A DNA stretch of 64,000 nt from Streptomyces lichenis (GTDB lineage: Bacteria > Actinomycetota > Actinomycetes > Streptomycetales > Streptomycetaceae). The notes beneath the pieces are model-generated. The model was not told the origin of the DNA, made no database searches, and was given only the letters and a program-made list of their open reading frames with translations. Made by a program: the position numbers and the translations under genes. The stretch lies in NCBI RefSeq assembly GCF_023218175.1, contig NZ_JALPTH010000019.1:1-64000 (forward strand), read 5' to 3'. Of this stretch, positions 1 to 64,000 are shown one piece after another (positions within the stretch are counted from its first letter, which is position 1; each line of letters starts with the position of its first letter).

Positions 1-474
1 CCACCCGCAGCGGCCCGGACACCGAGTGATGCGCGCCCCGGCCCGATGCCGGTACCGCGAAGTGCCGGGCCGCGCCCGGGTCTCCGCCGGCAACGCCACG
101 TGGCGCGCCGCGCCCGGGGCGACGTGGGCAACGCGGGCCCGCTCGCGTCCTGCCTGGCCTCAGCAGCGCGACGTGGCGCGCCGCACCCGGGCCGACGTGG
201 GCAACGGAGGCCTGCTCGCATCCGGCCTGGCCTCAGCAACGCGACGTGGCGCGCCGCGCCCGGGCCGACATGGGCAACGCGGGCCCGCTCGCGTCCGGCC
301 TGGCCTCAGCAACGCGAGGCACACGTGCGACCCCTGCCGGCAACCCCTGCCGGGCGTCAGCAGCGCGGGACCCGGTGTTTCCCCTTCTGGCCGGGCCGGC
401 TCAGATGCTTGTTACCGCCGGGGCCGGGAGCCGGTTGCCGCCTGGGTCAGGGGCGGGCGCCTGGGTCACCTTGG
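1..474. other. Non-coding stretch with tandem repeats
   Basis: No convincing gene is seen here. Bases 3-29 could be the last codons of a plus-strand gene (reading T-R-S-G-P-D-T-E then TGA), but nothing can be said about it. The rest is dominated by the 73-bp tandem repeat listed separately. All open frames across it are repeat-driven and Arg/Ala/Pro-rich, typical of chance frames in very GC-rich DNA. Confidence 0.5.
91..322. repeat. 73-bp tandem repeat, three copies plus a partial fourth
   Basis: Units begin at 91, 164 and 237, each 73 bp, with a broken fourth beginning at 310. Each unit contains the block GACGTGGCGCGCCGC near its start and ends in GGCCTCAG. Copies differ at only a few positions. 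The period is not a multiple of three, so the repeat is unlikely to be coding. It lies downstream of the minus-strand acetyltransferase gene. Confidence 0.85.
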
Positions 475-1194
475 TCAGGGCCGGGAGAGGCGGCGGGTGT
501 ACCGCAGCTCGGTGAGGGTGGCGCCGCCGATGTGCCAGGGCTCCTCGGCGCCGTCCTGGGCGAAGCCGGCCTTCTCGTAGAAGCGCCGCCCCAGCGCGTT
601 GCTGGCCAGCACCCACAGCCGCAGCGCCGGGTGGCCGGCGGCCGACGTCAACGCGACGACCTCGTCCATCAGCGCGCGTCCGATGCCGGTGCCGAGTCGC
701 TGGGGGTCTGCGTACAGGGCGTACACCTCGCCGTCGCCGGGCCCGCCGTGCAGACCTCGCGGGACCACCTGCCCGCCCGCGGGACCGCTCGCGCCATCGG
801 CAGTCGCGGGGGCGGGGGTGTCGGGGTGGCGGTAGGGGCCTAGGCAGGCCCAGCCGACTATCTCGCCGGCCTGCTCGGCCACCAGGTGGTGCGGACCCGT
901 GCGCCCTTCCTCCATTTTGGGCAACGAGTCGGCGGGGTGCTGAAGTTCCGGGTTGGCGAGAGGTCGCCACGGTGAGTTGGACGAGGAGTAGGGCGAGGAA
1001 GAAGGGAGCGCTGTGGCGAGTTGATCGCGCAGACGCCGGGCGGTGGCCTCCTCGCTGAGGGCGTCCAGGTAGGGGCGCGGCACCAGGTCGGCGTAGGCGA
1101 ACCGCCAGCCCGCGGTGCGGATGCGGGCGACGGCCGCGCAGTCGGCGGCCAGCATGGGCCGGACCCGTAGCCGGGAGTCCGGCGGGGCGCTCAT
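475..1194 (-). CDS. GNAT family N-acetyltransferase
   Basis: A 239-residue protein with a GNAT fold: the acetyl-CoA binding loop reads QRLGTGIGRAL at about residues 165-175, followed by the NALGRRFYEKAGF segment usual at the end of GNAT domains. Two low-complexity inserts (about 62-98, Ser/Pro-rich, and 122-152, Gly/Pro-rich) break the core and make it longer than a usual 160-180 residue GNAT. The ATG at 1194 overlaps the stop of the upstream RidA gene by 4 bp (ATGA), so the two are probably translationally coupled. The acetyl acceptor cannot be told from the sequence. Confidence 0.85.
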   Translation of the reverse strand: MSAPPDSRLRVRPMLAADCAAVARIRTAGWRFAYADLVPRPYLDALSEEATARRLRDQLATALPSSSPYSSSNSPWRPLANPELQHPADSLPKMEEGRTGPHHLVAEQAGEIVGWACLGPYRHPDTPAPATADGASGPAGGQVVPRGLHGGPGDGEVYALYADPQRLGTGIGRALMDEVVALTSAAGHPALRLWVLASNALGRRFYEKAGFAQDGAEEPWHIGGATLTELRYTRRLSRP

Positions 1195-1604
1195 CGCCGG
1201 GGGCCTTCCGGGAGCACCGCGTAGGCCTCGATCTCGACCAGCAGCTCCGGCCGGAAGAGGGCGGAGACCTGTACGGCGGAGCTGGCCGGCGGGCGGCGGG
1301 TGTCGATCACCTCGTCGCGCGCGGCGCGCACCGCCGGCAGATGGGCGACGTCGGTGACGAAGTAGGTGAGCTTCAGCACGTCGTCGAAGCCGGCTCCCGC
1401 GGCGGCCAGGCAGCGCCGCAGGTTCTCGAAGACCCGGCGGGCCTGGACCGCCGCGTCGCCCTCGCCCACGACCTCGCCCCGCTCGTCCAGCGCGCACTGG
1501 CCGGATATCGCGATGAACCGGCCGCTGCCCCACACCACATGGCTGTAGCCGGGCGCGGGAGCGATGCCCTCGGGGGCGGGCACATGGGTGAGGTGAGTCG
1601 TCAT
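1191..1604 (-). CDS. RidA family protein (YjgF/UK114)
   Basis: A 137-residue protein with the Rid fold: SGRFIAISGQ near the N terminus, FENLRRCLAAAG in the middle helix and a C-terminal LVEIEAYAVLP segment. RidA proteins hydrolyse reactive enamine/imine intermediates released by PLP enzymes; other Rid subgroups have unrelated or unknown activities. I do not see the conserved RidA-type arginine of the archetype at the usual LVEIEA-preceding place, so it may belong to another Rid subgroup. The ATG at 1604 is chosen because a GAGGATGG ribosome-binding site precedes it; an upstream start at 1628 lacks one. It overlaps the downstream acetyltransferase by 4 bp. Confidence 0.85.
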   Translation of the reverse strand: MTTHLTHVPAPEGIAPAPGYSHVVWGSGRFIAISGQCALDERGEVVGEGDAAVQARRVFENLRRCLAAAGAGFDDVLKLTYFVTDVAHLPAVRAARDEVIDTRRPPASSAVQVSALFRPELLVEIEAYAVLPEGPRR

Positions 1605-1675
1605 GCGGACCATCCTCACCCATGCCACTGACAGTCCCGCCCCGAGGCGTCAGCCGGGCGGCTCGGTGGGCGGTG

Positions 1676-3370
1676 TCAGCCTCGGTGGCCGAGCATGCCG
1701 TGCAGTGCCGCGCCACCGGTGGCGGGCAGGGTCGCGACCGACGTCCCGGCACGGCTGCCACGGGCGGCCGTACCGGCCGGCTCGGGTTCCGCGCGCGCCG
1801 CGCAGACCGCGTCCGCCTGCCCCTGGCCGCCGCCGTCCTTCGGCAGCTCACCGGTGTCCAGATAGCGTGCCAGGTGGCCGTCCGCGCAGGCGTTGCCCGC
1901 GAGGGTGACCCCGTGGTTGCCGCCGTCCTCCTCGACCACCAGCCGGGAACCGCGCAGCTCCCGCCGGGCCGTCACCGCTCCTTCGAACGGGGTCGCCGCG
2001 TCCTCGGTCGCCTGGAACAGCAGAACCGGGGGCAGCGCGTCGTTGGTCACCTCGATCCGGGACGCCGCCTCCACCGGCCAGAACGCGCAGGGTGCGTTGT
2101 ACCAGGCGTTGTTCCAGGTGGAGAAGGGCGCCTTGGCGTGTGTACGCCAGTTGTCCTGGTACCAGGTGCCCCAGTCCTTGGGCCACCGGGCGTCCCGGCA
2201 CTGCACGGCCGCGTAGACCGAGTAGCCGTTCTCGTCGGAGGCGTCGCGCGTGGCCAGCGCCTTGTACACGGCGACCAGCGGCGCGGGGTCGCGCTCGTTC
2301 GCGTACGCCGAGAACGCCTCGGCCAGCATCGGCCAGTAGCCGTTGTAGTAGCCGCCCGGCAGGAAGGTGTCCTCCAGCTCGGCCGGTCCGACCGTATGAC
2401 CGGCCGGCCGGCGCTTCAGGGCCTCGCGCATCGCGTACCAGCGCCGCTCCACCTCCGCCGGGTCCCCGCCCAACTTGTACGCCTTGTCATGGCGCGCCAC
2501 CCAGGCGGCGAACGCCTTGTGCCGGGCGTCGAAGGCGGTGTCCTGGGCGAGGTTCGCCTCGTACCAGACGCCGCGCGGGTCGACCACCGAGTCCAGCACC
2601 GCCCGCCGCACCCGGTCCGGGAACAGCCGCGCGTAGACCGCCCCCAGATAGGTGCCGTACGAGTAGCCGAGGTAGCTGATCTGCCGCGCGCCCAGCGCCT
2701 GCCGGATGGCGTCCAGGTCGCGGGCCGCCGCGGTGGTGCTGATGTGCGGCAGCAGCCGTCCGTACTTCTCGCCGCAGGCCCGCGCGAACGAGGCGGCCCG
2801 CGCCAGGTTGACCCGCTCGTCGCGGGTGTCCCGGGGCACCGAGTCCGGGCGCACCGGGGCGAAGTAGCCGGGCTTGCAGTTGAGAGCGGGCTTGCTGGCG
2901 CCCACACCGCGCGGGTCGAAGCCGATGACGTCGTACTGCGCGGCGGTCTTCGCGGGCAGCGAGGCGGCGACGAACCCGGCCATCGTCCTGCCGCCGGCCC
3001 CGGGCCCGCCCGGGTTCACCACCAGCGGTCCCTGGAAGGTCTTGGCGGTGTGCGGGACGCGGGAGAGGGCGAGGGTGATCCGCTCGCCCAGCGGGTCGTC
3101 ATGGTCCAGCGGAACCGAGAGCTCCGCGCACTGGAGCCGGGGGTACGACGTGGTCGCGCACGCCTTCCACGCCGGCGGGGCCGCGGCCGCGGGAGTTCCC
3201 AGTGCCGGGGCCATGACTGCCGGAGTGGCCGGTCCTGGCGGCGCGGTGGCCGGAATCCCGGGTTCCGGCGGGGCGGAGGTCGGGCGGGCGGCGGCCGCGG
3301 GAGCGGCGGCCGTCACCGCCCCGGCCACCATGGCGCCCGCCGCGATCAGCACCCCTACGCGTTGTTGCAT
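1676..3370 (-). CDS. Secreted S33 alpha/beta-hydrolase, tripeptidyl aminopeptidase type
   Basis: A 564-residue exported hydrolase. A signal peptide with an Ala-rich core covers about residues 1-28 and is followed by a 35-residue Pro/Ala linker. The hydrolase has the oxyanion motif NPGGPGAGG (about 119-127), nucleophile motif GYSYG (Ser at about 237), the acid in ATEDAATP and the histidine in GGNHGV near the C terminus, the layout of Streptomyces tripeptidyl aminopeptidases (Tap/Slp), which remove N-terminal tripeptides outside the cell. The start at 3370 is supported by GGAGG nine bases upstream. The C terminus contains LPATGG followed by only about a dozen residues and no membrane segment, which looks like a truncated sortase signal. 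Confidence 0.88.
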   Translation of the reverse strand: MQQRVGVLIAAGAMVAGAVTAAAPAAAARPTSAPPEPGIPATAPPGPATPAVMAPALGTPAAAAPPAWKACATTSYPRLQCAELSVPLDHDDPLGERITLALSRVPHTAKTFQGPLVVNPGGPGAGGRTMAGFVAASLPAKTAAQYDVIGFDPRGVGASKPALNCKPGYFAPVRPDSVPRDTRDERVNLARAASFARACGEKYGRLLPHISTTAAARDLDAIRQALGARQISYLGYSYGTYLGAVYARLFPDRVRRAVLDSVVDPRGVWYEANLAQDTAFDARHKAFAAWVARHDKAYKLGGDPAEVERRWYAMREALKRRPAGHTVGPAELEDTFLPGGYYNGYWPMLAEAFSAYANERDPAPLVAVYKALATRDASDENGYSVYAAVQCRDARWPKDWGTWYQDNWRTHAKAPFSTWNNAWYNAPCAFWPVEAASRIEVTNDALPPVLLFQATEDAATPFEGAVTARRELRGSRLVVEEDGGNHGVTLAGNACADGHLARYLDTGELPKDGGGQGQADAVCAARAEPEPAGTAARGSRAGTSVATLPATGGAALHGMLGHRG

Positions 3371-3626
3371 CTGGCCTGGCCTCCGAGTTGCATCGGAAAG
3401 GGACGGGGAGAGAGGGGAAGGAAACGGAGGAGGGGGCGAGGGCGCCCGAGCGAGCGCCGCCTGTCCCACTCCTGCCGGATCGTCCCCGTATTCCGATGCG
3501 GAGGGGCGGATTCCGACACGACGTCCCCCGATCAGGTGTGAGCCGGTCGGGGGCCGGTCCACCGGGGCGCAGACCGGGGCGGACTGGTATAGCAGGTCAG
3601 ATCAGGTCATATCGGATGGCGTTCGA
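3371..3626 (-). promoter_or_regulatory. Upstream region of the S33 peptidase gene
   Basis: This 256-bp gap holds the leader of the secreted peptidase and separates it from the upstream radical SAM gene. At 3593-3609 there is a short direct repeat, CAGGTCA twice with a 10-bp period, next to the AT-richer stretch GGTATAGCAG at 3585-3594. This could be a promoter/operator, but no regulator gene is adjacent. Confidence 0.3.
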
Positions 3627-4661
3627 TCACATCAGGGTGAGCTGGGTGGGTGCCGGCTCCTCTCGTTCCGGTCGGGGCGGGGCGATACGGCGTGCCGCGC
3701 CGCGCCGGGCCGGCCCGATCCCGAACTCGTCCGCCAACTCGTGCACCTGACGGGTGATCCGGCGCTGGTACCAGGTGGGCGCGTAGGAACCGCCCGCGTA
3801 CATCCGTTCGTACCGCCCCACCAGCTGGGGGTGGTGGCGGTGCAGCCAGGTGGTGAACCACTCACGCGCGCCGGGGCGCAGATGCAGGACGAGTGGGGTC
3901 ACCGAGTCTGCCCCGGCGTCCGCGATGGCGCGTACGGTGGCGCGGAGCTGGTCCGGGCGGTCGCCCAGGAACGGGATCACCGGGGCCATCAGCACCGAGC
4001 AGCCGATGCCGTGCTCGGCCAGCCGCCGCACCACGTCCAGCCGCCGTTCCGGCGCCGGAGTGCCGGGCTCCACGGTGCGCCACAGCTCGTGGTCGGTGAA
4101 GCCGACCGAGACCGAGATGCCGACCTCCGTCACCTCGGCGGCCTCCACCAGCAGCGGCAGGTCCCGCAGGATCAGCGTCCCCTTGGTGAGGATCGAGAAC
4201 GGGTTGGCGTGGTCGCGCAGCGCCGAGATGATCCCCGGCATCAGCCGGTAGCGGCCCTCCGCGCGCTGGTAGCAGTCCACATTGGTGCCCATGGCGATAT
4301 GAGCGCCATGCCAGCTCGGCGAGGCCAGCCGGCGGCGCACCAGCTCCGGCGCGTTGACCTTGACCACGATCTGCGAGTCGAAGCCCAGCCCGGTGTCCAG
4401 GTCCAGATAGCTGTGCGTCTTGCGGGCGAAGCAGTACACACAGGCGTGGCTGCAGCCCCGATAGGGGTTGACCGTCCATTCGAACGGCATCCGGGAGGCG
4501 CCGGGCACCCGGTTCACGATCGAACGGGCCCGTACCTCGTGGAAGGTGATGTCGCGGAACTCGGGCGTGTCGAAGGTCCTCGTCACGACCGCGTCCGCAC
4601 CGAACAGGGCCGGGTCGGCGGTGGCCGCGGCGGGGTGGTCGCTCAGGTTGTCCCAGCGCAT
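3627..4661 (-). CDS. Radical SAM protein, Rv2578c family
   Basis: A 344-residue radical SAM protein. The iron-sulfur motif CxxxCxxC reads CSHACVYC at residues 70-77, preceded by NPYRGC, which is the hallmark of the actinobacterial Rv2578c-like group (related to the spore photoproduct lyase-like superfamily branch). Further core elements are the IAMGTNVDCYQ strand and FSILTKGTLILRD. Its substrate is unknown. ATG at 4661 has a strong GAGGAGG site eight bases upstream. The gene stands alone on the minus strand and is divergent from the SRPBCC gene. Confidence 0.9.
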   Translation of the reverse strand: MRWDNLSDHPAAATADPALFGADAVVTRTFDTPEFRDITFHEVRARSIVNRVPGASRMPFEWTVNPYRGCSHACVYCFARKTHSYLDLDTGLGFDSQIVVKVNAPELVRRRLASPSWHGAHIAMGTNVDCYQRAEGRYRLMPGIISALRDHANPFSILTKGTLILRDLPLLVEAAEVTEVGISVSVGFTDHELWRTVEPGTPAPERRLDVVRRLAEHGIGCSVLMAPVIPFLGDRPDQLRATVRAIADAGADSVTPLVLHLRPGAREWFTTWLHRHHPQLVGRYERMYAGGSYAPTWYQRRITRQVHELADEFGIGPARRGAARRIAPPRPEREEPAPTQLTLM

Positions 4662-4842
4662 GGCGCCTCCTCGGTAGTACCGCGCACCACAATAGAACAA
4701 GTGTTCCCATGATCGCCGGAGGGAGGAGGACGGAAAGGGGGACAGGGGGAGTGGAGGTGGGGGCGGGCTGCTGGATTTGGGTGGTGGCAGGGCCTGGTGG
4801 TTGGCTGGCCTCCCCTGAGGTACGAACGCTGGAGGACGAGGT

Positions 4843-5286
4843 ATGGCGCAGGTCGAGGCCACGACGGAACGGGTCATCGAGGCGGACGCGGAGGCGGTGT
4901 TCGGCGCCCTGGCCGACTACCGGCAGACCCGGCCGAAGCTCCTGCCGGAGCACTTCAGCGAGTACGAGGTGCGCGAGGGCGGCGAGGGTGCGGGCACCCT
5001 GGTCCACTGGAAGCTCCAGGCCACCAGCAAGCGCGTCCGCGACTGCCTGCTGGAGGTGAGCGAGCCGACCGAGGGGCAGCTCGTGGAGAAGGACCGCAAC
5101 TCCTCCATGGTCACCACCTGGACCGTCACCCCGGCCGGTGAGGGACGGGCCAGGGTCGTCGTGACGACGGTCTGGCAGGGGGCCGGCGGCATCGGCGGCT
5201 TCTTCGAGAGGACCTTCGCCCCCAAGGGCCTGGGCCGCATCTACGACCAGCTGCTGGACAAGCTGGCTGCCGAGGTGGCCAAGTAG
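4843..5286 (+). CDS. SRPBCC family protein (polyketide cyclase/START-like)
   Basis: A 147-residue single-domain protein with the SRPBCC pattern: an N-terminal beta-strand followed by IEADAEAVFGALADY, a central sheet (HWKLQATSK, VTTWTVTP) and a C-terminal amphipathic helix (LGRIYDQLLDKLAAEVAK). Such proteins bind hydrophobic ligands; the substrate cannot be inferred. A GGAGG site 9 bases before the ATG fixes the start. It is monocistronic, with a possible 8-bp-stem hairpin at 5318-5349 after the stop. Confidence 0.8.
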   Translation: MAQVEATTERVIEADAEAVFGALADYRQTRPKLLPEHFSEYEVREGGEGAGTLVHWKLQATSKRVRDCLLEVSEPTEGQLVEKDRNSSMVTTWTVTPAGEGRARVVVTTVWQGAGGIGGFFERTFAPKGLGRIYDQLLDKLAAEVAK

Positions 5287-5480
5287 CGGTCGCCTGGTGG
5301 CGGGCGCCTGATGGTGGCCCTGCCGGTGGCCGGAGGGCCGTCGGCAGGGACCGCCGGCCGGCCGGTCCGGACGGTGGATTCGGGGTGGGTGAGCGGCGCC
5401 CCGGGTGAGGGGGATCGCGCCGCGCCGGGGGTTATCCACAGCCCTGGGCAGTCGGCTCGGGAGCGCGTACGGTCGGGGCT

Positions 5481-6314
5481 ATGAAGATCCTCATCAGTGC
5501 CGACATGGAGGGCGCCACCGGCGTGACCTGGCCGGCCGACGTGCTGCCCGGCACGCCCCAGTGGGAGCGGTGCCGGTCCCTGTTCACCTCCGACGTACAG
5601 GCGGCGGCGCTCGGGTTCTTCGACGGCGGCGCCGATGCCGTGCTGGTCAACGAGGCCCACTGGACCATGCGCAACCTGCTCCTGGAGCAGCTCGACGAGC
5701 GGGTGGAGATGATCACCGGCCGGCACAAGTCGCTGTCCATGGTCGAGGGCGTCCAGCACGGTGACGTGGACGGCATCGCCTTCGTCGGCTACCACACCGG
5801 CGCCGGCAGCGAGGGCGTCCTCGCCCACACCTACCTCGCCAACTCCATCACCGGAGTCTGGCTGAACGGCGAGCGGGCGAGCGAGGGCCTGCTCAACGCG
5901 ACGGTGGCCGCCGAGTACGGCGTCCCCGTCATCCTGGTCACCGGGGACGACCTGACCTGCGAGGACGCCCTGGATTACGCCCCGGAGGCGCGCAAGGTCG
6001 CGGTCAAGGACCACATCTCGCGGTACGCGGCGGTGTGCCGCACACCCACCCGGACGGCCGCCGACATCCGCGCCGCCGCCAAGGAGGCGACCGCCCTGGC
6101 CGTACGGTACGAAGCGGTGCGGGGCGGCCCGTTCACCGTGGAGCTGGAGTTCGACGCCGAGCACCTCGCGGCGGCCGCCACGGTCGTCCCGGGCGTGGCG
6201 CCCAGTGGGGAGCGGCGGGTCTCGTACACCGGCATGACGATGTACGAGACCATCCGCACCTTCAAGGCAGTGACCACGATCGTCTCGGCCGCAGTGGAGG
6301 AGCAGTATGGCTGA
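5481..6314 (+). CDS. M55 family metallopeptidase (D-aminopeptidase DppA-like)
   Basis: A 277-residue protein with the zinc-binding start SADMEG (Asp8, Glu10) characteristic of M55 D-aminopeptidases, the NEAHWTM helix with a ligand histidine and the GYHTGAG loop with the catalytic-region histidine. DppA-type enzymes release N-terminal D-amino acids (D-Ala, Gly) from peptides such as those from peptidoglycan. No signal peptide is present, so it acts in the cytoplasm on imported peptides. Its stop overlaps the start of the M20 gene by 8 bp, so the two are coupled. A short leader (5287-5480) precedes it. Confidence 0.92.
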   Translation: MKILISADMEGATGVTWPADVLPGTPQWERCRSLFTSDVQAAALGFFDGGADAVLVNEAHWTMRNLLLEQLDERVEMITGRHKSLSMVEGVQHGDVDGIAFVGYHTGAGSEGVLAHTYLANSITGVWLNGERASEGLLNATVAAEYGVPVILVTGDDLTCEDALDYAPEARKVAVKDHISRYAAVCRTPTRTAADIRAAAKEATALAVRYEAVRGGPFTVELEFDAEHLAAAATVVPGVAPSGERRVSYTGMTMYETIRTFKAVTTIVSAAVEEQYG

Positions 6315-7644
6315 CCTGACATCAGACGAGACCGACGACCTCACGCTGGACGAGGTGGTGGCCTTCACCTCCGACCTCATCCGCATCGACACCACCAACC
6401 GCGGCGGCGGGGACTGCCGGGAGCGCCCGGCCGCCGAGTACGTCGCCGAGCGGCTGGCCGACGCCGGGATCGAACCGCAGCTGCTGGAGCGCAGCCCCGG
6501 CCGCACCAATGTGGTGGCCCGGATCGAGGGCACCGACCCGTCCGCCGACGCCCTGCTGGTCCACGGCCACCTGGACGTGGTGCCCGCCGACCCGGCCGAC
6601 TGGGCGGTGCACCCGTTCTCCGGCGAGGTCCGGGACGGGATGGTGTGGGGCCGCGGCGCCATCGACATGAAGAACATGGACGCGATGGTCCTGTCCGTGG
6701 TCCGCGAGTGGGCCCGCAAGGGCATCCGGCCGCGCCGCGACATCGTCCTCGCCTACACGGCCGACGAGGAGGACAGCGCCGTCGACGGCGCCGGGTACCT
6801 GGCCAAGCACCACGCCGATCTGTTCGAGGGCTGTACGGAGGGCATCAGCGAGTCCGGCGCCTACAGCTTCCACGCCGGTCCCGACCTCATCCTCTACCCG
6901 GTGGGGGCGGGGGAGCGGGGCACCGCCTGGCTGAAGCTCACCGCCGACGGCCGCGCCGGGCACGGCTCCAAGGTCAACCGGGAGAACGCGGTGAGCAGGC
7001 TCGCCGCCGCCGTCTCCCGGATCGGGGAGTACGAGTGGCCGGTGCGGCTCACCCCGACGGTGCGGGCCGCGCTGATGGAGCTGTCCGCCCTGCACGGCAT
7101 CGAACCGGACCTCGACGCCGAGGACTTCGACGCGGATGTGCTGCTGGCCAAGCTGGGGCGGGCCGCCTCGCTGGTGGAGCCGGTCATCCGCAACAGCGCC
7201 AACCCGACCATCCTCCAGGCCGGCTACAAGGTGAACGTCATCCCCGGCACTGCCACCGCGCACATCGACGGCCGGATGGTCCCGGGCGGCGAGGAGGAGT
7301 TCATCCGCACCATCGACCAGCTCACCGGGCCGGACGTGGACTGGGAGTTCCAGCACCGCGAGATCCCACTGGAGGCACCGGTCGACTCGCCGACCTTCGC
7401 CAAGCTCCGGGAGGCGCTGACGCACTTCGACCCGGACGCGCATGTGGTGCCGTTCTGCATGTCGGGCGGCACCGACGCCAAGCAGTTCGCCCGGCTCGGC
7501 ATCGTCGGCTACGGCTTCTCCCCGCTGCGGCTGCCCATCGGCTTCGACTACCAGGCACTGTTCCACGGCGTGGACGAGCGCGTCCCGGTCCAGGCCCTGC
7601 ACTTCGGGGTGCGGGTCCTCGACCGCTATATGCGCTCCGCCTGA
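6307..7644 (+). CDS. M20/M25/M40 family metallo-hydrolase
   Basis: A 445-residue cytoplasmic dinuclear zinc peptidase. Metal ligands and catalytic residues are visible: VHGHLDVV (His88, Asp90), GRGAIDMK (Asp120), TADEED (Glu154/Glu155) and a C-terminal FHGVDERV histidine. A lid/dimerisation domain lies between about 195 and 320. It resembles ArgE/DapE/carboxypeptidase relatives of the dipeptidase type annotated as M20/M25/M40. In this operon it follows the D-aminopeptidase by an 8-bp overlap and precedes an S9 peptidase, suggesting stepwise hydrolysis of the same peptides. Confidence 0.9.
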   Translation: MADLTSDETDDLTLDEVVAFTSDLIRIDTTNRGGGDCRERPAAEYVAERLADAGIEPQLLERSPGRTNVVARIEGTDPSADALLVHGHLDVVPADPADWAVHPFSGEVRDGMVWGRGAIDMKNMDAMVLSVVREWARKGIRPRRDIVLAYTADEEDSAVDGAGYLAKHHADLFEGCTEGISESGAYSFHAGPDLILYPVGAGERGTAWLKLTADGRAGHGSKVNRENAVSRLAAAVSRIGEYEWPVRLTPTVRAALMELSALHGIEPDLDAEDFDADVLLAKLGRAASLVEPVIRNSANPTILQAGYKVNVIPGTATAHIDGRMVPGGEEEFIRTIDQLTGPDVDWEFQHREIPLEAPVDSPTFAKLREALTHFDPDAHVVPFCMSGGTDAKQFARLGIVGYGFSPLRLPIGFDYQALFHGVDERVPVQALHFGVRVLDRYMRSA

Positions 7645-7714
7645 CCGACCGTCGGCCGGCCCGGGGGCACCGGCCGAGCCGACCACCAGCTCGACCACGA
7701 GGGGGAAACGACCC

Positions 7715-9841
7715 ATGGTACCCACCGGGCCCTACGGCACCTGGCCGTCGCCGATCGATGCCCGGCTGGCCGCCTCACACGACGGCCGCCCGGACTTCGT
7801 CGGAATCGTGGGCGAGGAGGTGTGGTGGACCGAGCCGCGCCCCGCCGAGGGCGGCCGGCGCGCCCTGGTGCGCCGGCGGGCCGACGGCACCGAGGAGGTG
7901 GTGCTGCCCGCCCCGTGGAACGTCCGCAGCCGGGTCATCGAGTACGGCGGCCGACCCTGGGCGGGCATCGCCACCGGCGGGGACGCCCTGGGCGGTGACG
8001 GCACCCGCGGTGACGGCAGTGACGCCATCGGCGGCGGCGGCGGCGACGGCGGTGACGGGACCGGGGCCGGGCCGCTGGTCGTCTTCTGCCACTTTCCCGA
8101 CCAGCGGCTCTACGCCCACCGGCCGGACGGGGGCGGCGAGCCCCGGCCGCTCACCCCGCTGTCCGGCACCGGTGGCGGACTGCGCTGGGCCGACCCGGTC
8201 ATCCTGGTCGACCGCGGCGAGGTCTGGTGCGTGCTGGAGGAGTTCACCGGGGAGCACCCCGGCGATCTGCGGCGGCTGCTCGCCGCGGTGCCGCTGGACG
8301 GCTCGGCCGCCGAGGACCGCGCCGCCATCCGCGAACTCACCGGCGACGAGCACCGCTTCCTCACCGGCGCCCGGCTCTCCCCGGACGGCCGCCGCGCCGC
8401 CTGGATCGTCTGGGACCACCCCCGTATGCCGTGGGACGGCACCACCGTGCTGACCGCCGACGTCACCGCCGACGGAGCCCTCACCGGGGTGCGGCCGGTC
8501 GCCGGAGGCCCCGAGGAGTCGGTCTGCCAGGTGGACTGGTCCGCCGACGGCTCCCTGCTGTACGCCTCGGACGCCGCCGGCTGGTGGGAGCTGTACCGGA
8601 TCGCCCCCGGGGCCGTCGGCGGTACGGCCGAGGGCAGCATCCGGACGGACGGGGCGGACGGGCCCCGGCCGGTGGTGGGGGCCCCGCTGTGCGGCGGGCG
8701 CGGCGAGGAGTTCGGCGGCCCGCTGTGGCAGATCGGCCTCAGCTGGTTCCAGCCGCTCCAGGACGGCACCGTGGCCGTGGTTCACGGCCGGGGCGCCACC
8801 AGCCTCGGCATACTCGACCCGGAGACCGGGGAGCTCGTGGACGCCGCCGGCCCGTGGACCGAGTGGGCGGCCGGCCTGGCCGGGGACGGCTCCCGGGTGG
8901 TGGGCGTCGCCGCCAGCCCGCGCAGTGGGTACGAGGTCGTGGAGCTGGACACCAGCACCGGACGCACCCGGGTCATCGGCTCCGCCCATACCGACCCGGT
9001 CGACCCCGCGTACTACCCCGAGCCGCAGATCCGCACCTTCACCGGCCCCGACAACCGCGAGATCCACGCCCATGTCTACCCGCCGCACAACCCCGACCGC
9101 ATCGCCCCCGACGATGAGCTGCCGCCCTATGTGATCTGGGCGCACGGCGGGCCCACCGGGCGGTCCGCCCTCGTCCTCGACCTGGAGATCGCCTACTTCA
9201 CCTCACGCGGCATCGGCGTCGCCGAGGTCAACTACGGCGGCTCCAGTGGCTACGGACGCGAGTACCGCAACCGGCTGCGCGGCCAGTGGGGCGTGGTCGA
9301 CGTGGAGGACTGCGCCGCCGTCGCCGAGGCGCTCGCCGCCGAGGGCACCGCCGACCCGGCCCGCCTCGGCATCCGCGGCGGCAGCGCCGGCGGCTGGACC
9401 ACGGCCGCCTCACTCGCCGCCACCTCCGCCTACGCCTGCGGCACCATCCTCTACCCGGTGCTCGACCTCACCCAGTGGGGGCCGGATGAGACCCATGACT
9501 TCGAGGCGTACTACCTCGACTCGCTGATCGGCCCGCCCGACGCGGTCCCCGCCCGCTACCGCGCCCGCTCCCCGATCAACCAGGTCGAGCGGATCACCGC
9601 GCCGTTCCTGCTGCTCCAGGGGCTCGACGACGTCATCTGCCCGCCCGCGCAGAGCCGACGTTTCCTGGACCGGATCGCCGGGCGCGGGGTGCCGCACACC
9701 TACATCCCCTTCGAGGGCGAGGGCCACGGCTTCCGGGCCGAGGCCACCCTCGTCCGAGCGTTGGAAGCCGAACTCGCTCTCTACGTCGGCGTGTTCGGCA
9801 TCGACCGACTTGACGTACCGCCGCTGGAGCTGCGGATATGA
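7715..9841 (+). CDS. S9 family prolyl oligopeptidase / acylaminoacyl-peptidase
   Basis: A 708-residue protein. The N-terminal 400 residues form a beta-propeller; the C-terminal domain is an alpha/beta-hydrolase with nucleophile motif GGSAGG (Ser557), acid in LDDVICPP and histidine in EGEGHGF. A Gly/Asp-rich loop (about 88-115, GDGG repeats) is inserted in the propeller. Start ATG at 7715 is preceded by GAGGGGGAA. S9 enzymes cut short peptides, often after proline or acylated residues. It follows the M20 gene by 70 bp and its stop overlaps the S66 gene start by 4 bp (ATGA). Confidence 0.9.
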   Translation: MVPTGPYGTWPSPIDARLAASHDGRPDFVGIVGEEVWWTEPRPAEGGRRALVRRRADGTEEVVLPAPWNVRSRVIEYGGRPWAGIATGGDALGGDGTRGDGSDAIGGGGGDGGDGTGAGPLVVFCHFPDQRLYAHRPDGGGEPRPLTPLSGTGGGLRWADPVILVDRGEVWCVLEEFTGEHPGDLRRLLAAVPLDGSAAEDRAAIRELTGDEHRFLTGARLSPDGRRAAWIVWDHPRMPWDGTTVLTADVTADGALTGVRPVAGGPEESVCQVDWSADGSLLYASDAAGWWELYRIAPGAVGGTAEGSIRTDGADGPRPVVGAPLCGGRGEEFGGPLWQIGLSWFQPLQDGTVAVVHGRGATSLGILDPETGELVDAAGPWTEWAAGLAGDGSRVVGVAASPRSGYEVVELDTSTGRTRVIGSAHTDPVDPAYYPEPQIRTFTGPDNREIHAHVYPPHNPDRIAPDDELPPYVIWAHGGPTGRSALVLDLEIAYFTSRGIGVAEVNYGGSSGYGREYRNRLRGQWGVVDVEDCAAVAEALAAEGTADPARLGIRGGSAGGWTTAASLAATSAYACGTILYPVLDLTQWGPDETHDFEAYYLDSLIGPPDAVPARYRARSPINQVERITAPFLLLQGLDDVICPPAQSRRFLDRIAGRGVPHTYIPFEGEGHGFRAEATLVRALEAELALYVGVFGIDRLDVPPLELRI

Positions 9842-10872
9842 CCGCCACCTTCGACGCGGACGCGCCGGGCAGGCCGGATGGCCCGGGCGGCCCGGAGGGC
9901 CCGTACGGCTTTCACGATTCCGACGGTCGGCGGGACGACGGGGTGCGGCCGTTGACGCGTCCTGGCCGGTTGCGCCCGGGGGACCGGGTCGCGGTGGTCG
10001 CGCCCAGCGGCACCGTCCCCGAGGAGCGGATCACCGCCGGGGTGGACATCCTGCGCGGCTGGGGCCTGGACCCGGTGGTGATGCCGCATGCCCTGGACGT
10101 CCACCCCCGGCTCGGATACCTCGCCGGCACCGACGAGGCACGCGCCCGGGACCTGGCGGAGGCCTGGTGCGATCCGGAGGTGGCCGCGGTGCTCTGCGCC
10201 CGCGGCGGATACGGCGCCCAGCGCCTGGTGGACCTGCTCGACTGGGACGCCCTGCGGGCCGCCGGGCCCAAGCTGTTCGTCGGCTACAGCGATGCCACCG
10301 TCCTGCACGAGGCCTTCGCCCTGCGCCTGGGACTCGCCACCCTGCACGGGCCGATGACCGGCGCGGCCACCTTCCTCCAGGACGAGCGGACCAGGCAGGA
10401 GCTGCGCACCACGTTGTTCGCCCCGGAGTCCGCCCAGGTCCTGACCGGACTGCCGGGCGCCCGCACCATGGTGCCCGGCCGGGCCCGCGGCACACTTTTC
10501 GGAGGCTGCCTCAGCCTGCTCGCCGCCGGGCTCGGCACCCCGGACGCCCGCTCGTCGGCCCGAGGCGGACTGCTGGTCCTGGAGGACGTGGGGGAGCAGC
10601 CCTACCGGATTGACCGCACGCTCACCCAGCTGCTGCGCTCCGGTCTGCTTGAGGGGTCCGCCGGGATCGTGCTCGGCTCCTGGGCGGAGTGCGGACCGTA
10701 CGAGCGGGTCCGCGAGGTCCTGGTGGACCGGCTGGCCCCGCTGGGCGTGCCGATCGTGGAGGAGTTCGGGTTCGGGCACGGCCCCACCTCCCTCACCCTG
10801 CCGCTGGGCGTCCCCGCCGAGCTCGACGCCGACGCCCGCACGCTCACCCTGGAGCTGCCGGCTCTGCGGTAA
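9838..10872 (+). CDS. S66 family LD-carboxypeptidase (LdcA-like)
   Basis: A 344-residue protein with the S66 layout: GDRVAVVAPSG near the start, the nucleophile in VGYSDAT (Ser151), a glutamate in LVLEDVGEQ and the C-terminal FGHGPTSLTLPLG with the catalytic histidine. S66 enzymes cut the L,D bond between meso-diaminopimelate (or LL-Dpm) and D-Ala in murein tetrapeptides, in the cytoplasm during recycling. A 35-residue Gly/Pro/Asp-rich stretch precedes the core. Coupled to the S9 gene by an ATGA overlap, it gives the operon its cell-wall-peptide flavour. Confidence 0.9.
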   Translation: MTATFDADAPGRPDGPGGPEGPYGFHDSDGRRDDGVRPLTRPGRLRPGDRVAVVAPSGTVPEERITAGVDILRGWGLDPVVMPHALDVHPRLGYLAGTDEARARDLAEAWCDPEVAAVLCARGGYGAQRLVDLLDWDALRAAGPKLFVGYSDATVLHEAFALRLGLATLHGPMTGAATFLQDERTRQELRTTLFAPESAQVLTGLPGARTMVPGRARGTLFGGCLSLLAAGLGTPDARSSARGGLLVLEDVGEQPYRIDRTLTQLLRSGLLEGSAGIVLGSWAECGPYERVREVLVDRLAPLGVPIVEEFGFGHGPTSLTLPLGVPAELDADARTLTLELPALR

Positions 10873-10882
10873 GCCCCTGTCG

Positions 10883-10935
10883 CAGGGGCAGGGGCAGGGG
10901 CAGGGGCAGGGGCAGGGGCAGGGGCAGGGGCAGGG
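10883..10935. repeat. CAGGGG hexanucleotide repeat, G-quadruplex-prone
   Basis: About nine uninterrupted copies of CAGGGG between the convergent S66 peptidase and adenosine deaminase genes. On the plus strand it gives runs of four G separated by two-base loops, an ideal G-quadruplex pattern; the minus strand transcript would carry C-runs instead. It sits just after the S66 stop codon (10872), where a terminator would be expected. Confidence 0.9.
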
Positions 10936-10965
10936 ACCGGCCCGCCGTATCCGTCAGAGGGACCG

Positions 10966-12066
10966 TTACCGGGAGGCGGCCAGGGCGGCGTAGGCCGGGC
11001 GGACCACCTCGTCGATGAGCTGGCGGCGCTCCGGCAGCGGCAGGAACGCCGCCTCCAGCGCGGCCACCGTGAACTCCTCGAAGACCTCCGGCCCGTACTC
11101 GAACGCGTCCACCATGTGCTGGAACTCCCGGCTCATGGTCGTCCCCGACACCAGCCGGTTGTCGGTGTTGAGGGTGACCCGGAAGCCGGCCCGGCGCAGC
11201 AGGTCGATCGGGTGCGAGGCGTAGTCCTTGGCCGCGCCGGTCTGCAGGTTGGACGTGGGGCAGACCTCCAGCGCGATGCGGTTGTCCCGGACGTACGCGG
11301 CGAGGTGGCCCAGCGTGCCGTCCTCGGCGATGTCGTCGGTGATCCGCACCCCGTGCCCGATCCGCTCCGCGCCGCAGACCTGCACCGCCTCGTGGATCGA
11401 CTCGGCGCCGACCGCCTCGCCGGCGTGGATGGTGAAGTGGCAGTTGTGCCGCTTGAGGTGCTGGAAGGCGGGCAGATGGCGGGCCGGCGGGTTGCCGATC
11501 TCGCCGCCCGCGATGTCGAACCCGGCCACCCCGTGATCCCGGTGCGCCACGGTGAGCTCGGCTATCTCCAGCGAGCGGTCGGTGTGCCGCATACCGGTCA
11601 GCAGGGTGCCGACGGTGATCCGGCCGCCGGCCCGCCGCTCGCCCTCGCGGAAGCCCTCGTTGACGGCCGCGACGACCTCGTCCAGGGTCAGCCCGGCCTC
11701 CAGGTGCTGCTCGGGGGCGTAGCGCACCTCCGCGTAGACCACGCCGTCGGCGGCCAGGTCCTCGGCGCACTCGGCGGCGACCCGGAACAGCGCCTCGCGG
11801 GTCTGCATCACGGCGCAGGTGTGGGCGAAGGTCTCCAGGTACCGCTCCAGCGAGCCGGAGTCCGCGGCATCCCGGAACCAGGTGCCGAGGGCAGCCGGGT
11901 CCTCGGTCGGCAGCCCTGCGTAGCCGCACTCGCGGGCCAGTTCGATGATGGTCGCCGGGCGCAGCCCGCCGTCCAGGTGGTCGTGCAGGACGGCCTTCGG
12001 GGCGAGCCGCACCCACTCCGCGATGGCCGGGGTGGAAGCGGGGGCAAGGTTGTCAGACAAGTGCAT
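10966..12066 (-). CDS. Adenosine deaminase
   Basis: A 366-residue amidohydrolase-superfamily protein: metal ligands in LHDHLDGG (His28, His30), the HAGEAVG motif with the third ligand and catalytic glutamate (about 200), IGHG, and the TLNTDN aspartate near residue 296. It converts adenosine to inosine in purine salvage. The ATG at 12066 is weakly supported by a ribosome site, but homology and the overlap with an operator-like palindrome place it here. It is 91 bp downstream of the GntR gene on the same strand and convergent with the S66 gene. Confidence 0.92.
12048..12062. promoter_or_regulatory. Second GntR-type operator over the adenosine deaminase start
   Basis: On the minus strand this reads ACTTGTCTGACAACC, matching the perfect palindrome at 13144-13158 at 13 of 15 positions. 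It covers codons 2-6 of the adenosine deaminase gene. Bound protein here would block initiation or elongation. Confidence 0.55.
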
Positions 12067-12157
12067 GGGGCGGGAGTGTACGGCACACCGCCGCCCTCGC
12101 GCCGTGACCCCGGTGACACCGGTACGGGGGACGCGCTGCCACCGGGGCGGGCCAGGG

Positions 12158-12907
12158 TCAGTTCGACTGGAGCACCGGAAGCGGGGCGGCCCCGGTGGGC
12201 AGCATGTGCTTGGCCGCCAGGACGGGGGTGCCGCCGACCCGGACCACCTGCGTGACCAGCACCGCCGGGGTGTCGGCGGGCCGGCCGAGCTGCTCACCGC
12301 GGCGCTGTCCGACCAGGGTGGCGGTGATCCCGCTGTGCGCGGTGAGCTGCACCCCCCGGGATGCCGCGGCCAGCACCGCCAGCATCGACGGGGCCGCGCC
12401 AGGCGCCGGTCCGGCGGCCAGGGCCTCGGCGAAGGCGGGGTGGGCGGTAGCGAGGACCTCCTCGTCGGCGGCCCACTCCTGGCTGAGCGCCGCCGCGTGG
12501 CCGTCGGCCGTCAGCAGCGACTCCCAGAACCGCAGCCGGGCCCGGGCGGGCGCCAGCAGGTGCTGGGTGGTGAAGTCGGTCGGTTCCTCGACCGCCCGTA
12601 GCAGCGCGCGCACCCGGACCGGGCCGGCCGTACCGAGGAGCTCCTCCAGCGGCCGGACGTGCTCGAAGCCGCGCCGCGGCGGCCGGTCGCTGACGGTCCG
12701 CCCCACGCCCCGGCGCACGGTGACCAGCCCGTCCTCCTGGAGCAGCAGCAGCGCCTCCCGCAGGGCCGGGCGGCTCACCCCCAGCTCGGCGGCGAGCCTG
12801 GGTTCCGAGGGCAGGGTCGAGCCCGGTGGATAGGTGCCGGCGTGGATGGCGTCCGCGATCCGCTCGTAGAGCACCACCACCGGTCTCCGCTGTTCCACGC
12901 TGACCAC
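12158..12907 (-). CDS. GntR family regulator, HutC/UTRA type
   Basis: A 249-residue repressor-like protein: a winged helix-turn-helix at about 10-75 ([20 protein letters not shown] followed by RPALREAL) and a C-terminal effector domain of UTRA type (about 95-245). The GTG start at 12907 has an AGGAGG site eight bases upstream. It lies between the adenosine deaminase (same strand, downstream) and the divergent MFS transporter; palindromes TTGTCTGACAA found before the transporter and at the deaminase start fit a GntR-family site, so it probably controls both. The effector is unknown; a nucleoside or related metabolite is a guess from the neighbour. Confidence 0.87.
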
Positions 12908-12928
12908 TCCCGCTCCTCCTCGGCCGGC

Positions 12929-12982
12929 TTGTCGGCAAGCCCGGCCGGTATGTCGGCAACCTCCACCGTGCCCGTCGGCAAG
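12929..12982. promoter_or_regulatory. Three phased GTCGGCAA repeats upstream of the GntR gene
   Basis: GTCGGCAA occurs at 12931, 12952 and 12974, spacings of 21 and 22 bp, i.e. two helical turns, so all three face the same side of DNA. The first is embedded in the inverted repeat GGCTTG-TCGG-CAAGCC. They lie 24-75 bp before the regulator start and resemble half of the TTGTC-N-GACAA operator, suggesting autoregulation. Confidence 0.5.
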
Positions 12983-13143
12983 TTATGCCGGGTCGACCGC
13001 CTCGGGCAACGCTCCGGAGGGGGCGGGGGAGAGGGGGAGGGAGGGGTGAAGGGGGCGAAACGGGGCGAATGTGCCCGTGCGAGAGGTTCGAGGTCGGGAG
13101 GGTCTTGACGATTTACGCGCGTAGACCCGAAAGTGAGTGCGCT

Positions 13144-13158
13144 ACTTGTCTGACAAGT
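13144..13158. promoter_or_regulatory. Perfect 15-bp palindrome, candidate GntR operator
   Basis: ACTTGTC-T-GACAAGT, a perfect 7-1-7 palindrome, in the gap between the divergent GntR and MFS genes. GntR-family sites are typically palindromes with GT...AC in the arms, as here. It is 95 bp before the MFS start codon and downstream of a TTGACG hexamer at 13105, a position suited to repression. Confidence 0.7.
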
Positions 13159-13252
13159 TGCCCTTCCATGGCACCGCAACGGCATGACATGGCAGCGGCA
13201 CGACGGCATGACAGCAGCACGACGGCATGGCATACGAGGCAAAGGGGCCGAC

Positions 13253-14806
13253 ATGTCCACCACCTCCGACCGTCCGGGCTCTCCGGCGGACTCCTCTGCG
13301 GATTCCCGGGCGGGATCCCGGGCGGATACCGGGGCGGTTTCCGGGACCGGATCAGTCTCCGGGACCGGACCAGTCTCCGGGACCGGATCCGATCTGGCGG
13401 GGCGCGGCCCCATGATGCTGGCGATGGTCCTCGCCGTACTCGGCTACCAGATCAACGCCACCATGCTCAGCCCCGCCCTGCCCGATGTCATCGAGCGGCT
13501 GGGCACCACCACGGCCGCCGCCGGGCTCTCCCAGACCCTGTTCTTCCTGATGGCCGCCATCGGCCAGGTGACCCTGGCCCGGCTCAGCGACCAGCGCGGG
13601 CGCAAGCCGATGATGCTGCTCTGCGCCGTCGTCCTGATCGCCGGCAACCTGCTCTGCGTCTTCGCGCCCAGCATCGAGGTCTTCATCGCCGGACGGATCC
13701 TCCAGGGCGTCTCCGCCGCGATGTTCACCCTCGCCTTCCTCACCCTCAACCAGCTGCTCAGCCCGGCCGGGTTCGGCAAGGCCGCCGGGGTCATCACCGC
13801 CGTCAACGGCGGTCTGGCCGGGGTGGACGCCATCGCTGGCGGCCAGATCGCCGACACCATCGGCTTCCGCGGCATCTTCGTCTGCTCCACCCTGATCGCC
13901 GTCGCCGGGCTGCTCGGTGTGCGCCGCTACGTGCCGGACGTGCCGCCCACCCTGGACGCCGGGGCCCGCTTCGACTCCCGCGGCATCGCGGCCCTCGCCC
14001 TCGGACTGACCGGTGTGCTGGTCGGTCTCGCCCAGGGCGCGGCCTGGGGCTGGACCTCCCCCCTCACCCTCGGCTTCCTGCTCGGCGGCCTGGCCGCGCT
14101 GGCCTTCTTCGTGGTCTCCCAGAAGAGCGCGCCCAACCCGGTCATCGACCTGGACGTCCTGGCCTCCCGCCGGGCCTGGCCACTGCTGCTCACCACCGTC
14201 TGCACCCTCGGCGGCGCCTTCGGCGCGATCGCCCTCACCATCCCGCTCTTCTCCCAGGACGCCCGGGTGGGCCTCGGACTGAGCGCGGTGACCGCCGCCT
14301 TCCTCTTCCTCACCCCGATCCAGCTCATCGGTGTGGTGTCCGCCCCGCTCACCGGCCGACTCGGCCCGCGGATCGGCTGGCGCACCGTGGTGGTCGCCGG
14401 GGCCCTCGCCAACTTCGTGATCTTCGCCCTCGCCACCGTCTTCCTGCACCACGAGTGGATCCTCATCGCCGCACTGGCCGCGCTCGGCGTGACCTACGGC
14501 GGGTTCATGCTCACCGGCCTCAACGGCCTCGCGGTCACCACCGCTCCCAAGGACAAGCCCGGCTCGCTCTCCGGTCTCAACGGAGCCTGCTTCGGCATCG
14601 GCGCCTCGCTGGGCATCGCCCTGGCTTCCGCCATGATCACCGCAGGCAGCGACGCGGGCGGGCCGACCGAGGCCGGGTACCAGCACGCGATGTACGCGGC
14701 GCTCGTCCTCCTCGGCATCGGCGTCCTCACCTCGCTGCTCATCCAACGCCCCGATCCCGCCGAGCAGTCCGAGGAGACTCCGAAGCTCCTGGTGACCCAC
14801 CACTGA
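13253..14806 (+). CDS. MFS transporter, drug/metabolite efflux type
   Basis: A 517-residue membrane transporter. The first 48 residues are a hydrophilic Ser/Gly/Asp-rich tail with an 18-bp tandem repeat (VSGTGS/VSGTGP). Membrane segments start at about residue 52; the loop 2-3 motif reads LSDQRGRKP and a DAIAGGQIADTIGFR segment follows TM5, typical of DHA-type proton antiporters. I count about 14 hydrophobic stretches. The ATG at 13253 follows GAGGCAAAGGGG. Divergent from the GntR gene and preceded by its likely operator. Substrate unknown; a nucleoside analogue would fit the adenosine deaminase link but is speculative. Confidence 0.85.
   Translation: MSTTSDRPGSPADSSADSRAGSRADTGAVSGTGSVSGTGPVSGTGSDLAGRGPMMLAMVLAVLGYQINATMLSPALPDVIERLGTTTAAAGLSQTLFFLMAAIGQVTLARLSDQRGRKPMMLLCAVVLIAGNLLCVFAPSIEVFIAGRILQGVSAAMFTLAFLTLNQLLSPAGFGKAAGVITAVNGGLAGVDAIAGGQIADTIGFRGIFVCSTLIAVAGLLGVRRYVPDVPPTLDAGARFDSRGIAALALGLTGVLVGLAQGAAWGWTSPLTLGFLLGGLAALAFFVVSQKSAPNPVIDLDVLASRRAWPLLLTTVCTLGGAFGAIALTIPLFSQDARVGLGLSAVTAAFLFLTPIQLIGVVSAPLTGRLGPRIGWRTVVVAGALANFVIFALATVFLHHEWILIAALAALGVTYGGFMLTGLNGLAVTTAPKDKPGSLSGLNGACFGIGASLGIALASAMITAGSDAGGPTEAGYQHAMYAALVLLGIGVLTSLLIQRPDPAEQSEETPKLLVTHH
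13338..13391. repeat. 18-bp tandem repeat inside the MFS gene
   Basis: Three 18-bp units (13338, 13356, 13374) of the form T(T/C)TCCGGGACCGGA(T/C)C, in frame, encode the repeated VSGTGS/P in the cytoplasmic N-terminal tail of the transporter. Confidence 0.85.
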
Positions 14807-14843
14807 CGGCCGCCGCCGCCCCAAGGGCCCCTACTGTGGGGCC

Positions 14844-15434
14844 ATGACCTCCACGCACGGCACCGCCGTCCCCGTCGCCCGCGGACCGCGGGTCGCCCTG
14901 CGCGAGCTGCGCCACGAGGACGGCGAGGAGTTCACCGCCCGGACCCGGGAAAGCCGGGAGCTGCACCACCCCTGGCTCTTCCCGCCGGACAGCGTCAAGG
15001 ACTTCGCCCGCTACGCCGGGCTGCGGGTCGGCAACCCCGCGAACGCCTCGCTCCTCGTCTGCGACCAGGACGCGGACGGTGCCATCGCCGGGTTCGTCAA
15101 CATCAACAACATCGTCCGCGGAGCCTTCCTCAACGGCACCCTCGGCTACGGGGCCTTCGCCCACGCGGCGGGCCGCGGGCTGATGAGCGAGGCGCTGTCC
15201 CTGGTCACGGCGTACGCCTTCGGGCCGCTCGGGCTGCACCGGCTGGAGGCCAACATCCAGCCGGGCAACGCCGCCTCGCTGGCCCTGGTGCGGCGGGCCG
15301 GGTTCCGCAAGGAGGGCTTCTCACCGGCGATGCTCCATGTGAACGGGGAGTGGCGCGACCACGAGCGCTGGGCGCTCACCGCCGAGATGCCGACCGCCCG
15401 CGCGGCGATGGCGGAGCCGCACACGGGCGCCTGA
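14844..15434 (+). CDS. GNAT N-acetyltransferase, RimJ/RimL type
   Basis: A 196-residue protein with the RimJ/RimL-type order: GPRVALRELRHEDGEEF at the start, LNGTLGYGAFAHAAGRGLMSEAL containing the acetyl-CoA loop, and HRLEANIQPGNAASLALVRRAGFRKEG, the signature of ribosomal-protein alanine acetyltransferase relatives. It may acetylate protein N termini or a small molecule. It starts 37 bp after the MFS stop and could be co-transcribed with it. A 189-bp gap, in which I see only GTCAT-rich repeats (15510-15535), separates it from the convergent gas-vesicle cluster. Confidence 0.87.
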   Translation: MTSTHGTAVPVARGPRVALRELRHEDGEEFTARTRESRELHHPWLFPPDSVKDFARYAGLRVGNPANASLLVCDQDADGAIAGFVNINNIVRGAFLNGTLGYGAFAHAAGRGLMSEALSLVTAYAFGPLGLHRLEANIQPGNAASLALVRRAGFRKEGFSPAMLHVNGEWRDHERWALTAEMPTARAAMAEPHTGA

Positions 15435-15623
15435 CCGGCCCCGCCGAGGGAGGGGTTGTCCCCGGCCCCTGCCGGTCGGCCCTGGACGGCGGTGATCATG
15501 CGCCGTCGTCCGCATCGTGCGCGTCATGCGCGTCATCGTGGTCATCGATCCCGCCGTGTACACCGGCACCCTGGCCATCCGCGACGAGGACGCTCCGCTC
15601 CGAGCGCTGCGTCGGCCTCCCTC

Positions 15624-16094
15624 TCAGGGGTGGTCGAGAGGGCCGCCGGGGTCGCGGGGCAGGAGGCTCCCCAGCGGGCCCAGGTCGAGGTTGAGATCGG
15701 CCAGGGTCAGCCCGTAGCGGTCGCACAGCTCGGTCATCCGGTCGTGCAGCACCATCAGGGTCATCCCGAGCCGCTCCTCCTCGTCCTCGGTCAGATCACC
15801 CGCGTCCACCCGGTGCAGTGCCTGCCGCTCCATCAGTTGCCGCAGCAGCTCGACGATGGTGAGCACCAGTTTCATCAGGTCGCGCTCCACGGTGTCCGGG
15901 TCCGCGTTGATCCGGTGCGCGGGCGGCGAGGGCCCCGGCCCCGCGCGACCGGATGGCGGCAACTGCCGGGGGGCCGCCGGAAGGAGCCGGAAGGCGCGGT
16001 CCGCCGCGTCCGCCAGCTCCCGGTAGCGGTCGGGGCCGGGGCCGGAGGGGGACGGCGACCCGGAACCGTACGCCGGGGGAGGGTCACCCGGCAT
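15624..16094 (-). CDS. gvpK: Gas vesicle protein GvpK (cluster 1)
   Basis: A 156-residue protein whose C-terminal 100 residues carry the GvpK pattern: INADPDTVERDLMKLVLTIVELLRQLMERQALHRVD, then a helix ending in LADLNLDLGPLGSLL. The N-terminal 60 residues are Pro/Ser-rich and absent from the cluster 2 copy (117 residues). GvpK is an essential accessory factor in gas-vesicle assembly. It is the last gene of the minus-strand cluster and its start overlaps the gvpS end by 11 bp. Confidence 0.95.
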   Translation of the reverse strand: MPGDPPPAYGSGSPSPSGPGPDRYRELADAADRAFRLLPAAPRQLPPSGRAGPGPSPPAHRINADPDTVERDLMKLVLTIVELLRQLMERQALHRVDAGDLTEDEEERLGMTLMVLHDRMTELCDRYGLTLADLNLDLGPLGSLLPRDPGGPLDHP

Positions 16095-16416
16095 GGGACG
16101 GCCCCGCCCAGGGTGACGGGTTCTCGGCGCTGATCGAGACGATCAGGGCCCGCAGGGAGACCCGTACCAGGTCGATGTCGGCGATGGAGAGGACCACGTC
16201 CCCGGTCACCACCACCCCGCCGGTCAGCAGCCGGTCCAGCAGATCGATGAGCGCGACCTGCCGGCCGGGGAGCGGGGAGCCCTCGTACGGGTCGGTGGGC
16301 GAGTACGGGTCGGTGGGGGAGTACGGCTCGGGGGTGGCGTACGGGTCGGGGGCGGCGTTCCTCGGGCCGGGGGCCGGGAAGCCGGGCGAGGTGTACCGGA
16401 AGGGGCCCTCGCTCAT
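16084..16416 (-). CDS. gvpS: Gas vesicle protein GvpS, GvpA-family (cluster 1)
   Basis: A 110-residue GvpA-family protein. The core (about 50-100) reads ALIDLLDRLLTGGVVVTGDVVLSIADIDLVRVSLRALI, the short gas-vesicle structural fold. The N-terminal 45 residues are Pro/Tyr-rich with a repeated PYSPTD unit that the cluster 2 copy (70 residues) lacks. Its ATG overlaps the gvpL stop (TGATG). Likely a minor shell or nucleation protein. Confidence 0.93.
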   Translation of the reverse strand: MSEGPFRYTSPGFPAPGPRNAAPDPYATPEPYSPTDPYSPTDPYEGSPLPGRQVALIDLLDRLLTGGVVVTGDVVLSIADIDLVRVSLRALIVSISAENPSPWAGPSHAG

Positions 16417-17297
16417 CACGGCCCCGCCGCCGCGCCGGAGCCGTCCAGGCCGGCGAAGGAGTACGGGGCCCAGGGACCGGTGACCTCCACTCGTACCGCG
16501 GGCTCCTGCTCGGCGGCCCGGCGGACCTCGGTCAGAAAGGCCGCGCACCGCTCCGAGGGCACCAGATAGGCGTCATTGGCGAGGTTCTCGGCCCCGCCCT
16601 CGGCCAGCGGGCCCTGCTGGACCCGGTGGTTCACCCGTTCGGCAGCATGGGCGGCCGCTGTGCGGCGCACGTGCTCCACGGCAGCCGAGGCGGCCCGGTG
16701 CGCGTCTTCCCGGCTGCGGCGCTCATGCCCCCGGGTGCGCAGATACGCCCGGCCCGGCCCGACGGTCCCGGGACCGTCGGTGGGGGAGGGGCGCCGTCCC
16801 GGCGTCGGTGCCTCGGGTCCGGAAGCGTGCGCTACGGGGGCGGGCCGGGCGGACGGGTCCGGTGCGGGTGCACTCGGCGGGGGCGCGGGTGGCGGTACGA
16901 GGTGCACCTTGACGCCCCACTCCACATGGCCGGCCAGCTGGGCCAGCCGGGAGGCGAACAGGTCCCGTCCGTCGGCCAGCAGGGCGCGTACGCCGTCCTC
17001 GTCCCGGTACACCGTCGCCAGCCGCAGCGGCAGCACCGGACCGGCGGCGGCCACGGCGTCCACCACCGCGTGATGGGCCCGGGCGACCGCCTCCAGCCAG
17101 CGGAGGTCCTCCAGCCGGGCGGCGAGTGCGGCCTCCTCGAAGTCGGCGGCGGCCACCGGTCCGGCCACGGCCGCCAGGCCGCCGTCCTCGATCAGCCGGA
17201 CCCTCGCGCCGCCGACGCCCTGGAGGGTGGGCACCGTCTGCGCGAGCCCGGGCCCGGCGGCGGCGACGCCGTACACGTACACCAGCTCGGTGCTCAC
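16416..17297 (-). CDS. gvpL: Gas vesicle protein GvpL/GvpF family (cluster 1, GvpL)
   Basis: A 293-residue GvpL/F-family protein: starts with ELVYVYGVAAA, has the central VLPLRLATVYRDEDGVRALL segment, and ends with VRVEVTGPWAPYSFAG, the conserved C terminus of this family. A 60-residue Pro/Ala-rich insert (about 148-210) splits the two halves. GvpF/L proteins bind the structural protein GvpA and help its assembly. The 3' end overlaps gvpS and the 5' end overlaps gvpJ by 4 bp. Confidence 0.94.
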   Translation of the reverse strand: MSTELVYVYGVAAAGPGLAQTVPTLQGVGGARVRLIEDGGLAAVAGPVAAADFEEAALAARLEDLRWLEAVARAHHAVVDAVAAAGPVLPLRLATVYRDEDGVRALLADGRDLFASRLAQLAGHVEWGVKVHLVPPPAPPPSAPAPDPSARPAPVAHASGPEAPTPGRRPSPTDGPGTVGPGRAYLRTRGHERRSREDAHRAASAAVEHVRRTAAAHAAERVNHRVQQGPLAEGGAENLANDAYLVPSERCAAFLTEVRRAAEQEPAVRVEVTGPWAPYSFAGLDGSGAAAGP

Positions 17298-18001
17298 CGT
17301 TCGTCCCCGGCTCCCGGTCGGCGGCGCGGCCGGGTACGGGGCCGCTCACCGTCCTCCGCCCCGGCAGCCTCCTCGGGGCGGGCGCGGCGGGGCCGCCGGG
17401 GGACTCCCTCCCCGTCGGGGTCGGCGCGCCGAGGCCTTCGGACCGCACCCTCCTCGGGGTCGGCGCGCCGGGCGGGGCGCCGCCGGGGCCGGGGCGGCGG
17501 CTCGTCCACCACGACCTCGCCCGCCTCGTCCACCACATCCGAGCCCGCCTCGTCCACCACATCCGCGCCCGCCTCGTCCGGAATGGCTGCCTCCGCCTCG
17601 TCGTCCTCCCAGGCTTCCGCGTCCCAGACCTCCGCGCCGGAGGCGGACGCCCGCAGGGCCGCTACCTCCTCCCTCAGCCGCCGGTTCTCCTCGGCCAGCG
17701 CACCGCGTCCGCCGGTGCCGCTGACCCGCCGCTCGTCGCGGGCGCGGGAGGAGAGCGAGGGGTCGTGCTCCCACCAGTCGATGCCCATCTCCTTCGCCTT
17801 GTCGACGGAGGCCACCAGCAGCCGCAGCTTGATGGTGAGCAGTTCGATGTCCAGGAGGTTGATCTTGATGTCGCCGGCGATCACGATCCCCTTGTCGAGG
17901 ACCCGTTCCAGGATGTCGGCCAGGTTCGCCGAACTCCCCTGGCCGTAGGGCGCGGCCGCTGAGGAGTAGGGGCCGAGATTGCGGGCCACGGGTTCGTTCA
18001 C
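17294..18001 (-). CDS. gvpJ: Gas vesicle protein GvpJ with long charged tail (cluster 1)
   Basis: A GvpA-family protein of 235 residues if started at the GTG at 18001, which has GAGGT eight bases upstream; an in-frame GTG at 18070 directly after the gvpZ stop would give 258. The structural core (about 25-90) contains NLADILERVLDKGIVIAGDIKINLLDIELLTIKLRLLVASVD and is nearly the same as in the cluster 2 copy. Beyond it are a short coiled-coil stretch (ALAEENRRLREEVAALRAS), an acidic region with repeated DVVDEAG, then a basic Arg/Pro-rich end. GvpJ is usually about 110-150 residues (113 in cluster 2), so the tail of over 100 residues is unusual. Confidence 0.9.
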   Translation of the reverse strand: MNEPVARNLGPYSSAAAPYGQGSSANLADILERVLDKGIVIAGDIKINLLDIELLTIKLRLLVASVDKAKEMGIDWWEHDPSLSSRARDERRVSGTGGRGALAEENRRLREEVAALRASASGAEVWDAEAWEDDEAEAAIPDEAGADVVDEAGSDVVDEAGEVVVDEPPPRPRRRPARRADPEEGAVRRPRRADPDGEGVPRRPRRARPEEAAGAEDGERPRTRPRRRPGAGDER

Positions 18002-18070
18002 GGCGGTCGACCTCGATTCGGCGTCGGTGGGCCGGCCCGCCCGGACCGGGGCCCGGGCGCGGCCCGTCAC

Positions 18071-19234
18071 TCAGCGGCGTCCCGCCCGGCGGCGCGGAGC
18101 CCGGTCCTCTTCCTCCTCGTCGTCCTCGTACTCGGGCTCGTCCTCCCCGTAGTCGTCCTCCTCCTCGTCTTCGTCCTGGTCCTCGTCCTCGTATTCGGCC
18201 TCTTCGTCCTCGGGCTCGGGCTCGTCCTCGTCTTCGTACTCCTCGTCCTCATAGGGCTCGTCGTCGTCCTCGCGGTCCTCGTCCGTGTCGGGCTCGTCCG
18301 CCCCGGACTCCTCCCCGGTGGACTCGTTGTCCTCGTGCTCCTCGTTGTCCTCGTTCTCTTCGGCCTCCGCGTCCTCGTGGCTGCGGACCACCTCGCCGTC
18401 GCGGATCTCCCCGCGCCAGCCCTCGGCGGGCTCGCTCTGCATGGTCACGAACTTGCGGTACAGCTTCAGATCGAGCCGCGCGCGGCGGCCCTGGGCGCGC
18501 CAGATGTTGCCGGTCTTCTCGAACAACCCCTTGGGGAAGTACTCCAGGACCAGCAGCACCTTGGTGAGGTTGTCGCCCAGCGCATGGAAGGTGACCGCGC
18601 CCTTGGTGGTGCCCTTGGCACCTTCCGAGGACCAGACGATCCGCTCGTCCGGGACCTGCTCCAGGACGCTCGCCTTCCAGTTGCGGTTGGACTTCGCGAC
18701 CTTGACCTGCCACTGGGAGGTGGTGTCGTCGGACTGCTCCACGTTGACGACGCCCTTAGCGAAGCGGCCGAACTGCTGGAACTGGGTCCACTGGTCGTAC
18801 GCCTGGCGCACCGGGACCCCGACGTCCACGTCCTCGATGACGACGACGCTCTTGCCCCGGGTCTCGCCCTTGCCGCTCTTTCCGCCCTTGCCGCCGCCGA
18901 ACAGGCCGGAGACCTTGTCCTTCACGGTGTCCTTGACATGGGAGAAGGCCGCGCCGGCCACCGCCCGCTGGGGGGACTTCCCCTCGGCGAGGGCCTGGCC
19001 GCCCTTGCCGAGCGCGCCGGCGACGTTGCCGAGCGAGGAGCCCGGGTCGCCCAGCCGGCGGGTGGCCTCGCCGAGCCGTCCGCCCAGTGAGCCGACGGCC
19101 CGCCCCGCCTTGGCCTCCAGATACTGCCGGAGCTCGTCCTTGAGCCGGTCGCCGGCGTCACCGAGGGCGCCGGACAGGCCGCCGGCCGTCTCCTTCGCGC
19201 TGCGCGCCGTACCGGTCGCTTCCTGCTCACTCAT
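18071..19234 (-). CDS. gvpZ: SRPBCC-domain gas-vesicle protein, GvpZ position, acidic tail
   Basis: A 387-residue protein in three parts: an Ala/Gly-rich helical region (1-115), an SRPBCC/cyclase-dehydrase domain (about 125-280; VVVIEDVDVGVPVRQAYDQW, FGRFAKGVVNVEQ, VTFHALGDNLTKVLLVLEY), and a tail of about 100 residues made almost only of Glu, Asp, Tyr and Pro, ending in a basic RAPRRRAGRR. It takes the place of gvpZ in the Streptomyces order O-A-F-G-Y-Z-J-L-S-K. Its role in vesicles is unknown. Its ATG overlaps the gvpY stop by 4 bp. There is no counterpart in cluster 2. Confidence 0.85.
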   Translation of the reverse strand: MSEQEATGTARSAKETAGGLSGALGDAGDRLKDELRQYLEAKAGRAVGSLGGRLGEATRRLGDPGSSLGNVAGALGKGGQALAEGKSPQRAVAGAAFSHVKDTVKDKVSGLFGGGKGGKSGKGETRGKSVVVIEDVDVGVPVRQAYDQWTQFQQFGRFAKGVVNVEQSDDTTSQWQVKVAKSNRNWKASVLEQVPDERIVWSSEGAKGTTKGAVTFHALGDNLTKVLLVLEYFPKGLFEKTGNIWRAQGRRARLDLKLYRKFVTMQSEPAEGWRGEIRDGEVVRSHEDAEAEENEDNEEHEDNESTGEESGADEPDTDEDREDDDEPYEDEEYEDEDEPEPEDEEAEYEDEDQDEDEEEDDYGEDEPEYEDDEEEEDRAPRRRAGRR

Positions 19235-20016
19235 GCGCCGGCCCTCCTCTGCGTCCGGCCGGATCCGGTCCGCTTGCGGGGTGCGGAAGTACGGGAGGAC
19301 TCCGCGTTACGGGAGGAGTCCGCGGCCGGCGCCCGCTTGCGGGCCGCCCGCCGGGGCTCGCCGCCGTCCTGGTCGGCGGCCGCGCTCCGGGAGCGGGAGC
19401 CGCCGGAGGCCGACTTCTCAGCCGCGGTCTTGGCGGCGGTCTTGGTGGCGGTCTTCTTCGCCGGTGCTCGCTTGCGGGGAGGCGGAGGCGGTTCGTCCGG
19501 CTCCTCGTCCTCGCCCTCCTCCCCGTCCTCGTCCTCTCCCTTTTCCTCCTCGTCGTCCCGGCTCTCCGGCTCCCCCTCTTCCTCCTCGTCGTCCCGGCTC
19601 TCCGGCTCCCCCTCTTCCTCCTCCTCGTCCCGGCTCTCCGGCTCTTCCTGGTCCGCTTCCTCGCCCTTCTGCTCGCCTTCGTCGCCCTTCTGCTCGGCTT
19701 CCTCGTCCTCCGGGCCCTCCTCGTCCTCGCCCCGGCGCAGCCGTTCGGTCCGGGCGTGCAGCTGGTCGGCGAGCCGGTCCGCACGAGCGGCGACGGCGGA
19801 GGCCGCGGCCTCCTTGCCGGCGTGTTGCAACTGCTCCCGCAGCTGCCCGCTGAGCCCTTCCAGGGCGGGCGAGTCGCTGATCAGCGCGGTGACCTTCTTG
19901 GGGTCGATCTGCTTCCGCACCAGCCAGGTCGCCACGGCGATGGCGAGCTTGGCCTTCTTGGTGCGGCCGAGCACGTAGCCGCCGAGCAGTGCGGCGCCCG
20001 TGGTCGCTTTCGTCAT
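19231..20016 (-). CDS. gvpY: GvpY-position protein with acidic repeats and lysine/alanine-rich end
   Basis: A 261-residue protein. The N-terminal 90 residues (GGYVLGRTKKAKLAIAVATW then helical) form a small conserved domain; a Glu/Asp-rich middle (about 95-175) contains three copies of a 12-residue repeat EPESRDDEEEEG; the last 85 residues are Lys/Ala/Arg-rich (APAKKTATKTAAKTAAEK), similar to histone H1-like bacterial tails. Start ATG at 20016 has AGGAGG upstream. By position it is gvpY; its function is not known. Absent from cluster 2, although GvpO of that cluster has a comparable Lys/Ala/Thr-rich segment. Confidence 0.8.
   Translation of the reverse strand: MTKATTGAALLGGYVLGRTKKAKLAIAVATWLVRKQIDPKKVTALISDSPALEGLSGQLREQLQHAGKEAAASAVAARADRLADQLHARTERLRRGEDEEGPEDEEAEQKGDEGEQKGEEADQEEPESRDEEEEEGEPESRDDEEEEGEPESRDDEEEKGEDEDGEEGEDEEPDEPPPPPRKRAPAKKTATKTAAKTAAEKSASGGSRSRSAAADQDGGEPRRAARKRAPAADSSRNAESSRTSAPRKRTGSGRTQRRAGA
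19547..19648. repeat. 36-bp in-frame repeats inside gvpY
   Basis: Two exact 36-bp units (19547, 19583) and a third truncated one (19619) encode the EPESRDDEEEEG repeats. Exact nucleotide repetition indicates recent expansion by slippage or unequal exchange. Confidence 0.85.
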
Positions 20017-20119
20017 ATGGGAAGTCCTCCTGACACGCCTTGCGGCGGTGCGGGCGGACCGGCCCCGTCCGAGCCGGTGGGGTCCGCCGAGCGGGGGCCG
20101 CGCTGATCCGGGCCGGGGA

Positions 20120-20389
20120 TCACCGCGGACCGCCTCCGGGGGCAGGGCCGGCGCCCTGGTGCCGGCGGATCTCCTCCAGCCGGTCCAGCAGCTCGTCCTC
20201 GCGGCGGTCGAACTCCCGTGGGCTGATCAGCCCGTCCGCGAGTTCGCGTTCCAACTCCCGCAGCCCTTCGAGTACCGGCTCGGGGTCGTAGTATTCGCGC
20301 TCCGCCGCATCTGTCACCTGCCGAACCACCCAGCCGACCCCGCGCACGGGGGCCAGCGGGAGGGTGAGCAGCTGGGTGAGTACGCCCAT
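20120..20389 (-). CDS. gvpG: Gas vesicle protein GvpG (cluster 1)
   Basis: An 89-residue protein of the GvpG family: an N-terminal hydrophobic stretch (LLTLPLAPVRGVGWVVRQV) followed by AEREYYDP and the coiled-coil part LADGLISPREFDRREDELLDRLEEI. GvpG is an accessory protein of vesicle assembly that interacts with GvpF/GvpA in other species. It follows gvpF by 17 bp. The cluster 2 copy (78 residues) has the same layout. Confidence 0.94.
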   Translation of the reverse strand: MGVLTQLLTLPLAPVRGVGWVVRQVTDAAEREYYDPEPVLEGLRELERELADGLISPREFDRREDELLDRLEEIRRHQGAGPAPGGGPR

Positions 20390-20406
20390 GGCCCGGTCGC
20401 ACCCCC

Positions 20407-21021
20407 TCAGACGAAGCTGTACGGCGGGAGCGGGCCGTGCAGCCGGAAGCGGAACGCCGATGCACCGTGCTCGACCGCGAGTCGCGCCTCACGGTCGAGG
20501 AAGGCCGGCTGCTCGTCCTGCGCCACCAGGAAGGAGACGTTCAGCACGTCCTCGCCCGTCGGGTCCGAGGAGCGGGACTCCCGGGCCAGCGGCCCGAGGG
20601 CGGCGGTCACCTCGGCGGCGAGGGAGTCCCGGCGGGCCCCCTCCTCCGCGGCGGTCGGCTTTTCCGGCCGGTGGGAGGCCCGCAGGTGGTACTCGGCGCA
20701 GCCGTCCAGGGCGGCCAGCCGTTCCCGGTATCCGGGCGCACGTTCCTGAAGGGTCCGCCGGACGGCCTCGTCGTCGGGCGCCAGGGTGCCGAAGCGCAGC
20801 GGCAGCACACCGCCGTGGTCGCTCAGCCGGTCGAGTACGTCCTGGTGGGCGCGGACGTCCCGGCGGCCGGCGCGCAGCTCCTCGGGGGCGTCGCTGACCA
20901 CCGCGTCCAGCGAACCGCCGGCGACGGTACGCAGTGGCCGCGGCGGGTCGCCCACCCCGTGGGCGCCGTCCAGGGCCGGCGGGGGCTCGGCCGCGGTGAT
21001 CCCGTACACATAGACCGCCAT
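20407..21021 (-). CDS. gvpF: Gas vesicle protein GvpF (cluster 1)
   Basis: A 204-residue GvpF/L-family protein: starts AVYVYGITAA, has VLPLRFGTLAPDDEAVRRTL in the middle and ends [15 protein letters not shown], as GvpF does. GvpF binds GvpA and is thought to deliver it to the growing vesicle shell. Only 3 bp separate it from gvpA, and the same order is seen in cluster 2, where GvpF is longer (241 residues). Confidence 0.95.
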   Translation of the reverse strand: MAVYVYGITAAEPPPALDGAHGVGDPPRPLRTVAGGSLDAVVSDAPEELRAGRRDVRAHQDVLDRLSDHGGVLPLRFGTLAPDDEAVRRTLQERAPGYRERLAALDGCAEYHLRASHRPEKPTAAEEGARRDSLAAEVTAALGPLARESRSSDPTGEDVLNVSFLVAQDEQPAFLDREARLAVEHGASAFRFRLHGPLPPYSFV

Positions 21022-21024
21022 GGC

Positions 21025-21564
21025 TCAGCCGTCCCGTCGCCGGTGGACGCGGCGCGCGGGCCGCGTGTCCTCGTCGACCGGCACCCGGACGTCGTCGTCG
21101 GTGGGAGGCGGGGCCCGGCGGACCGGACGCCGTCGGTCGGCGTCGGCGGACTCGGCGGCTGCCTCCTCGCGGTCCCGGTCCTTCCCGCGACCCCGGCGGA
21201 AGGACTCCGAGAAGGTGTCCGTGACCGCCTCCACGGCGCCGCTCAGCGCCCCCTTGGTCTTGCCGCGGGCGCCGCCCTCGGTGAGCCCGCCGACGACCTC
21301 CGGCAGTTGCGCCGGGGCCTTGCGGCCGGACTCCAGGTCCAGCCGGTTGACCGCCTCGGCGAAGCGCAGATAGGTGTCGACACTCGCCACGACCACCCGG
21401 ACGTCGATCTTCAGGATCTCGATGCCGACCAGGGAGACCCGGGCGAAGACGTCGATGACCAGGCCCCGGTCGAGAATGAGCTCCAGTACGTCGTACAGCG
21501 AAGAGGCGTTCCCGCCGCCGCCCTGGGCAGCGGGGCCCGCACCGCTCTGGGGCACCACCGTCAT
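21025..21564 (-). CDS. gvpA: Gas vesicle structural protein GvpA with charged C-terminal tail (cluster 1)
   Basis: A 179-residue protein. The shell-forming core (about 20-75) reads [18 protein letters not shown] then [34 protein letters not shown]. It is the main rib protein of the gas-vesicle shell. After a region shared with the cluster 2 copy ([32 protein letters not shown]) there is an extra 70-residue charged tail ([11 protein letters not shown]... [11 protein letters not shown]). ATG at 21564 has GGAGAGGAGG upstream. Bases 21371-21442 are identical to the cluster 2 gene. Confidence 0.95.
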
Positions 21565-21649
21565 GGTGCCTCCTCTCCTCCGACCCGCCGGTCCGGTGCC
21601 GCCCCGGTGCTGCCATGGCACCCGGCAGGGCACGGTGGGGGACGGGTGG

Positions 21650-21973
21650 TCAGCCACGCCGGTCGATCTGCCCCCGGGTGTAGCGGCGGACCCGTTCGTA
21701 CGCGGTCAGTTCGCCCTCCGCGTCGAGCTGGACGCGGTAGCTGGCCAGCACGCTGGTCGTCTCGGGGATCCGTTCGAGTTCCAGGACCTCCACATCGGCC
21801 TCCCACCCTTCCTCGGTGGGCCGCACGGCGGAGATGGCTTCCGGTGCCCGCCCCAGCAGCTCACTCAGCTGGTCCGCGGCCGACCGCATGGCCTTCGGCG
21901 CGGACAGGCGGCCGTCGCCGGGGCGCACACGGGCGGGAGGCGGGTCTTCCGAGGCGAACCGCTCCGGGGACAT
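21650..21973 (-). CDS. gvpO: Gas vesicle protein GvpO (cluster 1)
   Basis: A 107-residue protein of the GvpO family: [20 protein letters not shown], then [42 protein letters not shown]. GvpO starts gas-vesicle clusters in streptomycetes; its role in haloarchaea is regulatory/assembly. ATG at 21973 has GGAGGG ten bases upstream. It is the first gene of the minus-strand cluster; the cluster 2 copy has about 85 extra N-terminal residues. Confidence 0.94.
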
Positions 21974-22128
21974 CGCACCACCCTCCACAGGGGCACATTT
22001 GCCTATCAAGTAGAGGATATCGGACCAGATGGTGATGCGACGAATGGGTGAAGGGCCGGATCGGGTCGTCCGGTGCTTCACTCGTTCGAGGGTTCTCGGT
22101 GCGCCTCGGCGGCGGCGCACAAGTCCGG
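21974..22128 (-). promoter_or_regulatory. Promoter region of gas-vesicle cluster 1
   Basis: This 155-bp gap is the only sizeable one before the ten-gene minus-strand cluster, so the main promoter should be here. On the minus strand there is an AT-rich stretch (GATATCCTCTACTTGATAGG, about 22004-22023) unlike its GC-rich surroundings, 30-50 bp before gvpO. No match to the SigB-type consensus is evident. Confidence 0.4.
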
Positions 22129-22476
22129 CTACTGGCGCCGGTCGACGTACTCGAAGACCGAGCCGTCCGGGTGGAGCGCGATCAGATTGCGCCCCACCGG
22201 CGTCGGCAGCGGCCCGGCGACGATCTTCGCCCCGGCCTCGCTGAGCGTGCCGTACGCCGCGTCCACGTCGTCGACCGCGATGGTCGCGGCCACCTTGCGC
22301 AGCACCTCCAGTTCCGCTTCCGGTCCGCTCATCAGCAGAAAGGAGCCCACGGCCGCCACCGACACCCCGCCGCGCTCGAAGCGCAGCGCTCGGGTGCCGG
22401 TGACCCGCTCGTAGAAGGCGGTCGAGGTCTCCAGGTCGTCGACGCAGACGCGCAGGGTGGTGCCCAGAATCTCCAT
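22129..22476 (-). CDS. VOC family protein (glyoxalase/bleomycin-resistance fold)
   Basis: A 115-residue protein with one vicinal-oxygen-chelate domain of two babab units: LGTTLRVCVDDLETSTAFYERVTG at the start, FLLMSGPEAELE, then TIAVDDVDAAYGTLSEAGAKIVAGPLPTPVGRNLIALHPDGSVFEYVD. It could bind a metal through the conserved His/Glu positions (here HPDGSVFEYVD). Substrate unknown. It lies between gvpO of cluster 1 and the methyltransferase, 61 bp downstream of the latter, and may be co-transcribed with it. Confidence 0.87.
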   Translation of the reverse strand: MEILGTTLRVCVDDLETSTAFYERVTGTRALRFERGGVSVAAVGSFLLMSGPEAELEVLRKVAATIAVDDVDAAYGTLSEAGAKIVAGPLPTPVGRNLIALHPDGSVFEYVDRRQ

Positions 22477-22537
22477 GCGGGCCAGCCTAGTTGGGGCGGG
22501 ACCTGCCGGGGCGGTGCGGTGCGGTGTGGTCGGGGGT

Positions 22538-23371
22538 TCAGGCCCGGCAGAGCACCTCGCCGTGCGGCACCGCGAACCAGGCGTCCTCGGCCCGCCCCCA
22601 CTCCCGCCAGCCCTCGGCGATCTCGGCCAGCAGGGCGGGCGAGGCGTGTCCGCCCGCCACCGCCCGCTCGGCGTAGAAGGAGGAGACCGTACGGTCCGCC
22701 CACAGCCCGCTCCACCAGCTCCGCTCGTCCGGGGTGGCGAAGCACCAGGCCGAGGAGGTGGCCGTGACCTCGGTGAAACCGGCCCGGCGCGCCCAGGACA
22801 GCAGCCGCCGCCCCGCGTCCGGCTCGCCGCCGTTGGCCCGGGCGACCCGCCGGTACAGCGCCAGCCAGTCGTCCAGCGCCGGCGGCTCGGGGAACCAGGC
22901 AAAAGCCGCGTAGTCGGAGTCCCGGGCGGCCACCACCCCGCCGGGTCGGCACACCCGCCGCATCTCCGCCAGGGCGCGCACCGGGTCGCCCACGTGCTGG
23001 AGCACCTGGTGGGCGTGGACGACGTCGAAGGAGCCGTCCGGGAAGGGCAGCGCGTGCACATCGGCGACCCGGAAGTCGACGGCCTCCTCCAGCCCCCGCG
23101 CCCGTACCTCGGCGCGCGCCTGTTCCAGCACCCCGTCCGCCGCGTCGACCCCGGTGACCCGGCCGCCCGGCGCGACCAGCGCGGCCAGGTCCGCGGTGAT
23201 GGTGCCGGGCCCGCAGCCCACATCCAGCACCCGCAGCCCGGGCCGGAGTTCGGCCAGCAGATAGCCGGCCGAGTTGGCAGCCGTACGCCAGCGGTGCGAG
23301 CGCAGCACCGACTCGTGGTGCCCGTGGGTGTAGACGGCCTGCTCGGATGTGCGGGCGGCGGCATCGCTCAT
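22538..23371 (-). CDS. Class I SAM-dependent methyltransferase
   Basis: A 277-residue methyltransferase. Motif I reads VLDVGCGPGTIT (about 49-60), followed by GVDAADGVLEQARAE (motif post I), the acidic loop and HQVLQHVGDPVRAL, the pattern of UbiE/COQ5-like methyltransferases. The substrate cannot be told. It heads the minus-strand pair with the VOC gene; upstream is a long gene-free stretch. Confidence 0.9.
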   Translation of the reverse strand: MSDAAARTSEQAVYTHGHHESVLRSHRWRTAANSAGYLLAELRPGLRVLDVGCGPGTITADLAALVAPGGRVTGVDAADGVLEQARAEVRARGLEEAVDFRVADVHALPFPDGSFDVVHAHQVLQHVGDPVRALAEMRRVCRPGGVVAARDSDYAAFAWFPEPPALDDWLALYRRVARANGGEPDAGRRLLSWARRAGFTEVTATSSAWCFATPDERSWWSGLWADRTVSSFYAERAVAGGHASPALLAEIAEGWREWGRAEDAWFAVPHGEVLCRA

Positions 23372-24101
23372 GGCTTACTCCCGGGGTCGCTCGGGTGGTG
23401 GGGTGCGGCCAGCGTAGGCGCGTAGGTCGAATGGCGAGATAGACGTCTCATTGAGTGATACGTACTGGGGCGGGGGTGAGTGCGGAGGGGTCCGGTGCGC
23501 CCGGACTGCGGGCGTTTGGGGTGCGGGCTCAGGGGCACCGGGAAGGTCCGCCGGGCTGCCAGTCCGGCGGAGGTGTGCGCGGCAAGGACAGGGCCTTGGG
23601 GCTCCGCTCTTGGGTCCGCCGGGGTGCCGCCCGGAGGGCCTGGGAACTGCTCGCAGGTCCACCGGGACACGGCCTCGGATACGTCCGGGGGTGCTGTCCC
23701 TGTACGGCCCGGGGTCGCCGTCCGGAGGCGGCCGGGACACCGTTCCCGGAAGCTTCGGGGTCGCCGCCCTGGAGACGTCCGGGACGGGCCGCGGCCGCGG
23801 CGCAGCCCTGGCGCATCCGGGACGCGCCCCGGCAGGCGCGTCCGGGGTCACCGTTCCGGGAGGCCCGTGGACGCGCTGATTGGCACAGGGCGGCACAAGA
23901 TCAGGCCACGCCGCACCAGACCGCACCGCACCAGACCGCACCAAGCCGCAGCAACCAGAGCAGACCGACACCAAGACCGGCCACACCAGAGCAGACCGGC
24001 ACCAAGAAGCCAGCCTCACCACACCAGACCGCACCAGCCGCAGCAACCACCCCCCCGAGCACACCGCACCGGAACAACCGCACGATCACGCTGGAGGCCC
24101 C
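23372..24101. promoter_or_regulatory. Long gene-free region with a C/A-rich leader before the NADH dehydrogenase
   Basis: The 730-bp gap between the divergent methyltransferase and NADH dehydrogenase genes holds no credible gene. Bases 23430-23470 are AT-richer and probably contain the methyltransferase promoter. Bases 23880-24085 are rich in C and A, poor in G and almost free of T on the plus strand, with repeats of CACCAGACCGCACC and CCAGAGCAGACCG. This untranslated leader would be C-rich and weakly structured, the composition of Rho-loading sites. Confidence 0.55.
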
Positions 24102-25607
24102 GTGACCCCGTCCGTCAGCCCGTCCGGCCCGACCACCCCGGCCGGGCGTACCGGCCCCGCCCGGTCCGGACCCTCCGGCGGCCCCCGCAGGCGCCCGCGG
24201 GTGGTGATCGTGGGGGCCGGGTTCGCCGGCTACCAGACCGCCCGCCACCTCAGCCGCACCCTGCGCGGCCGTGCCGAGATCGTCCTGCTCAACCCCACCG
24301 ACTACTTCCTCTACCTGCCGCTGCTGCCGCAGGTCACCGCCGGTGTCCTGGAGGCCAGGCGGGTCACCGTCTCGCTGCCCGGCACCCTGCGCCAGGTGCG
24401 GCTGGTGCTCGGCCAGGCCGAGCGGGTGGACCTGGCCGCGCGTACCGTCCACTACAGCGACCCCGAGGGCGGGGAAGGCGAGCTGACCTACGACCGGCTG
24501 GTGCTCGCCGTCGGCAGTGTCAGCAAGCTGCTGCCCATCCCGGGCGTCGCCGAACACGCCACCGGCTTCCGCGGACTGCCCGAGGCGCTGTACCTGCGCG
24601 ACCACATCACCCGCCAGATCGAGCTGGCCGGCTACTGCGGCGACCCCGCCGAGTGCGCCGCCCGCTCCACCTTCGTGGTGGTGGGCGCCGGCTACACCGG
24701 CACCGAACTGGCCGCCCACGGCAAGATGTTCACCGACGCGCTGGTGCGCAAGCAGCCCGGCTGGCCGCGCGGGGTCAAGCCCCGGTGGATGCTGCTCGAC
24801 GTGGCCGACCGGGTCCTGCCCGGGCTGAGCGAACGCCTCGCCAGGACCGCCGACGAGGTGCTGCGCGAGCGCGGGGTGGACGTCCGGGTGAAGACCTCCG
24901 TGAAGGAGTCCACCAAGGACGGCGTACTGCTGGACACCGGGGAGTTCGTGGACACCCGCACCCTCATCTGGTGCGTCGGCGTCCGTCCCGACCCGCTCGT
25001 CTCCCTGCTGGACCTGCCCACCGAGAAAGGCCGGCTGGTGGTCACCCCGCAGCTCGGCGTGCCCGGCCATCCGGAGGTCTTCGCCTGCGGTGACGCCGCC
25101 GCCGTCCCGGACCTGACCCGGCCCGGTGAGTTCACCCCGATGACCGCCCAGCACGCCTCCCGCCAGGGCAAGGTGGCCGCCCGCAACGTGGCCGCCTCCC
25201 TCGGCCTGGGCACCCCGGTCGCCTACCGCCACAACGACCTGGGCTTCGCGGTGGACCTCGGCGGGGTGAAGGCGGCCGCCAACCCGATGGGCGTCCCGCT
25301 GTCCGGCCCGGTCGCCGGCGCCGTCACCCGCGGCTACCACCTGGCCGCCATGCCCGGCAACCGGGTGCGGGTCGCCGCCGACTGGCTGCTGGACGCGGCA
25401 CTGCCCCGCCAGGCCGTCCAGCTCGGGCTGCTGCGCTCCTGGCAGGTCCCGCTGGACACCGCCTCGCCCGAGCTCGTCCACACCCCGGGCGCGCCGGGCA
25501 CCTCCGGCACCCACGAAAACTCCGGCACGTCCGGGAACACGTCGTCCGGGAACACGTCTGGGAACACGTCTGGGAACACGCCCGGAAGCACCTCCGGAAA
25601 GGAGTGA
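24102..25607 (+). CDS. NAD(P)/FAD-dependent oxidoreductase, type II NADH dehydrogenase
   Basis: A 501-residue flavoprotein with two Rossmann motifs: FAD-binding VVIVGAGFAGYQTARHL (about 36-52) and NAD-binding FVVVGAGYTGTELAAHG (about 193-209), the FACGDAAAVPD FAD contact, and a C-terminal membrane-associating region. It matches NDH-2, which passes electrons from NADH to quinone without proton pumping. The GTG at 24102 is taken as the start since GGAGG precedes it; upstream in-frame sequence is low-complexity. The last 35 residues are a Ser/Gly/Asn/Thr repeat (SGNTSGNTSGNT). The transketolase ATG lies 1 bp after its stop. Confidence 0.9.
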   Translation: MTPSVSPSGPTTPAGRTGPARSGPSGGPRRRPRVVIVGAGFAGYQTARHLSRTLRGRAEIVLLNPTDYFLYLPLLPQVTAGVLEARRVTVSLPGTLRQVRLVLGQAERVDLAARTVHYSDPEGGEGELTYDRLVLAVGSVSKLLPIPGVAEHATGFRGLPEALYLRDHITRQIELAGYCGDPAECAARSTFVVVGAGYTGTELAAHGKMFTDALVRKQPGWPRGVKPRWMLLDVADRVLPGLSERLARTADEVLRERGVDVRVKTSVKESTKDGVLLDTGEFVDTRTLIWCVGVRPDPLVSLLDLPTEKGRLVVTPQLGVPGHPEVFACGDAAAVPDLTRPGEFTPMTAQHASRQGKVAARNVAASLGLGTPVAYRHNDLGFAVDLGGVKAAANPMGVPLSGPVAGAVTRGYHLAAMPGNRVRVAADWLLDAALPRQAVQLGLLRSWQVPLDTASPELVHTPGAPGTSGTHENSGTSGNTSSGNTSGNTSGNTPGSTSGKE

Positions 25608-25608
25608 C

Positions 25609-27465
25609 ATGCACTACGAAGAACTGGCCGAACTCGGACAGCAGCTGAGGGTGGACGCGGTCCGCGCCGCCGACGCCGCCGGCTCCGGCCACCCGACGTC
25701 CTCGATGTCGGCGGCCGACCTCGGCGCGGTGCTCCTCGCCCACCATCTGCGGTTCGACTTCGACCACCCCGAGCACCCCGGCAACGACCGGTTCGTGCTC
25801 TCCAAGGGGCATGCCTCGCCGCTGCTGTACGCGATGTACAAGGCGGCCGGGGCGATCGGCGACGACGAGCTGCTGACCTTCCGCGAGCTCGGCAGCCGGC
25901 TGGAGGGGCACCCCACCCCCCGGCTGCCGTGGGTGGACAGCGCCACCGGCTCGCTCGGCCAGGGCCTGCCCGTCGGGGTCGGCATCGCCATGGCCGGCAA
26001 GCGGCTGGACGAGATCCCGTTCCGGGTCTACGTCCTCTCCGGCGACAGCGAGATGGCCGAGGGCTCGGTATGGGAGGCCGCCGAGGCCGCCTCGTACCAC
26101 CAGCTGGACAACCTCACGCTCATCGTGGACGTCAACCGGCTCGGCCAGCGCGGGCCCACCCGCGAGGGCCACGACCTGGACGCCTACGCCCGGCGGCTGC
26201 ACGCCTTCGGCTGGCACACCATCGAGGTCGACGGGCACGACGTGGAGGACGTGGACCGGGCCTTCGCCGAGGCGCGCTCCACCATCCGCCAGCCCACCGC
26301 CATCCTGGCCCGCACCCTCAAGGGCAAGGGCGTCAAGGCGGTGGAGGACCAGGAGGGCTTCCACGGCAAGCCGATCAAGGACGCCGAGGCCGCGATCGCC
26401 GAGCTCGGCGGCCCCCGTCACCTCCATGTGGAGGTGCGCAGGCCCGAGCAGGGGGTCAGCCAGTCCACCCTGGGCGGGAAGTCCGGCGGCGAGGTCGAGC
26501 TGCCGCGCTACGACATCGGCGACGAGGTGGCCACCCGTACCGCCTACGGGCACGCCCTGGAGGCCCTGGGCACGGCCCGCGCCGACGTGGTGGCGCTGGA
26601 CGGCGAGGTCGGCGACTCCACCCGTACCGAGTTCTTCGCCAAGGCCCACCCCGACCGGTACTTCGAGAGCTTCATCGCCGAGCAGCAGATGGTCGCCTCC
26701 GCGGTCGGGCTGCAGAGCCGCGGCTACCTCCCGTACGCCTGCTCCTTCGCCGCCTTCCTCACCCGGGCGCACGACTTCCTGCGGATGGCCGCGGTCAGCC
26801 AGGCCGGGATCAACATGGTCGGCTCGCACGCCGGGGTCGCCATCGGCCCGGACGGCCCATCCCAGATGGGCCTGGAGGACCTGGCGATGTTCCGGTCCAT
26901 CCACGGCAGCACGGTGCTCTACCCGAGCGACGCCAACCAGACCGCGAAGCTGATCGCCACCATGGCCGATCTGGACGGCATCCGCTATCTGCGCACCTCG
27001 CGCGGCGACACCCCGGTGATCTACGGCCCGGACGAGACCTTCCCGGTCGGCGGCAGCAAGGTGCTGCGCACCCATGGCGACGACGACCGGGCGGCCATCG
27101 TGGCGGCCGGCGTCACCGTGCACGAGGCGCTGAAGGCGGCCGACACCCTGGAGGAGTACGGCATCCCGGTCCGGGTCATCGACCTGTACTCGCTCAAGCC
27201 GGTGGACAAGGACACCCTCGACGACGCGGCCGCCGCCACCGGCTGCCTGCTCACCGTGGAGGACCACCACCCGGAGGGCGGGCTCGGCGACGCGGTCGCG
27301 GAGGCCTTCGCGGACGGGCGCCCGGCGCCCCGGCTGACCCGCCTCGCGGTACGGAACCTGCCGGCCTCGGCCTCCCCCGAGGAGCAGCTGCACGCCGCGG
27401 GCATCGACGCCGAGGCGATCACCGCCGCGGTGAAGCTGCTGGTGGAGCGGGTCGTCACGCCCTGA
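25609..27465 (+). CDS. Transketolase
   Basis: A 618-residue thiamine-diphosphate enzyme: SGHPTSSMSAADLGAVL at the start, the ThDP motif GDSEMAEGSVWEAAEAASYHQ followed by NRLGQRG (about 145-185), the catalytic FIAEQQMVASAVG with the essential glutamate, and a C-terminal transketolase domain. It transfers two-carbon units between sugar phosphates in the pentose phosphate pathway. It is of the shorter actinobacterial/mammal-like form rather than the 660-700 residue E. coli type. Start fixed by AAGGAG; coupled to the NADH dehydrogenase gene. A strong terminator follows. Confidence 0.93.
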   Translation: MHYEELAELGQQLRVDAVRAADAAGSGHPTSSMSAADLGAVLLAHHLRFDFDHPEHPGNDRFVLSKGHASPLLYAMYKAAGAIGDDELLTFRELGSRLEGHPTPRLPWVDSATGSLGQGLPVGVGIAMAGKRLDEIPFRVYVLSGDSEMAEGSVWEAAEAASYHQLDNLTLIVDVNRLGQRGPTREGHDLDAYARRLHAFGWHTIEVDGHDVEDVDRAFAEARSTIRQPTAILARTLKGKGVKAVEDQEGFHGKPIKDAEAAIAELGGPRHLHVEVRRPEQGVSQSTLGGKSGGEVELPRYDIGDEVATRTAYGHALEALGTARADVVALDGEVGDSTRTEFFAKAHPDRYFESFIAEQQMVASAVGLQSRGYLPYACSFAAFLTRAHDFLRMAAVSQAGINMVGSHAGVAIGPDGPSQMGLEDLAMFRSIHGSTVLYPSDANQTAKLIATMADLDGIRYLRTSRGDTPVIYGPDETFPVGGSKVLRTHGDDDRAAIVAAGVTVHEALKAADTLEEYGIPVRVIDLYSLKPVDKDTLDDAAAATGCLLTVEDHHPEGGLGDAVAEAFADGRPAPRLTRLAVRNLPASASPEEQLHAAGIDAEAITAAVKLLVERVVTP

Positions 27466-27491
27466 GGCCGCTCGCCTCCGTCGCGGGCACC

Positions 27492-27523
27492 GGCCCCGGA
27501 CCCTCTCGCGGGGGTCCGGGGCC
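27492..27523 (+). terminator. Intrinsic-type terminator after transketolase
   Basis: A perfect 12-bp stem, GGCCCCGGACCC (27492-27503) and GGGTCCGGGGCC (27512-27523) with an 8-base loop, 27 bp after the transketolase stop. No U-run follows, as usual for streptomycetes. Confidence 0.8.
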
Positions 27524-27541
27524 GACACGCGCCGCGCGGGC

Positions 27542-28291
27542 GTGACCGCGGTCCGGCGCGGGTACCCGGCGGCGATGAGCGCCCGCGGCAGCACCCGTAC
27601 CGGCACCGGTTCCAATACCGCTGGCACCGGCACCGGCACCGGCACCCGGACCGGTACCGGCTCCGGCACCCCGGTCCGTACGGTCCGGGCCGGTCGCCGG
27701 AGTGTGGAGGTGCTGATGCGGGAGCGCCACCCCGACGGCATCGACGGGCCCCGCTTCACGCAGAGGGACATGCCGGAGCACCATCCGGACCGGGTGCGCC
27801 GGGTGGAGGTGGCGCAGGAGGGCGGCACCGTCGTGCACACGGTCGCCGAGGACACCGCCACCCTGGTCCTCCTCGCCGGCCGGGCCGCCGTCGCCCCGCA
27901 CCGCTGGCACCTCGTCGTGGCGCTGGACGGCCGCTGCGACCATGACGAGGTACGGGGCTTCGCCCGCGAAGTGGCCGGCACCCTGGCCGAGGCGCACCCC
28001 GAGGAGCTGACCGCCGCCGCGCGCAAGGACGCCCGGGGCGGCTGGCTCCACCTGGACGTCCAGCGCAGCGGCTCCGCGCAGACCGCCGTCGCGCCCTACT
28101 CGGTGCGCGCCCGGCCCGGTGCCCCGTTGGCCACCCCGCTGACCTGCGCACAGCCGGACAAGCCGGGGACCCATGCCCGTCGCTGGACCGTGCACAACGT
28201 GCCGGAGCAGGCCCGTGCCCGCCCCTGGGGCCCGGCGCCCCGGGGCCGCTCGCCGGCACCGGCCCGCCGGAAGCCGGAAGCGCTGCGCTGA
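27542..28291 (+). pseudogene. Decayed LigD-type primase-polymerase (AEP) domain
   Basis: The open frame (249 codons) aligns in pieces with the polymerase domain of LigD-family NHEJ proteins: RHPDGIDGPRFTQRDMPEHH, then VVHTVAEDTATLVLLAG...VAPHRWH, then LVVALDGRCDHDEVRGFAREVAG, AARKDARGGWLHLDVQ and TAVAPYSVRARPGAPLATPL with a RRWTVHNVPE end. From family knowledge, the segment with the catalytic DLDP aspartates and the GSRGLH motif belongs between VAPHRWH and LVVALD; here it is missing in frame (junction near 27906), and part of the N-terminal region before RHPDGIDG is missing too. The N-terminal 40 residues are a Gly/Thr repeat. It probably has no polymerase activity. Start (GTG 27542 or ATG 27575) uncertain. 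Confidence 0.75.
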
Positions 28292-28409
28292 GGGCGGTGT
28301 CCGGGCCGGAAACGGGGGCAATCGATCACCCGTCCGGGTCGTTTCGGATCAAGCGTGGGCCAAGGGTTTGCGAGGCCATGGTCCGGCAACCAGAGGGAAC
28401 GAGGCTTCC

Positions 28410-28988
28410 ATGGCAGACACATCAGAAGAATCCCAGGCATCCGGCAGAGACCGGGACGACACCGACGAGGGCGACACCCCGGAAGAGGAGGGCGCCCGCA
28501 GGCCGGCGGCGAAGAAGACCGCTGCCCGCAAGACCGCCGCCCGTAAGACCACTGCTCGAAAGACCACGGCTCGCAGGAGCACCGGCGGCAGCGGGGGCGG
28601 CACCAGCCGTACGAGGAAGAGCACCGCTGGCTCCACACGGTCCGCGGCCCGGGACGAGGACGCGGAACCGGACGAGCCGGAGGAGATCGAGGAGAACGAG
28701 GAGGCTCCGGAACCGGAGCCCCGCAAAAAGCCCAAGAAGGCCATGCAGATCGTCCGCGAGGCCGCCGCCCAGCTCAACGAGATGACCGGGCTGGAGGCCG
28801 AGTCGGTGTCCTCCTTCGAGCGCACCGACGACGGCTGGACGGTGCACGTCGAGGTGCTGGAGCTGGCCCGGGTCCCCGAGACCATGAGCCTGCTCGCCAC
28901 CTATCTGGTGCAGCTCGACGAGGACGGCGATCTGACCGGATACAAGCGCGTCCGCCGCTATGAACGCGGCCGGGCGGACCGCTCCTAG
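28410..28988 (+). CDS. gvpO: Gas vesicle protein GvpO with Lys/Ala-rich extension (cluster 2)
   Basis: A 192-residue protein. The C-terminal 85 residues are the GvpO domain ([61 protein letters not shown]). The first 105 residues are unlike cluster 1: an acidic start, then [20 protein letters not shown], a histone H1-like basic repeat, then an acidic stretch and the basic [11 protein letters not shown] at 28410 follows GAGGGAACGAGG. It opens the plus-strand cluster; 14 bp separate it from gvpA. Confidence 0.93.
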
Positions 28989-29002
28989 GGAGGGAGAACG
29001 AC

Positions 29003-29407
29003 ATGTCAGTGGTTCCCGCACAGCAGAGCGGCGGCGGAGGCGGCAGCAGCGGCCTCTACGACGTCCTGGAACTGGTTCTCGACCGGGGCCTGGTGATCGA
29101 CGCGTTCGTCCGGGTCTCCCTGGTCGGCATCGAGATCCTGAAGATCGACGTCCGGGTGGTCGTGGCGAGTGTCGACACCTACCTCCGCTTCGCCGAGGCC
29201 TGCAACCGCCTCGACCTGGAGTCCGGGCGCAAGGCCCCGGCCCAGCTCCCCGACATCGTGGAGGGCCTGACCGAGGGCGGCGCCCGCGGCAAGTCCAAGG
29301 GAGCGCTCTCCGGAGCCGCCGAGACCATATCCGGCGCCCTGAAGTCCGGCTCGTCCGAGCGCAGCAGCAGCCGCACGTCCCGTAAGAAGGAGGAGGAGAC
29401 CGAGTGA
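29003..29407 (+). CDS. gvpA: Gas vesicle structural protein GvpA (cluster 2)
   Basis: A 134-residue shell protein, core [20 protein letters not shown] then [32 protein letters not shown] (about 14-70), followed by the [10 protein letters not shown] region and a short Ser/Lys-rich end. A GGGAGGGAG site precedes the ATG. Its core is almost identical to the cluster 1 protein, and bases 29110-29181 are identical at DNA level. It lacks the 45-residue charged tail of cluster 1 GvpA. The stop overlaps the gvpF GTG. Confidence 0.96.
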
Positions 29408-30129
29408 GCACCTATGTCTACGGGATCGCGCGCAGTTCGCACCCCGGTCTGCCGGAGAAGCTCGGCGGCGTCGGGGAGCCGGCGCAGCCCGTGCGGGTCC
29501 TGACCCGGGGCGACCTGGTGGCGCTGGTCAGCGACGCGCCCGACAGCCTGCGCCCCAAGCGGCGCGATCTGCTGGCCCACCAGAACGTGCTGGCCGAGGC
29601 CGGCGCCGGGGGCTCGGTGCTGCCCATGCGGTTCGGCGGCGTCTCGCCCGACGACGACACCGTGCTGTCGGTGCTGGGCGAGCGCGAGGCCCACTACCTG
29701 GAGCGGCTGGACGCGCTGGACAACAAGGTCGAGTACAACGTCAAGGCCAGCCACGACGAGGAGTCCGTCCTCCACCAGGTGCTGGCCGACGACCCCGACC
29801 TGCGGGCGCTCAGCGAGGCCAACCGGGCCGCCGGCGGCGGCAGCTACGACCAGAAGCTGGCCCTCGGCGAGCGGGTGGTGGCCGCCGTCCAGCAGCGCGA
29901 GGCGCGCGACGCGGTCCTGGTCCAGCAGGCCCTGGAGGCCACCGCGGCCGACGTCAAGCCCGGACCGGAGAGCGGCGGCTGGCTTGCCAACATCTCCTTC
30001 CTGGTGGACCGCGACCGCTCCGACGCCTTCGTCAACGCGGTGGACGAGCTGAAGCAGGCCAACCCGCACCTGGTCCTCACCGTCAACGGGCCGCTGCCGC
30101 CGTACAGCTTCGTCGAATCGGAAGGGTGA
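29404..30129 (+). CDS. gvpF: Gas vesicle protein GvpF (cluster 2)
   Basis: A 241-residue GvpF/L-family protein, starting at a GTG that overlaps the gvpA stop (GTGA). It has [11 protein letters not shown] at the start, [21 protein letters not shown], and ends [19 protein letters not shown]. The middle contains a longer helical region than the cluster 1 copy (about 120-190). It should chaperone GvpA during vesicle growth. Confidence 0.95.
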
Positions 30130-30135
30130 TCCCGC

Positions 30136-30372
30136 ATGGGCCTGCTGGGAGAACTGCTGCTCCTGCCGGCGGCGCCCGCGCGCGGCACCGTCTGGGTGCT
30201 GCGCCAGGTGATGGCGGAGGCGGAGCGGCAGTACTACGACCCCTCCGCCATCCAGCGTGAACTCGCCCGGCTCTCCGACCGGCTGGACGCCGGGGAGATC
30301 ACCGAGGAGGAGTTCGACCGGCTTGAGGACGACCTCCTCGACCGGCTTGAGAAGGGACCCCCGAACCGATGA
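30136..30372 (+). CDS. gvpG: Gas vesicle protein GvpG (cluster 2)
   Basis: A 78-residue GvpG: hydrophobic start LLGELLLLPAAPARGTVWVL, AERQYYDPSAIQREL and the helical EITEEEFDRLEDDLLDRLEKG. Six bases separate it from gvpF; its stop overlaps the gvpJ ATG by 4 bp. In cluster 1 gvpG is followed by gvpY/Z, here directly by gvpJ. Confidence 0.94.
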   Translation: MGLLGELLLLPAAPARGTVWVLRQVMAEAERQYYDPSAIQRELARLSDRLDAGEITEEEFDRLEDDLLDRLEKGPPNR

Positions 30373-30710
30373 CCATGCCCGCCCCGCGGCCCTCCGCCTC
30401 GATGGCCTACCAGCCGGACGGCGGCGGCGCCAACCTCGCCGACATCCTGGAACGCGTCCTGGACAAGGGCGTGGTGATCGCCGGCGACATCAAGATCAAC
30501 CTGCTGGACATCGAGCTGCTGACCATCAAGCTCCGGCTGGTGGTCGCCTCGGTGGAGCGCGCCAAGGAGATGGGCATCGACTGGTGGGAGAGCGACCCCT
30601 CGCTCTCCTCCCGTGCCCGCCAGGGCGAACTGGCTCGGGAGAACGCCGAGTTGCAGCGGCGCATCGCCGAACTGGAAGAGCGCGCCGAACTGGAGGAGCG
30701 CAACGCATGA
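30369..30710 (+). CDS. gvpJ: Gas vesicle protein GvpJ (cluster 2)
   Basis: A 113-residue GvpA-family protein: NLADILERVLDKGVVIAGDI then KINLLDIELLTIKLRLVVASVE, followed by KEMGIDWWESDPSLSSRARQG and a short coiled coil (ENAELQRRIAELEERAELEER). It is the compact form of the protein; the cluster 1 copy adds about 120 charged residues at this point. Overlaps gvpG and gvpL by 4 bp each. Confidence 0.95.
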   Translation: MTMPAPRPSASMAYQPDGGGANLADILERVLDKGVVIAGDIKINLLDIELLTIKLRLVVASVERAKEMGIDWWESDPSLSSRARQGELARENAELQRRIAELEERAELEERNA

Positions 30711-31666
30711 GCACCGCCGCCCCCGACCTGCGGTATGTCTACGCGGTCACCCGGCCCTTCGACGGCGTCCCGCCGGAGGGCGTCCGGGGCATCTCCGGGC
30801 AGCCGCCGAAGCTGGTGCGCCATGGCGACCTGGTCGCCGTGGTGGACCCGGTGCCGGCCGCCGACTTCGAGGAGGGGCCGCTCAAGGCCCGCCTGGAGGA
30901 CCTGGACTGGCTCGCCGCCACCGCGCGCGCCCATGACGCGGTGATAGCCGCGCTGGCCACGGTGACCTGCCCGGTGCCGCTGCGGCTGGCCACCGTCTGC
31001 CGCGACGACAGCGGGGTGCGGCGGCTGCTGGAGGAGGGCGGCGAGCGCTTCGAGCGCGCCCTCACCCGGCTGGACGGCCGGCTGGAGTGGGGCGTCAAGG
31101 TGTACGCGGAGCAGCCCGCGCCCGCGGCCGGGGCGGCGCCCGAGCGGGCCCCGGCCGGCGGCCAGGCCCGCGGCAGTGGACGGGACTACCTGCGCCGCCG
31201 GATGGAGGCACGCCGCAGCCGCGAGGCCGACTGGGGCCGGGCCGACGCGCTGAGCCGCCGGCTGCACGCCGAGCTGTCCGCGCAGGCGGAGGCGGCCGCC
31301 CTGCACCGCCCCCAGGACGCCAAGCTCTCCGGGGTCCCCGGGGTGAACGTGCTGAACGCCGCGTACCTGGTGGACCGGGCCCGCGGCCAGGAGTTCGCCG
31401 ACCTGGTCCAGGGCTACGCCGAGGAGGGCGTCCAGGTCCGGCTGACCGGACCCTGGGTCCCGTACTCCTTCGCCGGCATCGGCGACGAGGAGCAGCCGGT
31501 CGGCGGTGGGGCGGAGCCGGCCGCCGGTGGCGCACAGTCGTCCGCTGGTGGCGCGGAGCCCGAGCCGGGCCCGAGCGCCGAGCCGACCGCCGGTGGCGCG
31601 GTGCCGGCCGCCGGTGCCGGTGACCGTGGCGGTGACGGGGCCGGTCCCGAGGCGGTACGCGGATGA
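30707..31666 (+). CDS. gvpL: Gas vesicle protein GvpL (cluster 2)
   Basis: A 319-residue GvpL/F-family protein: RYVYAVTRPFDG at the start, CPVPLRLATVCRDDSGVRRLL in the middle, and VQVRLTGPWVPYSFAGIGDE at about 250-265. After this conserved end comes a 55-residue Gly/Ala/Glu/Pro repeat (variants of AEPAAGGAQSSAGG). The cluster 1 GvpL stops soon after the same motif. Overlaps gvpJ and gvpS by 4 bp. Confidence 0.94.
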   Translation: MSTAAPDLRYVYAVTRPFDGVPPEGVRGISGQPPKLVRHGDLVAVVDPVPAADFEEGPLKARLEDLDWLAATARAHDAVIAALATVTCPVPLRLATVCRDDSGVRRLLEEGGERFERALTRLDGRLEWGVKVYAEQPAPAAGAAPERAPAGGQARGSGRDYLRRRMEARRSREADWGRADALSRRLHAELSAQAEAAALHRPQDAKLSGVPGVNVLNAAYLVDRARGQEFADLVQGYAEEGVQVRLTGPWVPYSFAGIGDEEQPVGGGAEPAAGGAQSSAGGAEPEPGPSAEPTAGGAVPAAGAGDRGGDGAGPEAVRG

Positions 31667-31875
31667 GCGCGCCCATGGGGCCGGTGTCGGCCTCCCCGCT
31701 CGCCGAACGCCGGATCGCCCTGGTCGACCTGCTGGACCGGCTGCTGGCCGGCGGGGTGGTGCTCACCGGCGACCTGACCCTGAGCATCGCCGACGTGGAC
31801 CTGGTCCGGGTCGACCTCAGGGCGCTGATCAGCTCGGTCAACGAGAACGTGCCCTCCCCGTTCGAGGTGCGCTGA
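31663..31875 (+). CDS. gvpS: Gas vesicle protein GvpS (cluster 2)
   Basis: A 70-residue minimal GvpA-family protein: RRIALVDLLDRLLAGGVVLTGD then LTLSIADVDLVRVDLRALISS. No N-terminal Pro/Tyr extension, unlike cluster 1. Its TGA overlaps the gvpK ATG (TGATG). Confidence 0.94.
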   Translation: MSAPMGPVSASPLAERRIALVDLLDRLLAGGVVLTGDLTLSIADVDLVRVDLRALISSVNENVPSPFEVR

Positions 31876-32228
31876 TGCGCGACGCCGAGCCCCCCTACGA
31901 CATCCCGCACGACACCTCCTACGACATCCCCTCCGCGGAGGAGCCCGAGCCGGACCCCACCGGCAAGCGCCGGGTGGAACTCGACCCGGACACGATCGAG
32001 CGCGACCTCGCCCGGCTGGTGCTCACCGTCATCGAACTGCTGCGCCAGCTCATGGAGCGCCAGGCGCTTCGGCGCGTCGAGGGCGGCACCCTCAGCGAGG
32101 ACCAGGAGGAGCGCATCGGGCTCACCCTGATGCTGCTGGAGGACCGGATGGAGCTGCTGCGCAGCCGCTTCGGCCTGAAGCCCGAGGACCTCAACATCGA
32201 CCTCGGCCCGCTGGGGCCGCTGCTCTGA
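31875..32228 (+). CDS. gvpK: Gas vesicle protein GvpK (cluster 2)
   Basis: A 117-residue GvpK: VELDPDTIERDLARLVLTVI, ELLRQLMERQALRRVEGG, then EERIGLTLMLLEDRMELLR and LKPEDLNIDLGPLGPLL at the end. It is the last gene of the plus-strand cluster and is followed by a strong terminator at 32262-32292. Confidence 0.96.
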   Translation: MRDAEPPYDIPHDTSYDIPSAEEPEPDPTGKRRVELDPDTIERDLARLVLTVIELLRQLMERQALRRVEGGTLSEDQEERIGLTLMLLEDRMELLRSRFGLKPEDLNIDLGPLGPLL

Positions 32229-32261
32229 CCCTGCACCGACCAGCGACCAGCAGGAAGCACC

Positions 32262-32292
32262 GTGAGCCCCGGCCGCCCAGGCCGGGGCTCAC
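32262..32292 (+). terminator. Terminator of gas-vesicle cluster 2
   Basis: Perfect 13-bp stem GTGAGCCCCGGCC / GGCCGGGGCTCAC with a 5-base loop (GCCCA), 33 bp after the gvpK stop. Confidence 0.85.
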
Positions 32293-32446
32293 CTCGTCTC
32301 CGGACACCGGGTACGGACACCGGGGGAACTTTTCGCGCGTCGGCCCGGCCCGGCGCGCGGCTCCGGGCAGATCAGCAGATCATCACTTCCGTGGCCGCCC
32401 GTCCCCGCCGCACGGCCGCCGGCAACGTGAAGGAAAGGCCCCCGCC

Positions 32447-33187
32447 ATGCCCGTCGTCAACAGCGCAGGTCGCCTGGTGCTCGCCGCCGCGGTGGGGGCC
32501 GGACTCCTCGTCGGCGGCTGCGCCGAGCCACCGCGTCCACCCGCCGCCGCGGTGCGCCCGCCCGCTCCGGCGGCCGGGCCGCCCCGCCCCGCCCCCGCCC
32601 AGGTCCCCGGACTGGGACCGGCCACCCGCTCCCGTATCCCTTCCGGCAGCAGCCAGGCCGTGGTGGTCACCGGCGACGGACCGGACTCCCCGCAGTCCAC
32701 CGTCGTCCTCTACGAGCGCGACCCGGCGGCCGGCTGGCGGGCGGTCAGCCAGTCCTGGCCCGCCCACAACGCGCTGCGCGGCTGGAGTGCCCACCACCGC
32801 GCCGGCGACCTGCGCAGCCCCATCGGGGTCTACACGCTCAGCGACGCGGGCGGCCGGCTGCCCGACCCGGGCACCCGGATGCCGTACGACCAGACCGAAT
32901 ACTTCAACATGCCCGGCACCGGCTTCCTCGGCGAACCGCTGGAAGGCTCCTTCGACTACGTGGTGGCCATCGACTACAACCGGGTCCCCGGCAACACCCC
33001 GCTGGACAAGCGCCGCCCGCTCGGCGACGACGCGGGCGGCGGCGTCTGGATCCATGTGGACCACGGCGGCCCCACCAAGGCCTGCGTCTCCATGGACGAG
33101 GAGGACCTGCGGCAACTGCTGGTCGCCCTGGACCCGGCGCGCGCCCCGGTGATCGTGATGGGTGACGCGGGCACCCTGGGACGCTAG
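32447..33187 (+). CDS. L,D-transpeptidase-like (YkuD fold) lipoprotein
   Basis: A 246-residue exported lipoprotein: signal peptide ending in the lipobox LLVGGC (Cys near 25), a Pro/Ala-rich linker to about 60, then a YkuD-like domain ending in GGGVWIHVDHGGPTKACVSM, where the His and Cys take the places of the L,D-transpeptidase active-site pair (HxxG...S/TxGC/ACVS). This subfamily (often annotated as L,D-transpeptidase or hypothetical) cross-links or edits peptidoglycan, if active. GAAGGAAAGG precedes the ATG. Monocistronic, after the gas-vesicle terminator. Confidence 0.85.
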   Translation: MPVVNSAGRLVLAAAVGAGLLVGGCAEPPRPPAAAVRPPAPAAGPPRPAPAQVPGLGPATRSRIPSGSSQAVVVTGDGPDSPQSTVVLYERDPAAGWRAVSQSWPAHNALRGWSAHHRAGDLRSPIGVYTLSDAGGRLPDPGTRMPYDQTEYFNMPGTGFLGEPLEGSFDYVVAIDYNRVPGNTPLDKRRPLGDDAGGGVWIHVDHGGPTKACVSMDEEDLRQLLVALDPARAPVIVMGDAGTLGR

Positions 33188-33228
33188 CGGATGCCCGGAA
33201 AGGCGTTGAGCCGGAGCCGGAGCCGGAG

Positions 33229-33340
33229 GCGGAGGCGAGGGTGACCATGGCCCGGTAGTGGCTGGCTCGTTTGTCGTAGCGCGTGGCCAGGGCCCGGTTG
33301 TGCCCGAGGCCGGCTTCCGCACCGCGCACGGCGCCGGCAC
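33229..33340 (-). pseudogene. IS5-family transposase C-terminal remnant
   Basis: On the minus strand a frame reads HNRALATRYDKRASHYRAMV followed by TLASA, the characteristic end of IS5-type transposases (…ATRYDK…). It then runs into a repetitive GSGSGS stretch with no upstream catalytic region. The region 33388-33500 on the plus strand also has a short coding-like piece (GGATRVDITSYAAADRLSPY) that I do not recognise. No terminal inverted repeats were found, so this is a scrap. Confidence 0.6.
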
Positions 33341-33448
33341 TGCCGCCGGCGGCCTGGCAGAACCGGCCCGTCGGCGTGCGGCTGGTCATGCATGCTGGCA
33401 GCGGCTGCCGGTACGTCTAACTGCCGGGCGGCGCGACCCGCGTCGACA

Positions 33449-34483
33449 TCACCTCCTACGCGGCGGCCGACCGGCTCTCGCCCTACCGGCCGATCGCCTC
33501 GGCCGTCTGCACCAGGAACGGCCGCGGAGACCGCCGCCGGAGGCCGCCGGCGGGTAGGAGGTGAGGGCCACTCCGCCGACCAGCAGCGCGGCGGCGCACC
33601 AGCGCAGTGGGGTGATGTGCTCGCCGAGGAAGAGGGCGGCGGAGGACATGCCGAAGACCGGCACCAGGAGGGAGAAGGGGGCGACCGAGGAGGCCGGGTG
33701 GTGGCGCATCAGGAAGCCCCAGGCGCCGAAGCCGAAGACGGTGGTGACCCAGGCGACGTAGACGATCACCCCGGCACCGGTCCAGTCCAGGGCCCGCAGG
33801 GCGTCGAGGTCGCGCCGCGGGCCCTCCACGGCCAGGGAGAGCAGCAGCAGCGGCAGCACCGGGACGGTGCTCACCCAGACCATGAAGTTGAGCGCGTCGG
33901 GCGGGGCGGCCCGACGGGTCAGCACGTTGGAGACGCCCCAGCACACGGCCGCCGCGATGACCAGCAGGAAGGCGGACATCGGTCCGGTGGAGCCCTCGTC
34001 CACCGCGGCGACGGCGATGCCGGCGACCGCCACGGCCATCCCCGCGATCCGGACGCCGCCGGGGCGTTCGCGGAGGAAGGCGCAGGCGAACAGCGCGGTG
34101 AAGACGGCCTGGATCTGCAGGATCAGGGAGGACAGGCCGGCCGGGGTGCCCCGGTCCATGCCGACGAACAGCAGCCCGAACTTGGCGACGCCCAGGGCGA
34201 GTCCGACGCCGACGATCCACCGCCAGGCGACCTTGGGCCGACCCACCAGGAAGACCGCGGGGAGCGCCGCCGCCAGGAACCGCAGCGCGGAGAAGAGCAG
34301 CGGTGGGAAGTGCTCCAGGCCGATGTGGATGACGGTGAAGTTGACCCCCCAGACCGCGGCGACGAGGAGGGCGAGGAGCAGGTGCCGGACCGGCATCGGC
34401 CCGGACGGGGAGGGGCCCGGGCGGGCGGCGGAGGGAGGTGCGGGGAGCGGACCGGAAGGGTTGGGAAGGGCGGTGCGTGGCAT
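33449..34483 (-). CDS. EamA family (DMT superfamily) transporter
   Basis: A 344-residue membrane protein with two EamA repeats, about ten hydrophobic helices: LLLALLVAAVWGVNFTVIHI at about 31-50, LLVIAAAVCWGVSNVLTRR starting the second repeat, and APFSLLVPVFGMSSAALFLGEHITPLRW near the end. EamA proteins export amino acids and other metabolites. The last 35 residues are basic and hydrophilic. The ATG at 34483 faces the LysR gene, a common transporter/regulator arrangement. Confidence 0.88.
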   Translation of the reverse strand: MPRTALPNPSGPLPAPPSAARPGPSPSGPMPVRHLLLALLVAAVWGVNFTVIHIGLEHFPPLLFSALRFLAAALPAVFLVGRPKVAWRWIVGVGLALGVAKFGLLFVGMDRGTPAGLSSLILQIQAVFTALFACAFLRERPGGVRIAGMAVAVAGIAVAAVDEGSTGPMSAFLLVIAAAVCWGVSNVLTRRAAPPDALNFMVWVSTVPVLPLLLLSLAVEGPRRDLDALRALDWTGAGVIVYVAWVTTVFGFGAWGFLMRHHPASSVAPFSLLVPVFGMSSAALFLGEHITPLRWCAAALLVGGVALTSYPPAASGGGLRGRSWCRRPRRSAGRARAGRPPRRR

Positions 34484-34527
34484 GGCATGAGCATCGCTGG
34501 CGGCGGACCGTGCAGTACAGCGCGGAT

Positions 34528-34549
34528 TGCTGCATGGTTGGATGAAGCA
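34528..34549. promoter_or_regulatory. Candidate LysR operator between EamA and LysR genes
   Basis: TGCTGCAT-GGTTGG-ATGAAGCA, an interrupted palindrome with 7 of 8 arm positions matched, in the 115-bp gap between the divergent genes. LysR regulators usually bind such dyads (T-N11-A core) in the shared promoter. Confidence 0.55.
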
Positions 34550-34598
34550 TCGCTGAATACTCCGCTGGGCGGAGGCCGTGGGAGGGGAGGGGTCGCTC

Positions 34599-35522
34599 GT
34601 GCTGGACCTCGGCCGGTTGAAGGCTCTGCACGCCGTCTCGGTCCACGGCACCGTGGTCGCCGCCGCCGCGGCCCTCGGGTACACGCCATCCGCGGTCTCG
34701 CAGCAGATCGCCAAACTGGAGCGGGAGACCCGCACCACCCTGCTGGAGCGCCGGGGCCGGGGCGTCCGGCTCACCGAGGAGGCCGAGCAGCTGGTCGTCA
34801 CGGCGCAGGAGTTGATGGTCATCGTCGAGCGGGCCGAGGTGCGGTTGGAGGAACGGCGCGGGGAGCCGTCCGGGCGGCTCGACATCGCCTGCTTCGCCAG
34901 TGCCGCGCGCGGGCTGATGCCGACGGCGCTGGCCGACCTGGCCCGCCGCCATCCGGCACTGGACGCCCGTCTCCAGGAGATCGACCCGCATCTGTCGGTG
35001 GAGCTGGTGGCCCGCGGTGCGGTCGACCTGGCGGTGGCCCACGACTGGGACATCGCACCGGTGCCGGTCCCGCCAGGCGTCGCGGCGGCCGACATCGGGG
35101 TCGACCTGTGCGACCTCCTGGTGCCGGCCGGCCATCCGCTGGCGCACCGGGCGTCGGTGTGCCGGGAGGACCTGGCCGCCGAGCGGTGGATCTCCCAGCC
35201 CCCGGGCACCGTCTGCCACGACTGGCTGGTGCGCACCCTGCGGGCGACCGGCGGCGAGCCCCGGATCGTCCACCGCGCCGAGGAGAACCACACCCAGCTC
35301 GCCCTGGTCGCGGCGGGCCTCGGCATCGCCCTGGCGCCCCGGTTGGGCCGGGGAGCGCTGCCGACGGGGGTACGGGCCGTCCGGCTGGACCCGGTGCCGA
35401 GCCGGCGGCTGCGGGCCCTGTGGCGCACCGGCGCGGCCCGCCGCCCCGCCATCACCGAGACCGTGCGCACACTGGTACGCCTGTGGCCCGAGGTCGCGGG
35501 CCCGGACGCCGCGGCTCACTGA
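34599..35522 (+). CDS. LysR family transcriptional regulator
   Basis: A 307-residue regulator: helix-turn-helix at about 4-63 (LKALHAVSVHGTVVAAAAAL then GYTPSAVSQQIAKLERE), followed by a substrate-binding domain. The GTG at 34599 has GGAGG eight bases upstream. It probably controls the divergent EamA transporter. Effector unknown. Confidence 0.9.
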   Translation: MLDLGRLKALHAVSVHGTVVAAAAALGYTPSAVSQQIAKLERETRTTLLERRGRGVRLTEEAEQLVVTAQELMVIVERAEVRLEERRGEPSGRLDIACFASAARGLMPTALADLARRHPALDARLQEIDPHLSVELVARGAVDLAVAHDWDIAPVPVPPGVAAADIGVDLCDLLVPAGHPLAHRASVCREDLAAERWISQPPGTVCHDWLVRTLRATGGEPRIVHRAEENHTQLALVAAGLGIALAPRLGRGALPTGVRAVRLDPVPSRRLRALWRTGAARRPAITETVRTLVRLWPEVAGPDAAAH

Positions 35523-36174
35523 GTCGCCGCCCGCCCCGGCGTGCCCGGCCCGGCAGGCGGCGACGGTGGCGACGGCCGTGGGGCCGGCCACCGAACCGGC
35601 CGCGGAGACCTGCCCCGCCGGCGCCCGCCCGCCGCCGACCAGCGGGCGGTGAGCGGGCCGAGCAGCATCAGCAGCACATACGCGGTGGCCGGCGGCCCGA
35701 TCCGGGGCCCGGTGGCGGCGGCCGGACCGGCGGGCCTCACCGGCGCCGCCCGGTATCCGTCGGCAGCCGCCGCCCGCGCCCACCCATCGTCCCAGACGAG
35801 TGGCCGACGATCCGCGCCGACCGCTCCAGCAGCCGCGCCGACCACGGTGGTCGGCTGGAGCCCGGCGGCCAAGTCGGGCTCGATGCCCGGGCCGAGGCGC
35901 TGGCCCCCTCGGACCCCGGTCGGTCGCCGCCTCGCTCACCCCAGTCCTGCCGGCCACGGACGAGATCCGAGCCCTGACCACAGCCTCCATCCGCCCGGGC
36001 CGTTCGGTGGGCCGTACTCGGTCATCCGACGACGCCAGTTCCCGGCGAGCGTCCGGCCATGCGGAGGCCGCGCTGGCTCCGCGACATCCTCGGGGACCGC
36101 CTGGACGTCCGGCGCGAGCCTCACCGGTACCTCGTCTTCGCCCCCGACCGACGACGCCACCGACACCGCAGGCG
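35523..36174. other. Gene-poor stretch with possible gene scraps
   Basis: No gene can be supported over these 652 bp. Long open frames on both strands are low-complexity. A short plus-strand ORF at 36059-36178 (ATG to TAG, 39 residues, RPRWLRDILGDRLDVRREPH) has codon use like a real gene and may be the end of a decayed one; I do not recognise it. The region looks like a graveyard between two intact genes. Confidence 0.4.
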
Positions 36175-36768
36175 CTAGCTGATCGTCAGGCTCGTGAAGT
36201 GGATGGTAACGATCTGGGTGCTGCCGTTCTCGACCTTGACGACCCTGGGCTCTTGCAGGGTGAACCGCTTCGTCACATTGCCCGCGAAGTCCAACTGCTC
36301 GAGCGACGCCGACCCGGGCTGGGTCTTGCCGTCGATCAGGTCGGTGAACTGCTGGGACTGATCGGAACCGCGGGTCACGGTCACCGTGCCTGCCTGCGGC
36401 TGCTCTCCGGGGATGAGCCGGAGGCCGTCGGCCGGGTTCTGCTGGGTGGGTTGGTCCAGCGTGATCGCGGAGACCTCGGTGAGGGTGTCCGTGCCGCCGT
36501 CGACGCTCAGCCGGAGCTGCCGGGGGGCGAGCTCCTCGCCCTCCTGGAATTTCAGCTCGCCACCGTCGGGCTGGGACAGCGTCGAGGAGCCCTTCGCGCC
36601 GGCGTCGGGCGGGCCGGTGGGCGAACCGGCCTTCGGGGAGGCACTGGGATGCGGCGCACCGGTGTCCGAGGACCCGGAGCCGCACGCGGTCAACAGTCCC
36701 AGAAGCAGTAAGGCTGCGGCGGCCACGCCGGCCGTGCGGCGGCGCGAGCTGGTGGCGTAACGAGACAT
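36175..36768 (-). CDS. Lipoprotein resembling T4 gp19-type tail-tube proteins
   Basis: A 197-residue exported protein. Signal peptide with lipobox LLTAC (Cys about residue 28), a Ser/Pro/Gly linker to about 65, then a domain reading LRLSVDGGTDTLTEVSAITL, IPGEQPQAGTVTVTRGSDQS, LEQLDFAGNVTKRFTLQEP and IVTIHFTSLTIS. From family knowledge, this order (…KAGEVTVTRG…DTEGxxIKRYxLxNAWP…) is that of phage T4 gp19/contractile-injection tube proteins. A lipoprotein version is unusual. No other tail genes are nearby, so it likely uses the fold in another role. GGGAG precedes the ATG. Confidence 0.7.
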   Translation of the reverse strand: MSRYATSSRRRTAGVAAAALLLLGLLTACGSGSSDTGAPHPSASPKAGSPTGPPDAGAKGSSTLSQPDGGELKFQEGEELAPRQLRLSVDGGTDTLTEVSAITLDQPTQQNPADGLRLIPGEQPQAGTVTVTRGSDQSQQFTDLIDGKTQPGSASLEQLDFAGNVTKRFTLQEPRVVKVENGSTQIVTIHFTSLTIS

Positions 36769-37174
36769 GCGGAGACTCCCTGAGATGCCGATGTCGAGGT
36801 GCACGTGATGCCGTACATACGGGTCACGTGTGAACGCCCCAAGCATGTGCGGCACTTCGTCCACCCAGCCACGAATTCCGGGCAACCCGGGACGGTGGAA
36901 CGCGGAAACACCCTCTGGCCTGGGCATACGCAAAGCCCCTGGAACGCCGGGTTGGAACGCCACACTCCCCGAGACGGTCAGTTGAGTCGCAGCCCGTCCC
37001 TGGCGCCCAGGAGTTCCGGCCGCCGCCGTTTTCCGGGCCTGCTCCGTCGCGGCCCGCAGCGCGGTACGTACGGACCCATGCGCGCTCATGCCGGCGGCAA
37101 GCCCACCGCCGGCCTGCACCATCTCGGCGAGGACGCAGGGGCAGAGGGTCCGTCTCCTCGGACCGTGCGGCCGC
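36769..37174. other. Gap upstream of the gp19-like lipoprotein
   Basis: About 400 bp without a recognisable gene. It must hold the lipoprotein promoter: an AT-richer area with CACGTGATGCCG...TCACGTGTGAACG at 36800-36836 contains two CACGTG hexamers (palindromic). Nothing else stands out. Confidence 0.35.
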
Positions 37175-37435
37175 TCAGGCGGAAGAAGTCAGCCTTCGGG
37201 CCGTGCCGCAACGTCCCCTGCGGCCCTGTAGCCGGAGCTGCACCAGCGTCCAGGCCAGCAGCAGAGCGAAGACCGTCAGCAGCACGCCGGCGAGGACCAT
37301 ATGGCGCTCGTTCGGCACGCGTCCGGTCTGGAGCAGCACGAGCAGAGACAGCAGCGCCCCTGCCGCGTAGATCGACCGCACGCGTCGCAACTGCCGTACG
37401 TTCCGCGGGGGAACGGCGTACTTCGTCAGAGCCAT
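37175..37435 (-). CDS. Small membrane protein
   Basis: An 86-residue protein with two predicted membrane helices (IYAAGALLSLLVLLQ and HMVLAGVLLTVFALLLAWTLV) and a basic C terminus. ATG at 37435 (MALTKYAVPP) or 37456 are both possible; neither has a clear ribosome site. Codon use is like that of real genes. Similar small two-helix proteins of unknown function are common in streptomycetes. Confidence 0.6.
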   Translation of the reverse strand: MALTKYAVPPRNVRQLRRVRSIYAAGALLSLLVLLQTGRVPNERHMVLAGVLLTVFALLLAWTLVQLRLQGRRGRCGTARRLTSSA

Positions 37436-37557
37436 GCGTGCCGCATACCCCTGCATTCCCAGGACAGACCCGGTGAGTCACGTCCGGGGCGGCCGCGGTT
37501 CGACCGTGCGCTCGGCACAGGCACCCGTCAGCGGCGACAGAGCCGGACCCGGGCGCC

Positions 37558-37758
37558 TCACCATCCCCTCGGCGCGGCACCGGAGAAGACGGCACACACG
37601 ACGCAGCCCACGAAGAACACTGCGAGGAAGGACCAGATGGCCACCGGCCCCACCCATGCGATCGCCGGGCGGGGCGGGCGGCGTGGTGGCCAGGTCCGGT
37701 CGGCCCGCCGGGTGGCGGACCGCCACCAGAGCTCCGACGCCCACCGTGGGAGGTCCAC
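37558..37758 (-). CDS. Small single-helix membrane protein
   Basis: A 66-residue protein beginning at GTG 37758, with a basic Trp/Arg-rich N-terminal half and one hydrophobic helix (AIWSFLAVFFVGCVVCAVFSG). No strong ribosome-binding site. It is 123 bp upstream of the preceding small membrane protein, so the two could form a pair. Low support other than the clear helix. Confidence 0.45.
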   Translation of the reverse strand: MDLPRWASELWWRSATRRADRTWPPRRPPRPAIAWVGPVAIWSFLAVFFVGCVVCAVFSGAAPRGW

Positions 37759-37802
37759 CGGTCCGCCCGCCGACCCGAGGGAAACCGCCTGAGGCGGGGG
37801 AG

Positions 37803-38897
37803 TCAGGGCGCCGAGATGTACGCCAGGCCGTGGGCGCCCGACTCGCCTTCGTGTTCGACCTCCAGGGTCGTGACCACCCGGGCCTCCGCGAGGTCCACCA
37901 CGGTCACCGTACTGTCCAGGATGGCGGCCACGTAGCCGAACCGGCCGTCCGGCGACGAGGTGATGGTGAGGGGGAAGGCGCCCACCGGGACCCGGCCGAG
38001 GGGCTCGCCCCCGGCGTCGTGGATGTGCAGCACCCCCGGCTCCTGGGTGCCGAGGGAGGCGCCGTCCGACCCGGCGCTGACCCGGAGTTCACCTGCCAGC
38101 AGCAGCCCCTGGGAGGTGGTGTGGACGGGGAAGACCACGTTCTCGGTGGCGAGCGTCCGCACGGTCCGGCCCGTCGTCGTGTCGATGATCCGCACCCCCG
38201 CCCCGGGCACCGAGCCGGGGTGGTAATCCCCCTTGGGGGCGGCGACGTACACGTACCGCCCGTCCGGCGAGATGTCGATGCCCTCGCTGCCCGGGACCTC
38301 GATCCGGTCCAGCGCCTCGCCGGTCTCCAGGTCCACGACGGAGACGAAGGGCGCCTCCTTGTTGGCGGAGTAGGCCCGACGGCCGTCCGGGGTGACGGCG
38401 AACCAGTGGGGTCCGGGCGCGTGCACCGGGACCCGCCGCACCCGCCGGCGGGTGGTGGCGTCCAGGGCGACCAGACCGCCTGTCTCCTCCTCGGTGGCCT
38501 CCACGCTGACCCAGAGGAGGTCCCGCACCGGATCCAGCAGCAGGCCGTGCGGGGCGTGGTCGGGCGCGAGGTCCACGGTGTCCACGATCCGGCGGGTGTC
38601 CGGGTCGATCACCACCAGTTCCCGCGCCCGGCCGGCGTTCGCGTGGTAGTAGCCGGCGTGGTAGGTGATGGAGACGTAGAGCAGCCGGCGGGCCGGGTCG
38701 TAGCACAGTTCGTGGGGCTGACTGGGGAGGGGGAGGACGTCGAGCCGGCCGTGGCCGACGGCGTCGAAGAAGGTGACGGAGGAGCCGCCCTGGCTCACCA
38801 CCGCAAGCATGTCGCCGGCCCTCGGGGACCGGGTACGGGCGGTGGCGGCAGCGGCGGTGGCGGCCGAGGAGCGGGCCGCTTCATGTGTACGGGTCAT
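37803..38897 (-). CDS. YncE-like beta-propeller protein
   Basis: A 364-residue protein of repeated 40-residue units with the YVSxxxxxVxVIDxxTxxxV pattern (e.g. ELVVIDPDTRRIVDTVDLAP, VSVVDLETGEALDRIEVPG), i.e. a seven-bladed propeller of the YncE/surface-layer type. No signal peptide; the N-terminal 45 residues are Ala/Thr/Arg-rich. Probable ATG at 38897 with GAGG nine bases upstream. It is divergent from a LysR gene, which may regulate it. Ligand and location unknown. Confidence 0.8.
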   Translation of the reverse strand: MTRTHEAARSSAATAAAATARTRSPRAGDMLAVVSQGGSSVTFFDAVGHGRLDVLPLPSQPHELCYDPARRLLYVSITYHAGYYHANAGRARELVVIDPDTRRIVDTVDLAPDHAPHGLLLDPVRDLLWVSVEATEEETGGLVALDATTRRRVRRVPVHAPGPHWFAVTPDGRRAYSANKEAPFVSVVDLETGEALDRIEVPGSEGIDISPDGRYVYVAAPKGDYHPGSVPGAGVRIIDTTTGRTVRTLATENVVFPVHTTSQGLLLAGELRVSAGSDGASLGTQEPGVLHIHDAGGEPLGRVPVGAFPLTITSSPDGRFGYVAAILDSTVTVVDLAEARVVTTLEVEHEGESGAHGLAYISAP

Positions 38898-39022
38898 GAC
38901 GGCAGCCTCACAGGGGGCTAGTGTTGACTCCAGTGCAACCTGCGCAAGGGTAGTGTGCGTCAAGCGCAAACGAGCTGGTCGGGGCGGGCTCCGGCCGGCT
39001 TCCCCATGATCGGAGTCACACC
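38898..39022. promoter_or_regulatory. Shared promoter region of the YncE-like and LysR genes
   Basis: The 125-bp gap contains GTTG-N9-CAAC at 38923-38939 (GTTGACTCCAGTGCAAC), an inverted repeat of LysR-site size, and the related TGCGCAA / TTGCGC motifs at 38940-38990. These are the likely binding site and the two promoters. Confidence 0.45.
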
Positions 39023-40012
39023 GTGGGACCGAGTGCCCGGCCGTTCCCGGAGCCGCCCCCGCCTGGTTCGCTCGATCTGAACCTGCTGGTCACCCTGGAC
39101 ATGCTGCTGGAGGAGGAGAGCGTCACCGCCGCCGCTGCCCGGCTGCGGTTGTCGGCGCCCGCCGTGAGCCGGGCGCTGGGCCGGATCCGCGCCGCCCTGG
39201 GTGATCCCGTCCTGGTGCGGGCCGGCCGCAGGCTGGTCCCCACCCCGTACGCCGTGGAGCTGCGTCCCCGGGTCCGTGCCCTGGTCGAGGAGGCGCGGGC
39301 GGTCCTGGTGCCGCAGCCGGCCGCCGATCCCGCCCGGCTGGACCGGCGGTTCACCCTTAGGGCCAACGAGATGATCCTGGCCTTCTTCGCGGCCCGGTTG
39401 ATCGGGGCCGTCTCGCGCGAGGCGCCCGGGGTCGTGCTGCGTTTCCTGCCGGAGGTGCCGGAGGAAACCCAGGCGCTGCGGGAGGGCCGTCTCGACCTGG
39501 AGATCGGGGTGATCGCGCGGCCCGAGCCGGAAGTCCTGGTGGAGCGGCTCGGCGGGACGCGGCTGCTCGGAGTGGTCCGGCCCGGGCATCCGCTGCTGGA
39601 CGCGGTCGGGCGGGGCGGGCGCGCCGGGGCGCGGGCGTTCGCCGCGGCCGACCATGTGGGGGTGTCCCGTAAGGGGCGGGTGCGCGGTCCGGTGGACGAG
39701 CGGCTGGTCGAACTCGGCCTGCGGCGGCGCGTGGTGGCGGTGCTGCCGAGCTACACCACCGCGCTGTTCCTGTGCCGGGAGACCGACCTGGTCTGCCTCA
39801 CCCCGGTCGGGGTCGCCGAGCACTGTCCGGCGGCCCTGGGGCTGACCACCTTCGAGGTGCCGCTTCCGCTGCCGCCCCTGGACATTGCCATGGCCTGGCA
39901 CCCGCGCGACGACGCCGACCCGGGCCACCAGTGGCTGCGAGACCGGGTGAGGGAGGTGTGGCGGCCGGACCCGGGCACCACCGGCTGCCCGGATGACCGG
40001 CTGCCCGGATGA
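39023..40012 (+). CDS. LysR family transcriptional regulator
   Basis: A 329-residue regulator: HTH at about 15-75 (LNLLVTLDMLLEEESVTAAA, LSAPAVSRALGRIRAALGDP VLVRAGRRL), then a periplasmic-binding-like effector domain to about 310. The start GTG at 39023 is fixed by the frame and the divergent promoter gap. Of the NodD-like LysR subgroup with a PVLVRAGRRLVPT motif. Likely controls the YncE-like gene. Confidence 0.9.
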   Translation: MGPSARPFPEPPPPGSLDLNLLVTLDMLLEEESVTAAAARLRLSAPAVSRALGRIRAALGDPVLVRAGRRLVPTPYAVELRPRVRALVEEARAVLVPQPAADPARLDRRFTLRANEMILAFFAARLIGAVSREAPGVVLRFLPEVPEETQALREGRLDLEIGVIARPEPEVLVERLGGTRLLGVVRPGHPLLDAVGRGGRAGARAFAAADHVGVSRKGRVRGPVDERLVELGLRRRVVAVLPSYTTALFLCRETDLVCLTPVGVAEHCPAALGLTTFEVPLPLPPLDIAMAWHPRDDADPGHQWLRDRVREVWRPDPGTTGCPDDRLPG

Positions 40013-40320
40013 CCGGTCAGTCCGGGTGCCCGTTCAGTCCGGGGCCGCCGGGTGCCTCCCCGGCGCGGCGCGGGACCGGCCGGGGAGGCACCGGGGCGCG
40101 GAGGGCCCGTACGGGCGCACTGCCACGGCGTCCACCTCGAACAGCTTCCCCGGCAGGGCGAGCGCGGCCGCGCCGCGTGAGGTAGCCGTCCAGGCGGACG
40201 AGGGCCACGGATGCCCATGTCCGGGCCCGTGTCTTCCACGACCATGCCTTCCCCACCCGCTGCCTCGCGCCGGCCGTGGGCGCGCTGGTGTCGGCGCTGG
40301 AGCTTCGAGGGGCGGTGAGG
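40013..40320 (-). pseudogene. Possible RidA-family remnant
   Basis: No intact gene. On the minus strand, pieces in different frames recall a Rid protein: ALVRLDGYLT near 40170-40200 and ALALPGKLFEVDAVAVRP at about 40114-40170, the latter like the family C terminus (LPG.LVEIxAVAV). A frameshift and deletion would be needed to connect them. I am not sure this is real. Confidence 0.3.
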
Positions 40321-41499
40321 TCACGGCCGCCCGTCGACCAGACCTCCTTCCTCGTCGGGCAGGCGTTCGATCGCGACCAGTGCCGCATCGTCGTCGAGAT
40401 CGCCCTGGACGTGGTGCAGAAGGTCCCGGCGGAGGGCGGTGACCATCGCCTGAAGCGGCCGGTCCGCATGGGCGCGGACGTGTGCGGCCAGGTCGTGGAA
40501 CCGGCCGCCGCGGTCCCGGGCCTCGATGAAGCCGTCGGTGTACAGCACCAACCGGTCGCCGGGGGCGAACGGCACGGTCTCGGCGACCGGGCGGGCGTCG
40601 AGCAGGTCGCCCAGTCCCAGTGGCGCGCCGGGCTGGTCCGGCTCGTGGGGCCGTACCGCCTCCCCACGCAGGACGTACGGTTCCGGGTGGCCGCAGTGCA
40701 CGATCCGGGCCACCGGTTCGCCCGGCGGGAACTCCACCAGGAGGGCGGTCGCGAACCGTTCCGCGAACAGGGCGCCCGCACGGTCCTGGTGCGGCGTCCC
40801 GCCCAGCGCGGCGATCTGGCGCCGGGCCCGCTCGTCCAGTTGCTCCGACACCTCGGTCAGGTCGGCCTCCCGGTAGGCGAGTTCACGGAACGCGCCGAGC
40901 AGTGTCGCCGAGGCGTCCACGGCCGTCAGGCCCTTGCCCCGGACGTCGCCGATGAGCACTCGCGGGCCGAACGGGGTGCGCAGCGCCTCGTAGAAGTCGC
41001 CGCCGATCCGCGCCTCCGACTCGGCCGGCAGATACACGCCGCGCAGCTCCAACGGGCCGATCCGGGGCGGGAGCGGGTGCATCAGCGCGCGCTGCGCGGT
41101 CTCGGCGACCGAACGGACCCGCCGGAGCTGCGTCTCCCGGCGCTGCCGCAGGGAGCAGGCGGCGAGCGAGGCGAGCCCGGCCACGACCAGCGTGGCGAGG
41201 GTGACCTCCCCGTCCGGACGCCCCCAGCGCCCCGAGTCCGCCTGCAGCAGCGCGGTGACGGCGAGGGTGGCCGCGCCGACCGTCGCCGTCGCCCGGCAGG
41301 ACAGCAGCGCGGCGGCCAGCACCGGCACGCCCGCCATCACCGGCAGGACATGCAGCCAGTCGGGGGTCAGCAGGTCGGTCACGGCGACGACCAGCATGAG
41401 CAGCACGGGTGCCGTGCCGGGGAGCAGGGGCGGGTGACGGTGGTCGCGCTCGGTGCCGGTGTCGCGGGGGCGCGTGGTGGTGTGCGGTGAGGTCATCAT
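40321..41499 (-). CDS. Membrane-anchored SpoIIE-type PP2C phosphatase
   Basis: A 392-residue protein: four membrane helices at about 28-130, then a PP2C/SpoIIE domain with GGDFYEAL, LIGDVRGKGLTAVDASATLLGAF, FATALLVEF, LVLYTDGFIEARD and DDDAALVAI, all the metal-binding motifs present. Such proteins dephosphorylate anti-sigma-factor antagonists and release alternative sigma factors. No sensor (GAF/PAS) domain is seen, so the membrane part may sense. The ATG at 41499 overlaps the FUSC stop by 4 bp, so the two are coupled. Target not evident. Confidence 0.9.
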   Translation of the reverse strand: MMTSPHTTTRPRDTGTERDHRHPPLLPGTAPVLLMLVVAVTDLLTPDWLHVLPVMAGVPVLAAALLSCRATATVGAATLAVTALLQADSGRWGRPDGEVTLATLVVAGLASLAACSLRQRRETQLRRVRSVAETAQRALMHPLPPRIGPLELRGVYLPAESEARIGGDFYEALRTPFGPRVLIGDVRGKGLTAVDASATLLGAFRELAYREADLTEVSEQLDERARRQIAALGGTPHQDRAGALFAERFATALLVEFPPGEPVARIVHCGHPEPYVLRGEAVRPHEPDQPGAPLGLGDLLDARPVAETVPFAPGDRLVLYTDGFIEARDRGGRFHDLAAHVRAHADRPLQAMVTALRRDLLHHVQGDLDDDAALVAIERLPDEEGGLVDGRP

Positions 41500-42605
41500 C
41501 GTGGGGAGAGCCGTTGGAGGGTGCAGGGGCGGTGGGGCCGGGCGGGCGGCGCGGGCGCGGGTGCCGCGAGACGGTCGAGGACCGCCCCGAGGTGCTCCAG
41601 CAGACGGGGGTCCCCGGCGGTGCCGGCGGGCGGGTCGCCGTCCGTCGTGGCCAGCCGGGCGAGGGCGTGCCGGGTGGCGGGCAGCGCGGGGTGCGGCCGA
41701 CCGCCCCGGCAGGAGTAGACGCAGAGGGCGGCCGTGCGCAGCAGGCGCGGGTAGGGATCGGGGCAGGGGGTGCCGGTGGTGCCCGGTGTCCTCGCTCCGG
41801 TGGCGGCCGCCGGGTGGGCGTCCAGGAGACGGCCCGTCGCGGCGGCGCGGTCAGCCGCCTCGGTCAGGCTGTGCAGCACCTGGTGGTCCAGGTGCCAGCG
41901 GCGTCGGCGGGCCGTCGGGCGGACGTTCCAGCGCAGGCTCTCATGGGCCTCCTCCACGGCCTTGCGGGCGCGGCCCAGCGCCGTGTCGAGGTCGTCCTGC
42001 CAGGTGGGGCCGAGGACATCGCGCGGGCGCCGGTGCCGGGCCGCGGCGTCGGCCAGGCCGTCGAGGTGCCGGGCGGTGAGCAGGCGCAGGTCGTCCAGGG
42101 CCCGCTCGGCGGACCGTACGCGCACGGCCGGGAACAGCAGCGCGCCGCAGGCCAGACCGAAGGCCATGCCCAGCACGATCTCCGCGAGGTGGGAGCCCAG
42201 CTCACCGGGGTGGCGGCCCCGGACCATGGCGAAGGTGAGCAGCGCGGTCGTCGGCACGTGCAGGCCGTAGTGACCGAGGAAGCCCTGCCGGGCCGGCAGT
42301 ACGGAGGCGAACGCGACCAGGCCGAGACCGGCCGTCGTGGGCTCCACGTAGAGCGCGCCGGGTATGGCGACAAGGACTCCGAGCAGACAGCCGGCGGCGT
42401 AGCGCAGGGCGGCGCCGGCGGTGCGCACCACGCTGGTCTCCACGATGAGCACCGCCGCGACGGCGCCCGCGTACGGCGCGGGCCTGTGCAGCAGCGTCGC
42501 GCACGTCTGCCAGGTCAGCCCGGCGGCCACCGCGGCCCGGGCGGCCTCGGCACGGCCCGCGCCCCCGATGCGCCTGGCGAGCCCGGAGAGTGCTGTGCCC
42601 CGCAT
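41496..42605 (-). CDS. FUSC-type membrane protein (aromatic acid exporter-like)
   Basis: A 369-residue protein with six hydrophobic helices in about 25-160 (AGAVAAVLIVETSVVRTAGA, YAAGCLLGVLVAIPGAL, HVPTTALLTFAMV) followed by a cytoplasmic helical domain to the end, the FUSC/ArAE half-transporter layout. Such proteins export aromatic acids or similar. It is translationally coupled to the SpoIIE phosphatase gene, which suggests the pair is one signalling unit. Confidence 0.8.
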   Translation of the reverse strand: MRGTALSGLARRIGGAGRAEAARAAVAAGLTWQTCATLLHRPAPYAGAVAAVLIVETSVVRTAGAALRYAAGCLLGVLVAIPGALYVEPTTAGLGLVAFASVLPARQGFLGHYGLHVPTTALLTFAMVRGRHPGELGSHLAEIVLGMAFGLACGALLFPAVRVRSAERALDDLRLLTARHLDGLADAAARHRRPRDVLGPTWQDDLDTALGRARKAVEEAHESLRWNVRPTARRRRWHLDHQVLHSLTEAADRAAATGRLLDAHPAAATGARTPGTTGTPCPDPYPRLLRTAALCVYSCRGGRPHPALPATRHALARLATTDGDPPAGTAGDPRLLEHLGAVLDRLAAPAPAPPARPHRPCTLQRLSPR

Positions 42606-42852
42606 GCCTTACCCGCCTCCTTCCCCCACCGCGCGATCACCGTCCGGTCGCCGGGACCGCTCAGCGGCCCGGGCACGGCCGCCAAGAGTAATAGGACATA
42701 TGGGGATAGATGCAAATAAGGGAGGCGTATAGGATCCCTGCCCAAGCCTTATGGGCCGCACGGGTGTTCACGCCCCTGACGGCTGACTGCCAGCGCTCGC
42801 CCATGGACTGCGAGACCGCCGCTCGGGGGGAGGCTGTCGACGGAAAACCGCA
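42606..42852 (-). promoter_or_regulatory. Promoter region of the FUSC–SpoIIE operon
   Basis: The gap includes an AT-rich block (42687-42740: AGAGTAATAGGACATATGGG followed by TAGATGCAAATAAGG), unusual for this genome. It is 90-130 bp before the FUSC start on the minus strand and probably contains the operon promoter. Confidence 0.35.
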
Positions 42853-43260
42853 TGCCCGAAGGCTCGTACGGTCGGACGCTGATCACCTCGCGGCCGCCTG
42901 GAAGGCCGCCTACGGGCGCAGCCCGAATCCGGTGGGGGCGTGTACAGCGAGGCCGCCGAGGCCGTCGAGGCCGTGGCCCACGCCGTCGTCCAGCTGGACA
43001 ACGCCAAGGCCGCGCTCGGCACCATGCCCGGCGAGATCGGCAACGCCCGGCACACGTTCGCCACGGTGATCCCGGCACCAGCCGCCGGCGACCCCATCGC
43101 CGTGGCCGAGGCGATGACGCCTGCCCTGTGGCAGGGGTAGACCTCCCGGCACGGTGGCCAGAGCGGCACCGTGCCGGACGCCCCGGAGGCCGCCCGGGCG
43201 GCGATTCACCTCGCTGCGGCGCTCGTGCAGTGGTTCATCTCCGGCGCCGGCCCGGCCCTG
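42853..43260 (+). pseudogene. Broken gene for an Abi_C-like actinobacterial protein
   Basis: Two coding pieces fit one protein family: frame 2 (42853-42938) reads SDADHLAAAWKAAYGRSPNP, and the next frame from 42940 reads YSEAAEAVEAVAHAVVQLDN, MPGEIGNARHTFATVIPAPA and AVAEAMTPALWQG. A TAG at 43138 stops this, but the same frame continues after it with TSRHGGQSGTVPDAPEAARA then AIHLAAALVQWF. From memory this is the order of an actinobacterial family like the abortive-infection C-terminal domain (…AWxxAYGRxPNPxxAYxxAIxAVEA…DRHG…EAxxAVHLAxxLVQWF). A frameshift near 42939 and the amber stop make it a pseudogene. Confidence 0.65.
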
Positions 43261-43357
43261 GGCGGCGGCCTGAGGGCCCCCCGTCCCGCCTCCGGCCCGG
43301 GCTTCGCCTGGTCGGTGGCCGGGCGTCGGGGGGCCTGGGTCAGTCGGAGGCCCTGGG

Positions 43358-43750
43358 TCAGCAGAGCTTCCGCTCGGCGGACTTGACCTTGTTGCCGGTC
43401 GAGCTGAGCGTCTCGGTGAAGTAGGTCGCGTTCCCGTCGCAGCCGGCGACGACGGACATGTTGCCGTTGCCGAACTGGGCGTGGGTGCGCGAGCCGACCG
43501 TGACATCGCCCTGCAGGAACCGCTTCTTCTGCACCCTGACCGTGAGCGTCACCCGGCTGGTGCCGCAGCCGGTACGGCTGCCCACACCGACGATGGTGCC
43601 GCCGGCGCCCGCCTTCGGGGCGTCGGCCCCCAGGCTGCACGCCGCCGCGGAGGCCGGGGTGGCGGCTGCCGGGCCCGCCACCGCGATCCCCGCGACCACC
43701 ATCGATCCGGCCATGACGAGCGCTCCCAGGCTCCGGGAGATGGGGTTCAT
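43358..43750 (-). CDS. Small secreted protein with four cysteines
   Basis: A 130-residue exported protein. Signal peptide (SRSLGALVMAGSMVVAGIAV) cleaved near AAATPASAAA; the mature part of about 95 residues is rich in Gly, Thr and Val with four Cys (AAACSLG, RTGCGTS, VAGCDGN, RKLC), suggesting two disulfides. An AGGAGG site precedes the ATG. No known family is recognised. It faces away from the XRE/ImmA unit. Confidence 0.7.
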   Translation of the reverse strand: MNPISRSLGALVMAGSMVVAGIAVAGPAAATPASAAACSLGADAPKAGAGGTIVGVGSRTGCGTSRVTLTVRVQKKRFLQGDVTVGSRTHAQFGNGNMSVVAGCDGNATYFTETLSSTGNKVKSAERKLC

Positions 43751-43945
43751 AGGACTGCCTCCTGATCGGCGTGACCGGTGAGGGGCGCCGGCCCCCGTCC
43801 GGCCGCCCCGGCGGCGGGTCTCCTCCGCGTGGAGGAGACCCGGCCGCACGGCAGAACCGTAGACACCCCCAACTGGCCCGTCAACAATAATAAATGAGAT
43901 GCCGTCACCTCATTCACCTCAGTTGACGACGGTAGGATGGGTGCC
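43751..43945. promoter_or_regulatory. Divergent promoter region with TCACCTCA repeats
   Basis: Between the secreted-protein and XRE genes. At 43905-43922 TCACCTCAT is followed at once by TCACCTCAG, a 9-bp-period direct repeat; upstream is ATAATAAATGAG, an AT-rich patch that could be the promoter, and ATGAG...CTCAT forms a loose inverted repeat. Likely the XRE protein's own operator. Confidence 0.55.
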
Positions 43946-44386
43946 ATGGCAGAGGACAGCGTCGACGGACCACTGGCGGCGAAGGTGAACCGCCTGTTCA
44001 GCACGGTGCGCCGGTTGCCCGACGGAAACGAGTACACCTTCGAGGAGGTCGCGGGCGCGATCAAAGCCCAGGGAGGCCCCACCATCTCGGCCACCTACCT
44101 GTGGCAGCTGCGCAAGGGGCTGCGCGACAACCCGACCAAGCGCCATCTGGAAGCCCTCGCCGGATTCTTCGGCGTCCCGCCCGCCTACTTCTTCGACGAC
44201 GCGGAGGCGGAGCGCATCGACGCCGAACTCGCCCTGCTCGCCGCCCTGCGGGACGCGCCGGTACGGCAGATAGCCCTCCGAGCCCGGGGGCTGTCCCCCA
44301 AAAGCCTCGACGCGATCAGGGACATGGTCGACCACGTCCGCGCGCTGGAAGGGCTGCCCGACCCGGCCGGCGAGCCGGACCGGTGA
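43946..44386 (+). CDS. XRE family helix-turn-helix regulator
   Basis: A 146-residue protein. An XRE HTH spans about 25-80 (EYTFEEVAGAIKAQGGPTIS, ATYLWQLRKGLRDNPTKRHL), followed by an acidic hinge (FFDDAEAERIDAEL) and a helical C-terminal part. The start at 43946 follows GGATGGGTGCC. Its TGA overlaps the GTG of an ImmA/IrrE peptidase gene, a common pair in which the peptidase cleaves the repressor. No membrane segment. Confidence 0.85.
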   Translation: MAEDSVDGPLAAKVNRLFSTVRRLPDGNEYTFEEVAGAIKAQGGPTISATYLWQLRKGLRDNPTKRHLEALAGFFGVPPAYFFDDAEAERIDAELALLAALRDAPVRQIALRARGLSPKSLDAIRDMVDHVRALEGLPDPAGEPDR

Positions 44387-44889
44387 CGCGGATCAGCCGC
44401 CGCGGGCTGCGGCGGCGCTGCACCACCGCGCTGCGCGAGCTCGGACTCCCGGACACCTTCGACCTACCCGCGCTGTGCGCCGCGCTCAGCGCCTCCCGCG
44501 GACGGCCGTTGCGGCGCATGCCCGTACCCGGCCTGCATGACGTGTGCGGACTGTGGATCGCCACCGACAGTGCCGATCTCATCGCCTACGAGCAGCACAC
44601 CAGCGCACCCCACCAGGACCACATCGTGCTGCACGAGATCGGGCATGTGCTCTGCGACCACTTCCCGGCCACCCTCAGCGCCGCCGAGCAGGCGCGGCTG
44701 CTGCTGCCCGGGCTGGATCCGGCCCTGATCCGCCGGGTGCTGGGCCGCACCGGCTACTCCAGCACCGAGGAACGCGAAGCCGAGTACCTGGCCTCCCTGC
44801 TGGGCGAGCGCACCCGGCCCGCGGACCCGGACACCTCCGCGACCGGCCGATTGCGCTCGGCACTGGAGGGCGGTCACCGCGGTGGGTGA
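44383..44889 (+). CDS. ImmA/IrrE family metallo-endopeptidase
   Basis: A 168-residue protein with the zincin motif HEIGH (VLHEIGHVLCDH, about 83-94) and a downstream EEREAEYLASLL helix holding the third zinc ligand. ImmA/IrrE peptidases cleave cognate XRE repressors on a signal. It starts at GTG 44383 overlapping the XRE stop and ends 8 bp into the next gene. The substrate is probably the neighbouring XRE. Confidence 0.85.
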   Translation: MTRISRRGLRRRCTTALRELGLPDTFDLPALCAALSASRGRPLRRMPVPGLHDVCGLWIATDSADLIAYEQHTSAPHQDHIVLHEIGHVLCDHFPATLSAAEQARLLLPGLDPALIRRVLGRTGYSSTEEREAEYLASLLGERTRPADPDTSATGRLRSALEGGHRGG

Positions 44890-45949
44890 GGTACTGCGCC
44901 GCTACGGCCCGGCGCTGCTGGCCTGGGGCATGCTGCTGTGGCTGCGACCGAGCCCCGCGCCCGGCCGTCGGCTCGTACGGCTCTGCGTCCTCGGCCTCGC
45001 CCTCTCGCAGACGCTGCTCACCCCCGCCGCGATCCACCTCACGCACGCCGCGGGCATGGGCGGCGTGGAGAGGCTCGCCGGCCACCTCGCCATGCTCCTC
45101 GCCTGCTGGGCCGGCGCGCAGCTGCTGCTGCGTCTGCGGGGACACCAGGCAGGCGCCCGCGCCAACCCGATCTGGGCGATCACCGCGGGCAGCGTGATGA
45201 CCCTGCTCTTCGCCCTCACTCCCGACCTGTACCCGCGGTCGCCCTGGGTCATGGAGTACTGCGTCGCCTACGCCGTGGCCCTGCTCCCGGAACTTCTGGT
45301 CATCGCCCTTCTCTGCCTGCGTGAACGGCGGGCGGCCCCGGACCGGACCCTGCGGCTCGGTCTCTCGCTGATCATCGCCGGGACCCTCGCCGCGGCCTGC
45401 TACATGGCCAGCCGGACCGCGGTCGCCGTCGCCGCCCGGACCTCCCTGGACTTCTCCCCGGGACAGGGGTTCGCCCTGAGCAAGGCGCTGCCGACCGCGG
45501 CACACCTGCTGGTGCTGGCCGGGGTGACCGTGCCGGCGGCCGCCACCTGGCTGCGCCGGCTGCGGCGCTACCGCCGGCTCCGGCCGCTGTGGCTCGCCCT
45601 CTACCAGGCCGAACCCGCCATCGCCCTGGAGCCTCCGGGACCACTGCGCGCGGTGGCGGACCTCCCCACCCGGCTGCGCCTGTACCGGCGGGTGATCGAG
45701 ATCCGTGACGGCCTGCTCGCGATCCGCCCCTACCGGCCCACCACCCGGGGCCAGGACGACGGACGCGACCACCACGCGCGCGAGGCCTTCGAGATCGCGG
45801 CCGCGCTGCGCGCCCGCGCGGCCGGGGAGCGGCCCCGATCCGACGCGTTCGGCACATCCGGCGGCCACGACCTGAGCAGCGACACCGACTACCTCTGCCG
45901 GCTCGCCGACGCCTACCGCGCCCTCACCCGAGCCGACCGGAGGCGATGA
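44882..45949 (+). CDS. MAB_1171c-type polytopic membrane protein
   Basis: A 355-residue protein: seven hydrophobic helices in about 5-240 (including LLAWGMLLWL, LAGHLAMLLACWAGAQLLL, AYAVALLPELLVIALLCL and HLLVLAGVTVPAAATWL), then a cytoplasmic tail with LWLALYQAEPAIALEPP and RLRLYRRVIEIRDGLLAIRPY. This is the pattern of the MAB_1171c family (putative transporter, DUF6545), frequently found beside XRE/ImmA genes in actinobacteria. Function unknown; a membrane sensor or peptide exporter is possible. Overlaps the ImmA gene by 8 bp. Confidence 0.8.
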   Translation: MGEVLRRYGPALLAWGMLLWLRPSPAPGRRLVRLCVLGLALSQTLLTPAAIHLTHAAGMGGVERLAGHLAMLLACWAGAQLLLRLRGHQAGARANPIWAITAGSVMTLLFALTPDLYPRSPWVMEYCVAYAVALLPELLVIALLCLRERRAAPDRTLRLGLSLIIAGTLAAACYMASRTAVAVAARTSLDFSPGQGFALSKALPTAAHLLVLAGVTVPAAATWLRRLRRYRRLRPLWLALYQAEPAIALEPPGPLRAVADLPTRLRLYRRVIEIRDGLLAIRPYRPTTRGQDDGRDHHAREAFEIAAALRARAAGERPRSDAFGTSGGHDLSSDTDYLCRLADAYRALTRADRRR

Positions 45950-46125
45950 CCGCTACGACACACATCTACGTCCTGCCGCAGATGAGCGAGGTCCCGGATC
46001 GGATCAGGGTCCCCGGCCGCTGGGCGGACGGCCCAGGACCCGGCCCGACCACGCCGGCGGCGACAAGGGCCTGCGGTTCCCGACGCGACCGCCGCTGCCC
46101 GCGAGGTCACAGCTGCGGGCGGTAG
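45946..46125 (+). CDS. Short ORF at the end of the XRE/ImmA operon
   Basis: A 59-residue ORF whose ATG overlaps the previous stop (ATGA). It reads TATTHIYVLPQMSEVPDRIR then Arg/Gly/Pro-rich sequence, and overlaps the end of the convergent PAP2 gene. It may be a genuine small protein or the start of a truncated gene; only its coupling and start favour it. Confidence 0.35.
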   Translation: MTATTHIYVLPQMSEVPDRIRVPGRWADGPGPGPTTPAATRACGSRRDRRCPRGHSCGR

Positions 46126-47612
46126 ACCGCCAGCGCCTCGTCCTCCTTGTCGAGCAGCAGTTCCGCCGGCGCCTCGGTGACCTCGCCGTCGTAGGCGAGC
46201 GGGGTCCCCGGGGCCAGCCCGGAGATTGTGAACCGGCGCAGCTTCTCGGCGGCGTGCACCGGCGACTTGCTCAGCGGACCGGCCAGCGCCGCCGCCGTCA
46301 GCCGCAGCCCGGGCAGCCGCCCGCCGTGCACCACCCGTACGTCCAGCAGCCCGTCCGCCAGGTCGTAGCGGCGGCCCGGGGTCGGCCCCATCCGCCGGTA
46401 GACGCAGTTGCCGGCGAACAGCATCCACAGCGGCCGGTGCTCCCCGCCCACCTCCGCCTCCAGCGGATGCCGTCCGCGCAGCACCCGCAGCGCCGCCAGC
46501 ACCCCCGCCGACCAGCCGCCGATCCGGGGCGACCAGCGCTCCCGGCGGCGCACCAGCTCCGGGTAGACGCCCAGGCTGAAGGTGTTGAGGAAATAGCCGT
46601 GCTCCGCCCCGTCGGGGCCGGGGGAGAAGCGCCCGAGGTCCACCCGGACCGCATCGCCTGCGGCCAGTGCCCGGCAGGTGTCGTGCACCGACTCGATGCC
46701 CAGGTCATAGGCGAAGTGGTTGAGCGTGCCGCCGGGGAAGACCGCCAGCGGCACGGCGTGCTTGGCGGCGACCGCCGCCGCCCGGTTGACCGTGCCGTCC
46801 CCGCCGAGGACGCCCAGCGCCCGGAAGCCGCCGTCGCCGGCGGCCTTCTCCAGGGTCTCGGCCACCTCGTCCGGCTCGACCTCCATCACCCGGGCCAGCG
46901 GCAGGGCGTCGCGCACCAGCGCCGCCGCCTCCGAGGAGCCGGACGCCCGGTTGGCGACCACCACCAGCCCGTCGCCGCCGGGCAGCGCGGGCACATCGGC
47001 GTGCGGCCGACCGGGCGCGGGCAGCTGGTCGCGGGTCGGCACCATGCCCCGTACCGCGAAGGCGCACCCCACGCCGAGCGCCGCCCCCACCAGGACGTCG
47101 CTCGGATAGTGCACCCCGGTGTACACCCGGGACAGCGCCACCGCGGCGGCCACCGGCGCCACCGCGGCGCCCCAGCCCTTGGACTCGAGCAGCACCCCGG
47201 TGGCGAACGCCGCCGCCGAGGCGGAGTGCCCGGACGGGAAGGAGGTGGTGATCGGCTGCCGCTTCAGCTGCCGCATCAGCGGAACGCTGTCCAGCACCGG
47301 CCGGTTGCGCCGCACCGAGCGCTTGGCCACCGTGTTGACCGCCGCCGAGGCCAGCGCCAGCGAGGCCGCCCCGCGCACCGCCGCCCGCCGGGAGCGGGTG
47401 CCGCGGCCCAGCAGGACCATCCCGGCCGCCGTGCCGAACCAGAGCAGTCCGTGGTTGGCGCTGCGGCTCAGCCGTGGCAGCACGCGGTCGCCGCCCGGCC
47501 AGTGCCGGGCGGCGACGCGGTAGAAGACGTCGCGGTCCCACTCGGAGAGGGTGGCGGCGACGCGGGCACGGACGGAGTCGGCCGCGGGCTGTACGGCGTA
47601 CGCATCGGACAT
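46107..47612 (-). CDS. PAP2 phosphatase fused to diacylglycerol kinase domain
   Basis: A 501-residue fusion. Residues 1-200 are a PAP2 lipid-phosphatase domain with KRSVRRNRP, PSGHSAS and SRVYTGVHYPSDV; residues 215-500 are a diacylglycerol kinase-like catalytic domain with GGDGTVN and GGTLNHFAYDLG. Such fusions are known in actinobacteria and may cycle between phosphatidic acid and diacylglycerol or act on related polyprenols. Membrane helices lie in the first half. The stop overlaps the short ORF on the other strand. Confidence 0.9.
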   Translation of the reverse strand: MSDAYAVQPAADSVRARVAATLSEWDRDVFYRVAARHWPGGDRVLPRLSRSANHGLLWFGTAAGMVLLGRGTRSRRAAVRGAASLALASAAVNTVAKRSVRRNRPVLDSVPLMRQLKRQPITTSFPSGHSASAAAFATGVLLESKGWGAAVAPVAAAVALSRVYTGVHYPSDVLVGAALGVGCAFAVRGMVPTRDQLPAPGRPHADVPALPGGDGLVVVANRASGSSEAAALVRDALPLARVMEVEPDEVAETLEKAAGDGGFRALGVLGGDGTVNRAAAVAAKHAVPLAVFPGGTLNHFAYDLGIESVHDTCRALAAGDAVRVDLGRFSPGPDGAEHGYFLNTFSLGVYPELVRRRERWSPRIGGWSAGVLAALRVLRGRHPLEAEVGGEHRPLWMLFAGNCVYRRMGPTPGRRYDLADGLLDVRVVHGGRLPGLRLTAAALAGPLSKSPVHAAEKLRRFTISGLAPGTPLAYDGEVTEAPAELLLDKEDEALAVYRPQL

Positions 47613-47718
47613 GCCGTCCGCGTACCCCGGCCCGGCCCCGGCACGCGCCCGCGTCGAACGCCTGCGCACCGGCGGTGCGCGGTCCCGGTCGGGGCAGGGG
47701 TCGGGGGTCGGCCGGTGC

Positions 47719-47744
47719 CGGTACGCGGGGCCCCTCGCGTACCG
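47719..47744 (-). terminator. Hairpin after the baeRF-type gene
   Basis: A 9-bp stem CGGTACGCG / CGCGTACCG with an 8-base loop (47728-47735), 15 bp beyond the stop of the minus-strand gene at 47759. Confidence 0.6.
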
Positions 47745-47758
47745 CTCGGCCGGCGGGC

Positions 47759-48919
47759 TCAGCCGGCGCCGGTGTGCGCGGCCTCGCGCTCGCCCTCCGC
47801 GTACGGCCAGCGCAGCAGCGCCCCGAGGCCGCCCACGGGCACCTCCTCGTCGTCCTCCGGGCGCACCCGCAGGACCTCGGCGCCCGCCATCACCGCCGAG
47901 CGCAGCAGCGCGTCGTCCGCCCGGGCCGGCAGCGGATCGCGCTCACCGAGGTAGTGGGTGTCGCTGCGGCGCACCGCGATCTGGTCCGGCTCGGCGCCCA
48001 CCCACACCTCGCGGTGCGCGTCCGGCCCCTCGGTGCGGACCAGCAGCTCGGCGATCCGGTGCTCCCGGGCCGCCTCCACCAGCGCCGGCACGCCCTCCGC
48101 GGCCGACGGACCGCCGCCGGTGTCCGAGCGCGCCGAGCGGAAGCGGTCCAGCTCCTGGTCGGCGGTACGGCGCAGATGCTCCTCGCGGGCCGCCTCCACG
48201 TCCTCGTCCAGCAGCCGGGTGCCCGCGCCGTCGGCCCGGCCGCCGTGCTCGCTCTCCACGGCCAGCGGCCGTACGTCGGCGGGCAGCCGGTCATGGACCG
48301 AGCGCCGCTCCCGGGCGTCACCCGCCAGAACGATCAGATCCGCGCCGGTCTCGTGCTCGCACTCGGCGACCGCCTCGGCGATCGTCCGCGCGTTCTCCTC
48401 CCAGGTGTTCTCCACGCTGGTCTGGAAGTGCCGTTCGGACCAGTCCGCCGAGGCGGTGCGGTGCACCGGCCAGTCACGGCCCTGCACCGTCCCGGCCAGC
48501 CGCTCGCCCCCCGGCCCGCGCAGCTCCAGATCGGCCCCGGTGCGGTCGATGTAGGCGACCAGGCAGACAGGTTCCGCGGCGGCCAGGTCCAGCAGCGGGC
48601 CGAGCCGGGGCAGCGCCGCCCAGGTGACCTCCGCGGGCGCCAGGGGCCGCCGGCTCAGCGGCGGGTCCAGCACCACCTCGCCGTGCGCGGCGAACACCGC
48701 CCGCCCCTGCTCGTGCGGCGGCCGCCCGCTGGTCAGCGCCTCGTACACGGCCCGCGCGGTGTCCTGGTCGCAGCCCTGCCCGAGCAGATCCTGGCAGGCC
48801 TCACGGGCCTGGAGCTCGCGCCGCTCCGCCGCCGACTCGTCGATGACGGAGGTGTCCAGATAGATGCTGGCCCACGGCCCCGGGCGGTCGAAGAGGCTGG
48901 TGAGGAAGGAGAGTTGCAT
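47759..48919 (-). CDS. baeRF/Vms1-like protein (archaeo-eukaryotic release factor-like family 2)
   Basis: A 386-residue protein with a Rv2629-like order: LSFLTSLFDRPGPWASIYLD at the start, an RNase H-like region with VCLVAYIDRTGADL and VENTWEENARTIAEAVAE, GADLIVLAGDARERRSVHD, then a C-terminal domain with RIAELLVRTEGPDAHREVWV. This matches the bacterial archaeo-eukaryotic release-factor-like (baeRF) family related to Vms1/Dom34. In M. tuberculosis a relative is hypoxia-associated, and the group may act on stalled ribosomes. GGAGG ten bases before ATG 48919. Confidence 0.8.
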   Translation of the reverse strand: MQLSFLTSLFDRPGPWASIYLDTSVIDESAAERRELQAREACQDLLGQGCDQDTARAVYEALTSGRPPHEQGRAVFAAHGEVVLDPPLSRRPLAPAEVTWAALPRLGPLLDLAAAEPVCLVAYIDRTGADLELRGPGGERLAGTVQGRDWPVHRTASADWSERHFQTSVENTWEENARTIAEAVAECEHETGADLIVLAGDARERRSVHDRLPADVRPLAVESEHGGRADGAGTRLLDEDVEAAREEHLRRTADQELDRFRSARSDTGGGPSAAEGVPALVEAAREHRIAELLVRTEGPDAHREVWVGAEPDQIAVRRSDTHYLGERDPLPARADDALLRSAVMAGAEVLRVRPEDDEEVPVGGLGALLRWPYAEGEREAAHTGAG

Positions 48920-49123
48920 GGATCTGATCCCTCCAGGATCGGTGGATCGTCGTGCACCGGCGACGAGTACCCGACGACCTGCCCGCCACACAGCTCACCC
49001 CCGCCGCCTCCGTTGCGCGGCCCGGCCGGTGCCGGGTCGCCGCCGGGCCGGTGTCGGGCAAGAGTGGTCGGGAACCCGGTACTCGCATGCGCCTGACTGT
49101 CCGACCTGGAGGTGGCGACCGCC

Positions 49124-49711
49124 ATGCCCAACCCGCACGTCCCGTCCGAGCTGCCCGCCCGGCACGCCGAGGCGCTGGAGCTGTTCAGCGCACGGGTGCA
49201 CGCCATCGGCGCCGACCAGTGGGACGACCCGACACCCTGCACCGACTGGTCCGTCCGCGAGTTGGTGAACCATCTCGCCGGCGAGCAGCTGTGGGTGGTG
49301 CCGCTGGTGCGCGAGCACCGCACCATGAAGGAGGTCGGCGACGCCTTCGACGGCGATGTCCTCGGCGAGGACCCGGTCGCCACCTGGGACGAGGCGGCCG
49401 CCGCCGCCCGCGCGGCCTTCTCCGAGAAGGGCGCCCTGGACCGGGTGGTCTCCCTCTCGTACGGGCAGACGCCGGCCACCGCCTACTGCGCCCAGATGGT
49501 CACCGACCTGGTGGTGCACGCCTGGGACCTGTCCCGGGGCATCGGCGCCGACGAGCGGCTGCCGAAGCCGCTGGTGGACTTCGCCCTGCGGGAGGTCGGC
49601 CCCCACGCGGACGCCCTGGCCGGCAGCGGGCTGTTCGGCCCGGCGGTCGACACCCCGGACGGCGCCGACGACCAGACCAGGCTGCTGGCCCTCACCGGCC
49701 GCGAGGCCTGA
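49124..49711 (+). CDS. TIGR03086 family metal-binding protein (DinB/maleylpyruvate-isomerase-like)
   Basis: A 195-residue protein with the actinobacterial TIGR03086 pattern: TPCTDWSVRELVNHLAGEQL, and the histidines of the four-helix DinB-like bundle (HLAGEQ, VVHAWDLSRG). Members of this superfamily include mycothiol-dependent transferases, so a thiol-linked detoxification role is possible but not shown. Start ATG 49124 (GGAGGTG upstream) rather than GTG 49112. Convergent with the PfpI gene; they share the terminator at 49767. Confidence 0.82.
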   Translation: MPNPHVPSELPARHAEALELFSARVHAIGADQWDDPTPCTDWSVRELVNHLAGEQLWVVPLVREHRTMKEVGDAFDGDVLGEDPVATWDEAAAAARAAFSEKGALDRVVSLSYGQTPATAYCAQMVTDLVVHAWDLSRGIGADERLPKPLVDFALREVGPHADALAGSGLFGPAVDTPDGADDQTRLLALTGREA

Positions 49712-49721
49712 GAAGCCCGGG

Positions 49722-49781
49722 AGACACGGCAAGGCTCCCCGTACACGGCGAAGCTCCCGTACACGACAAGGCTCCTCGTCC
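49722..49781. repeat. Short imperfect direct repeats before the terminator
   Basis: Three degenerate copies of about 18-20 bp ending in CTCCCCGT, CTCCCGT and CTCCTCGT (ACACGGCAAGG..., ACACGGCGAAG..., ACACGACAAGG...). The third forms the left arm of the hairpin at 49767. Confidence 0.6.
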
Positions 49782-49804
49782 GCCGCGCGGGACGAGGAGC
49801 CTTG
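49767..49804. terminator. Bidirectional terminator between convergent genes
   Basis: A perfect 15-bp stem, CAAGGCTCCTCGTCC (49767-49781) and GGACGAGGAGCCTTG (49790-49804), with an 8-base loop. It lies 56 bp after the plus-strand TIGR03086 gene and 33 bp after the minus-strand PfpI gene, so it can serve both. Confidence 0.88.
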
Positions 49805-49836
49805 CCGCGGGAGGCCCGGTGACGGGCGCCCGCCGG

Positions 49837-50382
49837 TCAGCCGGCCGAGGCCTTGGCGAACTCGGCGGTGAACGCCTCGTTGAACGCCTTCAGGTCGTCC
49901 GGCTTGCGGCTGGTGATCAGGGTGCTCGGCTCGGACGTGCACACCTTGACCTGCTCGTCCACCCAGGTGCCGCCCGCGTTCTGGATGTCGGTCCGCAGGC
50001 TGGGCCAGGAGGTCAGGGTCCGGCCCCGCAGGACGTCCGCCTCCACCAGGGTCCACGGGGCGTGGCAGATCGCCGCCACCGGCTTGCCCGCCTCGAAGAA
50101 GCCCTTGACGAAGGCGACGGCCTTCTCGTCCGTGCGCAGGAAGTCGGGGTTGGCCACCCCGCCCGGCAGGACCAGTCCGTCGAAGTCGGAAGCCGACACC
50201 TCGGAGACCGTCCGGTCCACCGGGAAGGTGTCCGCCTTGTCGAGGTGGTTGAAGCCCTGGATCTCACCGGAGTCGGTGGACACCAGGACCGGGGTGTCGC
50301 CGTTCGCCTTGACGGCCTGCCAGGGCTCGGTCAGTTCGACCTGCTCGACGCCCTCCGGCGCCACCAGAAACGCGATCTGCAC
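49837..50382 (-). CDS. DJ-1/PfpI family protein (type 1 glutamine amidotransferase fold)
   Basis: A 181-residue protein: GLVLPGGVANPDFLR and the nucleophile elbow VAAICHAPWTLVEA with Cys about 108, as in PfpI/YhbO proteins (protein deglycase or stress protease). The acid/histidine partner is in HAPW. Single domain, cytoplasmic. An ATG at 50382 follows AGGAGTACACCGTGC. Typical of a stress-response gene set with its neighbours (DUF2795 protein, sigma factor). Confidence 0.9.
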   Translation of the reverse strand: MQIAFLVAPEGVEQVELTEPWQAVKANGDTPVLVSTDSGEIQGFNHLDKADTFPVDRTVSEVSASDFDGLVLPGGVANPDFLRTDEKAVAFVKGFFEAGKPVAAICHAPWTLVEADVLRGRTLTSWPSLRTDIQNAGGTWVDEQVKVCTSEPSTLITSRKPDDLKAFNEAFTAEFAKASAG

Positions 50383-50441
50383 GGTGTACTCCTCGTTTCT
50401 TCCTCGTCGTCCTTGTCCGTCTTCCGCCCCGCGCCGCCCGC

Positions 50442-50816
50442 TCAGGCGGGGTGGGGCCGGCGCTCCAGCGCCACGGCCACGTCCTGCACACTGCGGTAGG
50501 TGTCGTCCCGGGGGAGCTGTGCCACCCGGTCCGTCAACCGGTCGGGGGCGTGCCGTTCGCGCAGGATCCGCAGCAGGTCACCGCGGTGCGCCGGGAACGG
50601 CGTACGCGCCAGGAACCGGGCGAGCTCCAGCCGCAGCGCCTCGAACGGGTCGGCCGGCACATCCCGCGACGCCAGCCGCGGGTCGTCGTCGGCGATCGGC
50701 TCGGGGTCGTGCCACTCCTCGCTCCGCGTGGGGTGACCGGATCGGAGCAGCCCCTTGAGCTGGTGCTTCATCTCGTCGTCCTGGCGGCGGCTGAGCCGGT
50801 CACTGCCTCGCTGCAT
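50442..50816 (-). CDS. DUF2795 domain-containing protein
   Basis: A 124-residue protein: a basic N-terminal part (MQRGSDRLSRRQDDEMKHQL) and a helical C-terminal region LARTPFPAHRGDLLRILRER followed by LTDRVAQLPRDDTYRSVQDV, which recalls the DUF2795 domain of small streptomycete proteins that are often near ku/NHEJ or stress genes. GGAGGG precedes the ATG. Function unknown. It is 59 bp upstream of PfpI on the same strand. Confidence 0.65.
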   Translation of the reverse strand: MQRGSDRLSRRQDDEMKHQLKGLLRSGHPTRSEEWHDPEPIADDDPRLASRDVPADPFEALRLELARFLARTPFPAHRGDLLRILRERHAPDRLTDRVAQLPRDDTYRSVQDVAVALERRPHPA

Positions 50817-51012
50817 GTGCGCCCTCCATGTTCCTCGGGGTTCTCGGGGTTCCTCGGCTGCGGTCGCCGGGCCGGGTACCCGGCGATACGGAGGCAAACA
50901 CGCCGGTTGGCCCGGGTTCGGGAGGTCTTCCGGAGGCGACCGGGCGAGGGCCCGGTTTGAGACCGCCCCGCAGCGGAGACCCGCTGCGGAACGACGGGAA
51001 GGAACAGGGTCG

Positions 51013-51327
51013 ATGGGACTCATCACCGTACTGGTGCCCCTGCTCATGCCACCCGCCATGCTCGGCGGACTGATGGCCATGGGCCGGTACGAGGACTACA
51101 TCCTTCCGCGCAGAGACCCCGGCCCCGAGCCCGCCGCCCGCCCCGCGCCGGTGGCGGCCCGCTCGGAGGCCACCGCACCGGCCGGTGCCGCCCCCGCGAC
51201 CCCCGGGCCGTCGCCCCGGCCCCGGGCCCGCCATGCCCGTCCGGCCGAACTGGCCGGCACGCTACGGCGGCGCCCGCGTCCCGTCGGCAGGCGCTCGCAC
51301 GCGGCACCCGCGACCGCGGGCGGCTGA
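51013..51327 (+). CDS. Small membrane protein with Pro/Ala-rich tail
   Basis: A 104-residue protein: N-terminal hydrophobic helix LITVLVPLLMPPAMLGGLMA, then YEDYILPRRDP and a Pro/Ala/Arg-rich tail. GGAAGG precedes the ATG. A strong hairpin follows at 51347-51374. No family recognised. Confidence 0.65.
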   Translation: MGLITVLVPLLMPPAMLGGLMAMGRYEDYILPRRDPGPEPAARPAPVAARSEATAPAGAAPATPGPSPRPRARHARPAELAGTLRRRPRPVGRRSHAAPATAGG

Positions 51328-51346
51328 CCGCGCCCCGCCCGCCCCC

Positions 51347-51374
51347 GGCCCCGTACCGCATCCGGTACGGGGCC
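51347..51374 (+). terminator. Terminator after the small membrane protein
   Basis: Perfect 12-bp stem GGCCCCGTACCG / CGGTACGGGGCC with a 4-base loop (CATC). Confidence 0.85.
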
Positions 51375-51465
51375 GGCGGCCGTCACCCGGACGGCAGATC
51401 CACCGCAGCCGCGACGCGCCCTCGATGAGCGGAATCGTCCCGTTACGGCCAGCATGGAAAGAGGA

Positions 51466-51490
51466 GTTTGCCGGGTTCGGCCACGGGCAT
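51466..51490 (+). promoter_or_regulatory. SigB-type promoter candidate
   Basis: GTTT, 15 bases, GGGCAT. The Streptomyces SigB-type consensus is GNNT-N14-16-GGGTAY, so only one base (C for T) differs. It lies about 145 bp before the sigma factor gene start, which would suggest autoregulation. Confidence 0.5.
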
Positions 51491-51635
51491 GCGCACCTCG
51501 TGCTTCGGACCGGAGGCACGTCCCCGGAAGCGGCCCGCCGCTTCCCCGGGCGTGCGTGTCCGCGCCCGGGGAAAGGAGCTCTTCCTTCCAGGGTGTCAGC
51601 CAACCGTCAGCGCCGTTCAGGGAGCTGAAAGCCAC

Positions 51636-52430
51636 ATGCCTATCCTCGCTCACACGAAGCACCCGCACGACGACGCCCCCGACACGGCCGAGGCCTTCCA
51701 GCGGATGGCGGACCTCCCCGAGGGCGAGGAACGGGATGCCGTCCGACAGGACATCGTCCGGGCCTGGCTGCCCATGGCGGACCGGCTCGCCGGCCGCTTC
51801 CGCAACCGCGGCGAGTCCCTGGAGGACCTGAAGCAGGTCGCCGCCCTCGGGCTGGTCAAGGCGGTGGACCGGTACGACCCGACCCGCGGCGCGGCCTTCG
51901 AGAGCTTCGCGGTGCCGACCATCACCGGCGAGATCAAGCGGCACTTCCGCGACCACATGTGGACCCTGCACGTCCCCCGGCGCGTCCAGGATCTGCGGGG
52001 CCGGGTCCGCACCGCCTACCAGGAGCTCTCGCACACGGTCGGGGGCCGCGCCCCGACCGTGGCGGAGATCGCCAAGAAGGCGGGGATGACGGAGGAGGAG
52101 GCGATGGCCGGTCTTGAGGCCCTGGACAGCTTCACCGCCCTCTCGCTCGACGCCGAACTGCCCGGCACCGAGGACGGCTACACCCTGGTGGACGCGCTCG
52201 GCGGACCCGATCCGGCGCTGGACACGGTGATCGACCGCGAGGCGGTCAAGCCCCGGCTGGCCAAGCTGCCCGAGCGCGAGCAGCGCATCCTCTACATGCG
52301 GTTCTTCCGCGATATGACGCAGAGCCGGATAGCGGAGGATCTCGGCATCTCCCAGATGCACGTGTCCCGGCTGATCAGCCGCTGCTGCAACCAGATGCGC
52401 GAGGAGATCATGCGCGACTCCGGCGCCTGA
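51636..52430 (+). CDS. SigB/SigF/SigG subfamily RNA polymerase sigma factor
   Basis: A 264-residue group-3 sigma factor: region 2 (DLKQVAALGLVKAVDRYDPT, FESFAVPTITGEIKRHFRDH), region 3 (VPRRVQDLRGRVRTAYQELS) and region 4 HTH (RIAEDLGISQMHVSRLISRC). Such factors run osmotic, stress and sporulation responses and are usually governed by an anti-sigma factor, which is not seen next to it. It has no obvious ribosome site other than GGAGCTGAAAG before the ATG. Its partner could be the SpoIIE phosphatase 11 kb away. Confidence 0.93.
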   Translation: MPILAHTKHPHDDAPDTAEAFQRMADLPEGEERDAVRQDIVRAWLPMADRLAGRFRNRGESLEDLKQVAALGLVKAVDRYDPTRGAAFESFAVPTITGEIKRHFRDHMWTLHVPRRVQDLRGRVRTAYQELSHTVGGRAPTVAEIAKKAGMTEEEAMAGLEALDSFTALSLDAELPGTEDGYTLVDALGGPDPALDTVIDREAVKPRLAKLPEREQRILYMRFFRDMTQSRIAEDLGISQMHVSRLISRCCNQMREEIMRDSGA

Positions 52431-52460
52431 GGCCCGCCTGAGGCCGCTCCCTCATCGCCC

Positions 52461-52506
52461 CGGCCCCGTGGGCCCGGCCCGCGCCGCGGCCGGACCCACG
52501 GGGCCG
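52461..52506 (+). terminator. Terminator after the sigma factor
   Basis: A 19-bp stem with one mismatch, CGGCCCCGTGGGCCCGGCC (52461-52479) against GGCCGGACCCACGGGGCCG (52488-52506), with an 8-base loop. Confidence 0.8.
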
Positions 52507-52645
52507 CCTCGTGCCCGGGCGACCGGATGCCCCCGAGCGGCGGGGCGCGCGGAACCTCCGTATAAAGAGGCCAGGGGGACGGCGGTGGACGCCCCTGGCC
52601 GGACGGCGGTCCGGGGCGGCGACGGTACGGCGGAGGTGAGCGCGT

Positions 52646-53896
52646 ATGCGGCAGCCGGTCACCGAGGGGCGCGGCCCGGTGCGCTACGGGCCGCAGCCAC
52701 CGGGCCCCGCGTCCGGGCTGCCGGTGCTGCCCGAGCTGGCCGACGTGGTCGCCGCCGCGGCCGGCAGCGGGGAACCCGCACCGCCCGGCGGCGGCCCCGA
52801 GCTGTGCGAGGCGGCCGGGGGCTACTGGCGGCGGCGCGGGGTGCACTGCGGGCCGAACGACCTGGCCGCCGCGCCCGGCGCCCCGGTACTGCTCTCCGCG
52901 ATCATCGCCGCGCACGACGGCGACCTGTTGCTGCCCCGGCCCTGCCCCGCCTGGTGGGCGCCGCAGGCCCGGCTGCTGGGCCGGCCCGCGTACCACGTGC
53001 CCGTCCCGGCCGAGTGCGGCGGCGTGCCCGACCCGTACGCCCTGCTGGAGACCATCCGCCGGGTACGGGCCGAGGGCGGCCGCCCCGGGCTGCTGCTGGT
53101 CTCGGTCGCCGACGACCCCACCGGCACCGCGGCCCCGCCCGAGCTGGTGCGCGAGGCCTGCGAGGCGGCCGTCGGCGAGGGGCTGCACATCGTCAGTGAC
53201 GAGACCTGGCGGGACACCGCGCACGACCCGGGCGGCACCGTGCTGGTCAGCCCCTCCGAGATGTGCCCCGAGGACACCACCGTGCTGGCCGACCTGGCCG
53301 GCGCGCTCGCCCCGGCCGCCTGGCCCGCCGCCGTCGCGCGCTTCCCCGCCGGAGAGCGCGGCGCCCGCTGGCGGGCCGACGCCCTGGACCGGCTCACCGC
53401 GCTGGGCGCCCAACTGGCCGCGCCGGTCGCCGCGGCCGCCACCCACGCGCTGCGCGAGCCCGCGCCGGTCGCCGCCCGGGCCGCCGCCTCGGCCGCCCTG
53501 CACGGCCGGGTGGCCGCCGCCGCCCACCGGACGGTGCTGGCCAGCGGCGGGCTCGCCCGGCCACCGCAGGCCGGACGGTGCCTCTACGCCGACCTCACCC
53601 CGCTGCGCGGGCAGCTCGCCGCCCGCGGGGTGACCGACGCCATGGAGCTGGAGGAGTACCTCGGCGAGGGGCTCGGCTTCCCGGCGCCCGGCGGGCACCG
53701 GTTCGGCGACGACCTCGGCGCCCTGCGGGTACGGCTGGACACCGCCCCGCTGCTGGGCGCGCCCCCCGACCCGGGCGGCCGGGCCCTGACCGCGGACGAC
53801 CCGCTGGAGCTGCCCGAGGTGGCGGCCGCGCTGGACCGGCTCGCGGCCGCCTTCCACGAACTGCACCGCACCCCGGCGAACGGAGCTGGCCGATGA
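52646..53896 (+). CDS. Aminotransferase-fold protein lacking the PLP lysine
   Basis: A 416-residue protein with the fold-type I aminotransferase order: YWRRRGVHCGPNDLAAAPGAP, SVADDPTGTAAPPELV (the usual NPTG is DPTG), HIVSDETWRDTAHDP, then LADLAGALAPAAWPAAVARF. In active enzymes the last segment reads like S-x-SKS-LALGGWRxG with the Schiff-base lysine; here the aligned residue is Gly219, and Asn is Asp157 in the DPTG motif. So it is likely inactive as a classical aminotransferase. Coupled by ATGA to the following metallo-hydrolase gene. Confidence 0.8.
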   Translation: MRQPVTEGRGPVRYGPQPPGPASGLPVLPELADVVAAAAGSGEPAPPGGGPELCEAAGGYWRRRGVHCGPNDLAAAPGAPVLLSAIIAAHDGDLLLPRPCPAWWAPQARLLGRPAYHVPVPAECGGVPDPYALLETIRRVRAEGGRPGLLLVSVADDPTGTAAPPELVREACEAAVGEGLHIVSDETWRDTAHDPGGTVLVSPSEMCPEDTTVLADLAGALAPAAWPAAVARFPAGERGARWRADALDRLTALGAQLAAPVAAAATHALREPAPVAARAAASAALHGRVAAAAHRTVLASGGLARPPQAGRCLYADLTPLRGQLAARGVTDAMELEEYLGEGLGFPAPGGHRFGDDLGALRVRLDTAPLLGAPPDPGGRALTADDPLELPEVAAALDRLAAAFHELHRTPANGAGR

Positions 53897-55695
53897 CGGA
53901 ACGGACCGCCCCCACCGGCCCCACCGACCCCGACCCCACCGGCCCCAGCGACGCCGCGCATACCGCCCCCGCACCCGCCAGCCCTACCGGCCCTGGCCCC
54001 ACCAACACCGCGCCTACCGGCCCCGCCAACCCCGCGCCCACCGACGCGCCGCCCGCCGAAACGCCCGCGTCCGCCCATCCGGCCGTACCCGCCAGCCCTA
54101 CCGGCCCTGGCCCCACCGATGCCGCGCCCAGGGACGCCGCGCCCACTGGTCCCACCCATGCCGTATCGGCCGGCCCCGCGCCCACCGACGCACCGCCCAC
54201 CAAACCCACTGGCCCCACCCATGCCGTATCGGCCAGCCCCGCGCCCACCGACGCGCCGCCCGCCGAAACGCCCGCGTCCGCCCATCCGGCCGCACCCACC
54301 AGCCCTACCGGCCTCGGCCCCACCGATGCCGCGTCGAGGGACGCGCCCACCGGCCCCGCCAACCCCGCGCCCACCGATGCCGGTCCCGCCGATGCCGGGC
54401 CCACCGGCCCTACCCGTGCCGTATCGGCTGGCCCCGCGCCCACCGACGCGCCGCCCGCCGAAACGCCCGCGTCCGCCCATCCGGCCGCACCCGCCAGCCC
54501 TACCGGCCCCGGCCCCACCAACGCCGCGCCCACCGATGCCGGTCCCGCCGACGCCAGGCCCACCGGCACCACCCATCCCGTATCGGCCGGCCCCGCGCCC
54601 ACCGACGCACCGCCCGCCGAAGCGGCCCCGTCCACCGAAGTGCCCGCAACCGCCCATCCGCCCACGCCCCCCGAGGGGCCCGCGCGGGCCCCTCGGCCGC
54701 CCGCCATTCCCGGGGCGGTCGCCGGGGCTCTGGGCCCGCATCCGCTCGCCCACCCGCATCTCCGCCCCTGGCCCCGCTCCTTCGCCGACCGGCTCACCGC
54801 GCCGCTGCCCGGCGTACGGGCCATGGCGCGACTGGCCCGGGAGGGCGCCATCCGGCCCCGGGCGGACGGGCTGCACGACATCCCCCATCTGCCCTTCGAA
54901 CCGGAGCCGCTGCCCCCGGTCGGACCGGACACCACCGCCGTCACCTGGGCCGGGCACGCCAGCTGGATCGTCCGTACCGGCGGACTGACCCTGCTCACCG
55001 ACCCGGTCTGGTCCCGCCGCATCCTCGGCACCCCGGCCAGGATCACCCCGGTGGGGGTGCGCTGGGAGGAGCTGCCGCCGATCGACGCCGTGGTCGTCAG
55101 CCACAACCACTACGACCACCTCGACGCGCCCACCATCCGCCGGCTGCCCCGCACCACCCCCGTGTTCGTCCCCGCCGGGCTCGGCCGCTGGTTCCGGCGC
55201 CGCCGGTTCAGCCGGGTCACCGAGCTGGACTGGTGGGAGTCGGCCGAACTCGACGGGGTGCGCCTCGACTTCGTCCCCGCCCACCACTGGTCCCGGCGCG
55301 GTGTCGCCGACACCTGCCGCACCCTGTGGGGCGGCTGGGTGCTCACCGCCCCGGACGGGCGGAAGGTCTACTTCGCCGGGGACTCCGGATACGGCCACTG
55401 GTTCGGCGAGATCGGCGCCCGCCACCCCGGTATCGACCTCGCCCTGCTGCCCATCGGCGCCTACGCCCCCCGCTGGTGGCTGCGGGATGTGCACACCGAC
55501 CCCGAGGAGGCCGTCCAGGCCTTCCTGGACCTCGGCGCGCGGAACATGGCACCCATGCACTGGGCCACCTTCGTGCTCTCCGCGGAACCCGTGCTGGAAC
55601 CGCTCACCCGGGTGCGAGCCGCCTGGCGGCGCGCCGGACTGGCCCGCGAACGGCTCTGGGACCTGCCGGTCGGCGGCTCCCGCGTACTGCCGTAG
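53893..55695 (+). CDS. MBL-fold metallo-hydrolase (NAPE-PLD-like) with repeat-rich N-terminal region
   Basis: A 600-residue protein. Residues 1-270 are Pro/Thr/Ala-rich repeats such as APTDAPPAETPASAHPA and SPTGPGPT; the C-terminal 330 residues are a metallo-beta-lactamase fold with VVVSHNHYDHLD, FVPAHHWSRR and YFAGDSGYG, characteristic of NAPE-phospholipase D-like/ UlaG-type enzymes. No signal peptide. The repeat part contains three exact 54-bp repeats. Starts by overlap with the pseudo-aminotransferase gene (ATGA). Confidence 0.85.
   Translation: MTERTAPTGPTDPDPTGPSDAAHTAPAPASPTGPGPTNTAPTGPANPAPTDAPPAETPASAHPAVPASPTGPGPTDAAPRDAAPTGPTHAVSAGPAPTDAPPTKPTGPTHAVSASPAPTDAPPAETPASAHPAAPTSPTGLGPTDAASRDAPTGPANPAPTDAGPADAGPTGPTRAVSAGPAPTDAPPAETPASAHPAAPASPTGPGPTNAAPTDAGPADARPTGTTHPVSAGPAPTDAPPAEAAPSTEVPATAHPPTPPEGPARAPRPPAIPGAVAGALGPHPLAHPHLRPWPRSFADRLTAPLPGVRAMARLAREGAIRPRADGLHDIPHLPFEPEPLPPVGPDTTAVTWAGHASWIVRTGGLTLLTDPVWSRRILGTPARITPVGVRWEELPPIDAVVVSHNHYDHLDAPTIRRLPRTTPVFVPAGLGRWFRRRRFSRVTELDWWESAELDGVRLDFVPAHHWSRRGVADTCRTLWGGWVLTAPDGRKVYFAGDSGYGHWFGEIGARHPGIDLALLPIGAYAPRWWLRDVHTDPEEAVQAFLDLGARNMAPMHWATFVLSAEPVLEPLTRVRAAWRRAGLARERLWDLPVGGSRVLP
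54031..54486. repeat. Exact 54-bp repeats inside the metallo-hydrolase gene
   Basis: An identical 54-nt unit occurs at 54031-54084, 54238-54291 and 54433-54486 (spacing 207 and 195), encoding PAPTDAPPAETPASAHPA. More degenerate copies fill 53925-54660. Confidence 0.9.
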
Positions 55696-55728
55696 CCGCC
55701 GTAGCCACCGTGACCGCTCCGGGACGCC

Positions 55729-56355
55729 TCAGGCGTGGCGCCGGCGGCGTTGCAGCCGGTGCCACAGCCACGGCACCGCGCTCACCAGCACCGTCAGCGC
55801 CACCGCCGCCGCGACCCCCTCCCACGGCTCGGCGAACAGCGAACCGCCCAGGATGCCGATCAGCTGGTACGTCAGCGCCCACGCCAGGCAGGCCAGCAGA
55901 TTGCCCCGCAGGAAGCGGCTCAGCGGCAGCTCCGCCAGCAGGCAGGCCAGCATCACCGGGATGCGGCCCGCCGGGACCAGCCGGGACAGCACCAGCACCG
56001 AGATCCGGTGCTCGTGCACCTTCTCCTGGGCCTGCTCCAGCCGCTCCGGCGCCGCCCGCCGCTTCAGCGCCGCCAGCCACTTCGAGCCGTGCTCGGAGTG
56101 CACTCCGCGCCGGCCCAGCCAGTACAGCGCCACATCCCCGGCGAAGGCCGCCGCCGAGGCCACCGCGAACACCGCCAGCAGCGGCAGCGGCGGCGCCGCC
56201 TGGTGGAAGGCGACCACGGCCGCCGAGCTGACGATCGCCCCGGTCGGCACCACCGGCACCAGCGCGCCCAGCGCCACCAGCAGGAACAGCGACGGATAGC
56301 CCACCGCCGACTGCGTACCCGGCGACGGCAGCTCGCCCAGCAGCGTCTCTATCAA
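55729..56355 (-). CDS. DedA/VTT family membrane protein
   Basis: A 208-residue membrane protein: helices LFLLVALGALVPVVPTGAIV, LAVFAVASAAAFAGDVALYW, and the VTT-type segment FAGDVALYWLGRRG ... LSRLVPAGRIPVMLACLLAELPLSRF. DedA proteins help lipid carrier/phospholipid flipping at the membrane. Its ATG at 56355 overlaps the MBL-fold gene stop by 4 bp, so the two are coupled. Confidence 0.87.
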   Translation of the reverse strand: MIETLLGELPSPGTQSAVGYPSLFLLVALGALVPVVPTGAIVSSAAVVAFHQAAPPLPLLAVFAVASAAAFAGDVALYWLGRRGVHSEHGSKWLAALKRRAAPERLEQAQEKVHEHRISVLVLSRLVPAGRIPVMLACLLAELPLSRFLRGNLLACLAWALTYQLIGILGGSLFAEPWEGVAAAVALTVLVSAVPWLWHRLQRRRRHA

Positions 56356-57128
56356 CGCCCCACCTCCGGGCGCACACTCTGCCCGTGCTCCAGCCGGTGC
56401 ACCACCGTGCCCGGCGCCAGCCGGGCCGCGTGCCGGACGAACTCCTCGCCGGGGGAGTGGAACTCGTGCGGCCGCACCCCGTCCATCCCGATCGGCCAGT
56501 ACGTGCCGTAGTGCACCGGCACCGCCGCGCCCGGCCCCAGCGCGGCCAGCGCCTCGGCCGCCCGCCGCGCGTCCAGATGGCCCGGGCCCAGGAACGGCCC
56601 CCAGCCGCCGACCGGCAGCAGCGCCACATCCACCGCGCCCACCGCCTCCGTCATCGCGTCGAACAGCCCGGTGTCCCCGGCGAAGTACGTCCGCGCCTCC
56701 CCGGCGACCACATAGCCCAGCGCCGGTGCCCGCTCCCGGCCCACCGGCAGCCGCCGCCCGTCATGGCGCGCCGGCACCGCCCGCACCACCAGCGGGCCGA
56801 CCTTCACCTCCTCACCCGCCGCCACCTCGGTCAGCCGCAGCACCCTGGCCAGCCGCCGCAGCCCCGGCACCGCCCGCGGCGCGCCCCTCGGCACCACCAC
56901 CCGGGTCCCCGGCGCCAGCCGGGCCAGCGAGGGCAGATGCAGATGGTCGGAGTGCAGATGCGACACCAGTACGGCGTCGGCCCGGGCCGCCTCTTCGGTC
57001 GGCACCGCCCCGCGCCGCCGCCGCAGATGCGCCAGCCGCCGCGCGAACAGCGGGTCGGTGAGCACCCGCGTCCCCGAGTCCTCGACCGTGCAGGTGGCGT
57101 GCCCCCACCATGTGACCTCGACCGCCAC
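56352..57128 (-). CDS. MBL-fold metallo-hydrolase (UlaG-like)
   Basis: A 258-residue MBL-fold protein with SHLHSDHLHL, PARHDGRRLP, YFAGDTGLFD and VPVHYGTYWP, i.e. all usual metal ligands. Of the UlaG/RNase Z-like subgroup. It precedes the DedA gene with a 4-bp overlap. Substrate unknown, though a lipid phosphodiester is possible from the neighbour. Confidence 0.87.
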   Translation of the reverse strand: MAVEVTWWGHATCTVEDSGTRVLTDPLFARRLAHLRRRRGAVPTEEAARADAVLVSHLHSDHLHLPSLARLAPGTRVVVPRGAPRAVPGLRRLARVLRLTEVAAGEEVKVGPLVVRAVPARHDGRRLPVGRERAPALGYVVAGEARTYFAGDTGLFDAMTEAVGAVDVALLPVGGWGPFLGPGHLDARRAAEALAALGPGAAVPVHYGTYWPIGMDGVRPHEFHSPGEEFVRHAARLAPGTVVHRLEHGQSVRPEVGR

Positions 57129-57361
57129 CCGTCCGTCCTCCTCGCTCCCGCGGCCCGTCCGCGCCTCCGGCCACCGCCGGACGCCGCCCCGTCACCGCGC
57201 CTACCGGGCTCCTTCGCCCCAGCGCCCGAGCCTAAACACGCGGCTGCCGGGCCCCGCGCGGCGGGGAGTAGGGTCATCCGCATGCACGGTGTACGTATGG
57301 CGAGCCCGACGCCACTGGAGGAGCCGGATCCCGCCGCGTGCCCCCGAGGAGCGCGCCGGCC

Positions 57362-59677
57362 GTGAGCGACGAGCAGCAGCGCGAGCCCGGCACCCCCGGC
57401 AGAGCCTCCGCAGACCCCTCCCCGTACGACTCCGGGCAGTGGGCCGCGTACGATCCGCACGCCCTCGCCGACCATCCGGCCGAGCCGGACGCCCCCGAGG
57501 CCCACCTCTCGGCCTTCGGCCACCGGCGCTCTTCCTCGCCCGGGATGCGCCGCGCCCTGAAGACCGCCGGGGCCACCCTGCTGCGGGTCACCCTGGTCTG
57601 GGCCGCCTCCAGCCTCACCCTGCTGGCGCTCGCCGGGATCCTGCCCGATGTCCAGCTCCAGTCCGAGGACGGCGAGTCCATCACCCGCACCGCCGTCACC
57701 GCCGCCTGGGCCGCCGGCGCCTTCGGGCTCCTCGGCGCCCTGGTCTGGCCCCTGCTGGTCCGAGCCCTGCTGCTGGTGCCCGCCCTGGTCCTCGGGCTGC
57801 TCGGCTTCGCCATCAACGGCTCCCTGCTGCTGGTCGCCCTCTGGGTCATCCCCGAGCGCGGCGGCGAGGCCGACCCGCGGGACGCCGTGGTGGTCGCCGC
57901 CGTGATGTCGGCCGTCGCCTCCGCCACCTCCACCGCCCTCGCCGTCCGCGACGACGCCGCCTACCGCCGCCGGCTCCACCGGCTCGCCGGCCGCCGCCGC
58001 ACCGCACCCCCGGACGGTGCCCCGGACGCCGCCCCCGGCACCCTCTTCCTCCAGCTCGACGGCGTCGGCTGCCAGGTGCTGCGGGACGCCGTCGCCGACG
58101 GCACCATGCCCACCGTCGCCTCCTGGCTCGGCACCACCCACCGGCTCACCCCCTGGCGCACCGACTGGTCCAGCCAGACCGGCGCCAGCCAGCTCGGCAT
58201 CCTGCACGGCTCCAACCACGACGTCCCCGCCTTCCGCTGGTACGAGAAGGACACCGGCCGGACCATGGTCAGCAACCGCCCCGGCAGCGCCGCCGAACTC
58301 CAGCGCCGCGCCATCGAGCGCACCGGCGACGGCGGACTGCTCACCCTGGACGGCGCCAGCCGCGGCAACCTCTTCAGCGGCGGCGCCGACCAGCTGGCCC
58401 TGGTGCTCTCCGTCTCCGCCCGCCGGGGCCGCCGCAACCGCTCCCGGGCCGGCTACTTCGCCTACTTCCGCGACCCCGCCAACGCGGTGCGCACCGCGCT
58501 CTCCTTCGCCGCCGAGGCCTTCCGCGAGATCGGCCAGTCCACCCGCGCCCGGCTGCGCGGCGACCACCCCCGGGTCGGCCGCGGCGGGCTCTACCCGCTG
58601 ATCCGCGCCTTCGCCACCACCGTCGAGCGGGACGTGGTGGTCGCCGCCGTCATCGGCGACATGTTCTCCGGCCGCACCGCGATCTACGCCGACCTGGTCG
58701 CCTACGACGAGGTGGCCCACCACTCCGGACCGCGCAGCCGCGACGCCGCGGCCGTGCTGCGCCGCCTCGACCGCTCCATCTCCCTGATCGCCGAGGTCGC
58801 CGCGCACGCCCCGCGCCCCTACCGGATCGTGCTCCTCTCCGACCACGGGCAGAGCCCCGGTGAGACCTTCGAGTCCGCGTACGGGCTGAGCCTGCGCGAC
58901 CTGGTCCGGTCCGGCTGCGGACTGCCCGTACCCCGGCACGCCCAGCGCCGGACCGGCGGCGCCGAGGCCCGCGACACCCTGCGCAGCGCGGTGCACCTGC
59001 CGCCCCCCGAGGACGAGGAGGCGGGCCCCCCGCCCGAACACGGCACCGACCCCGTCGTACTGGCCTCCGGCAACCTCGGCCTGGTCTCCTTCCCGGACAT
59101 CCCCTACCGGGCCTCCAGGGAGGAGATCGACCGGCGCCACCCCGCGCTGCTGCGCACCCTGGCCGACCACCCCGGCATCGGCTTCCTGCTGGTCCGCAGC
59201 GAGCGGCACGGCTCCCTCGTCCTCGGCCCCGACGGGGCCGAGGTGCCCGTGGACGACCTGGCCGACGACCAGGGCCCGCTGGCCGGCTTCGGCCCCGGCG
59301 CCGCCGACGCCGTCCGGCGCACCGACTCCTTCCCGCACACCGCCGACCTCATGGTCAACTCCCGCTACCACCCGGCGACCGGCACCGTGCACGCCTTCGA
59401 GGAGCAGATCGGCTCGCACGGCGGCCTCGGCGGCGAGCAGTCCCACGCCTTCCTGCTCTGGCCGGTGACCCTCACCCCACCCGTCCCGGACCCCCAGCCC
59501 GCCGGCTCCGCCCTGGTCGGCGCCGAACAGGTCCACCGGGTCCTCCGCCGCTGGCTCACCGAAGGCCCGGGACCCCAGATACCGGTGGACCGCACGGCGC
59601 AGAATTCACCGCCGCACACACGCCCCAGCGAAGCATTTCCGGTCACCAGCCGCGTCACGCCGCACAAAAACGACTGA
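57362..59677 (+). CDS. Membrane-anchored phosphodiesterase/nucleotide pyrophosphatase with holin-like N terminus
   Basis: A 771-residue protein: cytoplasmic N terminus, four membrane helices at about 80-190 (LLRVTLVWAASSLTLLALAG, WPLLVRALLLVPALVLGLLG, GSLLLVALWVIPER) resembling the phage-holin superfamily IV, then an alkaline phosphatase/nucleotide pyrophosphatase-like domain starting TLFLQLDGVGCQVLRDAVAD with TDWSSQTGASQLGILHG, DEVAHHSG, VLLSDHGQSPGETFE and a C-terminal HGGLGGEQSHAFLLWP. Start GTG 57362 with GAGGAG upstream. Some of the family act on polyprenyl or nucleotide phosphates. Confidence 0.85.
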   Translation: MSDEQQREPGTPGRASADPSPYDSGQWAAYDPHALADHPAEPDAPEAHLSAFGHRRSSSPGMRRALKTAGATLLRVTLVWAASSLTLLALAGILPDVQLQSEDGESITRTAVTAAWAAGAFGLLGALVWPLLVRALLLVPALVLGLLGFAINGSLLLVALWVIPERGGEADPRDAVVVAAVMSAVASATSTALAVRDDAAYRRRLHRLAGRRRTAPPDGAPDAAPGTLFLQLDGVGCQVLRDAVADGTMPTVASWLGTTHRLTPWRTDWSSQTGASQLGILHGSNHDVPAFRWYEKDTGRTMVSNRPGSAAELQRRAIERTGDGGLLTLDGASRGNLFSGGADQLALVLSVSARRGRRNRSRAGYFAYFRDPANAVRTALSFAAEAFREIGQSTRARLRGDHPRVGRGGLYPLIRAFATTVERDVVVAAVIGDMFSGRTAIYADLVAYDEVAHHSGPRSRDAAAVLRRLDRSISLIAEVAAHAPRPYRIVLLSDHGQSPGETFESAYGLSLRDLVRSGCGLPVPRHAQRRTGGAEARDTLRSAVHLPPPEDEEAGPPPEHGTDPVVLASGNLGLVSFPDIPYRASREEIDRRHPALLRTLADHPGIGFLLVRSERHGSLVLGPDGAEVPVDDLADDQGPLAGFGPGAADAVRRTDSFPHTADLMVNSRYHPATGTVHAFEEQIGSHGGLGGEQSHAFLLWPVTLTPPVPDPQPAGSALVGAEQVHRVLRRWLTEGPGPQIPVDRTAQNSPPHTRPSEAFPVTSRVTPHKND

Positions 59678-59743
59678 TTTGGTGCAGCCTTCGCCCTACC
59701 CCGAGCATGTTCGGGTTTGCACGGCGAAAGGCGCACCACCCTC

Positions 59744-61102
59744 ATGACCACGCTCAACCCCCCGGTCACCCCCGACGAGCAGAGCAGGCACTCCCGGCGG
59801 TTCGGCCTCCCGGTCGCGACCGCCCTGGTCATGGGGAACATCATCGGCGGCGGCATCTTCCTGCTCCCCGCCTCCGTCGCCCCCTACGGCACCATCAGCC
59901 TGGTCGCCTTCGGCGTGCTCACCGCCGGCGCCCTCACCCTCGCCCTGGTCTTCGGCCGCCTCGCCGAGAGGCACCCGCAGACCGGCGGCCCCTATGTCTA
60001 CGCCCGCGAGGCCTTCGGCGACTTCGCCGGCTTCCTCACCGCCTGGTCCTACTGGATCACCACCTGGGTCTCCAACGCCGCGCTCGCCGTCGCCGCGGTC
60101 GGCTATCTGGACGTCCTGATCCCCGTCCGGCACTCCACGGCCGCCACCATCGCCGCCGCCCTCGCCGTCCAGTGGCTGCCCGCCCTCGCCAACCTGGCCG
60201 GCACCCGCTACGTCGGCGCGGTCCAGCTCACCGCCACCGTGCTCAAGTTCGTCCCGCTCCTGCTGGTCGCCGTCGGCGGGCTGTTCTTCTTCGACTCCGC
60301 CAACCTCGGCCCCTTCCAGACCGGTTCCACCAGCGCGGCCGGCGCGATCTCCGCCTCCGCCGCGATCCTGCTCTTCAGCTACCTCGGCGTGGAGTCCGCC
60401 GCGGTCAGCGCCGGCGAGGTCCGCGACCCCCGCCGCAACGTCGGCCGCGCCACCATCCTCGGCACCCTCGGCGCCGCGAGCCTCTACCTCCTGGGCACCC
60501 TCTCCGTCTTCGGCCTGGTCGCCCACGACCGGCTCATCGGCTCCAGCGCCCCCTTCACCGACGCCGTCAACGCCATGTTCGGCGGCACCTGGGGCGGCAC
60601 CGCCGTCGCCTGCATGGCCCTGGTCTCCATGGTCGGCGCCCTCAACGGCTGGACCCTGCTCAGCGCCCAGACCCCCTACGCCGCCGCCCAGGACGGCCTC
60701 TTCCCCCGCTTCTTCACCCACAAGCGGCGCGGCGTCCCCACCTACGGCGTCCTCACCACCGTGGTGCTCGCCTCCCTGCTGACCGTCTACAACTACACGG
60801 CCGGCCCCGCCGGGGTCTTCGAGACCCTGGTCCTGGTCACCACCTTCACCGCCACCGTTCCGTACCTGCTCTCCACCGCCGCCCAGATCCACTTCCTGCT
60901 CACCGGCCGGGCCGACCGCGTCAACCGCCCCCGCCTCATCCGGGACGGCGTCCTCGCCCTGCTCGCCTTCGCCTTCTCCCTCTGGCTGGTCGCCGGATCC
61001 GGCTACGCCGCGGTCTACCAGGGCGTGCTGTTCCTCTTCGCCGGGGTCCTCGTCTACGCGGTGATGGCCGCGCGGGCCAGCCGGCGCCGCCCGGTGGCGT
61101 AA
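59744..61102 (+). CDS. APC family amino acid permease
   Basis: A 452-residue transporter with 12 membrane helices and the APC start LPVATALVMGNIIGGGIFLLP, GPYVYAREAFGDFAGFLTAW, and AAILLFSYLGVESAAVSAGE, as in AdiC/ArcD-like antiporters. Likely an amino acid or polyamine permease. ATG at 59744 with GAAAGG 14 bases upstream; a TTG at 59717 is less likely. A 60-bp stretch separates it from the phosphodiesterase. Confidence 0.9.
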   Translation: MTTLNPPVTPDEQSRHSRRFGLPVATALVMGNIIGGGIFLLPASVAPYGTISLVAFGVLTAGALTLALVFGRLAERHPQTGGPYVYAREAFGDFAGFLTAWSYWITTWVSNAALAVAAVGYLDVLIPVRHSTAATIAAALAVQWLPALANLAGTRYVGAVQLTATVLKFVPLLLVAVGGLFFFDSANLGPFQTGSTSAAGAISASAAILLFSYLGVESAAVSAGEVRDPRRNVGRATILGTLGAASLYLLGTLSVFGLVAHDRLIGSSAPFTDAVNAMFGGTWGGTAVACMALVSMVGALNGWTLLSAQTPYAAAQDGLFPRFFTHKRRGVPTYGVLTTVVLASLLTVYNYTAGPAGVFETLVLVTTFTATVPYLLSTAAQIHFLLTGRADRVNRPRLIRDGVLALLAFAFSLWLVAGSGYAAVYQGVLFLFAGVLVYAVMAARASRRRPVA

Positions 61103-61327
61103 CCCGCGTCGCCCGGTCGGGCGTTTCCCGGCGCGTAGCCGTCCGAGGGGCCCGGCCGCGGGTTACAGGCCCCCCATGACCAGCACCGCCGGGCCCGCCT
61201 CCCACGCGCCGCGGCGTCCGGCCGGTGCGGGCCATCGGCCCGGTAGTGCGCGACCACGGCGAGACGGGTCACAGACCCACCCGCGCCGGCGAACCCACCG
61301 GCCCGCAGTCGAACACCCGGCCAGGCA

Positions 61328-62227
61328 CTACGCCGCGGACGCCGCCAGCGCCTCCAGCACCGGCCGTACCAGCGGATGCGCCTCCGCCCCGCGCCGGGTC
61401 GCGGCGAAGACGCGGCGGTAGGCGCCGGGCCCCGAGACCGGGCGGACGACCACGTCCTTCAGCTCCATCCCGCTCAGCGCCGAGCGCGGTACCAGTGCCA
61501 CCCCGGCCCCCGCGCCCGCCAGCGCCACCGCCGCGCGGAAGTCGTCCGAGGAGTGCAGCACCCGGGGCGAGAAGCCGGCCAGCTCGCAGGCGAGGGCGAC
61601 CATGTCGTGGCAGGGGTTGCCCGGGTAGGGCGCGATCCAGTCGCAGTCGGCCAGCTCGGCGACGGCCACCGTGGGGGAGACCGACAGCGGGTGCCCGGTG
61701 GGCAGCACCGCGTCGAAGGGTTCGGCGTAGAGCGGGACGCGGGCCAGCCGAGGGTCGCCGTCGCGCGGGGCGCCCCGGTACTCGACGGCGACCGCGAGGT
61801 CCGCCTCCCCGTCCAGCACCATCGGCAGGGACGCGTCGCCCTCGGCGTCCCGGACGCGGACCCGGATGCCCGGGTGGCTCCCGGCGAGCCGGGCGATCGC
61901 CGGGGCCAGCACCTCCGCGATGCCGGTGGCGAACGCGGCCACCACCACCTCGCCCCCGGTCCCGGCGGCGTAGGCCGCCAGCTCGGCTTCGGCGCGTTCC
62001 AGCTGGGCCAGCACCTCGTTGGCGTGGTTCAGCAGGATCTCCCCGGCGGAGGTCAGGGTGACGCCCCGCCCGCTGCGGTTGAGCAGGGTGTGCCCGGTCT
62101 CCTGTTCGAGCGCGGCGAGCTGCTGGGAGACGGCGGAGGGGGTCAGATACAGCGCGGCGGCCGCGGCGGTCACCGTACGGTGGTCCGCCACGGCCCGCAG
62201 GATGCGCAGACGGCGGGGGTCGATCAC
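61328..62227 (-). CDS. LysR family transcriptional regulator
   Basis: A 299-residue regulator: HTH at about 4-62 (LRILRAVADHRTVTAAAAAL, YLTPSAVSQQLAALEQETGH) and effector domain to the end. The GTG at 62227 begins the gene 31 bp downstream of kbl, so it may be read together with the tdh–kbl unit or separately. Its target could be the threonine pathway. Confidence 0.9.
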   Translation of the reverse strand: MIDPRRLRILRAVADHRTVTAAAAALYLTPSAVSQQLAALEQETGHTLLNRSGRGVTLTSAGEILLNHANEVLAQLERAEAELAAYAAGTGGEVVVAAFATGIAEVLAPAIARLAGSHPGIRVRVRDAEGDASLPMVLDGEADLAVAVEYRGAPRDGDPRLARVPLYAEPFDAVLPTGHPLSVSPTVAVAELADCDWIAPYPGNPCHDMVALACELAGFSPRVLHSSDDFRAAVALAGAGAGVALVPRSALSGMELKDVVVRPVSGPGAYRRVFAATRRGAEAHPLVRPVLEALAASAA

Positions 62228-62258
62228 CCCGCCATTGTCGCGCGACCGCCGAAGCCGG

Positions 62259-63458
<1,200 letters not shown>

Positions 63459-63497
63459 GAGGAAGACTCCTAGGGTGAGGGCGGAAGGGATGCCGGA

Positions 63498-64000
63498 TCA
63501 GGCGCCGGCCGAGGACCAGTCCAGGATGATCTTGCCGCTGCGGGCGGTGGCGGCCTCGTCGAAGGCGGCGTCGAAGTCCTGGTAGGAGTAGCTGCCGGTG
63601 ATCACCGGGGTGAGGTCGAGACCGCCCTCCAGCAGGACCGTCATCGCGTACCAGGTCTCGAACATCTCCCGGCCGTAGATCCCCTTCACGGTGATCATGG
63701 AGGTGACGATCTTCGCCCAGTCGACCGCGAACTCCTCGGCCGGGAGCCCGAGCATCGCGATCCGGCCGCCGTGCGTCATGTTGTCGACCATCCCGCGCAT
63801 CGCCTGCGCGTTCCCGGACATCTCCAGGCCGATGTCGAAGCCCTCGCGCAGGCCCAGGGTGCGCTGGGCGTCCTCGATGGTCTGCTCGGCCACGTTGACC
63901 GCCAGGGTCGCGCCGGCCTTGCGGGCCAGTTCGAGGCGGGACTCGCTGACGTCGGTGACGACCACGTTGCGGGCGCCGGCGTGCCGGGCCACCGCCGCGG
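63498..64000 (-). CDS. tdh: L-threonine 3-dehydrogenase, partial
   Basis: The last 167 residues of a zinc-dependent medium-chain dehydrogenase; the gene continues beyond the right edge. Visible are [20 protein letters not shown] (end of the Rossmann fold), [25 protein letters not shown] and [20 protein letters not shown], as in TDH. It oxidises threonine to 2-amino-3-ketobutyrate, the substrate of the downstream kbl product. Confidence 0.92.

Follow-up and report, generated by a model that had tools for sequence, protein, structure and literature searches.

Tail-tube proteins are known as components of phage tails, contractile injection systems (CIS) and type VI secretion systems (T6SS). The locus described here lies in a stretch of 64,000 nucleotides of Streptomyces lichenis DNA (contig NZ_JALPTH010000019.1). 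It raises the question of how a domain of the tube family comes to be encoded by a solitary gene behind a lipoprotein signal, and what such a domain would do at the cell surface.

The tube-related domain is part of a predicted lipoprotein

The gene, as identified from its open reading frame and with a profile hidden Markov model (HMM) built only from tubes, occupies positions 36175–36768 on the minus strand. It starts with the ATG at 36768, its stop codon ends at 36175, and it encodes a protein of 197 residues. A longer reading frame listed for this place begins at 37122 and differs only in its earlier start codon; in favour of the ATG at 36768, a methionine precedes the signal at the identical place in all nine lipoproteins of this kind (described below), and most of them have a GGAG-like stretch upstream of this start.

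The protein consists of three parts. The signal (36682–36768), as seen in the sequence and in the alignment of the nine members, has an RRR stretch, a hydrophobic stretch and the lipobox LTAC; it ends with LLTAC, in which Cys29 is the predicted lipidation site, and LLTACGS is aligned in nine of the nine lipoproteins. It is followed by a linker rich in Ser, Pro, Gly and Ala (residues 30–75, 36544–36681), which has low AlphaFold2 confidence (block means 35–45). The remainder is the tube-derived domain (residues 76–197, 36178–36543), delineated by HMM, model and structure comparison, in which residues ~83–197 have the predicted tube/Hcp fold. An earlier note on this DNA, made from its letters only, had proposed a lipoprotein with a lipobox whose exported domain keeps the segments AGTVTVTRG and IHFTSLTIS of tail-tube subunits; both segments, the second at the C-terminus, are present in the 197-residue protein, and the signal features agree with the proposed lipobox. 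The protein is predicted to be a lipoprotein with a flexible linker, and once lipidated its domain would be tethered to the outside of the membrane, within the cell wall or close to it.

Relation of the domain to the CIS inner tube

The tube-only HMM, built from 18 tube proteins, gives the S. lichenis protein 40.4 bits, whereas none of 10,000 shuffled versions of its domain exceeds 10.0 bits, and a chance similarity to tubes is rejected on this basis. With the same HMM the nine lipoproteins score from 40.4 to 114.1 bits; the two basal members, from Streptomyces sp. DH41 (111.8 bits) and S. gossypii (114.1 bits), also keep the domain start, LQPGDALTAHNFG or LQPGDSLTAHNFA, as found in tubes. A mixed profile of 26 sequences matches the S. 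coelicolor CIS chain 8bl4_v with an E-value of 4.5e-58. With PF06841 the S. lichenis protein has an E-value of 0.055 and 13.7 bits, below the Pfam cut-off of 28.2; among the seven other lipoproteins scanned (S. aurantiacus being left out) this cut-off is passed by three, DH41 (42.0 bits), S. gossypii (37.0 bits) and S. typhae (29.5 bits), and the other four are below it. With TIGR02241 (cut-off 62.4), DH41 (48.5 bits) and S. gossypii (43.7 bits) are both below the cut-off, and the S. lichenis protein is not among the matches. It is almost certain that the last 122 residues are homologous, by descent, to the CIS inner-tube protein (gp19/TIGR02241, Cis1a type), where the label Cis1a follows from the match to the structures 8bl4 and 9gts and from the name that papers on the CIS give to the inner tube.

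When the S. lichenis protein is used alone, the phrogs and NCBIfam collections give weak matches, mostly to the signal region, phmmer against the Protein Data Bank (PDB) finds only a designed propeller (E 0.035), and a first scan of contigs with this single query finds no match. The search of the S. lichenis genome with PF06841 gives no match and likewise none in the 14 control genomes, and is hence uninformative.

Predicted fold of the domain

The AlphaFold2 model, calculated from the 26-sequence alignment (whole-chain mean pLDDT 68.5, pTM 0.53), has good confidence for residues ~81–104 and 121–197, poor confidence in the hairpin between these regions and low confidence in the signal and the linker. 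The ten-residue means of pLDDT are 75–96 across most of the domain and 68 and 51 in the hairpin. In the Foldseek comparison with the PDB the top match is chain 9gts_1a of the S. coelicolor CIS (E 2.3e-5), tied with the Hcp chain 7yw0_A and followed by more Hcp, AFP and PVC tube chains; the 13 top-ranking rows have target-normalised TM-scores of 0.41–0.79 and rmsd values of 4.2–6.8. The VIA-align Z-scores are 10.7 for a chain of the Hcp2–Hcp3 heterohexamer, 9.0 for 9gts_1a and 7.9 for 8bl4, where values below 8 possibly reflect just a common arrangement, as the tool warns. The domain is predicted from these comparisons to have the tube/Hcp fold. The earlier note had named a different predicted fold as the outcome that would speak against its assignment; the model instead matches the chains of the Streptomyces CIS, AFP, PVC and Hcp, and this match and the score of the tube-only HMM bear out the contractile-tail tube (gp19-like) domain.

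Occurrence and origin of the lipoprotein clade

Nine Streptomyces genomes carry the gene: S. lichenis, Streptomyces sp. SID5910, S. californicus NRRL B-2098, S. aureoverticillatus JCM 4347, S. aurantiacus JA 4570, S. atriruber NRRL B-24165, S. typhae p1417, S. gossypii N2-109 and Streptomyces sp. DH41. The seven carriers besides DH41 and S. gossypii are referred to as the derived members. A protein search of 199 related genomes matched 68 of them, with one full-length relative (in genome G081, 60% identity) and otherwise partial matches; 29 of the 30 loci listed have open reading frames passing phmmer at E 0.01, and these are two lipoproteins, 26 tubes of ~147 residues and one unrelated protein (L025). 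A profile of two lipoproteins matched 103 of 392 genomes of the genus at E 1e-8, where the 30 loci listed comprise seven lipoproteins (at least 97 bits) and 23 tubes (at most 61 bits). Among the loci listed, the lipoprotein gene is present in at least seven of the 392 sampled genomes. The search of a named collection gave ten loci with eight lipoproteins, six of which lie on contigs equal in length to those of known carriers and are taken as the same genomes, which adds two carriers. Two loci of this collection (L076 and L077), as well as L025, match in the signal region only; they encode other proteins and were dropped.

A class-wide search matched 55 of 394 genomes, and among the 30 loci listed a lipobox is seen at the S. 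lichenis locus only. The lipobox is also absent in 20 further stretches, 12 from the class search (one repeating L107) and eight from the genus search; at L113 a mildly hydrophobic upstream stretch is seen, without lipobox. The searches of phage records and viral contigs find no relative, and plasmid records give five weak partial matches (best E 0.03), one of them annotated as 'phage tail protein'. The plasmid gene with this annotation is at 108242–108598 of a 173-kb Streptomyces plasmid (NZ_CP108387.1; weak match, 50% covered, 30% identity) and possibly belongs to a plasmid-borne tail-like system.

In the tree of 40 domains (nine lipoproteins and 31 tubes) a branch supported at 100/100 separates the lipoproteins from the tubes, and their clade is found in 100% of 200 bootstrap trees. 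DH41 diverges first and S. gossypii second (97/91). When the tree is rooted at its midpoint, the lipoproteins are within an unresolved group together with 15 tubes (11 from Streptomyces and four from other genera), with weak support (79/94). A single origin is compatible with this tree rather than proven by it, as the tree program warns of long branches. The signal sequence is near-identical across the nine lipoproteins, which also favours one capture. Most likely, a cis1a-type gene, probably from Streptomyces, was captured once behind a lipoprotein signal. The best reading of the tree is that the clade afterwards lost ring-stacking parts and that it is now present as a lone gene in various Streptomyces, some of which have a CIS and some not, so that the DH41 and S. 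gossypii proteins would be living intermediates between a machine part and a solitary lipoprotein.

Segments and residues lost from the tube

The predicted model of the tube from genome G084 was used as a control (five models, pLDDT 64.8–82.7); it has strands β2 (21–44) and β3 (50–68), helices 74–84 and 88–91 and a loop at 123–134. In this numbering, tube residues 41–48, 84–89 and 125–133 are unmatched in the S. lichenis protein. The first of these segments, eight residues of the long loop, is missing from the shortened β2–β3 hairpin (residues 105–122, 36403–36456), a low-confidence part of the model; when the two predicted models are compared, β2 has 13 residues versus 24 in the tube and β3 seven versus 19. 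The second segment lies behind the helix, and in the S. lichenis model one short helix is left (residues 139–145, 36334–36354). According to the alignments the post-helix stretch is absent in all nine lipoproteins, and the tip of the β2–β3 hairpin is gone in the seven derived members, partly in S. gossypii and hardly in DH41. The last loop is shorter by nine residues in S. lichenis, SID5910 and S. californicus and by six in the remaining four derived members, and is intact in DH41.

In excerpts of a review (PMC9022992), the long β2–β3 loop is described as providing most of the inter-ring contact in tubes and the post-helix loop as adding to the ring contact in T4-like tubes; mutations of the long loop in lambda and SPP1 are said there to be dominant negative. 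Stacking into a tube is improbable, because the long-loop tip (in the seven derived members) and the post-helix loop (in all nine) are missing, and the pieces lost along the lineage from tube to lipoprotein thereby include ring-stacking ones. The domain is likely to be non-stacking, with the loop roles given in the review being transferred to the S. lichenis protein by inference.

The earlier note had suggested that the domain perhaps forms rings at the surface, and the proposal as it stood is not supported, as ring-joining segments are missing. It is still conceivable that the domain forms single hexameric rings anchored by lipid: its core strands are retained, as are 17 positions common to the tubes and all seven derived lipoproteins, and a trimmed loop need not prevent single rings, because in phage YSD1 the long loop restrains ring assembly (excerpts of PMC9022992). 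Such rings are nevertheless unlikely in view of the trimmed loops, of the requirement of the N-terminus for tube self-assembly (same excerpts) and of the substitution in the S. lichenis protein of tube residues D7, H12, N13, W79 and W116, each near-invariant in the 18 tubes. In total, 27 near-invariant tube residues have a different majority residue in the derived members. The non-stacking, captured tube relative remains the preferred reading of the domain.

Relation to an own CIS

The sheath family PF04984 has no match in the S. lichenis genome (7.12 Mb in 67 contigs, listed as 100% complete), and it is matched in four of the four tube-bearing control genomes. The profile and protein searches also find no second tube in the S. 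lichenis genome, the one extra place being a match to the signal region only. A functional CIS tube would be cytoplasmic and encoded together with a sheath and a baseplate; what is found here is a lipoprotein signal and no sheath match in the genome. Among the neighbours scanned by Pfam are genes for LysR and EamA proteins and for a propeller-type protein, part of which matches cytochrome D1, as well as a reading frame of 93 residues without Pfam match. The remark in the earlier note that no injection-system gene is near thus holds, for PF04984, across the genome.

A sheath match is found in five of the nine carriers, as compared with a genus background of 128/199, and in the nine carrier genomes the lipoprotein shows no visible link to the possession of a CIS. 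The four carriers without sheath match are S. lichenis, SID5910, S. aureoverticillatus and S. aurantiacus; a sheath gene is possibly missed in SID5910, which has 1040 contigs and is 95% complete, and in S. aurantiacus, with 570 contigs and 96%, because these are draft assemblies. With four of nine carriers lacking a sheath match, an own CIS seems not to be required, and it is very probable that the lipoprotein functions without one. For the same reason, being part of a CIS was not kept as the main reading.

A looser relation to the CIS would be that of an accessory protein, in which the lipoprotein serves, for instance, as a platform on the outer side of the membrane where the fired tube docks or lands and is received or capped. 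This would agree with the descent from a CIS tube, with the sheath match in five carriers and with two reports, in which the S. coelicolor CIS is retained in the cytoplasm (PMC10066040) and needs for its firing the membrane protein CisA, which in tests in Escherichia coli has its C-terminus in the periplasm (PMC12237407). An accessory role is nonetheless quite improbable, as five of nine is close to the genus background, as the carriers without sheath match include the S. lichenis genome, listed as complete, and as no sheath-type neighbour is seen in the loci read.

Genomic surroundings

In the other carriers, a partial Pfam scan of the neighbours finds helix-turn-helix, VWA, aminotransferase, histidine phosphatase and AraC-type proteins. 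Neighbour proteins are common only to S. aurantiacus and S. aureoverticillatus (protein BLAST, seven of the nine loci); for S. typhae and S. gossypii the gene lists were inspected visually. No defence or prophage genes are found among the ten neighbours scanned by Pfam. Of the 36 pairs, 11 have similar upstream DNA (350 nt), in nine cases over at least 127 nt and in two over only 21–25 nt, and one has similar downstream DNA (250 nt), so that the gene tends to retain its upstream region and not its surroundings. The nine longer matches are all within two subgroups, one formed by S. lichenis, SID5910 and S. californicus and the other by S. aureoverticillatus, S. aurantiacus, S. atriruber and S. 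typhae. The region shared by S. lichenis with its two relatives (36769–36962, minus strand) is 75.6% identical to that of SID5910 over 193 nt and 73.9% identical to that of S. californicus over 142 nt, where the neighbours differ.

This region contains the direct repeat GGCGTTCCA-N5-GCGTTCCA (36940–36961, minus strand), and similar stretches align upstream of six other carriers. The repeat is a possible regulator site. It has one exact copy in the genome, at the lipoprotein gene, and three places with two mismatches, and the backwards control gives one; a regulon defined by this repeat is not claimed.

Further genes are seen nearby. Gas-vesicle genes (GvpL/GvpF, Gas_vesicle and GvpK by Pfam; 30257–32228, plus strand) are a few kb from the lipoprotein gene, and none are found among the neighbours of the other carriers in the partial Pfam scan. 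A second predicted lipoprotein (32447–33187, plus strand) has a lipobox-like VGGC, resembles an L,D-transpeptidase by eye and has no Pfam match at E 1e-5. A SpoIIE-type phosphatase (Pfam SpoIIE; 40321–41499, minus strand) has an N-terminal part that is hydrophobic by eye.

Selection on the lipoprotein gene

The maximum-likelihood estimates of omega, calculated with F3x4 codon frequencies for pairs that share sequences and are thus not independent, range from 0.18 to 0.57 (median 0.27) in the 21 pairs of derived members. Omega is below 1 with a likelihood-ratio statistic above 3.84 in 18 of these 21, the three exceptions being the pairs among S. aureoverticillatus, S. aurantiacus and S. atriruber; one of the 36 lipoprotein pairs (S. 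lichenis–DH41) hit the boundary and was left out. For the tubes the median omega is 0.09 in 20 of 78 pairs, and purifying selection is approximately threefold looser in the lipoproteins than in the tubes. The significance of omega below 1 in 18 of the 21 derived pairs points to a working gene. For the domain, Nei–Gojobori values of dN/dS approach or exceed 1 in many pairs, and positive selection was considered and rejected, as these values are gone under F3x4; they look like an effect of the extreme GC content at third positions. The claim of an arms race was dropped because of the F3x4 range among derived members.

The patchy distribution and the looser selection would also be seen if the gene were a decaying by-product, that is, a tube gene accidentally fused to a signal and now drifting. 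This is highly improbable, because the frame is open and full-length in nine of nine genomes, the lipobox is invariant and omega is significantly below 1 in most derived pairs.

Possible functions at the cell surface

The best explanation of the data taken as a whole, put forward tentatively, is that a captured tube relative that does not stack is acting as a decoy. A tethered non-stacking tube subunit would provide exclusion or immunity at the exterior of the membrane by docking on incoming devices built from tubes or on the cargo of their lumen, which may be tape-measure-type phage proteins or tape-measure-related CIS effectors, and this docking would hinder passage through the membrane. The decoy mechanism by itself, which is argued by analogy, is doubtful. 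Precedents for it are the lipoprotein Ltp and the effectors of the Streptomyces CIS. In the accessible parts of PMC3952083, Ltp is placed outside the membrane, where it stops the injection of phage DNA, and a title cited there gives the tape measure protein as its target; the effectors include tape-measure-related proteins, for which the authors speculate on arrival at the membrane (PMC11126660 and PMC13277306, in excerpts). A retained docking ability is assumed, as the kept tube surfaces are not mapped. It counts against the decoy that there is no arms-race signal (omega below 1 by maximum likelihood) and no visible CIS association in the nine genomes. The lack of a match to PADLOC defence families (five proteins, two being lipoproteins of the clade), of defence or prophage genes among the neighbours and of phage or viral relatives in the records searched also counts against it. 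The further proposal that a membrane-tethered shield captures or jams incoming contractile or phage tubes or their tape-measure-type cargo and spreads as a one-gene accessory trait, machine-free strains included, is decidedly doubtful.

It is about as likely as the decoy, and equally a tentative proposal, that the domain is a surface binding module unrelated to the CIS. In such a module the small β-barrel would be a stable scaffold, and the helix, the loop and the β4–β5 region would bind a cell-wall polymer, a small ligand or a partner protein. This agrees with the four carriers without sheath match and with the residue pattern: at 26 positions the derived members share an invariant residue that is not the one of most tubes, and 16 of these positions fall within residues 139–175 (the 26 include L144, Q150-P151 and Q172-E173-P174-R175), and the segment 137–152 has the highest mean agreement (0.92). 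A binding module leaves unexplained why a tube was chosen, and no gene for a ligand or partner is retained alongside in the loci compared. If the lipoprotein interferes with tubes or cargo, as the decoy would, it is an immunity factor derived from a machine; if it does not, it is still a clear reuse of a nanomachine subunit outside its machine.

Comparison with known systems

No lipoprotein with a tube domain is described in the literature matches listed, as judged by titles and starts of abstracts, in a search that includes few subscription papers and leaves out bioRxiv preprints; the word 'lipoprotein' is absent from the main text, as available, of four papers on the Streptomyces CIS (PMC12237407, PMC10066040, PMC13277306 and PMC11126660). 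The lipoprotein appears to be an unusual exaptation, in which a nanosyringe subunit is reused at the cell surface.

The closest known protein is the Cis1a-type inner tube of the Streptomyces CIS (8bl4, 9gts), which is homologous over the domain, has the same predicted fold and is in the nearest group of the tree. The CIS tubes have ~147 residues and no signal and, in genomes in which tube and sheath genes were both placed (G038 and G081, for example), the two are adjacent, whereas the S. lichenis lipoprotein adds a lipoprotein signal and a linker, is without the stacking segments and is encoded by a solitary gene. The predicted fold is also that of Hcp, the ring-forming tube protein of T6SS (VIA-align Z up to 10.7), but the identity is 4–16% in the Hcp rows of Foldseek and VIA-align, and the likeness is seen at the level of structure. 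TssJ is a T6SS lipoprotein with a transthyretin-type fold; it is part of the membrane complex and not a relative of the tube, and the likeness is that of a lipoprotein tied to an injection machine. Ltp, the superinfection-exclusion lipoprotein of phage TP-J34, would be alike in being tethered to the membrane and encountering proteins derived from tails, provided that the decoy idea is right. Ltp is carried by a phage and its action is demonstrated (PMC3952083, in the parts available), whereas the action of the lipoproteins of the clade would follow by analogy; this likeness would be functional, and no homology is claimed.
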